From Pseudoalteromonas sp. MEBiC 03607 (GTDB taxonomy: Bacteria; Pseudomonadota; Gammaproteobacteria; Enterobacterales; Alteromonadaceae): a stretch of 64,000 bases of DNA. Position 1 is the stretch's first letter, and every line of letters begins with the position of its first letter. The notes beneath the pieces were generated by a model. It searched no databases and had not been told where the DNA came from. It saw only the letters and a list, made by a program, of their open reading frames with translations. The stretch covers positions 2,921,501-2,985,500 of the forward strand of contig NZ_SRRY01000001.1 of assembly GCF_004792295.1 (NCBI RefSeq), read 5' to 3'. Below are positions 1-64,000 of this stretch, piece by piece. Made by a program: the position numbers and the translations under genes.

Positions 1-343
1 CAAGCCACTGCTGCGTTAACTCCTCACCGAATATATGTGGATGATCAAATAAATGATGGTAAAAGTTAGCACCATGTTTGTGTTTATCTAGCCAATTTAC
101 AAACTTGATTGACTGCTTAAAAGTAACATCACATTCATTGATAAAGTCACTTTCACTGATACCAAACTTTTGCAATGAGTTGCGCATCGAAGGAACAGTT
201 CCTTCACCTACACCTATGCTGGCAATATTTGGTGACTCGATTAACGTGATCTCAATGCCACTATGTAAAAGCGCATGCCCCAAATGGTTAGCAGCTAACC
301 AACCTGCTGTTCCGCCACCAACAATTGCGATTTTTTTTATCAT
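1..343 (-). CDS. Tryptophan halogenase-like flavoprotein, N-terminal part (runs off the window)
   Basis: The first 114 residues are visible; the rest lies beyond base 1. The N-terminus carries a dinucleotide-binding fold with GGGTAGW at residues 9-15, the FAD-binding signature of the PrnA-type flavin-dependent tryptophan halogenase family, followed by a conserved region around IGVGEGTVPS. The second family motif (WxWxIP) would lie outside the window, so halogenating activity cannot be judged. Family members often sit beside TonB-dependent receptors in Alteromonadales and Caulobacterales sugar-uptake loci, where their role is unclear. The gene lies 76 bp after the receptor gene, past a terminator-like hairpin. 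The ribosome-binding site is weak. Confidence 0.85.
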   Translation of the reverse strand, partial: MIKKIAIVGGGTAGWLAANHLGHALLHSGIEITLIESPNIASIGVGEGTVPSMRNSLQKFGISESDFINECDVTFKQSIKFVNWLDKHKHGANFYHHLFDHPHIFGEELTQQWL

Positions 344-368
344 TTTTACTCGCCCACTTTTTACTCAC

Positions 369-395
369 AAAAAAGCCCAGTACAAGCTGGGCTTT
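369..395 (-). terminator. Hairpin between the receptor and halogenase genes
   Basis: A 9-bp perfect stem (372-380 with 387-395, AAAGCCCAG/CTGGGCTTT) with a 6-nt loop is followed on the minus strand by a run of U encoded at 369-374. It lies between the receptor stop codon and the halogenase start. It should end most receptor transcripts while possibly letting some pass into the halogenase gene. Confidence 0.75.
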
Positions 396-419
396 CTTAA
401 TTTCGTTATCTAAATCAAC

Positions 420-3017
420 TTAGAAACGTAGTGATACACCTAGCTTGTAGCGTGCTTCACCTTCAAAGCTCCATGCTGGATAGCCGTTACGAAGCTCTGG
501 TTTAACCTCAGCATCACCTGTAGCAGTACCAATTTGGATACTATCTTCTTCAGTGATATTAACCGCTTCAAATGTTAAGTCTAGGTAGTCAGTTACAGCA
601 AACTTAGCTGTTAGATCGAGCGTACCATAGTCTTGATGCTCGCGGTTACCATAGAAGTAAGGTGCTTCACGAACCATATACTCTGAGCGCCAGTTATACG
701 CTAAACGTACGCTATAGAAATCTGCTTCATAGTAACCAACTAAGTTAACCGTATGCTCTGAAGAGTCAGAGAATAATTCGATGCGGTCAGGGAAGTTCTC
801 TGCAGGCGCTTCTGAATCAACCCAAGTATAGTTTGCTTGATAACCAAAGCCATTATCAAAACCATCTTGAATTTGCAGCTCGATACCTTGAATTTCACCA
901 CCTGAACCAGTTCCTTTAGTAGCAACTGTCCAGTTATCAACACCTGAATCTGGGTCTACAATGCCTATGCTTTGATTCAGAATTTGGTCAACTTTAGTAA
1001 ATGAAGAAATATCCTTGATAAAGTAAGCCGCACTTATCATGCCGTCGCCATCAAAGTAATATTCAATACCGAAATCAGCTTGTGTTGCCTTAAACGGTTC
1101 AAGACCGATATTACCTGTAGTAATTACCTCATTACCAATTGTGCCATCTTCGTAACCAGACAACGAAGATGCTGCAAACATATCCGCATAATTAGCACGA
1201 GAGATAACTTGTGCAGCAGAGAAGCGCAGAATCATATCTTCAGTTAGGTCAAACGCAACGTTAACACTTGGTAATACTTCACTGTAGTCTGCTTTTTCAG
1301 TGCTAAGGCCGTTACCATAGTCACCATTAGCATTTAATGCATAATAATCAGACTCTGCATCTGTAGAAACATATCTTAGGCCAAAGTTACCGCGAATACC
1401 TTCTGCTGAAAAATCAGCCATTGCGTATAACGAGATATTTTCTTCTTGAATCGTACCGTAGCCAGATTTATAAGCGATAGATGTATTATCGAAGCTGGTA
1501 ATAGCAGCGTAGCCATCACTAATCATTTGATCAAGCTTTGGCTCTGGTAATGTATAGCCTGCACCAGAAGACACCGTACCTGAGTAATAACGAGAAGCAT
1601 CGTATGCAGCGATTGAGTCAACTAAGTTTGCAGTATAAGTTTCTTGCTTAACTTCATGATCAGCCCAACGGAAACCTGTTTTAATAGCTGTAATTGCGCC
1701 AAAATCTACAGGGATAGTTAAATCAAACTGTGCATAAGTCTCTTCGTCCGTATTCGGCTGTTTCTTAAGAGCCCAACCTGCTGAAGATAATTGTCCTTGG
1801 AAGTCATCTGGCGTGAATGATTTATTTGCAACATTAATATCAATAACATCGCCTGTCGCATCATAGGTGCCGGCATAGTCTGCTGGAGTGCCTAACCAGA
1901 AACCATAGTTTGCTGTTAAATCTGTACCACCTTCAGATTGGGTATTACCAACTCGACCTTTAAGTTCGAAGTTTTCACCTAAATACTTAAAGTCGAAGTC
2001 AAAAGTATCTGAAGTCATTGAACCTGCACGAGCCCAAGTTTGTGCCCAACCTGGATTTGCGCCATCACCTGAACGGCGATAGAAAGTACATGTTCCATCA
2101 ACATTAACTTGCTCACAAGCTGCATCTTTGTCATCAGGGAACATAACAAATAATGACGTGTTAGCATTATCAGCTGATAAGTCTAAAGTCATTATGTTAA
2201 GACCTAACTCTAGTTCATCAGTCGGGCGGTATTGGAACACTGCGTTAATAGCTGTACGTTCACGTTGTTGTTGGAATGTTGAAGGAACAATGTCACCCCA
2301 ACCTACTAAAGACTCAATACCATTGCGTTGATAATTTGTTTCAGAAAATGCTGCTGATACAAGCGCACCAAACGTTTCTTCATCATTTTTCCAGCTATAA
2401 AGACCAGAGATTTCAGGATCTGTTTCTTCTGAGATCGTACCGTAGTCAGCTTTTACACTTCCAAAAAGAGTATTAGAGTCAAGATCTAAAGGTTTGCGAG
2501 TGTTTACGATTACCGTACCACCGATACCACCTTCAACGAGATTCGCTTGAGATGACTTATAAACTTCAATACCACCGACCATTTCAGGTGGAAGTAATGT
2601 GTAGTTAAAGCTTCTATCGATAGACTGTTGATCATACCACCCTGTTGAAGCAACTGAGTGTCCATTTAGTAAAGTACGCGTTAATTGTGCAGATGCACCA
2701 CGAATAGACACTTGCTGGCCTTGCCCAAAAGCACGGTTAACAGCAACACCTGAAATACGACCAAGTGCTTCACCTACATCGCTATCAGGAAACTTACCGA
2801 CATCTTCTGCAGAAACAGCATCGACAACGCTGTCAGCAAAGCGCTTAGTATTCATTGAAGCTTCAAGTGAACGGCGAATACCGCGAACTTCAATTACTTC
2901 AACATCTTCTTGAACTTTAGTTTCTTCTGCTGCGTATGCAGCGCCAGTGAACCCAGCACTCATTACGAGGCCGATATTAACTGCTAATAAGCTTTTCTTA
3001 AAATTTTTAGCTAACAC
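420..3017 (-). CDS. TonB-dependent receptor, Xanthomonas/Caulobacter type (TIGR01782-like)
   Basis: An 865-residue outer-membrane receptor. A signal peptide ends near residue 30 (AAYAAEE). A plug domain follows, with the typical DVGKFPDSDVGEALGRISGV stretch near residues 72-91 and a QQVSIRGA motif. The remainder is a 22-strand-type barrel ending in an aromatic terminal strand (YKLGVSLRF). Receptors of this subfamily import oligosaccharides and similar ligands using TonB energy; the ligand here is unknown. Neighbours argue for a sugar: a halogenase-like gene downstream, and a LacI-type operator at 3073-3088 that is shared with the pgi operon. The upstream gap is long (653 bp). Confidence 0.93.
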   Translation of the reverse strand: MLAKNFKKSLLAVNIGLVMSAGFTGAAYAAEETKVQEDVEVIEVRGIRRSLEASMNTKRFADSVVDAVSAEDVGKFPDSDVGEALGRISGVAVNRAFGQGQQVSIRGASAQLTRTLLNGHSVASTGWYDQQSIDRSFNYTLLPPEMVGGIEVYKSSQANLVEGGIGGTVIVNTRKPLDLDSNTLFGSVKADYGTISEETDPEISGLYSWKNDEETFGALVSAAFSETNYQRNGIESLVGWGDIVPSTFQQQRERTAINAVFQYRPTDELELGLNIMTLDLSADNANTSLFVMFPDDKDAACEQVNVDGTCTFYRRSGDGANPGWAQTWARAGSMTSDTFDFDFKYLGENFELKGRVGNTQSEGGTDLTANYGFWLGTPADYAGTYDATGDVIDINVANKSFTPDDFQGQLSSAGWALKKQPNTDEETYAQFDLTIPVDFGAITAIKTGFRWADHEVKQETYTANLVDSIAAYDASRYYSGTVSSGAGYTLPEPKLDQMISDGYAAITSFDNTSIAYKSGYGTIQEENISLYAMADFSAEGIRGNFGLRYVSTDAESDYYALNANGDYGNGLSTEKADYSEVLPSVNVAFDLTEDMILRFSAAQVISRANYADMFAASSLSGYEDGTIGNEVITTGNIGLEPFKATQADFGIEYYFDGDGMISAAYFIKDISSFTKVDQILNQSIGIVDPDSGVDNWTVATKGTGSGGEIQGIELQIQDGFDNGFGYQANYTWVDSEAPAENFPDRIELFSDSSEHTVNLVGYYEADFYSVRLAYNWRSEYMVREAPYFYGNREHQDYGTLDLTAKFAVTDYLDLTFEAVNITEEDSIQIGTATGDAEVKPELRNGYPAWSFEGEARYKLGVSLRF

Positions 3018-3072
3018 AGGATTCCCCTTGAATCATTTTGTTGGTTTTTTATATCACTTCTGCCCAGTGATG

Positions 3073-3088
3073 ATGACAACGCTGTCAT
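3073..3088 (-). promoter_or_regulatory. LacI-family operator 56 bp upstream of the receptor gene
   Basis: The 16-bp site ATGACAACGCTGTCAT is palindromic except for the two bases flanking the central CG, as expected of a LacI-family operator. On the minus strand the half-site TTGTCA could serve as a -35 box, with TGATAT 17 bp further on as a -10 box. Bound regulator would then block the receptor promoter. The same sequence recurs at 3501 and 7896. Confidence 0.75.
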
Positions 3089-3621
3089 CTAGTAACAAAC
3101 CATACACTCTAAATTACATTTGTGCTACATCTTTTTGGTTAATTTGTGCAAAAAATTTACAACGAAATAATCAAGTAATTGATATAACTAATATTTAATA
3201 TTGAGTTTTTAAGAATTGTTACAAATAAACGGCGCAAATATAGCATGAGTGATATTACAGATGAAAAGACCAAAAGGATGAGTTTTTGAAAACAGCTAAA
3301 AATAACGTGTAATTTTGTAAGCTTAAGTTGCCACTGTACAACTATTAACCATAACTAAAAGTTATATAAAAACTGTTATCTAACAGTTGATTAGCTTAAG
3401 AAACTAGCTTGTTTCTAAAAGCACTCTGTCATGTACAATTTATTTTTAACTTTTTCTGGGCAGAGTAAGCTAAAGGGGTTTGAGAATAACAATTAATAAC
3501 AATGACAGCGTTGTCATTTTAATTATATAGGGCCATTTTGTACTTGTCTAACACTTTATGGCGCTATTTTAAGAAAGTGCGTTGATACGAAATGGTTTGT
3601 TTAAAGTGAATATTTAACAAC
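3089..3621. other. Non-coding region upstream of the receptor gene
   Basis: No credible gene is seen here. The stretch is AT-rich and holds the second LacI-type operator at 3501-3518 in its distal part. It may contain a distal promoter for the receptor gene or serve as spacer for DNA looping between the operators, about 429 bp apart centre to centre. Confidence 0.5.
3501..3518. promoter_or_regulatory. Second LacI-type operator (distal)
   Basis: AATGACAGCGTTGTCATT is the exact reverse complement of the 3073 site over its 16-bp core, with one extra matching base pair on each side. It lies 484 bp upstream of the receptor start and about 100 bp beyond the pgl terminator, so it is not placed to act on pgl. 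Its target could be a distal receptor promoter or a loop with the proximal operator. Confidence 0.65.
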
Positions 3622-3646
3622 AAAAAAGCGAGCCTAAGCTCGCTTT
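3622..3646 (-). terminator. Terminator of the pgi-zwf-pgl operon
   Basis: A perfect 9-bp stem (3625-3633 with 3638-3646) and a CTAA loop are followed on the minus strand by a U run encoded by 3622-3627. It lies 25 bp after the pgl stop codon. Confidence 0.85.
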
Positions 3647-3670
3647 AGATAAGTTGGTTTGATTAGGCGA

Positions 3671-4381
3671 TTAAGGTGCCCAATAAACTTCAATATTGAT
3701 GTGTGGGTGATTTAATACTGCACGCAAAGGCATGTCAGCAACTGCACCGCCCTCTTTAGCCTGTTTATATACTGCAAGTTTTTCTTCACCGCTAATTAAT
3801 AGCTTAACAACTTTAGAATCTGCGATTGCAGATAAAGTTAGCGTCATACGCTCAGTGATCTTGCCAGTTACATCACTTTCAATGGCGTTAATTGCACACA
3901 CTAAATCATCTGTGGCTAAACCATGTTCAAGGCCTTCGGCGTGTGGGAAAAGTGATGCTGTGTGGCCATCAGGACCCATACCTAAAATCGTCACATCAAA
4001 AGGACGCTTTAATGCTTTATAGGCAGCTTCACAATCAGCCACACCATTTTGAGCCGTTAATGCGTCATTTTTCATCGTTACGAAATTAGCTGCAGCGCCA
4101 TGGTTTTGTAACAGCGTGCTTTTGATAAATGCTTCATTACTTTTTTCATGATCAGCATCAACCCAACGCTCATCAACCATAGCTACATCAATGTTTGCCC
4201 AGTCAAGTTCAAGGTTTGATAAATGCTTATAAGCTGGTGCCGGCGATGAGCCACCCGATACCATCAGTACCGCGCGACCATCTTCTTTAATACCAGCAAC
4301 AAGGCTTTGTTCAAGGCTTGAAGAAAGCTCAGCTGTTAATTCGTCTTTGTTTGCAAAGAATTTTTCAACAATTGTTGCCAT
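3671..4381 (-). CDS. pgl: 6-phosphogluconolactonase
   Basis: A 236-residue cytosolic lactonase that hydrolyses 6-phosphoglucono-lactone to 6-phosphogluconate, the second step of the oxidative pentose phosphate and Entner-Doudoroff routes. Family signatures are GGSSPAPAY near residue 44, MVDERWV near 68 and GMGPDGHTASLFP near 135. The length matches the DevB-type family. It starts 5 bp after zwf and ends the three-gene operon before a clear terminator. Co-transcription with zwf couples lactone production to its removal. Confidence 0.95.
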   Translation of the reverse strand: MATIVEKFFANKDELTAELSSSLEQSLVAGIKEDGRAVLMVSGGSSPAPAYKHLSNLELDWANIDVAMVDERWVDADHEKSNEAFIKSTLLQNHGAAANFVTMKNDALTAQNGVADCEAAYKALKRPFDVTILGMGPDGHTASLFPHAEGLEHGLATDDLVCAINAIESDVTGKITERMTLTLSAIADSKVVKLLISGEEKLAVYKQAKEGGAVADMPLRAVLNHPHINIEVYWAP

Positions 4382-4386
4382 CTTAA

Positions 4387-5859
4387 TTACGCCTTATCGC
4401 CTGTGTTAAACCATACATGATTGTTTTCTTCTAACAATTCATCAGCATCGTCCGGTCCCCAAGTACCTGCTCGGTATAACGAAGGGGCGCCTTTTTCTTG
4501 CCAGCGCTCAATAATTGGATCAATCCATTTCCAAGCTTGGCGCACTTCATCACGGTGAATAAACAGTGATGGATTATTTGCCGCAGCATCTAACATTAAG
4601 CGCTTATAAGCATCTGAATGGAAACCATTACTATAAGCCTGAGATAACTCAATGTTCATTGTTACTGGCTCTAACTGCATCTCAAGGTTATCAAGACGCT
4701 TAGACATCAATGTTAATTGAATTGTTTCTTCAGGTTGCAGACGAATAACGAGACGGTTTGGCTCAATATTACCTACGTTGTCTGTATAAACATTGTGTGA
4801 AACCTTTTTGTATTCAACAACGATTTCAGCACAACGCTTTTTCATACGCTTACCAGTACGAAGATAGAAAGGCACACCAGCCCAACGCCAATTATCAATA
4901 TGCGCACGAATAGCAACGAATGTTTCAGTTTTACTCGCACCTTCGTTTAATTCTTCTAAGTAACCAGGGACGATTTTACCGTCTAAGTTACCTGGCACGT
5001 ACTGACCACGTACGATGTTCGCATCAACATCTTCAGCCACTAATGGACGTAACGACTCAAGCACTTTTAACTTTTCAGTACGGATGCTGTTTGCGTTTAA
5101 TTTATTTGGTGATTCCATTGCTACTAAGCAAAGTAACTGTAGCAAGTGGTTTTGCACCATATCACGTAATGCACCGGCTTTATCGTAGAAACCAGCACGG
5201 CTTTCTAGGCCCACTGTTTCTGATAAGCTGATTTGGATGTTATCGATTGACTTAGCATCCCAAAGGTTTTCAAACAGTGAGTTTGAAAAACGCAGTGCCA
5301 TTAAGTTTTGTACGGTTTCTTTACCTAAGTAATGGTCAATACGGAAAATCTGTTCTTCATTAAAGTATTCAGCAATTTTCGCATTGATTGCTTCTGCTGA
5401 CTCACCACAGTAACCAATTGGCTTTTCAACCACTACACGTGATGTTTCTGTGATTAACCCTTTTGAAGATAAAATTTCACAGCAGCTACCGTATACTGCA
5501 GGTGGTAATGAAAGGTAAAAAACACGAGACTTATCAGCATCGTGTTCATTTAAAATATCTCTTAGCTTATCCCAGTCATCATCGGCTTCAGTAACATTTG
5601 AAACAACAGGAACTAGGTAAGATGCAAACGCTTTCCAATCTTTTGCGTTGTATTCGCCTTTACCTAAAAATTCTTGCAAAGCTTTATGAGCCGTCTCGAT
5701 ATATTCTTTGCATTTGTTTTGGTCACGTACCGTAGGAAGGATGCGCGAACCTTGAGGTAAATTACCTTCTTGATAAGCGCGATACATTGCAGGAAGCAAT
5801 TTGCGTAACGCAAGATCACCACCGCCCCCAAAAATTACGATATCAAATGGATTTAGCAT
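4387..5859 (-). CDS. zwf: Glucose-6-phosphate 1-dehydrogenase
   Basis: A 490-residue enzyme oxidising glucose 6-phosphate to 6-phosphoglucono-lactone with NAD(P). The N-terminal dinucleotide motif reads GGGGDLALRKL (residues 11-21), and the active-site segment RIDHYLGKE contains the family's substrate-binding His and Lys. Length agrees with E. coli Zwf (491). It sits between pgi and pgl on one strand. The 280-bp gap before it could hold a second promoter, but no HexR-type site was recognised there. edd and eda are not in the window. Confidence 0.97.
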   Translation of the reverse strand: MLNPFDIVIFGGGGDLALRKLLPAMYRAYQEGNLPQGSRILPTVRDQNKCKEYIETAHKALQEFLGKGEYNAKDWKAFASYLVPVVSNVTEADDDWDKLRDILNEHDADKSRVFYLSLPPAVYGSCCEILSSKGLITETSRVVVEKPIGYCGESAEAINAKIAEYFNEEQIFRIDHYLGKETVQNLMALRFSNSLFENLWDAKSIDNIQISLSETVGLESRAGFYDKAGALRDMVQNHLLQLLCLVAMESPNKLNANSIRTEKLKVLESLRPLVAEDVDANIVRGQYVPGNLDGKIVPGYLEELNEGASKTETFVAIRAHIDNWRWAGVPFYLRTGKRMKKRCAEIVVEYKKVSHNVYTDNVGNIEPNRLVIRLQPEETIQLTLMSKRLDNLEMQLEPVTMNIELSQAYSNGFHSDAYKRLMLDAAANNPSLFIHRDEVRQAWKWIDPIIERWQEKGAPSLYRAGTWGPDDADELLEENNHVWFNTGDKA

Positions 5860-6139
5860 ATATCACTCTCTACATTGGCAATGCCGAATAAATAAACTCC
5901 ATGACTCTCATGAAATTTGGCAATGCTCGTTGTTATCTGGTTGATCTGGCTTTGTTTGATAGTTCCATTAACAAAACCTGTTGAATTTGTTTTGTGAGTA
6001 GCTTACTCATTATTCTTGTATTGGCTGAAGTAAATGAGTCTTAGGGGCTCTGTAAATCCTCTCACAAAAATACAGGCCCTAAGAACTCCAGCGCTACCCG
6101 TTCAAAGGTATCCGTTTTGCAGCTATTGCTGCGAATCAG

Positions 6140-7786
6140 TTACTGCTTACGATGCGTTTTATAGTAAGCGATCAGTCCATTCGTTGAACTGTCATGCGGA
6201 TGACTTACTGTGTCATCAAATAATTCAGCTTCAATTTTAGAAGCAAGTCCTTTACCTAGCTCTACACCCCACTGATCAAAAGAACAGATTTCTAAGATGA
6301 TGCCTTGGCAGAAAATCTTGTGCTCATAAAGTGCAATTAAGCGACCAACTGTTTTTGCATCAACCTTGTCTAATAACATTGAGGTTGTTGGGCGATTACC
6401 CTGATGAATCTTGTGATTCAATAATTCTGCAATTTCTGCTTCAGATTTACCTTTTGCGGTTAAATCAGCAGTTACTTGCTCTGCATCAACACCAGCCATC
6501 ATTGCTTCGGTTTGTGCAAAGAAGTTTGATAATAAGATATCATGGTGCTTACCAACATTTACTTGCGGCTCAATTGAGGCAATAAAGTCAGCTGGTACAA
6601 TTACATTACCTTGGTGCAGACATTGGTAAAATGCGTGTTGGCCGTTAATACCAGTCATACCCCAAATAATAGGTACTGTTGTGTAAGACACTGTTTCACC
6701 ATCAAAAGTAACGTGCTTACCGTTACTTTCCATCTCACCTTGCTGTAAATATGCAGGTAACATGTGTAATGCTTGGTCGTAAGGTAAAATAGCTTGCGCC
6801 GTATAACCTAAGAAACTCGTATTCCAAACACTTAAAAGCGCCATTAATAATGGTACGTTGTTTTCAAATTCAGCATTTTTAAAATGCTCATCAATTTCAA
6901 ACGCACCCTCTAAGATTTCTTCAAATGCTTCAAAGCCTAAATACAAGGCAATTGGTAAGCCTATCGCACTCCATAATGAAAAGCGACCGCCTACCCAATC
7001 CCACATTGTGAATACGTTTTCATCAGCGATGCCAAAAGCTGCTGTTTTCTCTAAATTTGTACTAACAGCAACAAAGTGCTTAGCAATGTGCTCTTGAGCC
7101 TGTGCCGTTTGCAAAAACCATTCAACCGCTGATTTAGCATTAGTCATGGTTTCTGATGTTGTAAACGTTTTAGATGAAATAACAAATAACGTCGTTTCAG
7201 CGTCTAAACCTTGTAAAACTGATGCAATCTGAACACCATCAACATTTGATACGTAATGAACATTTAATGTGTCATCAGCGTAGGCTGCAAGCGCCTCAGT
7301 TGCCATTTGCGGGCCTAAATTTGAACCGCCTACACCAATTGCAACGACATCTTTCACCGCTTTACCTGTGTAGCCTAACCACTCGCCACTGCGAACCTTG
7401 CTAACGAACGCTTTCATTTTAGCAAGCTCAGCGTTTACTGCGTCTGTTACGTTTTCACCATCAACCATTATAGCTGTATTAGCACGGTTACGAAGTGCAG
7501 TATGAAGTACAGCACGGTCTTCAGTAATGTTAATTTTTTCACCACTGAACATTTTTTCGCGCCATGCGCTAATGTCACACTCTTTCGCTAAAGAGATTAA
7601 TTGTTCAAAAACTGTTTTATCAATTTGTTGCTTCGAGTAATCGAATAATACGCCTGGGATCTGAGCTGAGAATTGCTCGAAACGCGTGCTATCTTTGGCA
7701 AATAAATCTTTAAGATGAATTTGTTTCATCTTCTTGGCACTTTCAGATAGTGCTTGCCAACTAGCTAATTGCGAACGGCTGCTCAT
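6140..7786 (-). CDS. pgi: Glucose-6-phosphate isomerase
   Basis: A 548-residue enzyme (E. coli 549) interconverting glucose 6-phosphate and fructose 6-phosphate. It carries both family signatures: the ISSKTFTTSET region, and DQWGVELGKGL near the C-terminus, plus WVGGRFSLWSAIG. The ATG at 7786 is preferred over a longer reading from 7861 because AGGGGA lies just upstream and the N-terminus then matches the family. It is first in pgi-zwf-pgl. A LacI-type operator overlaps its likely -35 box at 7896-7911, so the operon is probably controlled by the divergent regulator. Confidence 0.96.
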   Translation of the reverse strand: MSSRSQLASWQALSESAKKMKQIHLKDLFAKDSTRFEQFSAQIPGVLFDYSKQQIDKTVFEQLISLAKECDISAWREKMFSGEKINITEDRAVLHTALRNRANTAIMVDGENVTDAVNAELAKMKAFVSKVRSGEWLGYTGKAVKDVVAIGVGGSNLGPQMATEALAAYADDTLNVHYVSNVDGVQIASVLQGLDAETTLFVISSKTFTTSETMTNAKSAVEWFLQTAQAQEHIAKHFVAVSTNLEKTAAFGIADENVFTMWDWVGGRFSLWSAIGLPIALYLGFEAFEEILEGAFEIDEHFKNAEFENNVPLLMALLSVWNTSFLGYTAQAILPYDQALHMLPAYLQQGEMESNGKHVTFDGETVSYTTVPIIWGMTGINGQHAFYQCLHQGNVIVPADFIASIEPQVNVGKHHDILLSNFFAQTEAMMAGVDAEQVTADLTAKGKSEAEIAELLNHKIHQGNRPTTSMLLDKVDAKTVGRLIALYEHKIFCQGIILEICSFDQWGVELGKGLASKIEAELFDDTVSHPHDSSTNGLIAYYKTHRKQ

Positions 7787-7882
7787 ATATATAATCCCCT
7801 CAAAACTTGCAACAAACTGATTTTTAACTATCTTTTTATTAATGTTGAATAAAGACAGCAATTAAAAACACGATGAAAATTA

Positions 7883-7911
7883 ACACTAAGTTAAAATGAC
7901 AACGCTGTCAA
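7883..7911 (-). promoter_or_regulatory. pgi promoter overlapped by a LacI-type operator
   Basis: ATGACAACGCTGTCAA at 7896-7911 matches the two operators near the receptor gene. Read on the minus strand it contains a perfect -35 TTGACA (7911-7906). After 17 bp comes TAGTGT (7888-7883), a 3/6 match to the -10 box. Occupation by the regulator would hide the -35 box, so repression of pgi is the simplest reading. It is 110 bp from pgi and 224 bp from the lacI-type gene, so autoregulation is also possible. Confidence 0.7.
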
Positions 7912-8134
7912 TGTTCTACTTTTACATTTTATAGTCGAGATAATAGCGCAATTTTTCTCTTTTGACACCGGTATCATAAAAATTATCTCAATTATTTTAC
8001 TGCTAATTTGGTAGAACATTAGATACACTAACTAACTTATATTAAATATTAATGTACCTATTAAGAAAAAGCGCTCTGGTGAACACTTTTCGATATTATT
8101 ATAATACAAATATAACTAACTATAAAGTAACTGT

Positions 8135-9166
8135 ATGAAAGTAACCATAAATGATGTAGCCAAACTCGCTGGTGTTTCAATGAAAACTGTTTCGCGAGTG
8201 ATCAATAAAGAGCCATCTGTCAGAAAAAAAACGTACGACATAGTGATGGACGCTGTAAACACGTTGAACTATCAGCCAAACCTTGCAGCTCGTAACCTTG
8301 CAGGCACATCGTCTTTTACTGTTGGTCTGGTATATGACAACCCCAATGCATACTATGTTATCGACATGCAAAATGGGGTGCTATCACGCTGCAAAGAAGA
8401 AGGCTATGAGTTGGTTATTCATCCATGCAGCTATCTTGATGCGAATATGCAAGAAGACTTTAAAACCATGATCAAGCGCTCGCGTTTGGCAGGCCTTGTA
8501 TTAACGCCACCTCTTTCAGAGCAAAACAGTATCATAGAAATGCTTGACGAAATGGGCATTCATTATGTGCGTGTGCTTTCTGGTCGTCCTACAGAGGAAG
8601 ATCAAGACACCTGTATTTATGTAAATGACTACGCGGCAGCGTACGAAATTACTGCTCACCTACTCTCGCTTGGTCATAAAAATATCGGCTTTTTATGCGG
8701 CGACAAAGAACATAAATCAACAACTGAACGCTTAGAGGGTTATCAGGCTGCGCTAAGGGATCACAACATCCCATTGAATGATGATCTGATCTACGAAGGC
8801 CAATATTCTTTTGAATCTGGTGTTGAAGGTGCAAAAGCATTGCTTGGTGAGAATAACCCGAAAAACATTACAGCCTTACTTGGCGGAAACGATGAGATGG
8901 CTGCGGGTGCGTTATTTGCTTCACGATTAATGGGCATTGAAATTCCACAGCAACTCTCTATCACTGGTTTCGAAGACTCGCCATTCTCGCGTCAAACTTG
9001 GCCGAAACTAACAACAGCCCATCAAGCGAATGATGTGATTTCACAGCATGCCGCTCGGTTATTGTTTAGAAAAACCCGTGGTGCACGTAATCAAGATAAA
9101 GACATCATCACGACCTTTACCCCTTCATTAGTGGTACGGGAAAGCTCAGGCCCAACCTCAGCTTAA
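8135..9166 (+). CDS. LacI/GalR-family transcriptional regulator
   Basis: A 343-residue repressor-type protein. Residues 1-50 form the helix-turn-helix and hinge (TINDVAKLAGVSMKTVSRVI and the LNYQPNLAARNL hinge segment). The rest is a periplasmic-binding-protein-like sensor domain with the usual NDEMAAGAL and GFEDSPFS elements, typical of a sugar or sugar-phosphate effector. It is divergent from pgi and is the only regulator next to the three identical operators, so it is their likely ligand. The effector is unknown. Names such as NagR or MalR are not justified from sequence alone. Confidence 0.93.
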   Translation: MKVTINDVAKLAGVSMKTVSRVINKEPSVRKKTYDIVMDAVNTLNYQPNLAARNLAGTSSFTVGLVYDNPNAYYVIDMQNGVLSRCKEEGYELVIHPCSYLDANMQEDFKTMIKRSRLAGLVLTPPLSEQNSIIEMLDEMGIHYVRVLSGRPTEEDQDTCIYVNDYAAAYEITAHLLSLGHKNIGFLCGDKEHKSTTERLEGYQAALRDHNIPLNDDLIYEGQYSFESGVEGAKALLGENNPKNITALLGGNDEMAAGALFASRLMGIEIPQQLSITGFEDSPFSRQTWPKLTTAHQANDVISQHAARLLFRKTRGARNQDKDIITTFTPSLVVRESSGPTSA

Positions 9167-9181
9167 TTTATTCAAGTTACG

Positions 9182-9208
9182 AAAAAGCCGCTATTTAGCG
9201 GCTTTTTT
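9182..9208 (+). terminator. Terminator of the lacI-type gene
   Basis: A 12-bp stem (AAAAAGCCGCTA, 9182-9193, with its complement at 9196-9207) has a very short apex and ends in a U run on the plus strand. It lies 15 bp after the regulator's stop codon and, being A-flanked on the left, may also serve the convergent fusion gene. Confidence 0.85.
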
Positions 9209-9237
9209 GTTTGATGAATGAATTGTTCTGATACCAA

Positions 9238-11493
9238 TCAAAACAATGCTAAACCGCCATTTAAGTTATACACATTTTCAAAACCTAACTGCGACAAATT
9301 GTTTGCGGCTTGTTTTGAACGGTTACCACTACGACACACCAAAATGTAGTTATGTGCTTTATCAAGCTGCCCTTGGACTATAGCATTAGCCATACGGCTT
9401 AATGGAATGTTGATCACTTTGCTATCTGCAACTGTGAATAACTCAGCTAAATTATTCGCACCATGTTCATAAGGTTCGCGCGTATCGATAAGGTAAGTTG
9501 CCTTGTCGTCTAACATTGCTTTAGCGTCGGTTGCTGCTAGCTGTTTCATCGGCGCACTTTCAAGTGTTTCAACATAGCCACATAAAGAGTGACTCTCTGC
9601 ATGCTTTTGTTCATCCGCTTGTTGCTTTAACTCAACAAACTGAACATCTGATACTTGCTCATTTAATAGTTTTGCTAATAATGGCGTCGTTGCTTTTTGT
9701 GCGTGCCAATCCATTGCAAAGCATTGTTGATAATCATGACCTGAACAAATCACTGTTGAATCTGTGATTGCCATTTCAAGCTGTTTTAGTGATTGTGCCA
9801 TTTTTGCTGCATCGCCACCGCTAATTGCCGTGTTACCTAAGCCACCTGGTAAGATTAAATCACCACAGAAACAATAGCTGACCTCACCACTTTGCGTATC
9901 TGCTAATAAATAGCTAACACTGTCTTCACTGTGACCCGGTGTCGCTATTTTGCTTAAGCGTGCATCGCTTAATTCGATGGTTGCTGAATCTTTAGGCCAG
10001 CCAAGTTCATCTATCTCATTGGCAACATAACGCTCTGCGAGCTCTTTGGTTAGTAAACAACGAGCTGATAAACGCTCTTGGTGATTATGCGTATCTAAAA
10101 TCGCTTTTACTGTTAGACCTTGTGTCGCGACAATTTTTGCCATGCGCGGGATAAGCTCAATGATAGGATCAATCACCACTGCGTTTTTATCGCAATCAAC
10201 ATACAACCAACAACATGCCGCTTGATGACGTAGCTGTGTTAAGCCAATCGCACAGACTTCTTGCTGAGGCGATGTGCTATCAGAGACAACTAGGCAGTTA
10301 GCTTCTAGAATCGGTTTTAAAGAACGGATTTTTTCACAGGCAAAGTCAATTTCTTGTTGGCTTGCAGCTGGGCCAAACGACATACGAATCGCATTTTCAC
10401 TTTGCCAATTACTAGCGCCCATTGCATCAAGAACAAAGCTGCGATTAGCACCAGAGCTACATGCAGAGCCACCGCTTACTCGGATGCCCGCAGCATCAAA
10501 TAAGTCCATCACTTCTTTACTGGTTAGTTCATCAACTGCAAAGTTTAACGTAGTGGGCACTGAATGCTCAAAACTATGGTTAAAAGTAATACTACCAAAC
10601 GTATCTAAGAGAGCTGCATGTAACTGCTTACGATAATCATGCAACTGCTCAAGAGGCTTAAATGTCTGGTTTTGTTTATCAAGTAATAGTGAGAACAGTT
10701 TATTTAAACCAGCAATACCTGGTAAGTTCTCGGTGCCTGAGCGCATTCCGCTTTCTTGGCCGCCACCCGCTATAAATGGTGTGTACGCACTGCCTTTACG
10801 AATATACAGCACACCGATACCTTTCGGTGCATACAATTTATGACCAGAAAATGGCGCATAATCTATCGTTGTTTCGCTAAGTGCTAAATTGGTTTTTCCT
10901 AATGCTTGAACACAATCTACCATCCAGGCTACATTATTGTTCTCACTGCGAATTACTCGCTCAATGGCGGTTAAATCTTGGAACACACCGGTCTCGTTAT
11001 TTACTGCCATAGTACAGATCATCAATGCATTAGCAGCATGTTCACGAATAAACTCAAGATCTAAAATACCGTTTTTATCAACTGGAATAGCTAAAACGCG
11101 TGCGTTGATATCAAGCACATTATTCCAATGCTTTAAGGTATTAGGCACCGCTTTATGTTCTGTAGCCCCATAAAGTAATACAGGGTTCTCGATTTGGTGA
11201 TTTTTAGCAGCAATAAGCGTTGAAACAACCGCCGTTTGAATACCTTCGGTCGCACCTGAGGTAAATAAAATATCGCCATCGGTAGCACCTATCACTTCGC
11301 GTGCTTTGGTGCGTGTTTGTTCTAATAGGTGTTTAGCTTGAATACCTGTAATGTGAGAGCTCGATGGATTACCAAAGCAAACTTGCATCGTGTGCGAAAC
11401 AACATCGGCAATGTCAGAAAGTACAGGAGTCGTTGCATTCGCATCTAAATAAATTTGTTGATTAGCATCGTCAGAAAGGAAAAAACTTGCCAT
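9238..11493 (-). CDS. Cysteine desulfurase / persulfide-dioxygenase-like / rhodanese fusion protein
   Basis: A 751-residue three-domain protein. Residues 1-395 are a class V aminotransferase of the NifS/IscS group: PLP lysine in SGHK (Lys219) and the catalytic cysteine in the loop GGSACSSG (Cys345). Residues about 415-600 are a metallo-beta-lactamase fold of the ETHE1/persulfide dioxygenase kind. His469, His521 and Asp545 (in CFCGDLILPGG) match the three iron ligands, whereas the second-metal pair is changed (THNHQER, Glu473/Arg474). Residues 650-751 are a rhodanese with active loop CRSGNRS (Cys720). Together they could take sulfur from cysteine, pass it on as persulfide and oxidise it to sulfite. 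The order resembles CstB (dioxygenase-rhodanese) with an added desulfurase. No iscU or sufE is adjacent. Confidence 0.88.
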   Translation of the reverse strand: MASFFLSDDANQQIYLDANATTPVLSDIADVVSHTMQVCFGNPSSSHITGIQAKHLLEQTRTKAREVIGATDGDILFTSGATEGIQTAVVSTLIAAKNHQIENPVLLYGATEHKAVPNTLKHWNNVLDINARVLAIPVDKNGILDLEFIREHAANALMICTMAVNNETGVFQDLTAIERVIRSENNNVAWMVDCVQALGKTNLALSETTIDYAPFSGHKLYAPKGIGVLYIRKGSAYTPFIAGGGQESGMRSGTENLPGIAGLNKLFSLLLDKQNQTFKPLEQLHDYRKQLHAALLDTFGSITFNHSFEHSVPTTLNFAVDELTSKEVMDLFDAAGIRVSGGSACSSGANRSFVLDAMGASNWQSENAIRMSFGPAASQQEIDFACEKIRSLKPILEANCLVVSDSTSPQQEVCAIGLTQLRHQAACCWLYVDCDKNAVVIDPIIELIPRMAKIVATQGLTVKAILDTHNHQERLSARCLLTKELAERYVANEIDELGWPKDSATIELSDARLSKIATPGHSEDSVSYLLADTQSGEVSYCFCGDLILPGGLGNTAISGGDAAKMAQSLKQLEMAITDSTVICSGHDYQQCFAMDWHAQKATTPLLAKLLNEQVSDVQFVELKQQADEQKHAESHSLCGYVETLESAPMKQLAATDAKAMLDDKATYLIDTREPYEHGANNLAELFTVADSKVINIPLSRMANAIVQGQLDKAHNYILVCRSGNRSKQAANNLSQLGFENVYNLNGGLALF

Positions 11494-11611
11494 GAAAAAC
11501 GCACCATATTACTAAAAGATATATCTTATAACCTATTTTACAGTTTTCACGGCTAAATTATAATAATCAATTAGTCAGTAAAGTGCGTTTTCTATACTTT
11601 TTAAGACTAAG

Positions 11612-12679
11612 CTAGCGCTCAATCAACTCTTCTTTTTTAGATGACCATGCATTTATAAGTGCTTTTACTAATGAAGCTAGCGGGATTGCGAAGAACACCC
11701 CCCAAAATCCCCATAAACCACCAAAAAACAACACTGCAACAATTATAAACACCGGATTTAAGTCAACAGCTTCAGAGAAAAGTAAAGGCACTAACACATT
11801 GCCATCAAGTGCTTGAATTACACCATAGATGATTAGAATGGTCCAAAACTGCGTTTCTAAACCAAATTGGAACAACGCCACCGCAGCCACAGGAATAGTC
11901 ACCAGTGCCGCCCCCACAAAGGGTATCAATACAGATAGACCAACCAAAACACCTAACAAGGCCGCGTAACGTAGATCTAAAACGGCAAAGGCGATAAAAG
12001 AAGCTGTACCAACAATTAAAATTTCAAATACCTTGCCGCGAATATAATTCATTATTTGCTGATTCATTTCTTGCCAAACTTGAATGATTAAGCGGCGCTG
12101 CTTAGGTAATAAACGTTCAGCACTTTGTGTAAGTTCTAACTTATCTTTAAGCATAAAGAACACAAGTAGCGGTACTAAAATCAAATAAATCAACCAAGCT
12201 GCCACATCTTTTATAGACGTTAATGACACTGATAGTACTAACTGACCAAACTCAATAGCTTTGGTTTCAACACTGGTAACAATTGATTTAACCTGATCTT
12301 CAGTGATCAAACTTGGGTAATCCTCAGGAAGATGTAAAAGCAGCGCTTTACCTTTTTCAATCATATAAGGGGTTTCTTGCACAAGGTTACTGGTTTGCTG
12401 CCAAAGCACAGGGCCCATGCCGACGATAATGGTGATCATTAAGCCACTAAACACTAACATGACAATAATTGTGGCAGTGAAGCGTTTTAAACCTAGCCTT
12501 TCTAAATGCGCTACAGGCCAATCCAGTAAATAAGCAATTACCAGTGCGACTAAAACAGGTACCAGTAAAGAGCCAAAAAAATAGAAAAATGCAAAGGTTG
12601 CAATTAACAGCAACAATAAGGTTACTGAATGGGGATCAGAAAATTTATTTTCGTACCAAGCTTTTACATATTCAAACAC
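11612..12679 (-). CDS. perM: AI-2E transporter family (PerM/UPF0118) membrane permease
   Basis: A 355-residue inner-membrane protein with about eight hydrophobic segments: a pair near residues 20-55, one near 65-90, one near 150-175 and a cluster from 205 to 340. The family hallmark PFVGAALVTIPVA region lies near residue 255. PerM homologues include the AI-2 exporter TqsA and sodium/proton exchangers; the substrate here is unknown. Its start overlaps the end of the TusA-like gene by 8 bp, so the two are probably co-translated. The tusA-like/perM pair divergent from bepA-arsC-wrbA is a common gammaproteobacterial arrangement. Confidence 0.88.
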   Translation of the reverse strand: MFEYVKAWYENKFSDPHSVTLLLLLIATFAFFYFFGSLLVPVLVALVIAYLLDWPVAHLERLGLKRFTATIIVMLVFSGLMITIIVGMGPVLWQQTSNLVQETPYMIEKGKALLLHLPEDYPSLITEDQVKSIVTSVETKAIEFGQLVLSVSLTSIKDVAAWLIYLILVPLLVFFMLKDKLELTQSAERLLPKQRRLIIQVWQEMNQQIMNYIRGKVFEILIVGTASFIAFAVLDLRYAALLGVLVGLSVLIPFVGAALVTIPVAAVALFQFGLETQFWTILIIYGVIQALDGNVLVPLLFSEAVDLNPVFIIVAVLFFGGLWGFWGVFFAIPLASLVKALINAWSSKKEELIER

Positions 12680-12890
12680 AAACGGGCTCCACGGTTAACA
12701 CACCTAATTCTAGGTCAATTTCAAAATGGTAATGATGTTTTTCTAAAAAGCGCTGCATATCATCACTAGAATGTGCAGCATTAAATGTAAAAGTGACGGG
12801 TTGATTAACAGATTGTGCCTTATTTAACCCTAATTTAAACTGAATAAATTGTTGTGGGCACTTATAGTCCCTCAAATCAACCATTAACAT
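12672..12890 (-). CDS. TusA/SirA-like sulfur-carrier family small protein
   Basis: A 72-residue protein with the TusA pattern: a first strand VDLRDYKCPQQF with Cys11-Pro12, a helix, then strands VTFTFNA and a terminal LGVLTVEPV. TusA proteins relay persulfide sulfur through the cysteine of a CPxP motif; here it reads CPQQ, so the second proline is missing. ATG codons at 12890 and 12884 are both possible starts. It overlaps perM by 8 bp. Coincidence with the sulfur fusion enzyme further down the same strand is suggestive, but no functional link is shown. It could equally be a structural relative without sulfur chemistry. Confidence 0.75.
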   Translation of the reverse strand: MLMVDLRDYKCPQQFIQFKLGLNKAQSVNQPVTFTFNAAHSSDDMQRFLEKHHYHFEIDLELGVLTVEPVCV

Positions 12891-13044
12891 AGCGAATCAA
12901 CTGCGTTATTAATATGAATAATAAGTATAAGATGTCATCATCTTGGAAAAATAATCCTTTATAGTGAGAAGAACTCATTTTTTTCTTAAAACACGCAAAA
13001 CAATAGTTTATCCTTAATCAATAACTGGTAGTAAAGGAAACACG

Positions 13045-13710
13045 ATGCCTGGCTCGCATAATAAAGCGCAATTGCCTGCGAATCCAACTCTTAAAGAGAT
13101 TAATTGGTATAAAAAACAAATAAACTGGGGGGAGTTGCCGCCATTTTACCATTTGGTAGCATCGTCAGTGAGTGAATCTGAGGGTATTTTAGATCATGGC
13201 TTTGACAATGCGGTAAAAAGATTAATAGATCCTAGAAATTGGAACCTTGAGCTACTAGGAGGCTACGAAACCGACATGGGTGAAATTGTCTGTGAGCAAA
13301 AGCCACGCATCGCATTGCACCAGAGCTTTACCGATCGAGGTTTCGAATTATGGGCCTACCCCTTTGCTAAAGATGTCACTGTTGACCAATACATCAAAGA
13401 CAATCGATTTATGGAGTTTAGAGTCTGGGATCCGCATTCAATGAGGAACCTTATACGCTTTAATCAACTACACAAATTTATAGCTTTTTATTTTGAACGT
13501 GGCGATAAAGCTGATAAAGCCTTAATCTTACACGCACACAAAGTCGTACATAAAATCATAACTTTTTTACAACGGGAGTTGAACGTTGTTAAGCTAGACG
13601 GAGTCACAATAAAAGATTTCTATCAATTGTGTGAAAAAGATAGCCGAGCATGCAGCGACGAAATAGACATAGCAAAAGTCATGTTAGGTGAGCAAATCAA
13701 CAAGGAATAA
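13045..13710 (+). CDS. Conserved-looking hypothetical protein (not recognised)
   Basis: A 221-residue soluble protein with no signal peptide or membrane segment and no family I recognise. It begins after a good ribosome-binding site (AAGGAAA, 7 nt spacing). The middle is rich in aromatic residues (residues about 95-155, FELWAYPF, YIKDNRFMEFRVWD, HKFIAFYF), followed by a helical His/Lys-rich stretch. Its stop codon is one base before the bepA start, so the two are very likely one transcript. Codon use looks like that of its neighbours. It interrupts the usual perM/bepA neighbourhood. Confidence 0.75.
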   Translation: MPGSHNKAQLPANPTLKEINWYKKQINWGELPPFYHLVASSVSESEGILDHGFDNAVKRLIDPRNWNLELLGGYETDMGEIVCEQKPRIALHQSFTDRGFELWAYPFAKDVTVDQYIKDNRFMEFRVWDPHSMRNLIRFNQLHKFIAFYFERGDKADKALILHAHKVVHKIITFLQRELNVVKLDGVTIKDFYQLCEKDSRACSDEIDIAKVMLGEQINKE

Positions 13711-13711
13711 G

Positions 13712-15172
13712 ATGCGACTAAAATCAGCCTTTATAACACTATGCAGTGCTTTACTAACATTTTCGATACTGCATAGTGAGCCGTTGAAGGCGCAAACTAA
13801 TTTTAAGCTGCCCGATTTAGGGACCTCGGCTTTACAAGCCTTGCCTATTGAAAAAGAGCAAGCAATAGGCGAAGTAATGATGATGCAAATTCGTGGCTCA
13901 TCACCCGTCGTCAATGATCCTGTGCTTGATGAATACCTAACGACATTAGGTCGTCGATTAGTTGCTAACGCAAACGATGTGCGTTTTCCCTTTTCATTTT
14001 TTTGGATAAACAACCCAGAAATAAATGCTTTTGCATTTTACGGGGGTCATGTGGGTGTTCACACAGGCCTCATCGCTCAAGCAGACAACGAAAGTCAGTT
14101 TGCCTCAGTGCTCGGCCATGAAATTGCCCACGTCACACAGCGCCATTTAGCGCGTCGTATTCAGCAGCAGCAAGATAACAGCGCACTTACTATTGCAGGC
14201 ATGATTGCGGGGATATTAGCAACCGTTGTTGCTCCTGATGCTGGGATAGCGATTATTTCAGCAAACCAGACTCAAGCCGCATTTAGTCAACTTACTCATA
14301 GCCGTGCAGCTGAACAAGAAGCTGACCGCATCGGCATGCAAACTCTCAACAATGCAGGGTTTGATCCGCGCCAATCAAGCGAGTTTTTAACCAAGCTCGC
14401 TGCGCAAATTCGCTATAAATATAAGCCACCTGCATTTTTGCTTACCCACCCACTACCCGAAAGCCGGGTATCAGATGTGCGGTTACGTGCAGAGCAATAC
14501 CCAAAGAGACATTACTCAGACAGTCTCGACTTCAACTTAGCCAAAAGCAGAGTTATAGCAAGGTATCACCAAAAACCTAAAGCGGCAGAAGATCTTTTCC
14601 GTAAGCTGATGCGTGATAATAGCGTACATAACGACACCGCCTTGAAATATGGATTGGGTATTAGTTTATTGGATCAAAAAAAGCTAGATGAAGCAGCCAG
14701 CATTCTTAATCCTCTGCTTGAGCAAGATCCAAAGAATTTATTTTATATCGATACCCACACCGACTTATTAATTGCCCAAGGTAAAGCCGATGAAGCGGTT
14801 GAGTTTTTAGCTAAGTTAGATATCGACAGACCTAACAATCAGGTTATCGCCCTTAACTACGCTAATGCCGCCATTGAAGCAAAACAATTTGATGTTGCTG
14901 AGCGTATTTTAAAGTCTTACTTACTCGCAAAGCCTGATCACAACCTTGCTAAAGAGCTCATTGCTGATGTGTACAAAAAACAAGAAAACATGGCCTCCTA
15001 CCATGAAGCCCATGCAGATGTACTGGCCCAATATGGCGCTTATTTAAAAGCGGCCGATGAAATTCAAAAAGCGCTCAATTTTGTTGAACCCGAAGAGTTA
15101 GTAAAACAGCAGCGCTTAAAAGCCCTACTCACGCAATACCGACAGTTACAAAAAGAGCTTGCGAGGCTTTAA
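13712..15172 (+). CDS. bepA: Periplasmic M48-family metalloprotease/chaperone BepA
   Basis: A 486-residue protein. A signal peptide covers residues 1-28. The M48 zinc motif HEIAH is at 136-140, with the third-ligand segment EQEADRIG near residue 210. The C-terminal half is a series of TPR-like helices. BepA assists assembly of LptD and degrades stalled outer-membrane proteins in the periplasm. The ATG at 13712 is chosen over an in-frame GTG at 13688 because AAGGA lies just before it and the signal peptide starts cleanly. It is followed closely by arsC and wrbA. Confidence 0.92.
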   Translation: MRLKSAFITLCSALLTFSILHSEPLKAQTNFKLPDLGTSALQALPIEKEQAIGEVMMMQIRGSSPVVNDPVLDEYLTTLGRRLVANANDVRFPFSFFWINNPEINAFAFYGGHVGVHTGLIAQADNESQFASVLGHEIAHVTQRHLARRIQQQQDNSALTIAGMIAGILATVVAPDAGIAIISANQTQAAFSQLTHSRAAEQEADRIGMQTLNNAGFDPRQSSEFLTKLAAQIRYKYKPPAFLLTHPLPESRVSDVRLRAEQYPKRHYSDSLDFNLAKSRVIARYHQKPKAAEDLFRKLMRDNSVHNDTALKYGLGISLLDQKKLDEAASILNPLLEQDPKNLFYIDTHTDLLIAQGKADEAVEFLAKLDIDRPNNQVIALNYANAAIEAKQFDVAERILKSYLLAKPDHNLAKELIADVYKKQENMASYHEAHADVLAQYGAYLKAADEIQKALNFVEPEELVKQQRLKALLTQYRQLQKELARL

Positions 15173-15227
15173 GTCTTGCACTGCTTGCCCTAAAATAAGC
15201 CAAATTATTAAAATCAGAGACCACGCT

Positions 15228-15575
15228 ATGTCTGTAACTATTTACCACAACCCTCGTTGTTCTAAATCACGTGAAACCCTTGCCCTATTAGAAAGCAATA
15301 ATGTGCAGCCAAGTGTTGTTGAATACCTTAAAACACCACTTAATGAACAACAAATTGCAACGCTTGTGACACAGCTAGGCTTTACCTCAGCGCGTGAGTT
15401 AATGCGCACAAAGGAAGATATCTACAAAGAGCTTGAACTGAAAAACGAGCAAGACGAGAACAAGTTAATTGCTGCGATGGCGGCCAATCCAAAACTGATC
15501 GAGCGCCCTATTGTTGAGAACAATGGCAAAGCTGCTCTAGGTCGTCCACCAGAAAACGTATTAAGCGTACTTTAA
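15228..15575 (+). CDS. arsC: Arsenate reductase (glutaredoxin-type) family protein
   Basis: A 115-residue thioredoxin-fold protein with the ArsC signature YHNPRCSKSRETL, placing the catalytic cysteine at residue 11, and RPIVENNGKAALGRPPENV at the C-terminus, which is typical of the ArsC rather than the Spx group. True members reduce arsenate using glutathione and glutaredoxin. No arsB or arsR is nearby, so this is the housekeeping copy of the bepA-arsC-wrbA cluster and its physiological substrate is uncertain. The ATG at 15228 is chosen because a longer reading from 15159 has no family resemblance. Confidence 0.9.
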   Translation: MSVTIYHNPRCSKSRETLALLESNNVQPSVVEYLKTPLNEQQIATLVTQLGFTSARELMRTKEDIYKELELKNEQDENKLIAAMAANPKLIERPIVENNGKAALGRPPENVLSVL

Positions 15576-16129
15576 TGGCTATAAACATTGTTGTGCTATA
15601 CCACTCAAGCCATGGCTCTTTGGAAGCTATGGCACATGAGATAGCCGAGTCAATTGAGCAGCAAGGTGCTACAGCCCTACTACGCACATTTGTGCAGCGT
15701 CAGCCGCACGATATTGTGATCAGCAAAGATGATCTAATTAATTGCGATGGTTTGGCATTTGGCACCCCGACACGATTTGGCATGATGGCCTCACAAGCAA
15801 AGAGCTTCTGGGAAACCACCAGCGACTTATGGTTAAAAGGTCAATTAATCGACAAACCAGCTTGTGTGTTTTCGTCATCCAGTAGTATGCATGGTGGTAA
15901 TGAAGCCACTTTATTAAATCTATCGCTGCCATTATTACACCACGGCATGATGTTGCTCGGTGTGCCTTATGAGGTGCCTGAATTACTCGCAACTGAAACT
16001 GGTGGAACGCCTTACGGGGCCAGTCATGTTGCTGGTAGCAACAACAGCAATGTATTAAGTAAAGACGAAATTAAAATATGCCAAAGTGTTGGAAAACGTT
16101 TGGCGCAAATTGCGAGTAAATTACAATGA
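15575..16129 (+). CDS. wrbA: WrbA-type NAD(P)H:quinone oxidoreductase, flavodoxin-like
   Basis: A 184-residue flavoprotein. The FMN phosphate loop is YHSSHGSLEAMA (residues 9-20). Family segments GTPTRFGMMASQAKSFWE and SSMHGGNEATLL follow. Proteins of this family reduce quinones by two electrons and protect against redox cycling. It overlaps the arsC stop codon by one base and the next gene by four bases, so translation of all three is coupled. It is slightly shorter than E. coli WrbA (198). Confidence 0.92.
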   Translation: MAINIVVLYHSSHGSLEAMAHEIAESIEQQGATALLRTFVQRQPHDIVISKDDLINCDGLAFGTPTRFGMMASQAKSFWETTSDLWLKGQLIDKPACVFSSSSSMHGGNEATLLNLSLPLLHHGMMLLGVPYEVPELLATETGGTPYGASHVAGSNNSNVLSKDEIKICQSVGKRLAQIASKLQ

Positions 16130-16581
16130 GCGTGGACACTGAATTAAAACAGCCCGTAGCCAAAAAGCCTATCACTAAACGATTTCAACGTTTTGCGTTA
16201 ATAGGTTATATTGGCTTATTAGTTTTGATGCCGATTTGGTTGTTTTTAATTGCCCCAAGAGAAGGACATAGCAATGCCTTTATCTTTGTAGTTTATATAC
16301 TTCCCCTGCTGCTACCACTTAAAGGCATTATTCAAGATAAACCTTATACCTATGCATGGGCCAACTTCATCGTAATGTTCTATTTTATCCATGGTTTTAC
16401 ATTACTGTGGGTGGCACAAGAGCAGCTGATTTGGGTGTTACTTGAGTTAACCTTTGCCAGTCTGATGTTTATTGGCTGTACCTATTATGCACGCCACCGT
16501 GGACAAGAGCTTGGTCTTAAGATACGTAAATTAAAAGAAGAGCTGGCTGAAGAAAAAGCCGCTCACGAGCACCATAAATAA
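16126..16581 (+). CDS. DUF2069 family membrane protein
   Basis: A 151-residue inner-membrane protein with four predicted transmembrane segments (about residues 24-46, 55-70, 80-100, 105-122) and a charged, probably coiled C-terminal tail (LKEELAEEKAAHEHHK). It matches the DUF2069 family of unknown function, which regularly follows wrbA in gammaproteobacteria. The start overlaps the wrbA stop (ATGA). It is the last gene of the bepA run, before a strong terminator. Confidence 0.85.
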   Translation: MSVDTELKQPVAKKPITKRFQRFALIGYIGLLVLMPIWLFLIAPREGHSNAFIFVVYILPLLLPLKGIIQDKPYTYAWANFIVMFYFIHGFTLLWVAQEQLIWVLLELTFASLMFIGCTYYARHRGQELGLKIRKLKEELAEEKAAHEHHK

Positions 16582-16610
16582 TACCGATTCTTTTATCTAA
16601 AGATGAAACA

Positions 16611-16640
16611 AAAAACGGCAACCAAGGTTGCCGTTTTTTT
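16611..16640 (+). terminator. Bidirectional terminator after the bepA-wrbA run
   Basis: Stem ACGGCAAC (16615-16622) with GTTGCCGT (16627-16634), flanked by A run on the left and T run on the right. It can stop both the plus-strand bepA operon and the convergent ankyrin gene. Confidence 0.88.
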
Positions 16641-16667
16641 ATGTCATATTTGCTAATCGTTAACTAA

Positions 16668-18032
16668 TCAGACTAACTCAGCTAAGGTTGCTAAAGCGAC
16701 GATACTTGCCAGACCAACTTGCCCGATTAAGCTAAGTAACGAGAACATTCTTAATAAGAAAAGTCCCCATGGATGGCGTATATGCGGGTAAAGTGCGCAT
16801 CGCTTCAAACTGGTAGCAAAGAAAAAGCACAGAATAGAAACCAACGTAAAGCTAAGTGTTAACTCACTTTTAATGGCAATACTATCATCAAAGAAGAAAA
16901 ACAATTGCACAGGAAATAGCAAGGTAACTATGGCGTGCAAGAGGTGCACTTTTTTAACGCGGTCAAACTGCCCTTCAGGCGAAAGCTCTTTAATCCCGAA
17001 GTCATGTTCAAGAACCTTGACTAAATTATCAGCTTTGATACTCACAGCTAACCGATAACAACTTAAGCCATCTTTATTGCGTACTCTGAAGTCAAAACCA
17101 TTTTTGAGTAACAAAACGAGTAAAGGCGCATTTTCAGCGAACACTGCGTAATGAAGAGCTGTGTTGCCTTTATTGTCTTGAATGGTTTTATCTTGGTGCT
17201 CAAGCAGGGTTTCAACAACATTGACATACCCTTTCTCTGTTGCCCACATAAAAGCTGTTTTACCATTCTCATCAGCTAGGGTGCCAGTAGCCCCTTGTTC
17301 AATAAAGCGCTTAGCCATGGTTTGTTTGGCGCTTTCATGGCTTAAGTGAGCAAGCAATGCTTGTTCTAAAAGAGACACCGAATCAACATCCGGAGAGATC
17401 AATTTAAGTAACGTGAAATAATCCTCACCGTGCGCAACTTTTTCAGCGGCTAACGCAGTTAACTGCTCTAAATCAGCCACAGAGTCAGGGATAAATCCGC
17501 TAAAACGTTCTCTAAAGTCTACTTCGGTCCAAAGAGTCAGCACATCTTCTGCAGACATCTTAGCCCCTTGCTCCAAGACATGCTCAATAACCGTAAAGTA
17601 TCGGCGATTAAATAACTGTTGAATCAATGTAATGGGCGTTTTTACCGCTGATTGGGCAAATGCACTTGCGTATTTTTCTAAACGCTGGCACAACATCAGC
17701 ACTAAGCTCTCAGGAGTATATTCATTTTCTAAAAAGTGCTGTTTCATCGCATTGATATAGTTCAATGCAGCTTCGTCAAACTCAGAAATATGTTGAAAAT
17801 AGCACTCTTCGAATGGATCTAGTGGAGTTAACCAAGAAAGATAATAAATAGGCGGAAGGACTGTTGCACAGACACCATCATCTTCATTGGTTGAACGACA
17901 TGCAGGCCAAGCTTCTAAAGCGTCTAAAATATAAGCCCCGTTTTGCTCAGCTAATCCTTTGATCAGTAACGGGTACTCCTTTGGCCAAATTAGTACATTT
18001 TCCATTAAAACAACACAACTCCGCTCACGCAT
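16668..18032 (-). CDS. Ankyrin-repeat protein with C-terminal membrane segments
   Basis: A 454-residue protein. Residues 1-230 are soluble and not recognised. Residues about 240-350 contain at least three ankyrin repeats (GKTAFMWATEKGYVNVVETLL, then GNTALHYAVFAENAPLLVLLL, then GLSCYRLAV). The C-terminus holds three to four hydrophobic segments (from residue 370), so the ankyrin part probably faces the cytoplasm. Function is unknown; ankyrin repeats only suggest protein binding. The start is uncertain: ATG at 18032 or at 18005 (residue 10), neither with a good ribosome-binding site. It is monocistronic between terminators. Confidence 0.75.
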   Translation of the reverse strand: MRERSCVVLMENVLIWPKEYPLLIKGLAEQNGAYILDALEAWPACRSTNEDDGVCATVLPPIYYLSWLTPLDPFEECYFQHISEFDEAALNYINAMKQHFLENEYTPESLVLMLCQRLEKYASAFAQSAVKTPITLIQQLFNRRYFTVIEHVLEQGAKMSAEDVLTLWTEVDFRERFSGFIPDSVADLEQLTALAAEKVAHGEDYFTLLKLISPDVDSVSLLEQALLAHLSHESAKQTMAKRFIEQGATGTLADENGKTAFMWATEKGYVNVVETLLEHQDKTIQDNKGNTALHYAVFAENAPLLVLLLKNGFDFRVRNKDGLSCYRLAVSIKADNLVKVLEHDFGIKELSPEGQFDRVKKVHLLHAIVTLLFPVQLFFFFDDSIAIKSELTLSFTLVSILCFFFATSLKRCALYPHIRHPWGLFLLRMFSLLSLIGQVGLASIVALATLAELV

Positions 18033-18043
18033 TATTAGGTGAC

Positions 18044-18093
18044 TTATTAAGCTCTACGTTATAGCAAAAACTAACTGACACTGAGCTTAATAA
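18044..18093. repeat. 11-bp perfect inverted repeat upstream of the ankyrin gene
   Basis: TTATTAAGCTC at 18044-18054 is matched by its exact complement at 18083-18093, 28 bp apart. It lies 12-61 bp upstream of the longer ankyrin start. It could be an mRNA leader hairpin or a spaced binding site; no U run follows, so it is not a terminator. Confidence 0.45.
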
Positions 18094-18204
18094 TGAAACA
18101 AAACAACGAGTATCTAATTCGATACTTCAAGATGAAAAAACTAGCTTGATTCTACCACAGAGGGCAATTGGTGCTAGCGCAAAGTAGGTGATTTTTAAAG
18201 AAAA

Positions 18205-18241
18205 TAGAAAAGCAGTGGTACATTGGTAATACTCACTGCTT
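18205..18241 (-). terminator. Weak terminator of the mlaC-like gene
   Basis: AAGCAGTG (18210-18217) pairs with CACTGCTT (18234-18241) around a 16-nt loop that can add three more pairs. An A-rich stretch to the left gives an imperfect U tract on the minus strand. It lies 12 bp after the gene's stop codon. Confidence 0.5.
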
Positions 18242-18253
18242 GGTTGGAGACTG

Positions 18254-18850
18254 CTACTTACTTGCTAACTCTTGAGTCACTTTATCAATGCCCACTTGGC
18301 TGATACGTTGAAGTACTTCTTTTTGCTTAGCACTTAATAAAGAAATACCTTCAGCAACAATATCGTATACCTTCCATTGCTTGTCTTTACCTTGGCGAAG
18401 TTTAAAGTGTAAATCAATAGTCGGCGCATTATCATCAATGATCTGAGTTTTTACCGTTGCATATCCGTCATCTATCAACTGTGATGGATCGAACACTACT
18501 TTTTGCCCAGTGTATTTCATCAATGCACCCGCATAAGTTACTGTTAAGTAATGCTCTACAGCTGCGATAAAATCGATTGCTTGCTCACGGCGTAACCCTT
18601 TTATGTGTTTACCCAACAACTTATATGATACGAACTTGGTATCCATATGGGGCAGCAAACGTTTTTCAACAATACTAGCCATTGCCTCAGTGCTAGCGTC
18701 ACCTTTGGAGTTTACATTAGCAATATCAACAAATAAGTCTGCTGTGACTGACTCTAACAATTGCTTTGGCGAACGGTCTTCGCTAGCAAACACGCTTGTA
18801 GTAAGTAACGTTGCAATTAGCAAAAGTGAGTTAACTAATTTGGTCATCAT
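18254..18850 (-). CDS. MlaC/Ttg2D-family periplasmic phospholipid-binding protein (orphan)
   Basis: A 198-residue protein with a signal peptide ending near TTSVFA (residue 22) and the MlaC pattern throughout: a helical N-terminal part, the FIAAVEHYLTVTYAGALMKYTGQKV segment, and the GKDKQWKVYDIVAEGISLL region. MlaC ferries phospholipid between outer and inner membrane. Here it is alone, without mlaABDEF neighbours, so it may be a second copy with a different partner. The ATG at 18850 (followed by another ATG) is chosen because a longer reading from 18916 puts extra residues before the signal peptide. Confidence 0.82.
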   Translation of the reverse strand: MMTKLVNSLLLIATLLTTSVFASEDRSPKQLLESVTADLFVDIANVNSKGDASTEAMASIVEKRLLPHMDTKFVSYKLLGKHIKGLRREQAIDFIAAVEHYLTVTYAGALMKYTGQKVVFDPSQLIDDGYATVKTQIIDDNAPTIDLHFKLRQGKDKQWKVYDIVAEGISLLSAKQKEVLQRISQVGIDKVTQELASK

Positions 18851-19085
18851 CGTATTCGCTTGTGATTGAAAATTTCCGCCAATATACCGATATTGAAACC
18901 ACAAAAAAAGAAACAATACGTCAACGTTTTAATGCCAAATTGGCATCAATCGGTTTTTACCAAGTTTTTCAATGGATTGCTTAAAAAAGCGAGAATATGC
19001 ACAAGTTCTGTGTGTTTACGCACATTGAAAAAGCAATGTCACCACCCCTATCTACTTGCTCAAAGTCATAGTAAGAATTACCGAT

Positions 19086-19622
19086 ATGAAATTAAAACAC
19101 CCACTAAAAGCACTTGCACTAAGCACAGCATTACTATTAGCACCATCGATTGATGCCGCCCAAAATCATGGCTATGCCATTGATTATATTCAAGGTGAAG
19201 GCGATGTGAAAGGGTTAAAGCTTGCCTATCAATACCATTTACCAAACGAAAAACTGCCTTTTGAACATGCTCGGGTATACTTCGAATCAAGCTTTAATGT
19301 TTGGCAGTATGGCAAAGACAACAGACATCAAACGAATATCGTGTTAGCTATCTCTCCAGTGATCCAATACCCGGCGTTTAATGTGAAAAACATACCTGTT
19401 CATGTGGAGTTTGGTATTGGGGTTTCACTGTTGGATGACACCCATTTTGCAGGCAAAAATGTTAGTACTCACTACCAGTTTGAGGACAGATTAGGATTAG
19501 TGGCAGACCTAGGAAACAACACAAGCTTAGCACTCAGGTATTTACACTATTCCAACGCCGGATTTAAAAGCCCTAACCCTGGACTTGATTTTATTTCACT
19601 GTCTTATGCCAAACGATTTTAA
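19086..19622 (+). CDS. pagL: PagL-type lipid A 3-O-deacylase
   Basis: A 178-residue outer-membrane protein with a signal peptide (residues 1-24, PSIDAA) and eight-strand-barrel character. The C-terminal signature LRYLHYSNAGFKSPNPGLD contains the PagL catalytic pair His154 and Ser156 and the conserved Asn157. The last residue is the terminal aromatic of a barrel strand (SYAKRF). PagL removes the 3-position acyl chain of lipid A and changes envelope permeability and immune recognition. The ATG at 19086 is preferred since it begins the signal peptide. The next small gene follows within 40 bp. Confidence 0.85.
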   Translation: MKLKHPLKALALSTALLLAPSIDAAQNHGYAIDYIQGEGDVKGLKLAYQYHLPNEKLPFEHARVYFESSFNVWQYGKDNRHQTNIVLAISPVIQYPAFNVKNIPVHVEFGIGVSLLDDTHFAGKNVSTHYQFEDRLGLVADLGNNTSLALRYLHYSNAGFKSPNPGLDFISLSYAKRF

Positions 19623-19661
19623 GTGCTACTATTGTGCTGCATATATTTACAGGATTTCAAG

Positions 19662-19808
19662 ATGGAAACATGGCAAATTATAGGCATTTTTGTTGCGGTA
19701 TTTGGTGTAGTAATTGGTAACCTTATGTTGCTAAAACATGCTGCGAAAATGGACTTCAAGGTACCTAAAGATGAGACTGGTAAAGATAAAAAAAGCCCTG
19801 ATGAATAA
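19662..19808 (+). CDS. Small single-pass membrane protein, DUF2897-like
   Basis: A 48-residue protein with one N-terminal transmembrane helix (residues about 5-24) containing VVIGNLMLLKHAAKM, followed by a charged Lys/Asp tail. This resembles the DUF2897 family of unknown function; the assignment is from memory and not certain. AGGA lies 7 nt before the ATG. It follows pagL closely, and its stop codon is inside the shared terminator hairpin. Confidence 0.65.
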   Translation: METWQIIGIFVAVFGVVIGNLMLLKHAAKMDFKVPKDETGKDKKSPDE

Positions 19809-19821
19809 TCAGGGCTTTTTT
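19788..19821 (+). terminator. Bidirectional terminator overlapping the DUF2897-like stop codon
   Basis: A 12-bp stem (19791-19802 with 19808-19819) with a 5-nt loop, A run on the left and T run on the right. It serves pagL and its small partner, and probably also the convergent yjiH-type gene, which ends at 19839. Confidence 0.88.
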
Positions 19822-19838
19822 AAAAAGGCTTAGCTTAT

Positions 19839-21206
19839 TTATACTAGCCAATGTGCCATTAAGACAATAACCGGTAATGTCACTAAGGTTCTCAAAATAA
19901 AGATGAAGAATAGCTCAATAATATTTACCGGAATTTTACTTCCTAAAAGCAAAGCACCGACTTCAGACATATAAATCAATTGCGTTACACTCATTGCTGC
20001 AATAATAAAACGTGTAACGTCACTTTCGATACTACCTGCAGCAAGAATTGATGGAATAAACATATCTGCAAAACCAACCATAATAGTTTGTGCTGCAGCT
20101 TCGGCTTCAGGTACTTGAAGAAGCTCTAAAAATGGTACAAATGGTTTACCCATATACTCAAATATCGGCGTGTATTCAGCAATGATCAGAGCAAATGTGC
20201 CCACCGCCATAACCACAGGTAATACTGCGAATACCATATCAAATGCGTTGTGCAGACCTTCTTTAACTGTACCTACAAAGCCCGGCGCAGTGCGCGCTTT
20301 AGCGAATGCGACATCTAACGAATGCGAAATTAAGGTTTTACCTTCAGGTACCAACTCAGCATCTTTATCGGGCTCGCTACCATCAAAATATAAATCTTTC
20401 TTAAAACGTAATGGTGGTAAACGAGGCACAATTAGTGCTGCCACTAAACCGGCTAAACATACAGTTAAATAAAACGGTGCAAATAAGTGCTCAAGCTTTA
20501 CTTGACCAATAACAACTAAACAAAAGGTAATTGATACAGCTGAGAAAGTGGTACCAATAATGGCAGCTTCGCGTTGTGTATAGTGTTTATCTTCATACTG
20601 ACGAGCGGTCATCAAAATACCCACACTACCGTCACCTAACCAAGATGCCACACAGTTGACTGCACTTCGACCTGGCACACCAAAAAGTGGGCGCATCACT
20701 TTAGTTAATAAGGTACCCACTAGCTCAAGTAGACCGAAGTTTAATAATAACGGTAATAATAATCCCGCTAAAACAAACACAGAAAACAACACGGGCAATA
20801 AGTCGTTTAACACCAATGCACCGGTATTACCGGAAATAATCATTTCTGGCCCTTGTTTTGTGTAGGTCAGAATAATAAATACCATCCCCAGTAATCGAAC
20901 ACTCAGCCAAAGCCAACTAACATCAAATAAATGTTTAATTATAAAGTACTTAAGTAATGGCTGTGGTTTAAACAGCTTTATCACTAAAGATAAAATACCG
21001 GTGATACAAACAATACTGGTAATCAAACCCAGTGCAAAAGGTGCAATCCATTGTTGCACTGCTTTTGCCATAACAGCAATTGGGATGGTCATTGCTTCAC
21101 CTATGGGTACCGGCGTCATGAATAAGAAGACACCTATAAGTGAAGGAACGAAAAAGGTGAACAAGGTTCGCATGTCGATGCGATTTGTTGCGTTTAAGTT
21201 AGACAT
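19839..21206 (-). CDS. YjiH-family membrane protein with nucleoside-recognition (gate) domains
   Basis: A 455-residue inner-membrane protein with about ten transmembrane segments. Two gate-like regions typical of the nucleoside-recognition family are visible (GLLELVGTLLTKVMRPLFGVPGRSA, described here only by its central residues, and the VMVGFADMFIPSILAAGS part). YjiH homologues are of unknown transport function. The ATG at 21206 is chosen because AGGTTG lies 9 nt upstream; a reading from 21230 adds eight unsupported residues. It lies downstream of bamC, separated by a strong hairpin, so it is probably transcribed alone. Confidence 0.8.
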   Translation of the reverse strand: MSNLNATNRIDMRTLFTFFVPSLIGVFLFMTPVPIGEAMTIPIAVMAKAVQQWIAPFALGLITSIVCITGILSLVIKLFKPQPLLKYFIIKHLFDVSWLWLSVRLLGMVFIILTYTKQGPEMIISGNTGALVLNDLLPVLFSVFVLAGLLLPLLLNFGLLELVGTLLTKVMRPLFGVPGRSAVNCVASWLGDGSVGILMTARQYEDKHYTQREAAIIGTTFSAVSITFCLVVIGQVKLEHLFAPFYLTVCLAGLVAALIVPRLPPLRFKKDLYFDGSEPDKDAELVPEGKTLISHSLDVAFAKARTAPGFVGTVKEGLHNAFDMVFAVLPVVMAVGTFALIIAEYTPIFEYMGKPFVPFLELLQVPEAEAAAQTIMVGFADMFIPSILAAGSIESDVTRFIIAAMSVTQLIYMSEVGALLLGSKIPVNIIELFFIFILRTLVTLPVIVLMAHWLV

Positions 21207-21222
21207 ATTTTCAACCTGTAGA

Positions 21223-21257
21223 AACCACAAAAAGAGCGGCTAGGCTCTTTTTGTGGT
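21223..21257 (-). terminator. Terminator of bamC
   Basis: A long perfect stem (ACCACAAAAAGAGC on one arm) encloses a 6-nt loop between the bamC stop codon (21277) and the YjiH start. The A/U-rich lower stem supplies the U-rich part. It is self-complementary and works in either direction. Confidence 0.7.
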
Positions 21258-21276
21258 GGTTTAATTTTTTTAATTA

Positions 21277-22338
21277 TTAAATATTAATTCCACGCTGACG
21301 CAGCGCGTTTTCTAATGCTTGTTGTAGGTCATTCATTGTACCAGGCTCTAGCGTAGCACCTTGCGAATCCATCCAAGTTAAACTTGTACCACCATCATTA
21401 GTGCGGCTAACGAGAATTTGGTACTGGCCATCTTCAATTGGTAACTCAGCAACTTCTTCGCCCCAAATTGAATCCCAAACACTTGACTCTGGCTTTTTAT
21501 AATCAGCAGTGATCAAACCACGCTCTTGGTCAATCTCAACAATTGTGAAAGATAAACGCTCTAAGAAACCAGAAAAACGATCGAATACCATGCTGTATTC
21601 TTGCTCAGTTACAAGCGCAGCGTTGCCTTTGTTATCAAAGCCCATTTCAAGAGAAATAATGCCTTGTTGCTTACGCATTTCCACTTCTAACTGACGGTAG
21701 CGGTAATCAAACTCAGCAATAATCTGGTTAAGAGCACGCACTTCTAGTTGTTGCTGTAAAAGTGGCGTCAATTGTTGTGAACCGCTTTTATAATCAACAA
21801 GTTTTGAGGTTAAAGAAGCTGTACGTTGATGCGACTTCTCTTCAATTGTAAATAAAAAGCGTTGTTGAGATACTTCTTTTTCACTTTCCCAAAACCAACC
21901 ATCTTCAGGTTTAATAATTGTATACCAGCCTGTTTCGATGCTATTTGTTGCTTTGTCAGCTTTTTCTACAGAAGTGTTTTTCTCTGCTAATACCGCTTTT
22001 ATAGAGTCCCAAATGAATGTATCTAGATCTTCAATACCATCATTTTTATCAAAATAAACCCGAGCTAATTTATCACCTTCTTCCACCCAAGTTCCTTGCG
22101 CGATGGTAATAACCTGTGCTGGCGGACGATAATTTTTTGCTTCAGGGTTGTTGTCGTATTGTGCAACATCCATTTTGTAAGTCGGATCTTGAGTCGGTTG
22201 CGCAAGGCCTGCTGGCGCTTTGACCGGTTCATTTGCACGATAATTACGCTTATGGTGTGCTTCATCAGTGAACACACTGCATCCTGTTAAACTTACCATT
22301 ACGCTTACAGCAAGCGCCTTTGAGATCCAATACTGCAC
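21277..22338 (-). CDS. bamC: Outer-membrane assembly lipoprotein BamC
   Basis: A 353-residue lipoprotein (E. coli 344). The signal peptide ends in the lipobox SLTGC with Cys20 as lipidation site. An unstructured N-terminal stretch (residues 25-75) is followed by two helix-grip domains, as in NlpB/BamC. BamC binds BamD in the BAM complex. Translation starts at a GTG with AAGGAGA 7 nt upstream. In many gammaproteobacteria dapA directly precedes bamC; here dapA is absent and gcvR follows divergently. Confidence 0.9.
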   Translation of the reverse strand: MQYWISKALAVSVMVSLTGCSVFTDEAHHKRNYRANEPVKAPAGLAQPTQDPTYKMDVAQYDNNPEAKNYRPPAQVITIAQGTWVEEGDKLARVYFDKNDGIEDLDTFIWDSIKAVLAEKNTSVEKADKATNSIETGWYTIIKPEDGWFWESEKEVSQQRFLFTIEEKSHQRTASLTSKLVDYKSGSQQLTPLLQQQLEVRALNQIIAEFDYRYRQLEVEMRKQQGIISLEMGFDNKGNAALVTEQEYSMVFDRFSGFLERLSFTIVEIDQERGLITADYKKPESSVWDSIWGEEVAELPIEDGQYQILVSRTNDGGTSLTWMDSQGATLEPGTMNDLQQALENALRQRGINI

Positions 22339-22706
22339 AGATATTTCTCCTTAGCAAACCCTTAATTTTTTAACAAATATATGAGTGGGTAATGCCGATT
22401 TGGTTCACTGTAAAATCATTTATAACTTTACATTTATTGTTTTTATGCAAATAACCCGAGCAATTTGGGTTAACGCGTCATGTATATGTTTACTTATCGC
22501 CTTGCAAAATTTTAACTATGGTACTTTCTGATGCCCCTAAAAACAAGAAAGAGCACACTTTATTAACGGCTTAATTAATCGCAGCTACCGTTAATGATGT
22601 TAATTATGGTAAACTTCGCCGCCGTGCAGTATTAAACTCACGTGAAATCAAGGCTTATTGGCTTATACCCATTGGTATTATTTAATTACTAGGTACTTAA
22701 AATTCC
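22339..22706. promoter_or_regulatory. Divergent bamC/gcvR intergenic region
   Basis: 368 bp with no gene on either strand. It must hold the promoters of bamC (minus) and gcvR (plus). No dapA remnant is recognisable in any frame. A small imperfect palindrome (TATACCCATTGGTATTA, 22665-22681) lies 26 bp before gcvR. Confidence 0.5.
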
Positions 22707-23240
22707 ATGACTGCTTTTTCAAATCATCAGATAGTGCTCACAGCGATTGGCGAAGACAGGCCCGGTATCGTTAGCGAATTAACTCAGCTAGTGAGTGATT
22801 GTCATTGCAATATTATTGACAGTCGCATTGCTATCTTGGGTAATGAATTTACTTTTATTATGTTATTAGCAGGCGATATGTCTGCAATTAGCCGAATCGA
22901 GCATACCTTGCCTACAAAAGGAATGGAACTTGGTTTATTAACCATGATGAAACGCACAGCAAGTCATATTGCATGTGAATTTTGTGCCGGTTACACCCTT
23001 GAATATACGGGTATCGACACTCCGGGTACATTAAGCAAAGTTACTCGTTTTTTTGCTGACAACAACATCAGCATTTGTTCACTTAAGTCAGACACTTATG
23101 AAGAAGACAATGAACTAAAAATGCGCTGTGAACTAGAGTTTAATATCCCTGTCGACGTTGATATTGATAATTTTAAAGTGAGCTTTGAAGATCTTTCTCG
23201 TAGTTTGAACGTAGATTATATCTTTAGACGCATTCGTTAA
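22707..23240 (+). CDS. gcvR: Glycine cleavage system regulatory protein GcvR
   Basis: A 177-residue cytosolic protein of two ACT domains (residues about 8-80 and 92-170). The first begins VLTAIGEDRPGIVSELTQLV and the second YTGIDTPGTLSKVTRFF. In E. coli GcvR holds GcvA in a repressing complex when glycine is low. It is followed 10 bp later by bcp, the usual gcvR-bcp pair. Confidence 0.92.
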   Translation: MTAFSNHQIVLTAIGEDRPGIVSELTQLVSDCHCNIIDSRIAILGNEFTFIMLLAGDMSAISRIEHTLPTKGMELGLLTMMKRTASHIACEFCAGYTLEYTGIDTPGTLSKVTRFFADNNISICSLKSDTYEEDNELKMRCELEFNIPVDVDIDNFKVSFEDLSRSLNVDYIFRRIR

Positions 23241-23250
23241 GGAGCACAGT

Positions 23251-23730
23251 ATGAAAAAAATTAATCCTCTACAAGCAGGTGACACAGCCCCTGCTTTTAG
23301 TCTACAAAATCAAAACGATGAAACAATCGTGTTAGCCGATTTATTAAAAGAGCAGCAAGTACTGGTTTATTTTTATCCGAAAGCATCAACACCAGGTTGT
23401 ACTGTACAAGCAGAGAACTTACGTGACGAAAAAGCTGAGCTTGCTAAATTTAACACCCGTATCGTTGGTATCAGTCCAGACCCAATCAAGCGTTTAAAAA
23501 ACTTTGAAACCAAAAAAGAGCTGAACTTTGATTTATTAGCTGATGAAGATCATGCCATTGCAGATGCTTTTGGTATATGGGGCTATAAGAAGTTTATGGG
23601 TAAAGAATACGAAGGAATTCATCGTATTAGCTTCCTTGTAGGTCAAGACGGTAAAATCAAACACGTGTTTGATAAGTTCAAAACCAAAGACCATCATCAG
23701 GTTGTTTTAGATTATCTCGCGCAAAACTAA
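23251..23730 (+). CDS. bcp: Thioredoxin-dependent peroxiredoxin Bcp (PrxQ)
   Basis: A 159-residue peroxiredoxin that reduces hydrogen and organic peroxides. The active-site segment FYPKASTPGCTVQAENLRD places the peroxidatic cysteine at residue 50. E. coli Bcp has a second, resolving cysteine five residues later; here that position is Glu, so this protein may rely on a 1-Cys type mechanism or on an external thiol. AAGGAG lies before the start, and a strong terminator lies 10 bp after the stop. It is co-transcribed with gcvR. Confidence 0.93.
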   Translation: MKKINPLQAGDTAPAFSLQNQNDETIVLADLLKEQQVLVYFYPKASTPGCTVQAENLRDEKAELAKFNTRIVGISPDPIKRLKNFETKKELNFDLLADEDHAIADAFGIWGYKKFMGKEYEGIHRISFLVGQDGKIKHVFDKFKTKDHHQVVLDYLAQN

Positions 23731-23739
23731 TTTTTAAAC

Positions 23740-23768
23740 AAAAAGCGTTACTTTTGGTAACGCTTTTT
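23740..23768 (+). terminator. Terminator of gcvR-bcp
   Basis: A 12-bp perfect stem (AAAAAGCGTTAC and its complement) with a 5-nt loop and a terminal U run on the plus strand. Confidence 0.9.
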
Positions 23769-23792
23769 GCTAAGAATACTATCTTCACGTAC

Positions 23793-23819
23793 AAAAAACC
23801 CAGCAATCGAGCTGGGTTT
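23793..23819 (-). terminator. Terminator of fadR
   Basis: Stem AAACCCAGC (23796-23804) with GCTGGGTTT (23811-23819) and a 6-nt loop. The A run at 23793-23798 gives a U tract on the minus strand, 28 bp after the fadR stop. Confidence 0.85.
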
Positions 23820-23846
23820 GTAATTTTAAAGCAGCAAAACAGATTA

Positions 23847-24560
23847 TTAATCCATGATGTCTTCAGGCATATCGCCACGAATTTGCTGCCAAATTTCACC
23901 TGTTTGATGGCCATATTTACGCATCATCGAAATTGCACCATCATGTTCACGTCGCTCAGCAAGTTCTGTTAGGTCTTTATAGAACTGACGTGCTAATTCG
24001 CGTGTACGTGAGTCAGAGAAGTAGTGACAGCCAATTTTAGAGTAAAAACCTTTAAAGCCATTTAGTATCAACACGTAAATACGGTTATTACCAGCCACAG
24101 CAAGCTCATGGTGAACTTTGTAATCATAATCAGCAAATGCCTGAGCGCTGTCTTCTAGCTCTTCGCTCTGCGAAAGAATTTCAATTACACGCTCAGGTGC
24201 TAATTTAATAGCTGCACGCGTGTAAATAGCACTGATATTGGTTCGTGCCGAAAGGAGCTGATCGGTAAGCTCTGGCATTTTATCTTCATCAAGACGTGCG
24301 AGTGTCTCTAAGATATTAAGACCAGACGTCTCCCAGAAATTATTAACACGTGTTGGTTTACCGTGTTGGATCGTTAGCCAGCCATCACGCGCTAAACGCT
24401 GAAGTACTTCACGTAAGGTTGTACGTGTTACACCAATCAGCTCTGACAATTCACGTTCTGCCGGAAGAATCGATCCCGGCGGAAAGTCACCATTCCAAAT
24501 AGATTCAACAATGTATTCTTCAGCAAAACCTGCTGGGCTTTTCGCTTTAAAAATTCTCAT
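23847..24560 (-). CDS. fadR: Fatty-acid metabolism regulator FadR (GntR family)
   Basis: A 237-residue regulator (E. coli 239). Residues 1-75 are a winged helix with the GntR signature [20 protein letters not shown]. The remainder is the all-helical acyl-CoA-binding domain typical of FadR. It represses beta-oxidation genes and activates unsaturated fatty-acid synthesis genes, and long-chain acyl-CoA releases it. It is divergent from nhaB, the same arrangement as in E. coli. Confidence 0.93.
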
Positions 24561-24826
24561 TCATTTTCCACTTGAGTTAGCAACTTTTATTATCGCAATG
24601 TGCGAACAACCCACTGATTGTACCAGATGATCCGCAACTAACAAGTAAACTAAGTCCGGTGTGCATAAAAATCTATTATTTATAGCTAAATAAAGCCCTT
24701 TCGGCCCAATAAGACACCAAAAGAATAATACTTTAAGTATAGTAAATATACCTAGTTAACAATTCAAATAAGCTCTAAGCTTAGTTAACTTGAAATAACA
24801 ACAAGCACAAATAATAAGGTACAGCG

Positions 24827-26407
24827 ATGCAGCAGCGGATTTTACCAGCGATCTTTAAAAATTTTTTGGGGACCTCGCCTCAATGGTATAAATACACCAT
24901 TGTCGCCTTTTTACTAATAAACCCTATATTATTTCAACTTAACCCCTATCTTGCGGGTTGGGTTTTAGTGTTAGAGTTTATTTTTACTCTTGCTATGGCT
25001 TTAAAGTGTTACCCTCTTCAGCCTGGTGGCTTACTTGCCATTGAAGCCATGTTCATTGGGATGACGTCAGCTGGGCAAGTTGAGCATGAAATAGTACAAA
25101 ATATTGATGTTATTTTGCTACTTATCTTTATGGTGGCAGGTATTTACTTTATGAAAGACTTGCTTCTGTATATCTTCACAAAACTTGTTGTTTCAGTGCG
25201 AAGTAAAACTGTATTGTCGCTGTCGTTCACGATTGCTGCAGCTTTTTTGTCTGCTTTCTTAGATGCGCTAACTGTTATGGCTGTTGTCATTGCTGTAGCG
25301 ATGGGTTTTTACAGCATTTATCATAAAGTTGCTTCGGGAAAGGACTCAAGTAGTGAACATGATATTAATGATGATAATCAAGTACGCCCGGTCAATCGTC
25401 AAGAACTTGAAGAATTCCGTGCTTTTCTCCGTAACTTATTAATGCATGCTTCTATAGGCACAGCTTTAGGAGGAGTGTGTACGATGGTAGGCGAACCACA
25501 AAACTTAATTATTGCTGAGCGAGCTGGCTGGCTATTCGGCGAGTTTTTCTTTCGCATGTTACCAATCACCCTGCCGGTTATGATTGCGGGTATATCCACA
25601 ACTATTTTATTGGAAAAAACCAAAGCGTTTGGTTACGGTGCGAAACTGCCCGCCCCGATTCACACTATTTTATCTGATCATGCGAAGAAGCTTGAGAAAA
25701 AACGCACAACACGCGATAAGGTAAACCTAGCTATTCAAGCTGTTATTGCAGTTTGGCTTATCATTGGCCTTGCTTTACACCTTGCCACAGTTGGTCTAAT
25801 TGGCTTGTCTGTAATTATTTTTGCCACAGCCAGTGCAGGAATTATAGAAGAGCATCAACTTGGCAAAGCCTTTGAAGAAGCATTGCCTTTTACTGCTTTG
25901 TTGTGCGTATTCTTTTCTATTGTTGCCGTCATCATTGACCAACATTTATTTACCCCCGTAATTGCTTGGGTTCTGACCTTTGAAGGCCAATTGCAACTTG
26001 TGATGTTTTTTATTGCCAACGGTATTCTGTCGATGGTCAGTGATAATGTGTTTGTGGGTACTGTTTATATAAATGAAGTTGCAGCTGCACTCGAAGCTGG
26101 TCAAATTACTCGTGACCAGTTTGATTTATTAGCTGTAGCAATTAATACCGGTACCAACCTTCCAAGTGTTGCCACACCAAATGGACAAGCTGCGTTCTTA
26201 TTCTTACTTACTTCAACGTTAGCCCCTGTGTTGAGGCTATCTTATGGGCGCATGGTTTATATGGCGCTACCTTATACCATAGTGTTGACAGTTGTCGGTT
26301 TAAGCATGACCTTATTCAGCCTTTCTGATATGACTGATTTACTGTATCAATGGGGTTTAATTAATCACCACACAGGTGCGTTACCAGGCTCCTTAGGTGG
26401 CCATTAG
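24827..26407 (+). CDS. nhaB: Sodium/proton antiporter NhaB
   Basis: A 526-residue inner-membrane protein with about twelve transmembrane segments. Its NhaB-type central part contains [17 protein letters not shown], and the C-terminal half contains [15 protein letters not shown]. NhaB exports sodium in exchange for protons, which suits a marine bacterium. The start is the first ATG after an AAGGTA site. The gene has its own terminator and shares a divergent 266-bp region with fadR. Confidence 0.95.
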
Positions 26408-26439
26408 GGCAATTATTGCCAACAACACATTTGAAACTA

Positions 26440-26464
26440 AAAAGCCCGCTTGATGCGGGCTTTT
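26440..26464 (+). terminator. Bidirectional terminator between nhaB and tyrA
   Basis: Stem AAAAGCCCGC (26440-26449) with GCGGGCTTTT (26455-26464) and a 5-nt loop, between two convergent genes. Confidence 0.85.
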
Positions 26465-26484
26465 GGTTTAATTAAACAAAATTA

Positions 26485-27618
26485 TTAATCTAACACTTTC
26501 GCATCGTTTGCTTTATTAAGTAAGCTTCGGCTTTGTGTTAAGAAATGTGCAGTTGCATCAGAGAAATATTCTTTTGCGTTAGCAAAGGCATTTATTAATG
26601 ACTCTTTATCACCAGCTTTTAGCTTCTCAAGAGTGTCTGCAAAGGTGTCTTGATAACTCGCAAGTAACGGCTCTACATCATCAAATTGCGCCAGCATGAT
26701 GTCAGAGTACAACTCTGGTGACTGGGCAAATAAACGCCCTACCATCATTAACTCTAACTGATAAATAGGTGAAGAGCAGCTACGTAGCTCTGCTAACGTA
26801 TGGCTTTGTTTAGCTAAGAATTGTCCGTACACAAACGTTGTTAAGTGGCGCATTACTTGGATGATTTGCATCGCTTCATCATGCTTTTTGGCATCCATTT
26901 CAACTACTTGACAACCCCAGATCTGTAATTGTGCCATTAGCCCTTTTGCTACTTCATGATTTCGCCCTTCACACACTACGACCGTTTGTTTTACCCAGTG
27001 CGAAATATCTGGACCAAACATTGGGTGTAAACCTACCACAGGGCCGCTGTGAGCTGCCATGAGGGCTTTTAAAGGCTTTTGTTTAACTGAGGTAATATCA
27101 ACTAATAAACAGTCATCATCAAGTGTTGGTAATGCAGCAACGACTTGCTCAAGTGCATTAATTGGCACACTTACAAGTACAAGTTTTGCACCGGCTAATA
27201 TCGCTTCGCTTTCGGCTTGTTGCTCTTTATCTAAAATTCGTACATCGTATCCTGAGCGAATGAATTGTTGTGCAAACAATTGACCCATCGCACCTTGCCC
27301 ACCGACAATCACAATAGGAGATAACTGAGGAGCTGAACAAGCCAAACTCCCTTGTTGATTTTGATATGCTTCACGCATCATACGACGCAGAATATCTTCA
27401 ACTAACTCAGGGTTAACTCCTTGTGCAATCGCTTCTTGTCTTCGCGCTTCAAGTAAATCAGCTTCGCGATCCGGCGCATGCAAAGGGGCGCCAATTTGCT
27501 GCTTAATTGCACCAATTTTAGCCGTTATACTGTTTCTTTTTGCCAACAAGGAAACTAACTGCGCATCGCATTCGTCAATTCCTGTCCTTAATTCATCAAG
27601 CTCATTCACTGTTACCAC
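26485..27618 (-). CDS. tyrA: Bifunctional chorismate mutase / prephenate dehydrogenase (T-protein)
   Basis: A 377-residue enzyme (E. coli 373) making 4-hydroxyphenylpyruvate for tyrosine. Residues 1-90 are the AroQ chorismate mutase (ELRTGIDECDAQLVSLLAKRNSI). Residues from about 105 are prephenate dehydrogenase, with the NAD-binding stretch IVIVGGQGAMGQLFAQ. A GTG at 27618 is taken as start because GAGG lies 9 nt before it and the N-terminus then aligns with the family. A longer reading from 27678 adds a hydrophobic leader not expected here. aroF is not adjacent. Confidence 0.93.
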   Translation of the reverse strand: MVTVNELDELRTGIDECDAQLVSLLAKRNSITAKIGAIKQQIGAPLHAPDREADLLEARRQEAIAQGVNPELVEDILRRMMREAYQNQQGSLACSAPQLSPIVIVGGQGAMGQLFAQQFIRSGYDVRILDKEQQAESEAILAGAKLVLVSVPINALEQVVAALPTLDDDCLLVDITSVKQKPLKALMAAHSGPVVGLHPMFGPDISHWVKQTVVVCEGRNHEVAKGLMAQLQIWGCQVVEMDAKKHDEAMQIIQVMRHLTTFVYGQFLAKQSHTLAELRSCSSPIYQLELMMVGRLFAQSPELYSDIMLAQFDDVEPLLASYQDTFADTLEKLKAGDKESLINAFANAKEYFSDATAHFLTQSRSLLNKANDAKVLD

Positions 27619-27830
27619 GTTAATACACCTCAAACCCAAAAACGTACAAAAATATATACAAAAAAGTAAAGCTTTCAATACGAATTATAGTAACAGGATA
27701 AACAGCAAAGCACAAAGCCCTAACACTTCTACACGGCTTGAATCACAAGGGAATATTTAAATTAGAAAGAGATATTAAGAAGTGCTGGCAACTAAATTTG
27801 AAAGTCGTAACTAGATATTTTTGCTATAAA

Positions 27831-27869
27831 AACCAAAACGGGTTGCAACCTAAGGCTGCAACCCGTTTT
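27831..27869 (-). terminator. Terminator of the rpsP-rimM-trmD-rplS operon
   Basis: A long near-perfect stem: AAAACGGGTTGCA (27835-27847) pairs with TGCAACCCGTTTT (27857-27869) around a partly paired apex. An A-rich left flank gives U residues on the minus strand. It begins 26 bp after the rplS stop. Confidence 0.85.
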
Positions 27870-27894
27870 ATTTTGCGTTGTAAAACAGCGCGTA

Positions 27895-28254
27895 TTAGTT
27901 AAGTTTTTCTCTAATACGTGCAGATTTACCAGAACGCTCACGTAGATAGTAAAGTTTCGCACGGCGAACAGCACCGCGACGTTTAACTGAGATACTATCG
28001 ATAAGAGGGCTGTGCGTTTGGAATACACGCTCAACACCTTCACCGCTCGAGATTTTACGAACTGTGAATGCTGAGTGAAGACCACGATTACGCTTAGCGA
28101 TTACAACACCTTCAAAGGCCTGTAGACGCTCTTTGTTACCTTCTTTTACACGTACCTGTACAACTACTGTATCACCAGCGCCGAATGCTGGTACGTCTGT
28201 TTTAAGCTGCTCTTCTTCAAGCGCTTTAATAATATTTTGGTTTACTTTTGCCAT
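27895..28254 (-). CDS. rplS: 50S ribosomal protein L19
   Basis: A 119-residue ribosomal protein at the 30S-50S interface. The conserved features [25 protein letters not shown] and [23 protein letters not shown] are intact. The start at 28254 (MAKVNQN) follows the family rather than the four-residue-longer reading. It is the last gene of the conserved rpsP-rimM-trmD-rplS operon. Confidence 0.97.
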
Positions 28255-28287
28255 TATATTTCTCACTTTCCTAGGTGTAACTGTCTT

Positions 28288-29055
28288 CTAGCCACAAGCT
28301 TGTTGGTACTCTTGCTGAAATTCAGCAAGGAGTGCCGCTTGCTCCTCAGTCAGAGCTAGGTTATGCAACAAGTCAGGACGACGAAGCCAAGTTCTGCCAA
28401 GTGATTGTTTTAAACGCCACTTTGCAATTTCTTGGTGGTTACCACTGAGTAATACAGCGGGAACCTGCTTATCATCCAATGTCTCTGGCCGTGTATAATG
28501 AGGACAATCAAGCAAGCCATCCGAAAATGAATCTTGCTCAGCTGACTGGTTATGCCCTAACACCCCTGGTACTAATCGTGCTACTGCATCAATTAGCGTC
28601 ATAGCGGGTAGTTCACCACCACTTAATATAAAATCGCCTATTGACCATTCTTCGTCAACATACGACTCTATAATTCGCTCGTCTATACCTTCATAGCGAC
28701 CGGCAATTAGAATCAACTTATCTGAGTTGGCAAGCTCGCTTGCCCCTTGTTGATCTAATTTGCGCCCTTGCGGGGACATATAAATTACTTTTGCACCATC
28801 ACCTGCCGCTTTTTTTGCGTCAAGAATGGCTTGTTTCAATGGTTCAACCATCATTAACATGCCTGGACCACCGCCATAAGGGCGATCATCCACGGTCCTA
28901 TGCTTATCAGTTGCATAGTCACGTGGGTTCCAGCAATTAAAGTCGATTAGACCATTTTTAACTGCACGACCTGTAACCCCTTGGGTAGTTATCGCATCAA
29001 ACATGTCCGGGAAAAGGCTAATCACCCCTACCCATAGTGAACTTGTTTGTGACAT
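28288..29055 (-). CDS. trmD: tRNA (guanine-37-N1)-methyltransferase
   Basis: A 255-residue SPOUT-class enzyme methylating G37 of tRNAs to prevent frameshifting. Conserved parts are [12 protein letters not shown] at the N-terminus, the [11 protein letters not shown] loop, the knotted cofactor site with [10 protein letters not shown] and [14 protein letters not shown]. The start overlaps the rimM stop by one base. Length equals that of E. coli TrmD (255). Confidence 0.97.
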
Positions 29056-29588
29056 TAAAACCCTGGATCCCAGTCTACGGTAATTTCTCTTGCATCATGT
29101 TTAACTTCTTTGATAACAGAGTCTGTTAAAAAAGGAATTAAACGTTCTGCTTGGCCAAATGCATCTTTTTTGTTTGCTTTCACAACCAAAACATCATTTG
29201 ACCCTGTCTCCATTAGGTCATCAACAGTGCCTAAGTCGTAGCCTTTATCGGTTACAACTGACATGCCGATGAGATCTCGCCAATAGAATTCACCTTGCGG
29301 TAATTCTGGAAGCTGCGCTGCATCCACGGAAATTTCTACATTGGTCAAAGCCATTGCTTCGTCTCTGTCGTTTACTTGCGCAACTTTAGCGATAAAGCCT
29401 TTGTTGTGGCGACGCCAGTCGACCACTTCTAAGGTCTGCCATTTACCTTGTTGCCCTATCAACCATGGGCTGAAATCGAAGATCCCTTCGGGATCATCAG
29501 TAAATGAATGCACCTTAAGCCAGCCCTTTATACCATACGGGGCACCGAGCTTTCCTACTGTAATATACGAGGTGTTCTCTTGACTCAT
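29055..29588 (-). CDS. rimM: 16S rRNA processing factor RimM
   Basis: A 177-residue protein with an N-terminal RimM barrel ([21 protein letters not shown]) and a C-terminal PRC-barrel ([20 protein letters not shown]). It binds S19 in the 30S head and is needed for maturation of 16S rRNA. It lies between rpsP (17 bp gap) and trmD (1 bp overlap). Confidence 0.96.
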
Positions 29589-29605
29589 GGTTACTCTTAC
29601 GCCTA

Positions 29606-29854
29606 TTAAGCCGCTTTACGAGCGTCTTTAACTAATTTAGCTACGCGATCTGAAAGAGATGCACCTTGACCTACCCAGTGTTCAACACGAGATAAATCTA
29701 AACGTACTTTTTCTTCCTGACCAGAAGCGATTGGGTTAAAGAAACCTACTTTCTCGATGAAGCGACCGTCACGCGAGAAACGGCTATCCGCAACCACAAT
29801 TTGATAGAAAGGGCGTTTTTTAGCGCCACCACGTTGCAAACGAATAGTTACCAT
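29606..29854 (-). CDS. rpsP: 30S ribosomal protein S16
   Basis: An 82-residue ribosomal protein, the usual size. The sequence begins [20 protein letters not shown] and includes [13 protein letters not shown], both diagnostic. The ATG at 29854 is chosen; a longer reading from 29950 has no family support. First gene of the operon, preceded by a plausible sigma-70 promoter. Confidence 0.97.
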
Positions 29855-29922
29855 ACCGTCCTCTACATTAGATTGACTGTTTTCATTAATAAGATTTACT
29901 CCCCAGTACGGGAAGCTGGGGA

Positions 29923-29950
29923 ATTGTACGAGTTTTTTGCAACATTGCAA
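29923..29950 (-). promoter_or_regulatory. Probable sigma-70 promoter of the rpsP operon
   Basis: On the minus strand, -35 TTGCAA (29950-29945), a 16-bp spacer and -10 TACAAT (29928-29923, 5/6 match) lie about 70 bp upstream of rpsP. A GC-rich hairpin (29900-29921) covers the start-point region. Confidence 0.5.
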
Positions 29951-30043
29951 GTAAGAACTGCTGCAAAATGTAAGTTTAGTTGATTAAACACTGATCTGGG
30001 CTTTAAATCTTACACTCAGCTAACAACTACGCATAATTTATCT

Positions 30044-30075
30044 ACAAAAAAAGGAGCTATATGCCCCTTTTTTGT
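30044..30075 (-). terminator. Terminator of ffh
   Basis: ACAAAAAAAGG pairs with its complement around an AGCTATATGCC apex, giving an A/U-rich stem with a strong U tract on either strand. It lies 23 bp after the ffh stop. Confidence 0.7.
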
Positions 30076-30097
30076 ACACGCTCAATGATAAGCTCAA

Positions 30098-31474
30098 TTA
30101 AAATTTAGGACCGCCACCCATCATACCCGGTGGTAACATACCTTTCATACCGCGCATCATTTTCTTCATGCCGCCCTTGCCTTTCATCTTCTTCATCATT
30201 TTTTGCATTTGCGTAAATTGCTTAAGCAGTTTATTGATCTCTTGTACTTGGGTACCAGAACCAGCAGCAATACGTTTTTTACGAGAGCCTTTAATGATTT
30301 CAGGACGTGCACGCTCTTTTGGTGTCATTGAGTTAATGATCGCTTCCATTTGCACGAAAGTTTTATCGCCCATTTGACCTTTTACAGCATCTGGAAGGTT
30401 TTGCATGCCCGGCAGCTTATCAAGCATCGACATCATGCCGCCCATGTTCTTCATCTGACGAAGTTGCTCTGCAAAGTCATCTAATGTGAAACCGTCGCCT
30501 TTAAATACTTTCTCGGCAACTTTAGCAGCTTTCTCTTTATCTACTTTCATCTCGACTTCTTCGATTAATGAAAGTACATCACCCATACCTAGGATACGAG
30601 AAGCAATACGGTCAGGGTGGAATGGCTCAAGTGCATCTGTACGCTCACCCACACCCATAAACTTAATTGGTTTACCGGTAATATGACGAATCGATAAGGC
30701 AGCACCACCACGAGCATCACCATCGGTCTTGGTTAAGATCACACCACTTAAAGGCAGTGCTTCATCAAATGCTTTTGCAGTATTTGCCGCATCTTGACCT
30801 GTCATCGCATCAACAACGAATAAGGTTTCGATTGGATTAATGGCACTATGAAGTGCTTTGATCTCGTCCATCATGTCGTTATCGACGTGTAAACGACCCG
30901 CGGTATCGACTAATACCACATCAATGAATTTCTTCTTCGCGTGCGAAATAGCGCTGTTGGCAATATCTACAGGCTTTTGTGAAATGTCACTTGGGAAGAA
31001 CTCAACACCCACTTCATCAGCCAGTGTTTCAAGCTGTTTGATTGCTGCCGGACGATAAACGTCGGCACTCACAACTAATACAGATTTCTTTTTACGCTCT
31101 TTTAAGAATTTAGCTAGTTTACCAACACTGGTTGTTTTACCCGCACCTTGCAAACCTGCCATCATCACTACTGCTGGCGGCTGTGCATTAAGGCTAAGCT
31201 CTTCGTTGGCTTCGCCCATGGCTTTTTCAAGTTCTTCACGAACAATCTTAATAAAGACTTGGCCTGGGCTTAAGCTTTTCGTTACTTCAACACCAACGGC
31301 ACGTTCTTTAACTTGCTTAACGAACTCACGAACAACAGGTAAGGCAACGTCCGCTTCCAAAAATGCCATGCGGACTTCGCGTAATGTATCTTTAATATTG
31401 TCTTCAGTTAGGCGTCCGCGGCCACTGATATTTTTTAAGGTTTTACCTAAGCGTTCTTGGAGATTCTCAAACAT
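30098..31474 (-). CDS. ffh: Signal recognition particle protein Ffh
   Basis: A 458-residue GTPase that binds 4.5S RNA and signal sequences for cotranslational membrane targeting. The N domain is followed by the G domain with GLQGAGKT at residues 107-114, the DTAGRLHVD switch and TKTDGDARGGAAL. The M domain ends in a methionine-rich segment (MKKMKGKGGMKKMMRGMKGM). It is divergent from ypjD, the conserved ffh/ypjD arrangement. Confidence 0.97.
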   Translation of the reverse strand: MFENLQERLGKTLKNISGRGRLTEDNIKDTLREVRMAFLEADVALPVVREFVKQVKERAVGVEVTKSLSPGQVFIKIVREELEKAMGEANEELSLNAQPPAVVMMAGLQGAGKTTSVGKLAKFLKERKKKSVLVVSADVYRPAAIKQLETLADEVGVEFFPSDISQKPVDIANSAISHAKKKFIDVVLVDTAGRLHVDNDMMDEIKALHSAINPIETLFVVDAMTGQDAANTAKAFDEALPLSGVILTKTDGDARGGAALSIRHITGKPIKFMGVGERTDALEPFHPDRIASRILGMGDVLSLIEEVEMKVDKEKAAKVAEKVFKGDGFTLDDFAEQLRQMKNMGGMMSMLDKLPGMQNLPDAVKGQMGDKTFVQMEAIINSMTPKERARPEIIKGSRKKRIAAGSGTQVQEINKLLKQFTQMQKMMKKMKGKGGMKKMMRGMKGMLPPGMMGGGPKF

Positions 31475-31650
31475 GTAAAGTTTCCGATAAAACGAGTTTC
31501 ACCTAAATTGCTTGTAAAACATACAGTTTATTCGGCAATAAAGGCAATATTAAAATTTAATTCCTAGCAGTATACCGTAAATGATGGCCGACAATACAGT
31601 ATTCAAGTGCGCTGTTTGAGTTTCTTTTTACAAACTCTATGCTTTTGCCT

Positions 31651-31659
31651 TGCTATAAA
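31651..31659 (+). promoter_or_regulatory. Probable extended -10 promoter of ypjD
   Basis: TGCTATAAA, an extended -10 element (TGnTATAAT type), lies 58 bp upstream of the ypjD start. No good -35 box is at standard spacing, as is usual for extended -10 promoters. Confidence 0.4.
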
Positions 31660-31716
31660 ATACAATGGCATCAATGAGACAAGGATTTATCGAATAAATT
31701 AAGTGGCCATAATACG

Positions 31717-32520
31717 ATGATTATTAGTTTAACAATTATTGCTAGTTTGTTTTATGTGTTAGCGACATCGCATGTGCTTTCACGCCTTTTTCACAAACAA
31801 GGTCCAAGCCAGAAACTCACCGTGATTTTGAGCACCGTTGCTATTCTTGCTCATATGCTACTGTTGGTGAACTCTGTTTTTCGCGCTGATGGCCAAGACC
31901 TAAGCATTGTAAACGTTGCCTTATTGACCTGCTGGGTTATTGTGGTGTCGGTTACGGCCGTGTCACTTAAATTTCCTGCGACCCTTTTATTACCTGTAGT
32001 CTACGGATTTGCAGCCATACTAACGCTCGCCAGCTTATTTATTCCACATCACGTTATTTTACAATCAATAAATGTTGAGCTCGGCTTGGTAACACATATT
32101 TCGTTATCTCTATTAGCTTACTGTGTACTAATCATCGCCACTTTATATGCTGTGCAGTTTTATTTTATCGACAAACGTTTAAAACGCAAAGACTTGGCGA
32201 TTGTACATAGCCATCTTCCCCCATTAATGGTGGTTGAGCGTCAGCTGTACCAATTACTGACGTTAGGTACTATCTTACTTACATTTGCACTGCTTTCTGG
32301 GTTTATCTTCTTAGAGGGGATGTTTGCAAGTGAGTTTATCCATAAAACAGTGTTATCGTTAGTAGCTTGGTTGATTTTTACTGTGGTCACTGTTGGACAT
32401 TTGCGTAAAGGCTGGCGTGGTAAGCCTGTTGTGTTTTCGATCATGATAGCCGCATTTGTCTTGTCACTTGCTTATTTTGGCAGCCGTTTCATTCAAGAAG
32501 TGATTCTAAATAAGTTTTAA
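31717..32520 (+). CDS. ypjD: Inner-membrane CcsA/YpjD-family cytochrome c assembly-like protein
   Basis: A 267-residue protein with eight transmembrane segments. It is of the cytochrome_C_asm family (residues about 60-265), with histidines in hydrophobic contexts (LVTHISLSLLAYC and FIHKTVLSLVAWL) that resemble haem-ligand positions in CcsA. E. coli YpjD is of unknown function. It is followed 61 bp later by corB, reproducing the ffh/ypjD/corB order. Confidence 0.85.
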   Translation: MIISLTIIASLFYVLATSHVLSRLFHKQGPSQKLTVILSTVAILAHMLLLVNSVFRADGQDLSIVNVALLTCWVIVVSVTAVSLKFPATLLLPVVYGFAAILTLASLFIPHHVILQSINVELGLVTHISLSLLAYCVLIIATLYAVQFYFIDKRLKRKDLAIVHSHLPPLMVVERQLYQLLTLGTILLTFALLSGFIFLEGMFASEFIHKTVLSLVAWLIFTVVTVGHLRKGWRGKPVVFSIMIAAFVLSLAYFGSRFIQEVILNKF

Positions 32521-32581
32521 CTTGACTCAGCAAGCTGTCTCTAGCTTAATATGCACTGATTTATAAAAAAAGGATCCATCG

Positions 32582-33850
32582 TTGGACGACATATCGACTA
32601 GTACCCTGTTTATTGTATTGGGATTATTGATACTTATTTCTGCTTATTTTTCTGGTTCTGAAACTGGGATTATGTCAATTAACCGCATTCGCCTGCGTCA
32701 TCTTGCTAAAGAAGATCACCGTGCAGCGAAGCGCGTCAGCAAACTGTTAAGTCGCCCTGACAGACTTATTGGTCTGATCTTGATTGGTAACAACTTAGTT
32801 AATATTGCCGCAGCACAGGTTGCAACAATCATTGGTATTCGCCTGTATGGTGATCTTGGTATCGCAATTGCTACCGGCGCGCTAACGCTGGTTGTTTTAA
32901 TCTTTGCCGAAGTAACACCAAAGACACTTGCCGCGCTTTATCCAGAGAAAGTCGCTTTTCCAAGCTCAATCGTGCTCAAAGGGCTGTTAAAAATACTTTT
33001 CCCATTTGTGGTTATCGTTAACTGGATGACCAACGGCATGTTGCGTTTGTTTGGTATTACCACAGCACAAATTGAAGAACATAGCCTAAGTAAAGAAGAG
33101 TTAAAAACCGTGGTGAACGAATCAGGTGCTCTTTTACCTGCCCGCCACCAAAGCATGCTAACTTCAATTTTAGATTTAGAACAAGTTACGGTTGAAGATA
33201 TCATGATCCCACGCAACGAAATCGTTGCGATTGATATTAATGACGATTGGAAACTTATCAGCCGCCAGCTTACTCATGCACAGCACACCCGCGTACTGTT
33301 ATATCGTGACCAAATTGATGATGCAGTTGGCTTTATTCACTCACGTGATGCACTGCGCCTATTAACTAAAGAACAATTTGATAAACCGTCATTGTTACGT
33401 GCAGTTCGTGAAATTTACTTCATTCCTGAAGGCACGTCACTAAACACGCAACTACTTAAGTTCCAGCAATCGAAAGAGCGTATTGGTTTAGTGGTTGATG
33501 AATATGGCGATATTCAAGGCTTAGTAACACTTGAAGATATCTTAGAAGAAGTAGTGGGTGATTTCACAACAACGCAAACGCGTACACCAAGTGAGGAAGT
33601 CACCGAGCAAGATGATGGCTCAGTACTTGTAGATGGCGGTGCTAATATTCGCGATTTAAATAAAGAAATGGGTTGGGAGCTACCAATTGATGGCCCGAAG
33701 ACCCTAAGTGGTTTAATAGTTGAATATTTAGAAGATATCCCAGACTCAAACCTCAGTTTGCGTATTGCTGGCTATCCAATCGAAGTTCTCGAAGTTAAAG
33801 AAAACATGGTTAAACTTGTTAAAGTACTGCCAAGTAAGCGCACTACTTAA
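32582..33850 (+). CDS. corB: CorB/YfjD-type CNNM family protein (HlyC/CorC, DUF21-CBS)
   Basis: A 422-residue membrane protein. The N-terminal DUF21 domain (residues 5-180) has three to four membrane helices and SGSETGIMSINRIR. Two CBS domains (about 200-325) bind adenine nucleotides. A C-terminal CorC/HlyC domain (335-420) follows. Relatives take part in magnesium export. Translation starts at TTG with AAGGA 7-8 nt upstream. No ATG fits better. Confidence 0.88.
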   Translation: MDDISTSTLFIVLGLLILISAYFSGSETGIMSINRIRLRHLAKEDHRAAKRVSKLLSRPDRLIGLILIGNNLVNIAAAQVATIIGIRLYGDLGIAIATGALTLVVLIFAEVTPKTLAALYPEKVAFPSSIVLKGLLKILFPFVVIVNWMTNGMLRLFGITTAQIEEHSLSKEELKTVVNESGALLPARHQSMLTSILDLEQVTVEDIMIPRNEIVAIDINDDWKLISRQLTHAQHTRVLLYRDQIDDAVGFIHSRDALRLLTKEQFDKPSLLRAVREIYFIPEGTSLNTQLLKFQQSKERIGLVVDEYGDIQGLVTLEDILEEVVGDFTTTQTRTPSEEVTEQDDGSVLVDGGANIRDLNKEMGWELPIDGPKTLSGLIVEYLEDIPDSNLSLRIAGYPIEVLEVKENMVKLVKVLPSKRTT

Positions 33851-33866
33851 TCATCATTAATTTTCA

Positions 33867-33897
33867 ACAAAAAGGAGTGGTCATCCACTCCTTTTTT
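33867..33897 (+). terminator. Terminator of ypjD-corB
   Basis: Stem AAAAGGAGTGG with CCACTCCTTTT and a TCAT loop, followed by a run of U, 19 bp after the corB stop. Confidence 0.9.
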
Positions 33898-34017
33898 GTA
33901 TCTAAATTCTTATTTCCTTTCTGAAGTTTCATATTTACAACGTACGCTCCCGCAAACCGCTAGTGTTTCGGCTACTATTAGTAGCTATTTAACTGCCGCA
34001 TTTAATAAGGAGCAATC

Positions 34018-34857
34018 ATGGACGAAATATCGATCGAAAACATTTATAATCAAGCAATTGAGCTACTGCTACTCTATGGACCTAAATTCATTCTCGCTAT
34101 TGTTGTTTTAATAGTTGGGTGGTGGCTTATCGGTCGTATCTCAAATATGGCTGAAAAATCAATGACCAAGGTTAAGTTTGAAGTGGGACTTACACACTTT
34201 TTGGTGTCATTTATTTCGGTCATTTTAAAAGTACTTCTGCTAATTTCAGTTGCGTCAATGATAGGAATTGAAACGACTTCATTTATTGCAATGCTTGGTG
34301 CAGCCGGTTTGGCCGTTGGTATGGCCTTACAAGGCAGTCTTGCTAACTTTGCAGGTGGTGTGCTTATCCTGTTCTTTAAGCCTTTTAAAGTGGGTGATGT
34401 TATTGAAGCCCAAGGCTATATGGGCACAGTAGTTGAAATTCAAATTTTTGTTACCGTTTTACTGACCTATGATAATGAAAAAATTATTATTCCTAATGGC
34501 ACTCTTTCAAATGGTTGCGTTAAGAATAAGTTCTCAGAGCCATTACACCGGGTTGCGATTGAATTTGGTATCAGCTACGGCGATGACGTACATAAAGCCC
34601 GTGATGTGTTAATGAAGGTATTAAATGACTATGATCTAGTTTTGAAAAATATCGAAGAGAAAAAGCCGGTTGTACATGTCAGTCAACATGGTGAGAGCCA
34701 TATTGGTATGCTCGTTTGGGCTTGGGTTGAAACAGATAATTATTGGCCGGTCTATTTTGGTTTATACGAACGTGTGAAAATAGCATTTGATGCTGAAGAT
34801 ATTACCATTCCGTTCCCACAACGCGATGTGCATATACACCAGTTCCCTGGTAAATAA
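34018..34857 (+). CDS. mscS: Small-conductance mechanosensitive channel MscS
   Basis: A 279-residue inner-membrane channel (E. coli 286). Three transmembrane segments are followed by the pore-lining TM3 with the glycine/alanine pattern GAAGLAVGMALQGSLANFAGGV. The beta domain (VGDVIEAQGYMGTVVEIQ) and the alpha/beta domain come next. It releases solutes on hypo-osmotic shock. AAGGAG lies 5 nt before the ATG. Confidence 0.95.
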   Translation: MDEISIENIYNQAIELLLLYGPKFILAIVVLIVGWWLIGRISNMAEKSMTKVKFEVGLTHFLVSFISVILKVLLLISVASMIGIETTSFIAMLGAAGLAVGMALQGSLANFAGGVLILFFKPFKVGDVIEAQGYMGTVVEIQIFVTVLLTYDNEKIIIPNGTLSNGCVKNKFSEPLHRVAIEFGISYGDDVHKARDVLMKVLNDYDLVLKNIEEKKPVVHVSQHGESHIGMLVWAWVETDNYWPVYFGLYERVKIAFDAEDITIPFPQRDVHIHQFPGK

Positions 34858-34862
34858 CCATT

Positions 34863-34892
34863 AAAAAGCCCGCATATTAATGCGGGCTTTTT
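34863..34892 (+). terminator. Bidirectional terminator between mscS and the SLT lipoprotein gene
   Basis: A 13-bp stem (AAAAAGCCCGCAT with ATGCGGGCTTTTT) and a 4-nt loop between two convergent genes. Confidence 0.9.
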
Positions 34893-34904
34893 AATATGAA
34901 AACC

Positions 34905-35513
34905 TTAACTAAATAAGCGTTCAAACCAGTTTTTATCTAGATCAGCTTCGCACTTTTTAAGTTGTGCGCCATACCGGCTAGCTCGGTGTTTTACTTTATT
35001 GGCAACACTCATCAACCACTTTTTACTTTTATAAGTACCGCGTTTATAGCCGCCCCACCCTTCATGGTAATTCAAGTACTGCGCGTAGGCGTCCCATTTT
35101 GATATTCCGTTTACTTTATGAGTTTTATAAACAAACCAAGCCATAAAGTCTATCGCATCATCAAAATCGTCTCTGTCTGCCCCACTATTCCCAGTTTCGC
35201 GAATGTAATCTGACCAAGTTGGCGTTTTTGCTTGCGAGTATCCATACGCTGAACTGGCTCGGCCAATAGGAATGACCCATAAGAAATATTCCATAGGTGG
35301 CGCTGCATCATGACGAAATGAGCTTTCTTGATACATCATACTCATGAGTACGTGTTTAGGTGAGCCCCACTTTTCTTGCGCATCACGCGCATCGTAGTAC
35401 CAGTCAGGCTTTTCCTCAAAAATCTTACAAATATCATGAGGTTGCTCTGGAGGAGCCGTTGCGCAACCCGCCATTAAAGCGGCCAGCGATAAAATAATTA
35501 AACTTTTTTTCAT
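34905..35513 (-). CDS. SLT-domain lipoprotein (putative lytic transglycosylase)
   Basis: A 202-residue lipoprotein. The lipobox LMAGC places lipidation at Cys17. The SLT-like fold begins near residue 55, with the candidate catalytic Glu63 in YQESSFRHDA, then SSAYGYSQAKTPTWSDY and LNYHEGWGGYKRG, elements typical of lytic transglycosylases that cleave peptidoglycan. Its specific substrate is unknown. It starts 18 bp from the -35 box of an oppositely oriented sRNA gene. In enterobacteria this position next to gshA is occupied by luxS, which is not present here. Confidence 0.82.
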   Translation of the reverse strand: MKKSLIILSLAALMAGCATAPPEQPHDICKIFEEKPDWYYDARDAQEKWGSPKHVLMSMMYQESSFRHDAAPPMEYFLWVIPIGRASSAYGYSQAKTPTWSDYIRETGNSGADRDDFDDAIDFMAWFVYKTHKVNGISKWDAYAQYLNYHEGWGGYKRGTYKSKKWLMSVANKVKHRASRYGAQLKKCEADLDKNWFERLFS

Positions 35514-35530
35514 TTTTTTATGTATCTCGC

Positions 35531-35558
35531 TGAACTTTTTCTCATCAGGTCAGTCTGA
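35531..35558 (+). promoter_or_regulatory. Sigma-E type promoter of the candidate sRNA
   Basis: TGAACTT at 35531-35537 and TCTGA at 35554-35558 are separated by 16 bp. This is close to the sigma-E consensus GGAACTT, 15-17 bp, TCTGA. It points rightward, away from the SLT lipoprotein gene, and no protein-coding gene lies in front of it. Confidence 0.75.
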
Positions 35559-35563
35559 ACTTA

Positions 35564-35635
35564 TGAATGCAGCAGTATAGCATTGTTTCATCCCTGAAGA
35601 ATCTTTGACGCAGCCTCCCTAGGCTGCGTTTTTTT
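35564..35635 (+). ncRNA. Candidate MicA-like sigma-E-dependent small RNA
   Basis: About 72 nt run from the expected start of a sigma-E promoter (six or so bases after TCTGA) to the U run of a strong terminator. It lies between gshA (same side and opposite strand as in E. coli) and an unrelated gene. The segment GCATTGTTTCATCCCTGAA at 35579-35597 closely resembles the E. coli MicA core as I recall it (GCAUUUGUUAUCAUCAUCCCUGAA), which is the part that pairs with ompA. Size (E. coli about 70 nt), promoter class, position and strand all agree. Exact ends are estimates. The mid-molecule hairpin of MicA looks weaker here. Targets are not in the window. Confidence 0.72.
35608..35635 (+). terminator. 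Terminator of the candidate sRNA
   Basis: ACGCAGCCT (35608-35616) pairs perfectly with AGGCTGCGT (35621-35629), followed by seven U on the plus strand. There is no A run on its left, so it does not work for the minus-strand gshA gene that ends at 35650. Confidence 0.9.
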
Positions 35636-35649
35636 ATGTACTCACCTTA

Positions 35650-37224
35650 CTAAGCTTTAGCAAAATAATCATCTAAAAACGCAGTAAAAGATAGCTTGTC
35701 AGCTGCTTTTACTTCTCGCTCTTTAAGCACTGAATCAGATGCCTGTTTAGTCAAAAATGCATGATCATAAAATTGATAATCAGCCTCGACATGGTTTTGC
35801 TTATATTTTTGCGCAAGTGTTAAGGCAAAAAGACCATTATCTTGATTTTCTTTTGCAAGTGCGCTGACATACCGACCAGAGAAAGTTTTATTAGGGTTTC
35901 TGACCCAACTTGCAAGCTCTGCGATTGTTTCGCTGTAATAGCTCACACCATATGCGTTATCCATATAGTTAGCCACAGCAGCTAGATTAGTAAATATAGA
36001 TTCAGCCCAGTCAACAAGCAGAACCTTTTCACCTTGCTTATTCAACGTAAGCTCAGGGGCTCGGCCTTCATTTACAACCGCATCAAGATTAGCTGTACTT
36101 AACTTTTGTTCCTGCCAATCCATTTCTGGAGACTCAGACAATAAACAATAGGTCAAAAATACGTCTAAAAAGCGAATTTGCTGTAAATCAATACCGGTTT
36201 CACTGAATGGGTTAACATCTAGCGCGCGTACTTCTATATACTCGATCCCACCTCGTAATAAGGCATCAGTAGGTGTTTCTCCTGAGGCAGCATTACGCTT
36301 AGGACGTATCGGTGAGTAAAATTCATTTTCAATTTGTAGAATATTTTTGTTCAGTTGTTTTGGCTGCTCACTACGGTAGTCATCAAGGTGGCCATATAGG
36401 TCTGATGGCGTATGAATCGCTTCTTTTAAACCTGCTACATATTCTTCTAATGAATTGTACATAACTCGTAAAGACGATTGTGCGCTATTAGTATAACCAA
36501 GGTTGCCTAATCGCAGTGCCGTACCGACTTCTAAATAAAGTGTGCCTTTACCTAGTTTCTTAAACGGTAAGTCTGTTTGACGACCCTGCAAGAAAGAATT
36601 ACACAACGCAGGCGAAGCGCCAAATAAGAAACTAATTAACCATAACTCGCGCTTAAAGTTGCGAATGAGCCCTAAGTAACCATTCGAAATTGAATCTGCA
36701 AGTGTGCCTTGGCTGCCGTTTAAACTATACAGGCTTTGCCATAAGCTTTCAGGAAAGGAAATATTGAAATGAACACCCGCAATCGCTTGCATCATACTAC
36801 CATAGCGATTTTTCAACCCTTCTCGGTAAAGAGTTTTCATACGGCCGATATTTGAATCACCAAACTGAGCTAGTACGATATCATCTTGGTGCTCAATAAA
36901 GCATGGCATACTAATCGGCCACAGGAGTTCGTCACCCATTTGAGATAAGGTGAACTTTTGTAAGTCTTTAAGTTGAGCTAGGGTTTCCTCGGCTGAGGTG
37001 CTCACTGGAGTAATAAATTCTAATAACGATTCTGAAAAGTCAGTGGTGACATGATCATTGGTTAAAGCGCTACCAACGCCTTGTGGATGACCTTGCCCTG
37101 AGATAACACCATTTGGTTTGATCCTTAATGCTTCTCGCTCGATACCACGTTTAATCCCATTAATTGCGTTAGGAAATTGTGCCGTTAACGCTTCTAGCGT
37201 TTTATTTAAATCATGTTTTATCAA
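35650..37224 (-). CDS. gshA: Glutamate-cysteine ligase
   Basis: A 524-residue enzyme (E. coli 518) joining glutamate and cysteine in the first step of glutathione synthesis. The proteobacterial GshA type is clear from GIERETLR-like text (GIKRGIEREALRI), the TDFSESLLEFITP segment, and YIEVRALDVNPFSETGI. It is monocistronic. A 393-bp divergent region separates it from the chemoreceptor gene. No dedicated terminator is seen between its stop and the sRNA terminator. Confidence 0.96.
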   Translation of the reverse strand: MIKHDLNKTLEALTAQFPNAINGIKRGIEREALRIKPNGVISGQGHPQGVGSALTNDHVTTDFSESLLEFITPVSTSAEETLAQLKDLQKFTLSQMGDELLWPISMPCFIEHQDDIVLAQFGDSNIGRMKTLYREGLKNRYGSMMQAIAGVHFNISFPESLWQSLYSLNGSQGTLADSISNGYLGLIRNFKRELWLISFLFGASPALCNSFLQGRQTDLPFKKLGKGTLYLEVGTALRLGNLGYTNSAQSSLRVMYNSLEEYVAGLKEAIHTPSDLYGHLDDYRSEQPKQLNKNILQIENEFYSPIRPKRNAASGETPTDALLRGGIEYIEVRALDVNPFSETGIDLQQIRFLDVFLTYCLLSESPEMDWQEQKLSTANLDAVVNEGRAPELTLNKQGEKVLLVDWAESIFTNLAAVANYMDNAYGVSYYSETIAELASWVRNPNKTFSGRYVSALAKENQDNGLFALTLAQKYKQNHVEADYQFYDHAFLTKQASDSVLKEREVKAADKLSFTAFLDDYFAKA

Positions 37225-37617
37225 AAATGCTTCCTCGAGCCGCGTGGCTGTAATCCTAAGGGTATGGGGGCAAAAAATAATTACTCAAGTGCGAAAAATA
37301 ACATTCAATTACCACCTCACCACTTGAAGCACAATCTTGCCATTGTGAATAGCATTATACAATTGCTTTAGTGGCACTTAATTAATGCTAAATCTATTCA
37401 TCTGTATAATTTTTATCACTAACTTGTGAACATTAGACCTTTTGCCTAATATGAAAAGGTGAGGCTAAACACAATAATTCTCGCAAGATATTGTTTTAGA
37501 TCAAGGGAAAGGTGAAATTTTTAAAACTTTAACAGTTATCAATATGTTCCCCCTTCCCTTACATTTTTCTGAGACTATAATCCGCACACCATAAAAAAGT
37601 ACATTTCAAGGACTCAT
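37225..37617. promoter_or_regulatory. Divergent region between gshA and the chemoreceptor gene
   Basis: No gene seen. A TATAAT (complement at 37354-37359) could be the gshA -10 box on the minus strand, and TATAAT at 37576-37581 that of the chemoreceptor gene on the plus strand. Neither has a good -35 box. Confidence 0.45.
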
Positions 37618-39165
37618 ATGCGTCGTGGGCAAGAAATAATCAATCAAGAAGTGACATACTCCGAACATCAAGAGCTTGTCTCTACAACAGATTTACGCGG
37701 CATCATCACATACGTAAATAAGGAATTTTGTACCATTGCTGGTTATACCGAAGAGGAGTTACTCGGGAAAAACCACAATATAGTACGCCACCCTGATATG
37801 CCAAAAGCGGCATTTAAAGAGATGTGGGAAAAACTAAAGCAAGGCCATTCATGGCGTGGCATGGTAAAAAACCTCTGTAAAGATGGTCGCTACTATTGGG
37901 TTGATGCGTTTGTTACACCTATATACGAACACGGTCAGCTCGTTGGCTATCAGTCAGTGCGAACAAAACCATCTGAACAGTTAAAAACTCGTGCAATGGC
38001 GCTTTACACTAAAATTAATAACGGCAAGTCTGTCGCGTCATTTCGTGAAAATATTTCGCTAAGACAAACATTTTCTACGGTATTATTAGTTGCTGGCATT
38101 GTTGCTTTAGCGCTTACTACGTCATGGATTGTTGCCTTAGCTGCAGCTGCCCTCATTGCAGCACTTTTTGCACTCAATTATGACGAACTCATTGTAACGC
38201 CTAGCCATTTAAAACAGCAGCGTGCTGAGTTTGACTCGGTATCTCGTTATGTGTATTCGGGCTCCCACCCATTTAGTATTGCGACTTATAATCAGCAAAT
38301 GTTATTTGCTAAGCTACGTACCGTACTTGGCCGTGTTAAAGACTCTACTTACTCATTTAAAGATATTGCCACCAACCTAGATAAGCAATCATCGCTAACA
38401 GAGCAAGGAATTGCTGCACAGGGTCATCGTTTAAGTGATATTGCCGCTGCGATGAGTCAGATGAGTACAACTATTGGTGAAATATCTGCAAACACTCACC
38501 ACACTGCTGAGAAAGTCAATACAACGTACCAAAGCTGTAATGATATAAAACTTCACATTGAAGAAAATAGCTCTATGGTGTCTGATCTGGCTAACCAAGT
38601 TGAGCAAGCAGCGAGCACCGCTAACTCTCTTGCCAGCGAAGCAGACAAAATTGGCCAAGTAATGAGTGAGATTGAAGGTATTGCTGAACAAACAAATTTA
38701 TTAGCGCTCAACGCAGCAATTGAAGCAGCTCGCGCCGGTGAACATGGTCGTGGTTTTGCGGTTGTAGCTGATGAGGTACGTGCGCTTTCATCACGCACTC
38801 AAAATGCTACATCACAAATTCACAGCTCAATAAAAGAAATTCAAGATACCTTGTTTAGCTGGTCGAAAGTAATGCAGTCAACTAAAACGCAAGCTGATAG
38901 TTGTGTTAATACAACGGCCCATACTAAAACTGAGTTAGCGAGTATTTTTGCGCAAATAAATGAAATTTCAGGTCTTGCTGCAGAAATTTCGACAGCAGCT
39001 GAAGAGCAACAAGTTGTGAGCGCTGATATTCGCGAAAATGTCGACAGCATCAAAGAACACAGTGAGGAAAACTTAAAACTTAGCTACAACGTCGCTAAAG
39101 ACGCTGCAGGGCTGGTTGAAGGTTCACGCAAAGTAAATGATATGCTGTTAACGTTTAAGGTTTAA
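37618..39165 (+). CDS. Aer-like PAS-domain methyl-accepting chemotaxis protein
   Basis: A 515-residue energy-taxis type receptor. Residues 5-115 form a PAS domain with the Aer-type signatures [13 protein letters not shown] and [20 protein letters not shown], which in Aer bind FAD. Two closely spaced membrane helices cover residues 150-190. The long cytoplasmic signalling coiled coil includes the invariant hairpin [19 protein letters not shown] near residue 360. There is no periplasmic ligand domain, so it senses redox state internally. It is a single gene with its own terminator. Confidence 0.92.
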
Positions 39166-39180
39166 ACTTAGTTAATACAA

Positions 39181-39210
39181 AAAAGCCGCATTGTATTAAT
39201 GCGGCTTTTT
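39181..39210 (+). terminator. Bidirectional terminator between the chemoreceptor and clpB genes
   Basis: A 12-bp stem (AAAAGCCGCATT with AATGCGGCTTTT) with a 5-nt loop, A run left and T run right, between convergent genes. Confidence 0.9.
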
Positions 39211-39224
39211 GCTTTTAAAGCATA

Positions 39225-41801
39225 TTAACGACTTGAGAAAACAAGGCCATTTTCATCGGCGTCAATATCAATAATGGCACCAGGTTGATAATCGCCCCCT
39301 AACAAGCGCTGTGCTAATGGGTTTTCAATGGTGTGTTGAATAGCACGTTTTAGCGGTCTTGCACCATAAACAGGATCAAAGCCACTTTCAGCGATACGAT
39401 CTAATGCTGCATCCGTTACTTCAAGAATGTAGCCTTTTTCTGTTAAGCGCTCGCGTAGCTTGCTTAATTGAATATCGGCGATTTCTTTAATATGCTCATT
39501 AGCAAGCGGGTGGAATACCACAGTTTCGTCGATTCGGTTAATAAACTCAGGACGGAACTGACTCACCAATACGCCCATTACTTTTTCTTTTAACGTCGCA
39601 TAATCATTTGAACCGGCTTGCTCTTGAATAATATCTGAGCCTAAGTTAGAGGTCATAATGATCACCGTATTTTTAAAATCAACGGTACGACCCTGACCAT
39701 CCGTTAAGCGACCATCATCAAGGACTTGCAGCAAAATGTTAAATACATCTGGGTGCGCTTTTTCGACCTCATCCAATAAAATAACTGAATACGGACGACG
39801 GCGTACAGCTTCAGTTAAATAGCCACCCTCTTCGTAGCCGACATAACCAGGAGGCGCACCCACTAAACGTGCAACCGAGTGCTTTTCCATAAACTCCGAC
39901 ATATCAATGCGCACCATGGCATCTTCGGTGTCAAACATAAAGCTAGCAAGAGCTTTAGTCAGCTCTGTTTTACCCACCCCTGTTGGACCTAAGAATAAGA
40001 ATGAACCGATTGGGCGATTTGGATCAGCAAGTCCTGCGCGAGAGCGACGTATTGCATTAGCAACAGCCACAACAGCCTCATCTTGACCAATCACTTTGTG
40101 GTGTAATTGATCTTCCATTTGCAGTAGCTTTTCGCGCTCACCTTGCAGCATTTTCGATACTGGAATGCCTGTCCAACGCGATAAAATTTCCGCAATTTCA
40201 TCCTCACCGACCTGATTTTTAAGCAAACTCATTTCTTGCATTTCGGCTTGTGAAGCAAGGTCTAGTTTGCGCTCAAGCTCAGGGATACGACCATATTGCA
40301 GCTCAGACATGCGTTGTAAGTCGCTGGCACGACGTGCCACTTCTAAATCTAGACGCGCCTGTTCAAGCTCAGCTTTGATTACTTGCGTGCCTTGCAATGA
40401 GGCCTTCTCAGCATTCCACACTTCGTCTAATTCACGGTATTGAGCTTCAAGTTCAGTGATCAACTCTTGCATTTCGGTGCGGCGTTTTTGGCTCGCTTCA
40501 TCTTTTTCTTTCGCCAGCGCGTTATCTTCCAGTTTTAACTGAATAATACGACGCTCAAGCTTGTCTAAAGACTCTGGTTTTGAGTCAATTTGCAAACGAA
40601 TTGAAGAACCCGCTTCATCAATTAAATCAATCGCCTTATCTGGTAATTGGCGATCGCTGATGTAACGATGTGATAGCTGCGCCGCAGCAACGATAGCGGG
40701 ATCGGTAATATCAACTGAATGGTGCAGCTCATATCGCTCTTTTAAACCACGTAAAATTGCGATGGTGTCTTCAACCGACGGTTCATCAACAAATACTTTT
40801 TGGAAGCGGCGTTCAAGTGCAGCATCTTTTTCGATGTATTGACGATACTCATCAAGTGTTGTGGCACCCACGCAATGTAACTCACCACGGGCAAGTGCAG
40901 GCTTTAACATGTTACCCGCATCCATAGCGCCATCTGTTTTACCAGCGCCTACCATAGTATGGATTTCATCGATAAAGAGGATGACTTGGCCTTCTTCTTT
41001 GGCAAGTTCGTTCAATACTGATTTTAAACGCTCTTCAAATTCACCACGGTATTTAGCACCGGCAACCAACGCACCTAAATCGAGCGATAATACTCGCTTG
41101 TTTTTTAAGCCCTCAGGTACTTCACCATTGATAATTCGCTGCGCAAGACCTTCAGCAATCGCCGTTTTACCTACACCCGGCTCACCAATTAACACCGGAT
41201 TATTTTTAGTACGGCGTTGTAATACTTGAATAGTGCGACGAATTTCGTCATCACGGCCAATAACAGGGTCAAGCTTGCCTTGCTCTGCTCGCTCAGTTAA
41301 ATCGATGGTGAACTTTTTTAATGCCTGACGGGTTTCTTCAGCATTGGGATCATCAACTTTTTGGCCACCACGAATAGCTTCGATTGCGGCTTCAATTTTG
41401 CTAGAAGTAATATTCAGTGCTTTGAAAATATCCCCAAGTGGACCTTTATCGTCACACGCAGCAAGGACAAATAACTCACTCGAAATGAATTTATCTTTGC
41501 GCTTTTGGGCATATTTATCACACAAGTTGATTAACGAAATCAGGTTATTTGACAGCTGAACATCACCACCAATACCTTCAACTTTAAACAGCTTCTCAAT
41601 TTCTTGGGATAACTTGGTGTTTAACTCATCAGCACTCACACCTGCTTGCGCAAGTAGTGCACGCACACTTGAACCATTTTGCTGAAGCAATGAATACATT
41701 AAATGCACAGGCTCAATAAATTGATGATCGCGCCCAAGTGCTAATGACTGCGCATCTGAAAGCGCAGATTGAAATTTACTTGTAAATCTATCTAAACGCA
41801 T
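39225..41801 (-). CDS. clpB: ATP-dependent disaggregase ClpB
   Basis: An 858-residue Hsp100 chaperone (E. coli 857) that dissolves protein aggregates with DnaK. An N-domain of two Clp repeats (1-145) is followed by AAA+ module 1 with GEPGVGKT at 206-213, a coiled-coil middle domain (about 410-530), and AAA+ module 2 with GPTGVGKT near 606. The C-terminal D2-small domain completes it. A sigma-32 type promoter lies 36-64 bp upstream, in keeping with heat-shock control. Confidence 0.97.
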
Positions 41802-41836
41802 AAGGGTTTACCTATTAAAAAATCTAATTGCTTAAT

Positions 41837-41865
41837 TAATGGGTATGCTTAGTGATTTGTTCAAG
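41837..41865 (-). promoter_or_regulatory. Sigma-32 heat-shock promoter of clpB
   Basis: On the minus strand CTTGAAC (41865-41859), a 15-bp spacer and CCCATTA (41843-41837) match the sigma-32 consensus CTTGAAA, 11-16 bp, CCCATnT at all but two positions. Confidence 0.75.
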
Positions 41866-41898
41866 TAAAGAAGAAAATTTAATCGCAAAAAAGGCGTA

Positions 41899-42621
41899 TT
41901 AATTGCGCCAGATCAAGCTAGCCATGCGGCCAGTTTGCCCGTCGCGGCGATAAGAGAAAAACTGTGATTTATCAGTGACGGTACAATGCTCACCACCGTA
42001 AACGTCTATTACACCTAATTGTGTTAATTGTTGACGTGCGAGCAGGTAAATATCCGCTAAATACTTATTGCCCTTAACTTTAAATGCGCTTTGATGCTCA
42101 GGATTCAATTCACAAAAGCATTCTTTTACTTCTGGGCCCACTTCAAATTGTGATGGGCCAATAGCAGGGCCAAGCCAAACAATTATCTCGCTTGGTTTTG
42201 CTTTAAAATGTGCCACTGTGTTAGCTAAAATGCCCTGAGCTAAGCCTCGCCATCCGCCGTGTGCTGCAGCAACTTCATTACCCGAAGCCGAGCAAAATAG
42301 TACGGGTAAGCAATCTGCGGTCATTATCGCAAGCGGTTGTTTTACTAAACGAGTATAAAGTGCGTCAGCAGAGCGCAACTCACTTAGCTCAGACCTTTCA
42401 TCAATCACCTCCACTTCGCTGCTATGTGTTTGGTTCAACCACACAGCAGGGTTTGGCAGCTGATTTGTAAGTAACGCGCGATTTGCAAGTACGGCTTGCT
42501 CATCATCACCAACATGTAAACCCATATTAAAACTATCAAAGGGTGCAACGGATACACCGCCCTGTCGGGTGGTACTCAGTGCGCTAACAGTTTTTGGGGC
42601 TGTCCATGCTGGTGTGATCAT
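41899..42621 (-). CDS. pgeF: PgeF/YfiH multicopper-oxidase-like (laccase domain) protein
   Basis: A 240-residue cytosolic protein. Metal-binding signatures of the family are NQTHSSEV (residues about 62-69), the cysteine in MTADCLPV and AAHGGWRGLAQG. Members correct wrongly incorporated serine in peptidoglycan precursors (PgeF) and show purine nucleoside phosphorylase activity. It follows rluD by 5 bp and precedes clpB, the usual rluD-pgeF-clpB order. Confidence 0.92.
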   Translation of the reverse strand: MITPAWTAPKTVSALSTTRQGGVSVAPFDSFNMGLHVGDDEQAVLANRALLTNQLPNPAVWLNQTHSSEVEVIDERSELSELRSADALYTRLVKQPLAIMTADCLPVLFCSASGNEVAAAHGGWRGLAQGILANTVAHFKAKPSEIIVWLGPAIGPSQFEVGPEVKECFCELNPEHQSAFKVKGNKYLADIYLLARQQLTQLGVIDVYGGEHCTVTDKSQFFSYRRDGQTGRMASLIWRN

Positions 42622-42626
42622 AATGC

Positions 42627-43604
42627 TTAAAACTCGATATTTGGGTTTGCTTTAGTATCAGCACGAAGAGCTTCTGTCATCGCTGCCATATCATCTGGAA
42701 TTGGCGCTTGCCATGTCATTAACTCACCCGTTATTGGATGCGCGATAGAAAGCTTAACTGCATGTAATGCTTGGCGTTTAAAGTCGCGTAACATTTGGAA
42801 CAGTTCAGGTGTTGCGCCCTTAGGCGGACGCGGGCGACCACCATAAAGTTGATCGCCAACTAATGGGTGATTCAAATAAGCCATGTGCACACGAATTTGG
42901 TGAGTTCGACCTGTTTCTAAGCGTAAACGTAAGCGCGTGTGAGCACGGAATTTTTCTGCAACACGGTAGTGCGTTATCGCTGGTTTGCCCATTTCATGAA
43001 CAGCCATATGAGTACGCTTTGTTGCATGACGGCCAATTGGTTTTTCAACCATACCACCTGCAGTCATAGTGCCATTACAAATTGCTTCGTATTCACGGGT
43101 GAAGTTTTCGCGCTTTTGCAATGCCGTCACTAAATGTGTTTGCGCGGGAATAGTTTTAGCAACCACCATTAAACCTGTGGTGTCTTTATCTAGACGATGA
43201 ACAATACCGGCACGTGGCACATTGATAATGTCTGGGTAATGATGAAGTAAAGCATTTAAAACAGTACCATCAGGGTTACCTGCACCAGGGTGAACAACTA
43301 GCCCCATCGGTTTATTGATAACTAATATATCATCGTCTTCATAAACGATGTTTAATTTGATATTTTGTGCCTTATATTCTCGAGGAGCCTCAATGGTTGT
43401 TTCTACACTGACCATTTCGCCACCGAGTAATTTTTCGCGAGGCGTGTTCAATATTTCGCCGTTTACCGTGATTTTGTCATCCAAAATCCATGTTTTTATC
43501 CGTGAACGCGAATAATCAGGGAACAATTGCGCCAATACTTGGTCTAGACGTTTACCGCCAAGGTCTATTGGAACCTCGGCTTGGAGAGAAATTTGCTCTG
43601 ACAT
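42627..43604 (-). CDS. rluD: 23S rRNA pseudouridine synthase RluD
   Basis: A 325-residue enzyme (E. coli 326) making pseudouridines 1911, 1915 and 1917. An N-terminal S4 RNA-binding domain (residues 15-75) precedes the RluA catalytic domain. The catalytic-aspartate segment is HRLDKDTTGLMVVAKT, and GRTHQIRVHMAYLNHPLVGD follows. It is divergent from bamD, as in E. coli. Confidence 0.96.
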   Translation of the reverse strand: MSEQISLQAEVPIDLGGKRLDQVLAQLFPDYSRSRIKTWILDDKITVNGEILNTPREKLLGGEMVSVETTIEAPREYKAQNIKLNIVYEDDDILVINKPMGLVVHPGAGNPDGTVLNALLHHYPDIINVPRAGIVHRLDKDTTGLMVVAKTIPAQTHLVTALQKRENFTREYEAICNGTMTAGGMVEKPIGRHATKRTHMAVHEMGKPAITHYRVAEKFRAHTRLRLRLETGRTHQIRVHMAYLNHPLVGDQLYGGRPRPPKGATPELFQMLRDFKRQALHAVKLSIAHPITGELMTWQAPIPDDMAAMTEALRADTKANPNIEF

Positions 43605-43742
43605 TAGTAACTTTACCCAATTTACCAGTGCAAGCTGTGCTCGACTGGGTTAGAATCGCTTTATTAAGCATTGTATAATACGTATAGTTTACTCGGTTTT
43701 CCTCTGTTGGCCTAGCCGAAGACATCGAAGGTAATAAATAAA

Positions 43743-44501
43743 ATGATAAATAAAATAGGGAAACGTGCGTTCGCCATTGTTTTTTCAGTTACAGTACTTG
43801 GTTTAGGGGCTTGCTCGTCAGCACCAGATCAAGAAGATATCCAACGCGTTCCTAATAAATCTGCGCAAGCTTTATATGAAGATGCGAAACAAACATTAGA
43901 TTCAGGCTTATACGCTCGAGCAATTGAGTTGTTGAGTGCTATTGACTCTCGCTATCCTTTTGGTCCGCTATCAAAGCAAGTACAAATGGACCTAGTGTAT
44001 GCTCACTATCAAGCAGGTAATACTGAACAAGCACTTGCAACTATTGACCGCTTTATTCGCTTGAACCCAAACCACAAAGATTTAGATTACATGTACTACA
44101 TGCGTGGCTTAGTGAACATTAAAGCAGACCAAAATGCTTTCCAAGAGTATTTTGGCGTAGACCGTGCGGATAGAGATGCAAATCGTACCCGTGTTGCTTT
44201 CACTGACTTATCAACATTATTAAAACGCTATCCCAATAGCGCTTATGCGCCAGAAGCAAAAAAACGCTTAGTGTGGCTTCTCAACAAAATGGCGCGCTAC
44301 GAGTTAAAAGTGGCTGAATATTACTATGAACGCGAAGCATATCTTGCTGCCGCTAACCGTGGCAAATATGTAGTTGAGCATTACTCACAAAGCAGCTACT
44401 TAGATCAAGCTTTAGAAATCATGGAAAAAAGTTACGACAAACTCGGCTTACCTGAGCTAAGCGCGCACGCTAAAGCAACGCGTGAAGCGAATAAACGTTA
44501 A
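43743..44501 (+). CDS. bamD: Outer-membrane assembly lipoprotein BamD
   Basis: A 252-residue lipoprotein (E. coli 245), essential in the BAM complex. The signal peptide ends with LGAC (Cys24). Five TPR repeats follow: ALYEDAKQTLDSGLYARAIE begins the first, and SAYAPEAKKRLVWL is diagnostic of the family. The upstream AAGGTAATAAATAA region provides the ribosome-binding site. A TATAAT lies at 43674-43679. Confidence 0.95.
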   Translation: MINKIGKRAFAIVFSVTVLGLGACSSAPDQEDIQRVPNKSAQALYEDAKQTLDSGLYARAIELLSAIDSRYPFGPLSKQVQMDLVYAHYQAGNTEQALATIDRFIRLNPNHKDLDYMYYMRGLVNIKADQNAFQEYFGVDRADRDANRTRVAFTDLSTLLKRYPNSAYAPEAKKRLVWLLNKMARYELKVAEYYYEREAYLAAANRGKYVVEHYSQSSYLDQALEIMEKSYDKLGLPELSAHAKATREANKR

Positions 44502-44513
44502 TTCATCACATTT

Positions 44514-44550
44514 ACATTAAAAAAGGCGCCATAGGCGCCTTTTTTAATGT
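44514..44550 (+). terminator. Terminator of bamD
   Basis: A 17-bp perfect stem (ACATTAAAAAAGGCGCC and its complement) with a 3-nt ATA loop, beginning 13 bp after the bamD stop. It also works on the minus strand. Confidence 0.93.
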
Positions 44551-44561
44551 TTGCGATCGAA

Positions 44562-44825
44562 TATACCCAAACCACCTCAAGGTGCGAGTTTCAGTTGGAA
44601 TTAAAAGCGATTTAGGCAAGGCATTGATTGCAAGTAATAGTGGTTCTATTGTTAAAATCAATAACGCAGTATAAATCGCTTTTAAACCAACCCTTTGGGC
44701 GCTCACAGGCACTTACTCTCATCGTTGTTACTTCTTAAAAGGGACTACCATTCTTGCAAAGTAACGCCTTGATATTAAGCACCTGTGAATCGCTGAATTC
44801 TGCATCTTGAGGTGGCTTGGGTATA
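44562..44825. mobile_element. MITE-like element with terminal inverted repeats and internal hairpins
   Basis: A 264-bp non-coding element. The ends TATACCCAAACCACCTCAAG (44562-) and, inverted, TATACCCAAGCCACCTCAAG (from 44825) match at all but one of 20 positions and continue with few mismatches for about 33 bp. Inside are a hairpin with a perfect 14-bp stem (44601-44614 with 44672-44685) holding two shorter nested stems, and another closed by TCACAGG/CCTGTGA (44703-44709 with 44782-44788). No transposase is encoded. It ends 4 bp past the PII stop codon. Terminal repeats, size and lack of coding are typical of a miniature inverted-repeat element moved in trans; copy number is not visible here. 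Confidence 0.7.
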
Positions 44826-44829
44826 CTGA

Positions 44830-45177
<348 letters not shown>

Positions 45178-45306
45178 TTAGTTTAAAACATATTTGCCTC
45201 GATTTTAGACAATCCATGTCAGCATAGCAAACAAACTGAACAAATAGGTGCACTATAAACAAAGCGTGATATTATTATTAAACTACTTGTAAGTGAGGTA
45301 CAAGCA

Positions 45307-45891
45307 ATGAAAAACAACAGGAAACATAAAGGCTTCACGCTTTTAGAATTAATGATAGCAGTTGCGATTGTCGGCATTGTTGCCACAATTGCGTTATGGG
45401 ACAGCTCAGATACATTAGAAAGAAATAGAGCAGAAAATTACTTACTCGACTTGCAGCGGATAATTAGTTTTGCCCGGGCTAAAGCTGTTAGTACAGATAC
45501 CCAAGTAACTGTATGTAAGGGCTGGGAAAGCCGCATAAAAAGGGACCAAGTGAGTATCTGCCACCCTCTGTCAAAAAATAACGCACAAGAACAAGTTATC
45601 TTTATGTTTAGTAACGATAAAGAAAGATTTCCACGTAATGTAATTCAATGGTACGAACCTTATTATGGTGACGAGGTCTACAGGATGCTTCCTCCGCCTA
45701 GCAATAAGGATGTGATCACTTATAATGGTGGCGAACAAATTATTTTCGATACCAGTGGTAGTATACTTACTCAAGTGGGAACTTTTGTATACTGTCCAAA
45801 TCCTAATAATAATGACAATAATAAAGCCCTTCTAATAAACAAATCAGGTAGTGCGTTTTATCTTGGTGATACAAACCTCAAATGTAATTAA
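45307..45891 (+). CDS. GspH/FimU-type minor pilin
   Basis: A 194-residue prepilin. The leader MKNNRKHKG is cut before Phe10 by PilD (KGFTLLELMIAVAIVG, with Glu at +5), followed by a hydrophobic helix and a GspH/FimT globular domain. The C-terminal domain contains FVYCPNPNN, with cysteines that may pair with the final Cys. In Pseudomonas FimU begins the fimU-pilVWXY1Y2E cluster. Here two such genes lie on the opposite strand, convergent with pilE. GAGG lies 9 nt before the ATG. Confidence 0.85.
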   Translation: MKNNRKHKGFTLLELMIAVAIVGIVATIALWDSSDTLERNRAENYLLDLQRIISFARAKAVSTDTQVTVCKGWESRIKRDQVSICHPLSKNNAQEQVIFMFSNDKERFPRNVIQWYEPYYGDEVYRMLPPPSNKDVITYNGGEQIIFDTSGSILTQVGTFVYCPNPNNNDNNKALLINKSGSAFYLGDTNLKCN

Positions 45892-45899
45892 ATAAACAC

Positions 45900-45927
45900 T
45901 TGACATGATTTTAGGTACATCTATATT
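45900..45927 (+). promoter_or_regulatory. Sigma-70 promoter of the second FimU-type gene
   Basis: A perfect -35 TTGACA (45900-45905), a 16-bp spacer and -10 TATATT (45922-45927, 5/6 match) lie 33 bp before the start codon. The second pilin gene can thus be expressed apart from the first. Confidence 0.65.
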
Positions 45928-45960
45928 TAAATAAAATATATCAATAGGGAGTCTTCAAGG

Positions 45961-46497
45961 ATGAAGACACATCTCTTTTATCGTCGAGTACTTGGCGCAA
46001 CACTCATTGAGGTTTTAATAGTGGTATCGATCATTTCGATACTTTTAAACCTTGCATTGTTCGATTTAAAACCTTTCTTAGCGCAAAACCGTCTAGATAA
46101 TCAAATACATCTTATTAAACGCGCAGTCGCTATTAGCCGCTTAAATGCACAAGCAAACAATGCGTATGTCACGTTTTGTGCATTACACAATAACCAGTGT
46201 AACTATCAATTCTGGCATAAAAAACTCACTGTCTTTATCGATCATGGACAGATTGGCGTGTTTGATAGTAATGACACTAAAATAGTACAGTTTGAGGCAA
46301 TCAATAAGCTTGATATGCTCACTTATAACAAACGCAATGCACTAACCTTTTTACCTAATGGAAGACTGATGGGACTCAATAATGGGACTTTTGTTTATTG
46401 TCCTGAATACAAAGAAGCAAGCCTAAGTGGGCTTGCTATATCGGTAAATAATGTTGGCAGGGTGAAAGTAATAGATACTGATAAATGTCAGCAATAA
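45961..46497 (+). CDS. Second GspH/FimU-type minor pilin
   Basis: A 178-residue prepilin-like protein. The cleavage region reads RVLGATLIEVLIVVSIIS: the +1 residue is Ala rather than Phe, with Glu at +5, after a short basic leader. The C-terminal part has LTFLPNGRLMGLNNGTFVYCPEY, resembling the first gene's FVYCP element, so the two are paralogues. A strong promoter precedes it. It ends 6 bp from the convergent pilE stop codon, with no obvious terminator between them. Confidence 0.8.
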   Translation: MKTHLFYRRVLGATLIEVLIVVSIISILLNLALFDLKPFLAQNRLDNQIHLIKRAVAISRLNAQANNAYVTFCALHNNQCNYQFWHKKLTVFIDHGQIGVFDSNDTKIVQFEAINKLDMLTYNKRNALTFLPNGRLMGLNNGTFVYCPEYKEASLSGLAISVNNVGRVKVIDTDKCQQ

Positions 46498-46502
46498 GCT
46501 AA

Positions 46503-46955
46503 TTAGCGACCCCAGCAAACATCAGTAGACGCTGCAGAGCCTCCATGACGCTGAATACCACGGTCGTCTATTATTAATCTTGTACATTCAGTATCTTTGG
46601 CAGGGGGGCCTGCAATTGCAATAGCTGATGCATAGAAAACTGCGCGGCCGACAGTGTTATTAACTTCCAGCCTTAACCGGTAATAACCATTTTCCGTGGT
46701 ATCGTTTAAGCCAAGTTGATCAAATGTGGTAGCGTATTGACGATTATCCGCAAAGTATTGCTCCTGCTTATTTGCTATATCTAATAAAGCAGTAACAGCT
46801 TCACTTCTTGCTGCACGCTTAACATATTCGAAATAATTAGGTAGCGCAATACTTGCTATAATTCCTAAAATAGCAACCGTAATCATTAGTTCAATTAAGG
46901 TAAAACCTAACTGCTTATTTTTCTTTCTTGATCTTATATATTTTATACCCATCAA
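46503..46955 (-). CDS. pilE: PilE-type minor pilin
   Basis: A 150-residue type IV prepilin. The processing site is [17 protein letters not shown], with a 17-residue leader and Glu at +5. The globular domain has the PilE pattern ([35 protein letters not shown]) and ends in two cysteines forming the D-region (Cys near 130 and 147). It lies 163 bp downstream of the second pilY1 on the same strand and has a TATAAT upstream. Confidence 0.9.
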
Positions 46956-47118
46956 ATATTTCTCAAAGACTCGCTATACATTTGATTATAATAGGTTCAG
47001 TTTTTTATGATTGCAATTAACTTTATTTTTATACCTTTCTAAAAGGTAAAAAAATGTAGCAATAAAACCATAATCAAACTTTAGCACTGCAGCGAATAAT
47101 CAAATTAATTAATTTTTA

Positions 47119-50100
47119 CTAGTAAGTTAGATCACGTTTTTCTTGTTTATAAATATACATCTGTTGGGTTTTAAAACCAAAACCAATTGGCACTTTATCA
47201 CTAACAAGTTTTATTTTACCGTTTTCAATTGTTAACCCAGGGCCTAAGATTTCTTGTACTTTGAATGGGTTTTGAGCGCCCTTAACTCCAGGTCCAATCG
47301 ATAAAAACTGGCTTTGTTCTCTCACTTTTTCGCTAGTATTGTCATCACAAAAACCATCGCTATTTCCATCGACACAACTATCACCAACGCCAAAATAAAG
47401 TTGAGGCGTGTCTGGAACATCGTTCGAAGTTGTGAATTTTAAACTGTCATAGACTTTGGTGCCATAATGTAAATGAAAAGCATAAAGACCGCCAGACCCA
47501 CCAGTCAGTGAACATTGATTTGCAGTGGCTGTCGCAGGAGAAAAGCTAGTAAAATAAGCTACACCACCAATAACCGTACTTGCAGCTAGTGACTTTTCTC
47601 CCGAAGCCGGCAAGTTATAGTACCAACCTTTAAACTCCCCGAGCGTTACTTCTAGTTCTGTGAATTTTTCGACATCGTCAATAGCTTTGCCAAAAGGATC
47701 CGAATCTACATTCATTAAGTCTGCTTGAGTGATCACGTCAGGTACATCAGCACCTTTAAATGATTTTGTCACGGTATTAATATCACGGATCATAAAAAGT
47801 TGATCGTTGGCTGTCGAAGAAAGAGGCTTAGCGCGGTTTCCGCTACCAATTAATACTGCGTCAAATGGCGTATCAATTCGCGTTTTAATCGTTTTCCCTT
47901 CAAAAGTGGTTTCTGATACTTTGCTGAACATTGTACGAGCAATCATTGGTTTATAGAAAAAACGACGATCTTGAGTAGACAAAGCACCACCTAGGCTCGC
48001 TAATTTAAAATGCGTCCATGGTTTTTGTGAATCATTAGGGTTATTTGAGGGCATATCAACACGCCATATATCTCCACCTGTATCCGCTGCATACAATCTA
48101 TCTACATAGCCATCATAATCTGAATCAAGAATGCTAATATCAGAAGCAATGCTGTGCTTTCCTAAAAAGCCATTTTCAGTTGGAGTCAGAGCCCAAATTT
48201 TCTTACCTGTTTGCGCATCAACAATAAATATACCCCGCCCTTTACTATCATTGGAGCGCGAAACATTATCTTTATTTGTGTCATATCCGCCCCCAAAAAC
48301 TAATACAGGGCGGTCCTCATAACCTGCTAAATTAATGTAGGTTACGATTGGCTTTGACCAGGTTTGACCAAGCTCTAAAAAGTCACCAGTTCCCCCTTTG
48401 ATAGGCTCATCCCACAATAATTTAGGAGAATTAGGATTTGTAATATCAAGGCCATAATAATAATTACCGCCTCGTCTTAAACCAAAGAATGCCCAAACAC
48501 GATCACTATCATTAACAACACCGTCTCCATTTTTATCATCAAAGAAAACAGAGATAGGTCCGTCTACACCATAGACTTTTGTGTCTGCTTGATTATCACG
48601 TAGCGGCTTAATAATTTTATATAGACTTCTAGGTATAAATGCCCAACTTTCGCTTAATACATCATTTTTATCTTGGAACATATGCAAGTACCCAGCATTA
48701 GTGCCAATTAAAATTCGGATATCATCATTACCGTAATCAATCGTTACAGGTTTTGAATGCAATGGATCACCGAATATGTCATTACGCGAATCACTGGTAG
48801 ATCCATCTTTATCTTCATCATCTACATCTACACCACGCGACCAGAAAGCAAGATCATACAACTCTTGTCTGGTTGCCCCACTAACACCGAATGCTTCAGC
48901 TGCCTTTTCAACACTACCGTAGTAATCTATTGCATTCCAACCAGAAAAATGACGTAGTACATTCCCTTTTAGATTTGATAATATAACCCGCCTTCCCTGT
49001 GCATAAGGAACGCTATCTTGAAGTGCCAAATATGCGTTCACCCCACCGAGCTCTACTGAGCTACCATCTGCTCCTTCGCCACTTGGTAACCAAAATGTTT
49101 TCGCATTTTTATCAATTAGGCCATCTTCATTTAAAGCAGGTTTTCCATCTTTATCAGTGATTTTGTCGCCAGACACTTTTAATTTTTTCAAATTTCCGCG
49201 CCAACGAGCCCCTGTTTTAGGATAAAACATCGCATAATAAATCGACTCTCTGCTACGTGTTTGGTCAACATTGTTACTCGCAACAGAAGGAGAGGTAAAA
49301 CTATCGTTCACTTCCCTAATTTGAGTTATCGTATTTTTAAGTGCATCAGAAAGCTGATCAGCAGTATTTGCGTGAAGGTATTTCCCCCCCCCTAACTTTG
49401 CTGTCTCAGACAGTAAACGCTTACCGTTTTCGCTCATACCACTACCAAATCCGATAGTATAAACGCGGCCTGTCTCATGGATCTCACTAGTCGAAGGAAA
49501 TAAGTCAACTTTAACATTTTCCGAGCCATGAATTATTTGCGCAAGCTTGTGGAGGTATACACCCGCGATACGATCTGAGTCGCCTAAATAGCGGCCAAAA
49601 TATGATTGATACAGATTACTGATAGTGCCATCTTGTTCATTATCCGAACCTGAGCTAGGATCGCCATCAGTCATGTAGATAACATTTACAGAATGGTCAC
49701 AGCGTTTAACTTCTTCTGTATTATCAAAGGGAGAGATGTATGAATAGGTATAGTAACGATTCCACCATGGACCTGAAACTGTTTTGTTCTCAATTGAATT
49801 ATCACGTAGCGCCTCAGCCACCTTTGCACCGTAGTAAAGGCTTTTCCCAGTGATATACAAATAAGCTTCCCAGAGTGTTTCGGTTAAGGGCGTCCCCCCA
49901 TTAGCAGGTAATGTAGCAATCGTTTGCTTTAGAAAAGAGTTAGAAGAACCGATACCCGCAAGAACATATCCCCCATCAAGTCCATTAAAACGCATTAAGC
50001 CAAAATCTATATCGTCATTTCCATCAATTAAATTAGTTATAGCATCTTGAGCGATACCTAACCGGCTATCAGGGCAAAGAATATATCGCCCATACGAAAA

Positions 50101-50292
50101 ACCACAGTTAAAACCTGAGCTTGTTGAGAATGCCATACTACCTGAGGTATCGAAAACTATCAGAACACGGGGTTTCTCATCGAGCTTTACATTATGATTA
50201 ACGTACAGTTCAATGTCTTCAGCATGGGCCATTGAGCTGAAAATAACAGCACTACCAAGCAAGATTTTGCTGATTAATTTTCCTATATTCAT
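47119..50292 (-). CDS. pilY1: PilY1-type pilus tip adhesin, distal copy
   Basis: A 1057-residue secreted protein. A signal peptide ends at AHA (residue 24). A von Willebrand A domain follows, with the MIDAS DTSGS at residues 48-52. From about residue 500 a PilY1 C-terminal beta-propeller contains calcium-type loops DKNGDGVVND, DSDYDGYVD and, unlike its paralogue, DGNSDGFCDD near the C-terminus. PilY1 sits at the pilus tip, binds surfaces and controls retraction. The ATG at 50292 is chosen over a GTG at 50304 because the G-rich stretch just before it can act as ribosome-binding site. It is a tandem paralogue of the next gene. Confidence 0.92.
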   Translation of the reverse strand: MNIGKLISKILLGSAVIFSSMAHAEDIELYVNHNVKLDEKPRVLIVFDTSGSMAFSTSSGFNCGFSYGRYILCPDSRLGIAQDAITNLIDGNDDIDFGLMRFNGLDGGYVLAGIGSSNSFLKQTIATLPANGGTPLTETLWEAYLYITGKSLYYGAKVAEALRDNSIENKTVSGPWWNRYYTYSYISPFDNTEEVKRCDHSVNVIYMTDGDPSSGSDNEQDGTISNLYQSYFGRYLGDSDRIAGVYLHKLAQIIHGSENVKVDLFPSTSEIHETGRVYTIGFGSGMSENGKRLLSETAKLGGGKYLHANTADQLSDALKNTITQIREVNDSFTSPSVASNNVDQTRSRESIYYAMFYPKTGARWRGNLKKLKVSGDKITDKDGKPALNEDGLIDKNAKTFWLPSGEGADGSSVELGGVNAYLALQDSVPYAQGRRVILSNLKGNVLRHFSGWNAIDYYGSVEKAAEAFGVSGATRQELYDLAFWSRGVDVDDEDKDGSTSDSRNDIFGDPLHSKPVTIDYGNDDIRILIGTNAGYLHMFQDKNDVLSESWAFIPRSLYKIIKPLRDNQADTKVYGVDGPISVFFDDKNGDGVVNDSDRVWAFFGLRRGGNYYYGLDITNPNSPKLLWDEPIKGGTGDFLELGQTWSKPIVTYINLAGYEDRPVLVFGGGYDTNKDNVSRSNDSKGRGIFIVDAQTGKKIWALTPTENGFLGKHSIASDISILDSDYDGYVDRLYAADTGGDIWRVDMPSNNPNDSQKPWTHFKLASLGGALSTQDRRFFYKPMIARTMFSKVSETTFEGKTIKTRIDTPFDAVLIGSGNRAKPLSSTANDQLFMIRDINTVTKSFKGADVPDVITQADLMNVDSDPFGKAIDDVEKFTELEVTLGEFKGWYYNLPASGEKSLAASTVIGGVAYFTSFSPATATANQCSLTGGSGGLYAFHLHYGTKVYDSLKFTTSNDVPDTPQLYFGVGDSCVDGNSDGFCDDNTSEKVREQSQFLSIGPGVKGAQNPFKVQEILGPGLTIENGKIKLVSDKVPIGFGFKTQQMYIYKQEKRDLTY

Positions 50293-50810
50293 TACAACCC
50301 CCACTAAACACCAACGTTCAAAACCAATAACCTAATTGAAAAAAGTTATCTCGAAAGCCCAAGAGTAAGTTACCTTCTAACAACACGATGACTAAATACT
50401 TGTAGCTGACGTAATGCAAATAAATTTAAAATTGATACAAGTTAAATTATAACTAATTATTTTGAATTAAAACATAAGTGCTACAAATAAATTAATTATT
50501 TGCACCATTTTTTCTTAGAATTTCACTAAAAATAACTAGAGCTTTGGCTATTCACTGAATTCAATACATATTTTGCAGTGTATTGCTTTAACTATTAACA
50601 AAAATAATAAAAAAGAGCCAACTTTAAAAGAAAGGTAAGCGAAAGGGATTGCTTTCTACGAAGCAAAGTAATACATTGAATTTTAATAGAAATTTATGGA
50701 CTTACAATTATAAAAAGGACACCACTTTAAAATTGGTGCCCTTATTACAGCTGCATTATACAAGTATAAAGCTGCGACTAAATAATATGATAAAAACATT
50801 GCATATACTA
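50293..50810. promoter_or_regulatory. Intergenic region between the two pilY1 genes
   Basis: 518 bp with no supported gene, very AT-rich. It holds the terminator of the proximal pilY1 (50712-50743) and should hold a promoter for the distal pilY1. A further small hairpin (TTGCTTT/AAGCAAA) is near 50650-50668. No LytTR-type repeat was found here. Confidence 0.5.
50712..50743 (-). terminator. Terminator of the pilVWXY1 operon
   Basis: AAGGACACCA (50716-50725) pairs with TGGTGCCCTT (50734-50743) with one mismatch. The A run at 50712-50717 gives the U tract. It lies 68 bp after the proximal pilY1 stop. Confidence 0.75.
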
Positions 50811-53800
50811 TTATTGAGTTCGGTCATACTTCTCTTGTTTATATATATAAGTTTGTTGAACTTTAAATCCAAGAACCTCATCACTCAGTAATTTAATTTT
50901 ACCATTTACGGTATGTAAGCCAGGGCCCAATACCCCTTTGGCAACAAACGGATCTTTTTGGCCAACAATCCCGGTACCAATCAACATAAACTGACTTTCA
51001 CCTTTATCCGATTCACCAAAGAATAATTGCGGAGTATCAGGTACATCATTCCCTGTTTGGAACTTAAGTTCATCATATACTTTGGTTCCATAATGTAGGT
51101 GAAAAGCATAAAGACCACCAGTACCACTACCTAGACTACACTGGTCGACAACATTGGTTGTCGAGCCTGGTGCAAAACTTGTAAAGTAAGCAACACCTCC
51201 TACAACGGTACTCGCAGCTAATGATTTCTCACCTTGAAGCGGCAAGTTATAGTACCAACCATTAAAGCGCGCTAATTCAACCTCAAGCTTGACAAAGCCA
51301 TCAACATTATCAAGTTTCTTAGCAAAAGGATCTGAACTTACATTCATTAAATCTGATTGTGTGATAGTGTTCGGGACTTTACTCCCTGTAAAAGACTTAG
51401 TCACAGTATTTATATCGCGGATCATAAATAACTGATCATTCACCGCTGATGAAAGCGGATTTGCTCTATTCCCGCTGCCAATTAATACGGCATCAAACGG
51501 AGTATCAACGCGAGTTACTGTGGATTTACCATTTACAACAACTTCAGATACTTTGCTATATACACTTCTCGCAATAGTCGGTTTATAAAAAAAGCGCCGG
51601 TCATTGTTAGCCCGAGTGCCCCCAAGACTAGCAAGTTTAAAGTGCGTCCAGTTCCGTGAGTTTTGCGTAGGCATGTCCACTCGCCAAACATCACCACCTG
51701 TATCAGTGGCATACAAACGATCTATATATCCGTCGTAATCAGAGTCTAAAAGAGCAATATCAGATGCGATACTGTGTTTACCTTGAAAACCATTTTCAGA
51801 AGGAGTCAATGCCCAGACTTTTTTACCTGTCTCAGCATCAACAATGTAAATTCCTCGCCCCTTAGAGTCATTAGTTCGTCGACTATTATCTTTATTAGTA
51901 TCATAGCCAGCTCCAAAGATAAGCACAGGGCGATCTTTATATCCAGCTAAATTGATATAGGTTACTTGTGCTTTTGACCAGCTTTGTGCCAACTCTTTGA
52001 AATCACCTGAGCCACCGACAATTGGTCCACCCCACATTATTTGTGGGCGATTAGGGTTAGTAATATCTAAAGCGTAATACTCATTTCCGCCACGTCTTAA
52101 GCCAAAAAATGCCCAAACCCTATCTGTTCGTGTATCTACAACACCATTTTTGTTTTTATCGTCAAAGAAGATAGAAATAGGTCCATCAACACCATAGACC
52201 TTTGTATTTTTATCATTGTCTCTTAATGGTTTGATAATTTTATATAAACTTCTTGGAATAAACGCCCAGGTTTCAGTTAAAACATCATTTTGATCTTTAA
52301 ACATATGCAGATAGCCTGCATTCGTACCTATTAAGATACGTACGTCATTATTTCCATAATCAATAGTGACGGGTTTTGAATGAAGTGGATCACCAAAGAC
52401 ATCCTCACGAGTATCCGTTGTTAGGCCATCATTATCTTCATCATAAATATCTACACCACGTGACCAAAATGCTAAATCGTATATCTCTTGTCTAGTCGCG
52501 CCTTTGGCCCCAAAAGCTTCTGCTGCTTTATCAACACTTCCATAGTAGGTAATAGCATTCCAACCACTGAAATGACGCAATATTTCATCCTTTAAGTTTG
52601 ATAATATTGCTCGTCTGCCTTGAGCATATGGTATGCTATCTTGTTTAGCCAAATAAGCATTAACCCCACCAAGTTTAACATCATTGCCATCTGGTTTTTC
52701 GCTGTCAGCTGACCAGAATGTATGAACATTAGGGGCAATTTTTCCGCTATCATCTAAAGCAGAAACCCCACCTAAACCAACTATCTTATCACCAGATACC
52801 TTAAGCTTTTTTAAATTACCTCGCCAACGAGCACTTGTGCTAGGGTAAAACATCGTATTATACAGTGCATCCCGACTACGAGTTTGATCAGTATTGTTCG
52901 ATGCAATAGATGGTGAAGAAAAAGCCCCACCCTCCTTTCTTAAAGCTGCGAATGAAGTCTCAAGAGCTTTTGATAACTCTTCTGGATTCGTAGCAAGAAT
53001 ATAGCTTCCGCCTCCCGCTTTGGCCGTTTCTTCTAGGTTTTTTTGCCCTCTCTCTGTTAAGCCGTTACCAAATCCGATTGTATTAACAATACCGCGGTCA
53101 TGTACCTTTGACGTTTTGGGGTACAAATCTATATCAACATCGTCTGTACCGTGAATTATTTTTGCAAGCGGAGCTAAATAACTCTGACCATTAAAGTCGT
53201 CTAAAAATGTTGTTGCAGGCTCAGAGAAGTAATGTTGATGCAATGACTCAATAGCAGTATTGCTTTCATTATCATGTTGAGGCGAGCCATCACTTATCAT
53301 CATAATATGAACATCATTGTTACATCTGGCGTTTTTTGTGAAGGTTGAATCTAAAGGAGAAATATATTTGCCACCTTTTTCTGCAGTGGTATCACGCAGC
53401 TCAGCCGGAAATAATGCACCAAACTCAACATTTTGCCCTGTCAAATATAGATAAGTCTCCCACAGTGTTTCTGTAATAGGCGTAGCTCCTAATGCACCAT
53501 TATCCGAAATGAGTTCTTTCAATTTACTATGCTCAGTTCCCAATTTGGCTCTGATAAAACCACCATTTCCAAATGGAGAAAAACGAATAAATCCAAAATC
53601 AATATCAGGGTTATTATCGATTACTTTTATGAGCGATGATTTAGCTGCTGCAATTCGGCTATCAGGGCATTCCATCCAGTAACCATCAACTGGATGAAAA
53701 CATTTAACACCTGTATTAGCAGACTGCATCATGCTACCAGAGGTATCAAGTACAAAAATAACACGCGATTTTTCATCAAGATCTTTATCATAATTAACAT

Positions 53801-53888
53801 AAAGCTCAGTATCATCTGCATTTGCTGCGGTTAGAAACCCAAGCGTGCAAACATATATAAATACATATTTAAAGTTAACGACCTTCAT
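50811..53888 (-). CDS. pilY1: PilY1-type pilus tip adhesin, proximal copy
   Basis: A 1025-residue protein with signal peptide to AANA (residue 24), MIDAS DTSGS at 48-52 and a PilY1 beta-propeller with DKNKNGVVD and DSDYDGYID calcium-type loops. Long stretches of the C-terminal half are nearly identical to the distal copy (for example the RRGGNEYYALDITNPN and GDPLHSKPVTIDYGN regions). The N-terminal von Willebrand domain differs more. The ATG at 53888 has GAGGGAA upstream and starts 13 bp after pilX. It is the last gene of pilVWXY1. Confidence 0.93.
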   Translation of the reverse strand: MKVVNFKYVFIYVCTLGFLTAANADDTELYVNYDKDLDEKSRVIFVLDTSGSMMQSANTGVKCFHPVDGYWMECPDSRIAAAKSSLIKVIDNNPDIDFGFIRFSPFGNGGFIRAKLGTEHSKLKELISDNGALGATPITETLWETYLYLTGQNVEFGALFPAELRDTTAEKGGKYISPLDSTFTKNARCNNDVHIMMISDGSPQHDNESNTAIESLHQHYFSEPATTFLDDFNGQSYLAPLAKIIHGTDDVDIDLYPKTSKVHDRGIVNTIGFGNGLTERGQKNLEETAKAGGGSYILATNPEELSKALETSFAALRKEGGAFSSPSIASNNTDQTRSRDALYNTMFYPSTSARWRGNLKKLKVSGDKIVGLGGVSALDDSGKIAPNVHTFWSADSEKPDGNDVKLGGVNAYLAKQDSIPYAQGRRAILSNLKDEILRHFSGWNAITYYGSVDKAAEAFGAKGATRQEIYDLAFWSRGVDIYDEDNDGLTTDTREDVFGDPLHSKPVTIDYGNNDVRILIGTNAGYLHMFKDQNDVLTETWAFIPRSLYKIIKPLRDNDKNTKVYGVDGPISIFFDDKNKNGVVDTRTDRVWAFFGLRRGGNEYYALDITNPNRPQIMWGGPIVGGSGDFKELAQSWSKAQVTYINLAGYKDRPVLIFGAGYDTNKDNSRRTNDSKGRGIYIVDAETGKKVWALTPSENGFQGKHSIASDIALLDSDYDGYIDRLYATDTGGDVWRVDMPTQNSRNWTHFKLASLGGTRANNDRRFFYKPTIARSVYSKVSEVVVNGKSTVTRVDTPFDAVLIGSGNRANPLSSAVNDQLFMIRDINTVTKSFTGSKVPNTITQSDLMNVSSDPFAKKLDNVDGFVKLEVELARFNGWYYNLPLQGEKSLAASTVVGGVAYFTSFAPGSTTNVVDQCSLGSGTGGLYAFHLHYGTKVYDELKFQTGNDVPDTPQLFFGESDKGESQFMLIGTGIVGQKDPFVAKGVLGPGLHTVNGKIKLLSDEVLGFKVQQTYIYKQEKYDRTQ

Positions 53889-53901
53889 TACAATTCCCTC
53901 T

Positions 53902-54384
53902 CTAGCCACCCGTGTTTAAACTTGCCATTTCTTGAGCAACGCCCGTTTTAACAGTTAATGTATGAATACTTTTTTTACCATAGGTAATTGTGGTATTAAC
54001 TTCGACCATGTTGCATGACACACCAGAGGTGAAGTTGTACTTGCGAGGACATGGCAAATCCAATTCGCCATTATTTAAATTAATCATTTTATTTGTGGAG
54101 TCACCGATAGCGCCCAAATCGAAGCCAGCCTCAGGTATTTGCTCAGGCTTTTTAAAAAAAGCACTATTTCTTCCAGCAGCAGCTTGATTTGCAATCACCT
54201 TCAGCACTGTACCCATAACTTCATTTTCAGCAACTTCACGCTCTTGTACCGCGGCTGTTATTTTTGCATCAATACTACTGCTATTCATTAAAGTTACAGC
54301 AATCCCTGTTACTGCAACAACCATAATTAGAGCAAGGATCAATACTATGCCCTGTTGCTTTTTAGGAGGGTTTAAATGCGCCAC
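53902..54384 (-). CDS. pilX: PilX-type minor pilin
   Basis: A 160-residue protein with the PilX_N pattern KKQQGIVLILALIMVVAVTGIAVTLMNS: a leader, a glycine before a hydrophobic helix, and no Phe/Glu at +1/+5, as is typical of PilX. Two cysteines (CPRKYNFTSGVSC) may pair. It overlaps pilW by 13 bp, so translation is coupled. With PilV, PilW, PilE and PilY1 it should form the tip complex that primes pilus assembly. Confidence 0.87.
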   Translation of the reverse strand: MAHLNPPKKQQGIVLILALIMVVAVTGIAVTLMNSSSIDAKITAAVQEREVAENEVMGTVLKVIANQAAAGRNSAFFKKPEQIPEAGFDLGAIGDSTNKMINLNNGELDLPCPRKYNFTSGVSCNMVEVNTTITYGKKSIHTLTVKTGVAQEMASLNTGG

Positions 54385-55367
54385 AAATTTGCTCCTACAT
54401 TGTTTAATCTAATGGTTGTTGTAAAAATTGCGCGTCGATATTTATCATTGAATGTAAGTGTTCTACCACTAGCCCCTTCTCCTAACTCATAGGTTTGATT
54501 TTTAATTTGTAAGTCGCCATCTGGCATCAGAGATCTAGCAAGTAAAAATACTTGTACTGTCAAAATTCCACGCCTATTCTCCCAATCAGTAGCCGTCATT
54601 TGATTAATACTTTTATAGGTATCAACTCGACTATCATTAGTGGTGTCTAAGCCAAAAACAAACCGCATATTTTCAACTCCCTCCATAACAGTTTCTGTAT
54701 ACATACCGTTTCCTGGGGTCAGTCGTTTTCGTTTCAGAACAGGAATAACAACACGTTTTTTATTGATATAAATAGTTTCTTTAGAAACATAATAAACATT
54801 ATGGCGGTAGCGCCACACCGTTGCGTTGACATTTATTGTTGCTGCATTCACAGGTCCACGAGTAAACAATGCAAATTCTTGCTCTGCAACAAAATAATAA
54901 GAATTATTGCTTGTGTACTTAGGCTCATTTTGAAATCCTTCTAAAAACTTTAATTGTAATACATCCGTATTTGCTGCAGCGTCACGAATACAGCCCAGCG
55001 CGGAGGAGCCTGCAGCCTGCACTGCATAAATTGAACGAAAATTAGTACTAGAAGCTAGGTCAGGGAAACTACCGTTATTTAAACCAGCAGAGCAGTCAGG
55101 ACTTGGATTTGCAACTAGACTAAGTTTCGTATTAGCAGCAGAAAAGGAATCCTCGTAAAAAGTGCCCCAAAAACCAACTTGCTCAATATCCCGCTGTAGT
55201 ATATTGAGGGCTAATCTGCCAGTTTCTTGCAGCTCGCCAATCATCATCGTGTCTTTAGTTGTGGCTTTCATACTTACATAAGTAAACATTACACCACCTA
55301 AAACAATACCACCTATGAATAAGGCAACCATCATTTCAATTAATGTAAAACCTTTATACTTATTCAT
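54372..55367 (-). CDS. pilW: PilW-type minor pilin
   Basis: A 331-residue prepilin, the usual large size of PilW. The processing site is YKGFTLIEMMVALFIGG with a 6-residue leader and Glu at +5. A long globular domain ends in TFNDKYRRAIFTTTIRLNN, a family-typical C-terminus. It is one base after pilV and overlaps pilX. Confidence 0.9.
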   Translation of the reverse strand: MNKYKGFTLIEMMVALFIGGIVLGGVMFTYVSMKATTKDTMMIGELQETGRLALNILQRDIEQVGFWGTFYEDSFSAANTKLSLVANPSPDCSAGLNNGSFPDLASSTNFRSIYAVQAAGSSALGCIRDAAANTDVLQLKFLEGFQNEPKYTSNNSYYFVAEQEFALFTRGPVNAATINVNATVWRYRHNVYYVSKETIYINKKRVVIPVLKRKRLTPGNGMYTETVMEGVENMRFVFGLDTTNDSRVDTYKSINQMTATDWENRRGILTVQVFLLARSLMPDGDLQIKNQTYELGEGASGRTLTFNDKYRRAIFTTTIRLNNVGANLWRI

Positions 55368-55368
55368 C

Positions 55369-55923
55369 TTACGACCTTAAATAAATATAGCTGTCAAGAA
55401 CGACAAGGCGACGACGGTCATTTACTGAACCACATCCGGTTTTTAAGTTTTCTGCGCTTGCTTTAAACTCTTGTCGACCACGCCAACTAACAATCACTTC
55501 AATATTATACTCACTTGGAAGGCCCCCTGAGACTGCAGTGGCTTTAATGCACACCCTTGCTTCATCCAGAGCTCCGGTGTTTTCACGTGCCTGAATTGCT
55601 CGCACCCATTGCTGTTTATCAAGTGCAGCGATTTGCTGTGGAGAGCATGTAGCCTGATAACAGCTAGAGACTTTACCTAATGCTGTTTGACTATGAAACT
55701 GCCCACTATATAGCGCTGAAAAAGTAGCCGTATCATTTGCTCTCATGCGGTGGATAATATCATTCCCTAACGCAATTGCAGCCGAGCGCTGCATAGCATC
55801 AAAACTTGCTTGCTTTGCTTTCGCTTGAAGCGCGATAGCACCTAATAAACCAAGGCTCAATATAATAAATGCAATGAGCACCTCGATTAAGGTAAAGCCC
55901 TGTTGATGAGAGTTATTTTTCAT
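55369..55923 (-). CDS. pilV: PilV-type minor pilin
   Basis: A 184-residue prepilin. The processing site is QQGFTLIEVLIAFIIL after an 8-residue leader, with Glu at +5. The domain includes AIALGNDIIHRMRAND, typical of PilV, and cysteines in CYQATCSPQQI. The ATG at 55923 is chosen; a longer reading from 55983 puts a hydrophobic stretch ahead of the leader. First gene of pilVWXY1. A LytTR-type direct repeat and a probable promoter lie 33-100 bp upstream. Confidence 0.92.
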   Translation of the reverse strand: MKNNSHQQGFTLIEVLIAFIILSLGLLGAIALQAKAKQASFDAMQRSAAIALGNDIIHRMRANDTATFSALYSGQFHSQTALGKVSSCYQATCSPQQIAALDKQQWVRAIQARENTGALDEARVCIKATAVSGGLPSEYNIEVIVSWRGRQEFKASAENLKTGCGSVNDRRRLVVLDSYIYLRS

Positions 55924-55955
55924 AATGAACGTGGCTAATAAATTGACATACCTTA

Positions 55956-55983
55956 AGCATAAGAAGCCTAAAAAGAATAGCAA
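55956..55983 (-). promoter_or_regulatory. Probable pilV promoter
   Basis: On the minus strand -35 TTGCTA (55983-55978), a 16-bp spacer and -10 TATGCT (55961-55956), each a 4/6 match. The weak boxes and the LytTR repeats 12 bp upstream suggest an activator-dependent promoter. Confidence 0.5.
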
Positions 55984-55994
55984 TAGGTGTATGT

Positions 55995-56023
55995 ATAAAC
56001 GGTCAATATGTTAGATGAACGGT
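55995..56023 (-). promoter_or_regulatory. LytTR-type direct repeat upstream of pilVWXY1
   Basis: On the minus strand ACCGTTCAT (56023-56015) and ACCGTTTAT (56003-55995) both fit the LytTR binding consensus [TA][AC][CA]GTTN[AG][TG] at every position. They are 20 bp apart start to start (11-bp spacer), so both face one side of the helix. The site lies between the LytTR regulator gene and pilV. Confidence 0.75.
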
Positions 56024-56040
56024 CAGTGAAACTCTCGCTC

Positions 56041-56751
56041 CTAGTTACCCAATGCAGCTTTTACCGCTTTTAATTCCCGACGACTAACAGTTAAAGGCTC
56101 TTCTAGTTGGTTCATAATTAAAGTATGCCCACCAGGCTGTCGGCTGTTTAAACTATAAATATGTTGCTTATTTACAAGGGTATTACGATGTATTCGCAAT
56201 AATTGTAAAGGGAAAGTACGCTCGAGTTGTTTAAGGCTCTGTTCAATGATTGCTTCGCCCCCTTCAAATACGACACGAGTATATTTTTGTTCCGCAATGC
56301 AACAAATCACATTCTCAATATTTACTCTGCGCAATACACCACCGAGCTGATAACTTATGTAGCTTTTAGCAGAGTCACTTAATTGAGTTCGATTAAGCTT
56401 GCTAAGTTGCGATAATGTTTGATTAAGCGAAGACTCAGAAACTGGTTTTACTAAATAACCATCAGCACAGAGTTGGAATGCCTCTAGTGCGTGCTCAGGG
56501 TGAGCTGTAAGAAATACGATGGCAGGTGGTATAGTTAATTGTTTTAATGTCGCAGCAACCTCCAGTCCATTAAGCTTGGGCATATTAATATCGAGTAGCA
56601 CGACATCAGGCTGTAACTGTTTACAATATTCAATTGCCTGTTCGCCATTACAGGCATCACCAATCACTGTATAATTACTATGCTCTGACAATAATCGTGA
56701 AATACGTGCTCGAGCTAGCGGTTCATCATCAACAATTAATACTTTTATCAT
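56041..56751 (-). CDS. algR: AlgR-like LytTR response regulator
   Basis: A 236-residue regulator. The receiver domain (1-120) has Asp54 as phosphorylation site, with the DDEPLARARI start and the TAHPEHALEAF and GYLVKPV segments that closely follow Pseudomonas AlgR. The LytTR DNA-binding domain (about 140-235) contains RIHRNTLVNKQHI and LTVSRRELKAVK. AlgR activates the fimU-pilVWXY1Y2E operon in Pseudomonas; here the gene lies directly upstream of pilV, with matching sites between. The gene symbol is by similarity. It overlaps the kinase gene by 4 bp. Confidence 0.88.
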   Translation of the reverse strand: MIKVLIVDDEPLARARISRLLSEHSNYTVIGDACNGEQAIEYCKQLQPDVVLLDINMPKLNGLEVAATLKQLTIPPAIVFLTAHPEHALEAFQLCADGYLVKPVSESSLNQTLSQLSKLNRTQLSDSAKSYISYQLGGVLRRVNIENVICCIAEQKYTRVVFEGGEAIIEQSLKQLERTFPLQLLRIHRNTLVNKQHIYSLNSRQPGGHTLIMNQLEEPLTVSRRELKAVKAALGN

Positions 56752-57773
56752 GCTGTTTTCTGCCTTGGTAATACAAGTTTTACCCTAAATATTCCATCGC
56801 GATGAGTGGTTGTTATTGTTGCCTTTCGTTGATAAAACAGTGATAAGCGTTCACGAATATTATCAAGTGCCATACCATTACCCGACCTTTCATTCATGAT
56901 GTTCTTCACTACTGGGTTAGTAATAATGAATGTGTATGTTTTATCAGACTGGTGCATTTCGACATTTATTTCACCGTGCTCTGCTGTCTCGATCCCATAA
57001 AATACTGCATTCTCAATAAGAGGTTGGAGAGTCAAACATGGGATATCGATATCAGGTAGTTTATCAAGTAACTGCCAGTTTACTGTTAGCCGTTCTCCGT
57101 AACGCCAACGCTCTAGTGCTATATATTGTTGACATAGTGTTATTTCATCGGTAAGTAAAATAGCTTTACCACTTTTCATAGCAGCCTGAGAGAGTGCAGC
57201 TAATGCAAGAATAGCTTGTTCTGCCGCCACCACATCATAGTGGGTTAGCTCAGCAGCAGTATTCAAACTATTAAATAGGAAATGAGGACGAATGCGGGCT
57301 TGAAGCGCATCTAATTTGGCTTTAGCCAGAGCTTTTGTTTGCTGCTCCTTTTGATTATGCATCAGCAAAAATTGAACAAAAAGCACTGTAACCAAAAAGA
57401 TTATCAGTAGGTTACTCACGATAAAGTGCGTCTTAGATACCATTTCAAAGATATCTGCGAATACGTTAAGTACTGCAAAGCTATACAAGTATGTAAAAAT
57501 CAGTAAAACAATTACTAAGATAGATAACTGTACTGCCTGAGATAATTTAGTAAGCACAGACCGTGATAGATAAAGACAAGAAAGACTAGATAAGAAAATA
57601 AGGTGCAAAAAGAAACTAAAAATGGCCAGACGCAACCATACATCACCAAAACTTAACGGTGAAAACGCCAATAAAACAGCAATAACTTGACTGACGATAA
57701 GTATGGCGAGTACACCACGGGATTGGAAAAGAGCCGCAATCAGCAAGCCGTGTGAATTTGGCTGTTTGCTCAT
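56748..57773 (-). CDS. algZ: AlgZ/FimS-like LytS-family sensor histidine kinase
   Basis: A 341-residue membrane kinase. Four hydrophobic segments lie in residues 10-135 with little periplasmic sequence. The His_kinase domain has RPHFLFNSLN with His164. The ATPase part has LTLQPLIENAVFYGI and SGNGMALDNIRERL. This is the LytS/FimS type that pairs with LytTR regulators. In Pseudomonas FimS controls AlgR in twitching motility. The two genes overlap by four bases. The gene symbol is by similarity and synteny. Confidence 0.85.
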   Translation of the reverse strand: MSKQPNSHGLLIAALFQSRGVLAILIVSQVIAVLLAFSPLSFGDVWLRLAIFSFFLHLIFLSSLSCLYLSRSVLTKLSQAVQLSILVIVLLIFTYLYSFAVLNVFADIFEMVSKTHFIVSNLLIIFLVTVLFVQFLLMHNQKEQQTKALAKAKLDALQARIRPHFLFNSLNTAAELTHYDVVAAEQAILALAALSQAAMKSGKAILLTDEITLCQQYIALERWRYGERLTVNWQLLDKLPDIDIPCLTLQPLIENAVFYGIETAEHGEINVEMHQSDKTYTFIITNPVVKNIMNERSGNGMALDNIRERLSLFYQRKATITTTHRDGIFRVKLVLPRQKTA

Positions 57774-57811
57774 GGGCTCCTCTTTTAACTGTTGACTACT
57801 ATTTGCTTAGA

Positions 57812-58741
57812 TTAGCGTAGCTCAACAGGAACGGCAAATACTATGTTCTCTTCTTCACCAGGATTTTCAACAACTTGATTACCACCTAATTCTTTTAAAC
57901 GAGTAATAACCTGTTGAACTAAAACTTCTGGCGCAGATGCCCCAGCAGTCACACCTACGGCATTTACATTGTTAAACCAATCCGCTTCAACATTACTTGC
58001 ATCATCAATTAAATAAGCAGTGGTGCCCATTTTGTCAGCAAGCTCACGTAAACGATTTGAGTTAGAACTATTTTTAGCCCCTACTACAAGCAGTACATCC
58101 ACTTTATCAGCTAAGTCACGAACCGCATCTTGACGGTTTTGCGTAGCATAACAAATGTCGTCTTTGCGCGGGCCATCAATGGCCGGAAACTTAGTACGTA
58201 GTGCATCAATCACATCTGCCGTATCATCAACAGATAACGTGGTCTGGCTACAGTAAAAAAGGTTTTCAGGGTTTTTAACAGATAAAACGGCAACATCTTC
58301 AGGGGTTTCTACTAAGTAAATACCGCCCGCTTCGTTGTTGTACTGACCCATAGTACCTTCAACCTCAGGATGGCCATGGTGACCAATCAATACACACTCA
58401 ATACCTTTACGGCTGGCTCGTGTTACTTCCATATGTACTTTTGTTACCAGTGGGCAGGTTGCATCGAACACTTTAAGGTCGCGACGTTTTGCTTCACTTC
58501 GAACGGCTTGCGAAACACCATGCGCACTGAAGATAACAATACTATCGTCAGGAACCTGATCTAGCTCTTCAACAAAAACTGCACCGCGATTTTTTAAGCC
58601 ATCAACAACATATCGATTGTGAACGACTTCATGACGCACATAGATTGGCTTTTCAAAGATATCGAGTGCGCGCTCCACAATACTAATTGCACGGTCGACA
58701 CCAGCGCAAAAACCACGTGGATTCGCTAATAAAATATCCAT
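57812..58741 (-). CDS. ispH: 4-hydroxy-3-methylbut-2-enyl diphosphate reductase
   Basis: A 309-residue iron-sulfur enzyme, last step of the MEP isoprenoid pathway. The three cluster cysteines are Cys12 (RGFCAGV), Cys96 (DATCPLV) and Cys197 (CYATQNRQ). It starts one base inside the fkpB stop codon, ending the ribF-ileS-lspA-fkpB-ispH run. Confidence 0.97.
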
Positions 58742-59181
58742 TAACCTGTTACCTCTAAAATATCAACTTCAAAGGTTAAGCGCTGCCCTGCAAGTGGGTG
58801 ATTAAAGTCAATTGTGACCGACTCACCTTGAACTTCACGAACAAGACCGGGTAACTCAGTGCCATCAGGCTGAGTAAAGGCAATAATATTACCTACTTCA
58901 GCAGGGGTATCTGCACCAAACTTACTGCGATCCACATAATAAATGTTATCTGGATTTGGCTGACCAAATGCATCTTCAGGCTCTAATGCAAATGACTTGC
59001 TGTCACCGGCGGCTAAACCTAGTAAACATTTTTCAAAGTTTTCTGTCAGGCTACCATCACCCATTCGCAATTTTGCAGGTTTATTGTGTACCTTAGTTGA
59101 GTCGGCTGCAGAGCCATCTTCTAACTTAATTGAGAAATGAAAGATCACTTCAGAGTTTTCACCAATTACAGCTTGGCTCAT
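58741..59181 (-). CDS. fkpB: FKBP-type peptidyl-prolyl isomerase (SlpA type)
   Basis: A 146-residue cytosolic isomerase/chaperone (E. coli SlpA 149). The FKBP half-sites flank an inserted-flap domain, with [14 protein letters not shown] as the typical flap start and [15 protein letters not shown] near the C-terminus. It overlaps lspA by 4 bp and ispH by 1 bp, so translation is coupled. Confidence 0.94.
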
Positions 59182-59684
59182 GCTTGTTGCTCCTTCGGAC
59201 TTTCGCCTGTGAAGGCATCAAATAATAGTAATGCGGCACCGATACAAATTGCGCAATCGGCAATATTGAAAACAGGAAAGTGCCAGTTTTCGTAATATAC
59301 ATGCAAAAAGTCAATAACATAGCCATAAGCAATGCGGTCATACAAATTGCCAATTGCACCGGCTAATACTAACGCATATGCAGAACATAATACCTTGTTC
59401 GTCGCGGGTAAGCGTTTAAGCCACCATACTAAAAGTACACTGATCGTTACCGCTATTATGCTAAAAAACCAACGCTGCCAACCACCTGAATCACTTAAAA
59501 AGCTAAATGCCGCACCATAGTTATGTACGTATGTAAAATTAAAGAAAGGCAGAATATCTATCGACTCTTTGTAGGCCATGGTATTAACAACAAGTGTTTT
59601 TGTCGCATGGTCTACTACTAAAAGTAGTAGACTCAGCCATAGCCAAACTAAGCCACTTTTTCCGGCTAGTTTGCTCACAAACAA
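59178..59684 (-). CDS. lspA: Lipoprotein signal peptidase
   Basis: A 168-residue inner-membrane aspartyl protease with four transmembrane helices that cleaves prolipoproteins before the lipidated cysteine. The catalytic aspartates are Asp116 (GNLYDR) and Asp143 (FNIADCAI). It lies 3 bp after ileS and overlaps fkpB. Its substrates in this window include BamC, BamD and the SLT lipoprotein. Confidence 0.96.
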   Translation of the reverse strand: MFVSKLAGKSGLVWLWLSLLLLVVDHATKTLVVNTMAYKESIDILPFFNFTYVHNYGAAFSFLSDSGGWQRWFFSIIAVTISVLLVWWLKRLPATNKVLCSAYALVLAGAIGNLYDRIAYGYVIDFLHVYYENWHFPVFNIADCAICIGAALLLFDAFTGESPKEQQA

Positions 59685-59687
59685 CTC

Positions 59688-62513
59688 CTACGCGAACTGA
59701 CGCTGTTCACCATCGCCGTCAACATTGCTAACACAACGACCACAGATTTCAGGGTGCGCTGGCTCTGCACCTACATCATCACAGTAATGCCAACAACGCT
59801 CACATTTTTCAGCGATTGTTGCAGCAACTTTAATGAATAAACCATCAATTTCTGTAGCTTGAGTACCTTCAGGCTGTGCTGTCACAGTTTCAACAGTTAC
59901 GCCCGAAGTTAATAGCACAAAGCGCAACTCATCACCTAACGCAGCTAATTTCGAACTTAGCTCTTCACCTGCGTAAATACTTACGTTTGCTTGTAATGTT
60001 GCACCAATGATTTCTTCTTTACGAGCCGCTTCTAGTACACGGTTTACTTCATCACGAACATTAAGGATTGTTAACCAATCATCGTTGCTGAACTTACCTT
60101 GTGAAGAGGCTTGTAAACCATCATACCAAACTGAAGTGAACACAAAATTATCACGTTCGCCTGGTAATGCTTCCCAAATTTCTTGTGCAGTAAAGCTTAA
60201 AATCGGTGCCATCCAACGCGTCATTGCTTCAGCAATGTGGTAAAGCGCAGTTTGACATGAACGACGGGCATGGCTATCGCTTTTCGCTGTGTATTGACGA
60301 TCTTTGATTACGTCTAAGTAGAACGAACCAAGTTCACCAGTACAGAAGTTCATTAGCTTTTGCGTTACAAGCAGCATTTGATACTTATCGTAAGCCGCTA
60401 AAATTTCATCTTGAAGCTCAGCTGCACGGCCCACAATCCAACGATCAAGCTCAACCATGTCTTCAATCGCAACTTTATCAGTTTTTGGATCAAAACCATT
60501 AAGGTTCGCAAGTAAGTAACGGCTTGTGTTACGAATACGACGGTAACGGTCAGCAGAACGTTTAAAGATTTCATCAGATACAGTCATTTCTGCTGTAAAG
60601 TCAGTTGATGCAACCCATAAACGTAAGATGTCAGCACCTAGTTTGTTCATCACGTTTTGTGGCGAAATTACATTGCCTAATGATTTAGACATTTTGCGGC
60701 CGTTTTCATCAACTGTGAAACCATGTGTTAACACTTGCTTATATGGCGCATGACCATTGATAGCAACCGATGTCATCATTGACGACATAAACCAACCACG
60801 GTGTTGATCAGAACCTTCTAAGTAAAGATCAGCAGGACCGGTTAAATCTTCACGTGCATCAACCACACATGCGTGAGTCACACCTGAGTCAAACCATACA
60901 TCTAACGTATCTTGTACTTTCATGTATTGCTCAGCGTCATCGCCAAGTAAGGTTGCAGGGTCTAAGTCATACCAAGCTTGAATACCTGATTTCTCAACCA
61001 GTTTTGCGGCTTCTTCGATTAGCTCTTGCGTATTTGGGTGAAGCGCACCTGTGTCTTTATCAACAAATAATGCAATTGGCACACCCCATGTACGTTGACG
61101 TGAAATACACCAATCAGGACGGCCTTCAACCATGTTTGCAATGCGGCTCTCGCCCCACTCAGGTAACCACTCAGTCTTTTTGATTTCGTTTAATGAATCT
61201 TGACGAAGGTTAGCTTGATCCATACTTACGAACCACTGTGGCGTAGCACGGAAGATAATAGGTGTTTTATGACGCCAGCAATGTGGGTAGCTATGTGTAA
61301 GCGCATGATGGTGTAATAACGCATTGTTTTCAGTTAATACGTCAATCACGCTCGCATTTGCTTTAAATACGTGCTGACCAGCAAACATCGGTGTGTCAGG
61401 TAAGTAAACACCGTTTGCACCAACAGGGTTAGCAACTTCTAAACCATAAGCAAGACCTGCCGCGAAATCCTCTTGACCGTGACCAGGCGCAGTATGAACA
61501 ACACCAGTACCAGAATCAGTCGTTACGTGATCAGCAACAATTACAGGCACTGTGAAGTCATAGAACGGGTGAGCAACCTGTAAATTCTCAAGTGCCGCAC
61601 CTTTTACATAACCTAGTACATGGTAATGCTTAAAGCCATAACGGTCCATTGCATCTTTTACTAGCTCTGAACCTAAAATTAAACGCTGCTGTGCGCCTTC
61701 GTCATCAACTTGAACAAGGGCATATTCAAGCTTTTCGTGAACTGCTACTGCACGGTTAGCTGGTAATGTCCAAGGTGTAGTTGTCCAGATAACAGTACTA
61801 ACTGCACCGCTACCTTCATGGCCTTCGGCAAGTTCAAACGCATTAATTACTGCCTCTTGATCAGCAAATTCAAAACGCACATCGATTGCTGGTGACTGTT
61901 TATCTTGGTATTCAACCTCTGCTTCAGCAAGTGCTGAACCACAATCTGTACACCAGTGAACAGGCTTAGCACCTTTATGTAAGTGACCATTTTTAATGAT
62001 GCGACCAAGTACGCGAATAGCATTCGCTTCAAAGTCAAAGTTCATTGTTAGGTAAGGCTTGTCCCAATCACCAAACACACCAAGACGTTTGAAGTCTGTT
62101 TTTTGACCTTCAACTTGTTTCTTAGCGTATTCGCGACACTTTTCACGGAACTCAGCAGCAGACACTTTCACACCTGGCTTGCCTACCTTCTTCTCAACCA
62201 TTAACTCAATTGGTAAACCGTGACAGTCCCAACCAGGCACATAAGGTGCATCAAAGTCAGACAAGGTTTTTGACTTAACAATAATATCTTTAAGAATTTT
62301 GTTTACCGAGTGGCCTAAATGGATATCACCGTTTGCATACGGAGGGCCGTCATGCAAAATGAAGGTTTTTTTACCTTTTTTAGCGCTGCGAATTTGACCA
62401 TAAAGATCGTCTTCATACCATGTCTTAAGCATCTTTGGTTCACGTTGAGCCAAATTGCCGCGCATTGGAAACGCTGTTTCCGGTAAATTCAAAGTATGTT
62501 TGTAGTCGCTCAT
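59688..62513 (-). CDS. ileS: Isoleucyl-tRNA synthetase
   Basis: A 941-residue class I synthetase (E. coli 938). HIGH-type motif HLGH at residues 65-68, KMSKS near residue 605, editing domain (CP1) between them with [12 protein letters not shown]. The C-terminal zinc finger CERCW...CGRC is present. It is between ribF (25 bp) and lspA (3 bp). Confidence 0.98.
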
Positions 62514-62538
62514 TAATCCTACTTTCCGTATCGGCTAC

Positions 62539-63465
62539 CTAATTTAAACCAAAACACTGCTTAGCGGCGGTCACATCATCTGCAATCTGCGCCGTCAGTT
62601 GTGTTAATGTCTCGAATTTTTTCTCATCGCGAAGCTTTTTAATTAGCTCCACGTGCATAAATTGTCCGTAAATGTCTTGCGCAAAGTCGAACAGATGAAC
62701 CTCTAACAAAGCGCGTGTTCCATTAAATGTGGGTTTGTTGCCAATATTTGCAACCCCAAATAATTCTTTTTCGCCAACTTTTGCTCGTACCGCGAACACC
62801 CCATTTACAGGGCATACTTGGCGTTTTAATGCTATATTGGCCGTTCTGAACCCTAATTCACGACCTTTTGCCCAGCCATGAATAACACGTCCAGAAATTG
62901 CATAACCATGACCTAACATGGTTTTTGCGTCTTCTAATTGCCCTGCAGCAAGTGCCTGGCGAATAAGAGTACTGCTCACTCTATCATTGAGCCTGCGAAA
63001 ACTCGCAGTACTTTTCACATCCATGTTTAACTCAGCACCCATGGCTTTAAGCAACGCAAAATCACCACGGCGCCGCTTTCCAAAGCAAAAGTCATCGCCT
63101 ACAGTCAGAGCTTTTACACCTAACTTATCAACCAATACTTGGCTTACAAACTGCTCTGCTTCCATATTGGCAAATTGCTGATTGAAGCTAATGCAAATCA
63201 CTCGCTCCACTCCCAATTTAGCAAGTAAGCTAAGCTTATCACGTAGTCGAGTTAAACGCGCTGGAGCATTATCTTTAGCAAAAAATTCTTGTGGCTGAGG
63301 CTCAAATAACATCACGGTACTTGGCAATTGATGCTTTTCTGCGTCTTGCAGCAAGCCTTTAATCACTTCTGCATGACCTAAGTGCACACCATCAAAATTA
63401 CCAATGGTCAACACACAGCCATAATGCTGCGCGCGAATATTGTGAATACCTCTAATTAACTCCAT
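62539..63465 (-). CDS. ribF: Bifunctional riboflavin kinase / FAD synthetase
   Basis: A 308-residue enzyme (E. coli 313) making FMN and FAD. The N-terminal FAD synthetase domain has LTIGNFDGVHLGHAEVI and DDFCFGKRRRGD. The C-terminal riboflavin kinase domain has ELGFRTANIAL and GVFAVRAKVG. It stands 73 bp after murJ on the same strand. The usual rpsT is not seen between them. Confidence 0.96.
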   Translation of the reverse strand: MELIRGIHNIRAQHYGCVLTIGNFDGVHLGHAEVIKGLLQDAEKHQLPSTVMLFEPQPQEFFAKDNAPARLTRLRDKLSLLAKLGVERVICISFNQQFANMEAEQFVSQVLVDKLGVKALTVGDDFCFGKRRRGDFALLKAMGAELNMDVKSTASFRRLNDRVSSTLIRQALAAGQLEDAKTMLGHGYAISGRVIHGWAKGRELGFRTANIALKRQVCPVNGVFAVRAKVGEKELFGVANIGNKPTFNGTRALLEVHLFDFAQDIYGQFMHVELIKKLRDEKKFETLTQLTAQIADDVTAAKQCFGLN

Positions 63466-63538
63466 GCCACCTTTTTGCCTTTATCAGCGAGCCCAAAACA
63501 TTGATATCGGGCTTGAAGCGCCGATTATAATCTTTTTT

Positions 63539-64000
63539 TTAGTTTGATTCAGTAGTTGCAACACTTTTTATCGTATTTAGTCGCACGCCTAAAATGAATA
63601 AGGCTGCAAAATATACAAAAACCGCCAACACTAATAACCCGCCCAACAACAACACTTGCTCAGTAAAGTGCCAAGTTTGCCACATAAATTGCTGGCCTAC
63701 GTACCACACAGACGCAGCCATTAATAAACTTGAAAACAAACACTTAAAGGTAAAACCAAGGCTCATCGCAGAAAACTGATAGACCCCTTCTTTACGTAAT
63801 TGATGATACAACAAATAAGCATTACAACTAGCCGACATTGATGTGGCCAAAGCCAGACCTAAATAACCAATAAATGGTGCCAACATAATGTTAAACACCA
63901 TGTTTAAAACCAGAGTTTTAATACCAATTTTAACGGGGGTTTTTGTATCTTGACGCGAATAAAAGCCTGGTGCTAGCACTTTGATTAGCATAAAACTAAC
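63539..64000 (-). CDS. murJ: Lipid II flippase MurJ, C-terminal part (runs off the window)
   Basis: 154 C-terminal residues are visible; the gene continues past base 64000. The segment IKVLAPGFYSRQDTKTPVKIG is diagnostic of MurJ/MviN, and about five transmembrane helices follow. MurJ flips lipid II to the periplasm for peptidoglycan synthesis. The murJ-ribF-ileS order is standard in gammaproteobacteria. Confidence 0.93.
   Translation of the reverse strand, partial: VSFMLIKVLAPGFYSRQDTKTPVKIGIKTLVLNMVFNIMLAPFIGYLGLALATSMSASCNAYLLYHQLRKEGVYQFSAMSLGFTFKCLFSSLLMAASVWYVGQQFMWQTWHFTEQVLLLGGLLVLAVFVYFAALFILGVRLNTIKSVATTESN

Follow-up and report, generated by a model that had tools for sequence, protein, structure and literature searches.

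A predicted MicA-like small RNA gene with a sigma-E-type promoter beside gshA in Pseudoalteromonas sp. MEBiC 03607

The DNA analysed here, referred to as the window, is a stretch of 64,000 nucleotides from Pseudoalteromonas sp. MEBiC 03607. As read from its sequence, a gap of 136 bp (35514-35649) separates two minus-strand genes, one for an SLT-domain protein with a lipoprotein-like N-terminus (34905-35513; PF19489 SLT_4, 270 bits) and the other gshA, encoding glutamate-cysteine ligase (35650-37224; PF04262 Glu_cys_ligase, 525 bits). A plus-strand unit occupies this gap and points at the 3' end of gshA. It starts with a sigma-E-type promoter, which consists of the -35 element GAACTT (35532-35537), located 18 bp from the SLT start codon, and the -10 element TCTGA (35554-35558) at a spacing of 16, and it continues into a conserved predicted small RNA of about 71 nt (35565-35635), the start of which (G35565) was placed by alignment with E. 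coli micA and by analogy with E. coli MicA (TCTGA-N6-G). The core GCATTGTTTCATCCCTGAA (GCAUUGUUUCAUCCCUGAA in the RNA), the proposed mRNA-pairing region, lies at 35580-35598. The unit closes with an intrinsic terminator (35608-35635) made up of a 9-bp stem (35608-35616/35621-35629), a CCCU loop and a T-run ending at 35635, and we infer that the resulting U-tail is the expected landing site of Hfq. Only on the plus strand is the stem followed by a T-run, and the structure is therefore unlike a terminator of gshA itself. An earlier note on this DNA had described a sigma-E promoter (TGAACTT, 16 bp, TCTGA) and a terminator hairpin within the 136-bp gap, both of which are present, and also the core, which exists but had been placed one base off, at 35579-35597.

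In E. coli the gene order is luxS(-), micA(+), gshA(-), the latter two being 8 bp apart, and the place and strand of the Pseudoalteromonas unit thus agree with those of micA, which bears out the MicA-like orientation proposed earlier. Further traits of MicA are found at this locus in addition to a gene position just beyond the 3' end of gshA and on the strand opposite to it, namely a sigma-E-type promoter sequence, a length of about 70 nt with an intrinsic terminator (from the sequence only), and the CAUCCCUGA core, which is recognized by the motif model described below and shares 11 identical nt with E. coli MicA. The promoter stretches align without gaps (E. coli CTGAACTCTTTCTTCCCAGGCGAGTCTGAGTATATGAAAG, Pseudoalteromonas CTGAACTTTTTCTCATCAGGTCAGTCTGAACTTATGAATG). 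A trait that is missing is luxS on the other side, where the SLT protein is encoded instead, and the E. coli RNA has a repeated ATC ahead of its core whereas the Pseudoalteromonas unit has none. The same genome carries hfq (103 bits) and rpoE (TIGR02939, 324 bits), and upstream of the latter is GAACTT-N17-TCAGA, with the same -35 hexamer as the sRNA promoter.

The unit was evaluated with a position-weight model that covers both promoter boxes together with the core and for which 18 loci from other species served as the training set. Its score of 40.2 is the highest on both strands of 464 kb of its own genome (the window and 20 stretches of 20 kb), in which two other sites pass 20 (24.7 and 20.3). 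The segment 35565-35636 folds at -21 kcal/mol (z -3.1), with three of 200 shuffles as good. The lowest-energy fold, unlike the centroid fold, presents UCCC in the loop of a small hairpin (UUUCA-UCCC-UGAAG). Over 25 sequences, this CCC-in-small-loop feature has a summed stem score of 220 versus a shuffled mean of 111, which none of 1000 shuffles matched, most of the single sequences, E. coli included, being unremarkable.

Compared with 16 other sequences of the genus, identity to the window is 100% in the -35 box, 42% in the spacer and 84% in the -10 box; along the transcript it is 80% in the 5' part, 97% in the core, 60% in the linker, 83-84% in the stems, 34% in the loop and 100% in the T-run; and in the flanks it is 71% upstream and 33% in the one that follows. 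Boxes, core and stem are thus kept and spacer, linker, loop and following flank are free, which is the profile of a trans-acting sRNA, the core being the most conserved transcribed part ahead of the T-run. Five stem pairs of the terminator are maintained through two-sided changes among 24 aligned Alteromonadales sequences, giving a covariation score of 0.522 that none of 500 shuffles reached. BLAST located the unit in seven of the eight same-genus genomes, its own included, of a 196-genome family sample. In one genome (G147), two full copies of the unit were observed 14 kb apart (L295, G147:C34:246000-265500).

Beyond the genus, units antisense and 3' of gshA are also found in loci of Rheinheimera, Alkalimonas, Arsukibacterium, Alteromonas, Idiomarina and Aliidiomarina, and the core variants among gshA-linked units include TTCATCCCTGAA, TTCATCCCTGGA, TCTCCCTGGA, TTTCCCTGGA and TTCATCCCCTGAA. 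This survey drew on 80 named gshA loci, 64 of which were analysed and 36 taken as candidates (34 with a pattern-recognized core); 32 of the candidates gave transcripts, and alignment A1 holds 24 transcripts, from the window and 23 loci. In addition, gshA flanks were fetched for 80 of the 107 genomes of the order with gshA, and three of these 80 repeat named records (L136/L072, L138/L078 and L199/L109). The earlier note had made its claim depend on conservation in related genomes, and on this sequence half of its test promoter, core and terminator are retained there at the same place and strand.

The motif model was then applied to 127 gshA 3' regions outside its training set (E. coli, the 80 fetched regions in 22 family codes, and 46 named ones), covering 300 nt past gshA, so that copies may exist elsewhere. 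With a cut-off of 20 that was chosen after the scores were known, 28 of the 127 regions score at least 20 antisense to gshA, in each case with none of 100 shuffles as high, and on the other strand no region does so (0/127; maximum 17.1). Those reaching the cut-off are E. coli micA, six of seven f1 regions, three of seven from f131, which are of Enterobacteriaceae type by their luxS and micA, three of five from f133, and 15 of the 46 named regions, most of these from training genera. E. coli micA itself scores 30.5 bits (0/100 shuffles) although the training was done without enterobacteria. Several known or likely micA or micA-like regions fall under 20 (L060, L061, L068, L146, L147, L175 and L176), and L188 (19.5) and L166 (18.6) are near misses that have no CCC core. 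The gap comparison that had been suggested for Pseudoalteromonas, Shewanella and Vibrio covered the first two genera, no locus bearing the name Vibrio being among those surveyed. It came out differently for the two, as all ten named Pseudoalteromonas gshA loci carry the unit and none of 23 Shewanella gshA regions (19 named and four of genus code g170, two of them repeats) reaches 20 within 300 nt. No region of f122, f124 or f134 reaches 20, and the unit is also absent from two near relatives, a Rheinheimera-labelled MAG (L091) and Pseudidiomarina (L056).

Other arrangements were observed in the same survey. The f133 loci L178-L180 have a gshA-linked unit with GCATTGTTCATC and TTTTCCCCTGGG as two separated motifs, bridge-like between core types. 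Promoter-terminator units of f115 and f125 that are devoid of a CCC core were not counted as carriers: in L128, L129 and L130 (f115), two tandem units with GCAAGAGTTGTTTTTTCATTTT lie between gshA and luxS and are either a diverged relative or another sRNA, and in L154, L155 and L156 (f125), a GAACTCTTT-type promoter and a terminator with GAATTGTTTTTTTCATTG and no CCC occupy the gshA-SLT gap, luxS also being present. At L290 (G148:C2:178000-182000), six visible head-to-tail units with a period of about 113 bp and one N stretch between them are located beside gshA, each with a sigma-E-like promoter, an TTTCCCTTGAA core and a terminator, together with two further, different units.

A covariance model of the transcript (R1) was run on the 196 family genomes, in which gshA was also located, and the placement check took the 72 matches with E <= 9e-4 from a longer list. 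Of these 72 best matches, 41 are on the opposite strand just past gshA, at 429-1680 bases beyond the end of its Pfam match (which stops about 400-450 bases short of the gene end), 20 are elsewhere, and for 11 the place of gshA was not listed. All 31 placed matches below E 1e-5 adjoin gshA, training genera included, and the placement result is partly circular, since some of the genomes and training loci come from identical records. The second G147 copy is among the 11 unplaced matches and, being 14 kb from the first, does not lie beside gshA if the first does. In the E. coli locus R1 has a single match, at micA, which is weak (16.2 bits, E 0.13 in 248 kb). Given that R1 is partly driven by the terminator, with several of its 43 locus matches beginning past the core (e.g., L128, L129 and L150), and that 20 of its 61 placed genome matches are away from gshA, many of those examined belonging to another multicopy sRNA-like family, we place more weight on the motif test of promoter and core. 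Members of that other family (L292, L293 in G087, L294 in G178, and L296 in G139) carry GTTAACTTTTCATAGTTTTCCTCCCTGAAATG or a near form with a terminator, and a repeated upstream box, TTTTACATTTGGTTAACGG or near, without a sigma-E box, in copies about 0.3-7 kb apart.

Rfam gave no match on the whole window at the gathering threshold and, at E 10 on 201 bases of the gap, 18 weak matches, none to MicA. The search with the MicA model RF00078 (gathering score 41 bits) that had been proposed in the earlier note thus went against it, finding nothing even at E 10 on the 201 bases and nothing in the whole of its own genome. Weak matches occur in 47 of 114 genomes of the class, none above the cut-off. 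Applied to 20 loci, RF00078 matched three of the four enterobacterial ones and none of the 16 others, with Morganella (63.7 and 63.6 bits) and Budvicia (42.7 bits) as positive controls. Owing to this non-match, the unit is called MicA-like or a probable orthologue here, and not a member of RF00078. Compared with E. coli MicA alone, the similarity of the transcript body is weak, 128 of 5000 shuffles aligning as well. Two other candidates were rejected, suhB/mmgR (RF00519) with 27.1 bits in the 201-base search against a gathering score of 41, and Hrs13 (RF02631), which has UUCAUCCCUG in common with the unit, with 21.0 bits against 52.

Among described small RNAs, VrrA of Vibrio cholerae, likened here by its description, shares sigma-E control and repression of ompA by pairing with its 5' region, but is 140 nt long. 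CT_532 of Bordetella pertussis, which has been called a MicA homologue, is likewise a short Hfq-dependent RNA with predicted ompA pairing, but in the text available the authors report no RpoE dependence and no ompA-binding MicA sequence. Rna01 of Actinobacillus pleuropneumoniae, as its paper describes it, has a putative GAACTT-16-TCTTA promoter, Hfq involvement and outer-membrane effects, but sits between sbcB and eriC and is 86 nt long. The primary transcriptome of Alteromonas macleodii is reported to include 127 chromosomal sRNAs (PMC5864184). The main texts of the papers on Bordetella CT_532, Actinobacillus Rna01, Alteromonas Te101 and P. fuliginea do not mention gshA, and no title or abstract start returned by searches of the open-access literature describes this RNA.

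By all sequence tests except the Rfam MicA model, the unit is a conserved sigma-E-type sRNA gene, and its MicA-like reading is supported by them. We contend, with a probability of roughly 0.78, that the element is a small RNA of the Hfq type, dependent on sigma-E and acting in trans, and, judging by its position, probably an orthologue of MicA. Alternatively, an independent sigma-E sRNA may have arisen in the same gshA gap, its resemblance to MicA being due to convergence. One sigma-E promoter resembles another, and CCC cores occur often since they bind Shine-Dalgarno sites; a CCTCCCTGAA core and a terminator are also shared by the other, unlinked sRNA-like family, which belongs to the same GTDB family, and such an origin would also fit the RF00078 non-match and the modest similarity of the body to E. 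coli MicA. We nevertheless regard convergence as unlikely, because strand and gene end are equal and spacing and core are similar across several families, and because the motif model trained without enterobacteria finds E. coli micA, where the covariance model also has its one match, weak as it is.

Gene order bears on the same question. Within 1400 bases, gshA-SLT-luxS is found in 16 of the 80 fetched loci (four of f122, five of f124, three of f125 and four of f134); SLT without luxS occurs in most f1 loci and others, and luxS without SLT in f131, f115, f118, f123, f139 and one f134 locus. The earlier note was correct in that the partner of the Pseudoalteromonas unit is SLT and not luxS, but luxS need not have been replaced: given those 16 loci, the E. 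coli arrangement gshA-micA-luxS may be the same order minus SLT, which can link both arrangements and speaks against convergence. The simplest reading, drawn without a tree, would be that gshA-SLT-luxS is old, with the sRNA gene directly following the 3' end of gshA, and that luxS came to lie beside micA in Enterobacteriaceae once SLT had been lost. In favor of convergence, a CCC-type unit, SLT and luxS were never seen together in any locus examined, and for this reason the ancestral order gshA-micA-SLT-luxS is only inferred; f125 has unit, SLT and luxS only if its diverged promoter-terminator unit is counted.

The orthologue reading also gains from the likely target, as ompA would be a further likeness to MicA besides the TCATCCCTGAA core and the terminator. 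Two OmpA homologues, L226 and L225, are encoded in tandem in the same genome, and the leader of L225, GGAAGGGAAUGAAAC-AUG, is complementary to GUUUCA-UCCCU. GGGA occurs at -20 to -5 in 29 of 30 ompA leaders of the genus versus 25 of 361 background leaders of the genome, a motif picked after the leaders were viewed and in leaders that are mutually related; moreover, these are the best-scoring 30 of 40 genus genomes with OmpA, so that the test leans to nearer relatives. With 150 background leaders as the reference, the core pairs with 13 representative ompA leaders at a mean z of -2.05, a strength attained by no shuffled core out of 400. The background starts behind the 25 of 361 were picked by a rule favoring usual ribosome sites; with two other start rules the background GGGA counts are 21/360 and 25/358, and shuffled cores are as strong in 0/200 and 1/200 cases. 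In its own genome alone, each of the two ompA leaders ranks 19th of 361 by core duplex energy, with unrelated genes higher, and for the whole RNA body against the L225 leader 25 of 300 shuffles are as strong. In genera other than Pseudoalteromonas, the sites in ompA leaders are of the ordinary AGGAG or AGGA type, between 10 and 250 of 300 shuffles are as strong as the pairing of a genus's own sRNA and ompA, and matched pairs are best in three of six rows and three of six columns of the cross-genus comparison, which is only a hint. Within the genus, ompA as a target is supported by computation. The pairing region of E. coli MicA with ompA is presumably the GCGCAUUUGUUAUC part. The ompA-leader search proposed in the earlier note did detect complementarity in the genus, but the pairing predicted for Pseudoalteromonas uses the CAUCCC part and likely proceeds via UUUCAUCCC.

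A 17-base complement search of the same genome yielded 21 matches, one of them the sRNA itself, versus eight for the reversed control, and of the matches near starts some are ahead of exported-protein genes (L212, L217 and L211) and some are not. The sites at L212 (C1:2032941) and L217 (C2:10689) are three mismatches from the core complement and 33-35 nt upstream of genes, whose N-termini we would guess to be porin-like and TonB-receptor-like, making them possible further targets.

The likely mode of action is that envelope stress would free sigma-E, which would transcribe the RNA, that Hfq would hold it by its U-tail, and that its core would pair at the ribosome-binding site of ompA, and perhaps at those of some further mRNAs for outer-membrane proteins. 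Such pairing would block ribosome entry and promote mRNA decay, leaving fewer outer-membrane proteins while the envelope recovers. The unit might instead act in cis, the neighbors, and not distant mRNAs, being regulated by transcription that runs toward gshA or is antisense to the SLT leader, a reading that draws on its position between two opposite-strand genes, on the closeness of the -35 box to the SLT start codon and on an effect of E. coli MicA on luxS transcripts, which is among the matters discussed in a review (PMC4618604). This seems improbable, since, up to the T-run, no transcribed part is better conserved than the core, the neighbor on one side varies (SLT or luxS) while the unit stays, and one genome holds a second copy 14 kb away. 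That a short leaderless peptide (MQQYSIVSSLKNL) read from the transcript start is the product is very hard to credit, for although the window has its 13 codons as an open frame, as do many of the 16 relatives with related frames, L003, L032, L038 and L039 have lost or altered it and its ends vary widely; moreover, DNA-level identity in the core is 97%, and the ATG follows 2 nt after the inferred start, which leaves no space for a ribosome site.

In its available text, a review from 2015 confines MicA to Enterobacteriaceae, with Lactobacillus showing a partial match as the exception, and asks whether this range reflects the gut (PMC4618604). Judged by the comparisons above, the Pseudoalteromonas unit is most likely a MicA orthologue, older than this described range. 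On a broader reading, to which we give somewhat better than even odds, MicA would be a sigma-E sRNA of ancient origin, belonging to the entire GTDB order that includes Enterobacteriaceae, Alteromonadaceae and relatives, with gshA-micA-SLT-luxS as the ancestral order, from which SLT would have been lost in Enterobacteriaceae and micA in Shewanella and others. The gene would have been amplified in some lineages, such as G148 with its six units, and a constant CCC anti-ribosome-site would be held in a small hairpin loop, with the flanks drifting to fit the ompA of each lineage. If orthologues exist in marine bacteria, the sigma-E/MicA/ompA circuit would be older and not tied to the gut. This would also provide a broad natural alignment, comprising an sRNA together with its target, for following the drift of pairing regions, and the unit could be exploited as a ready sigma-E reporter for marine Gammaproteobacteria.
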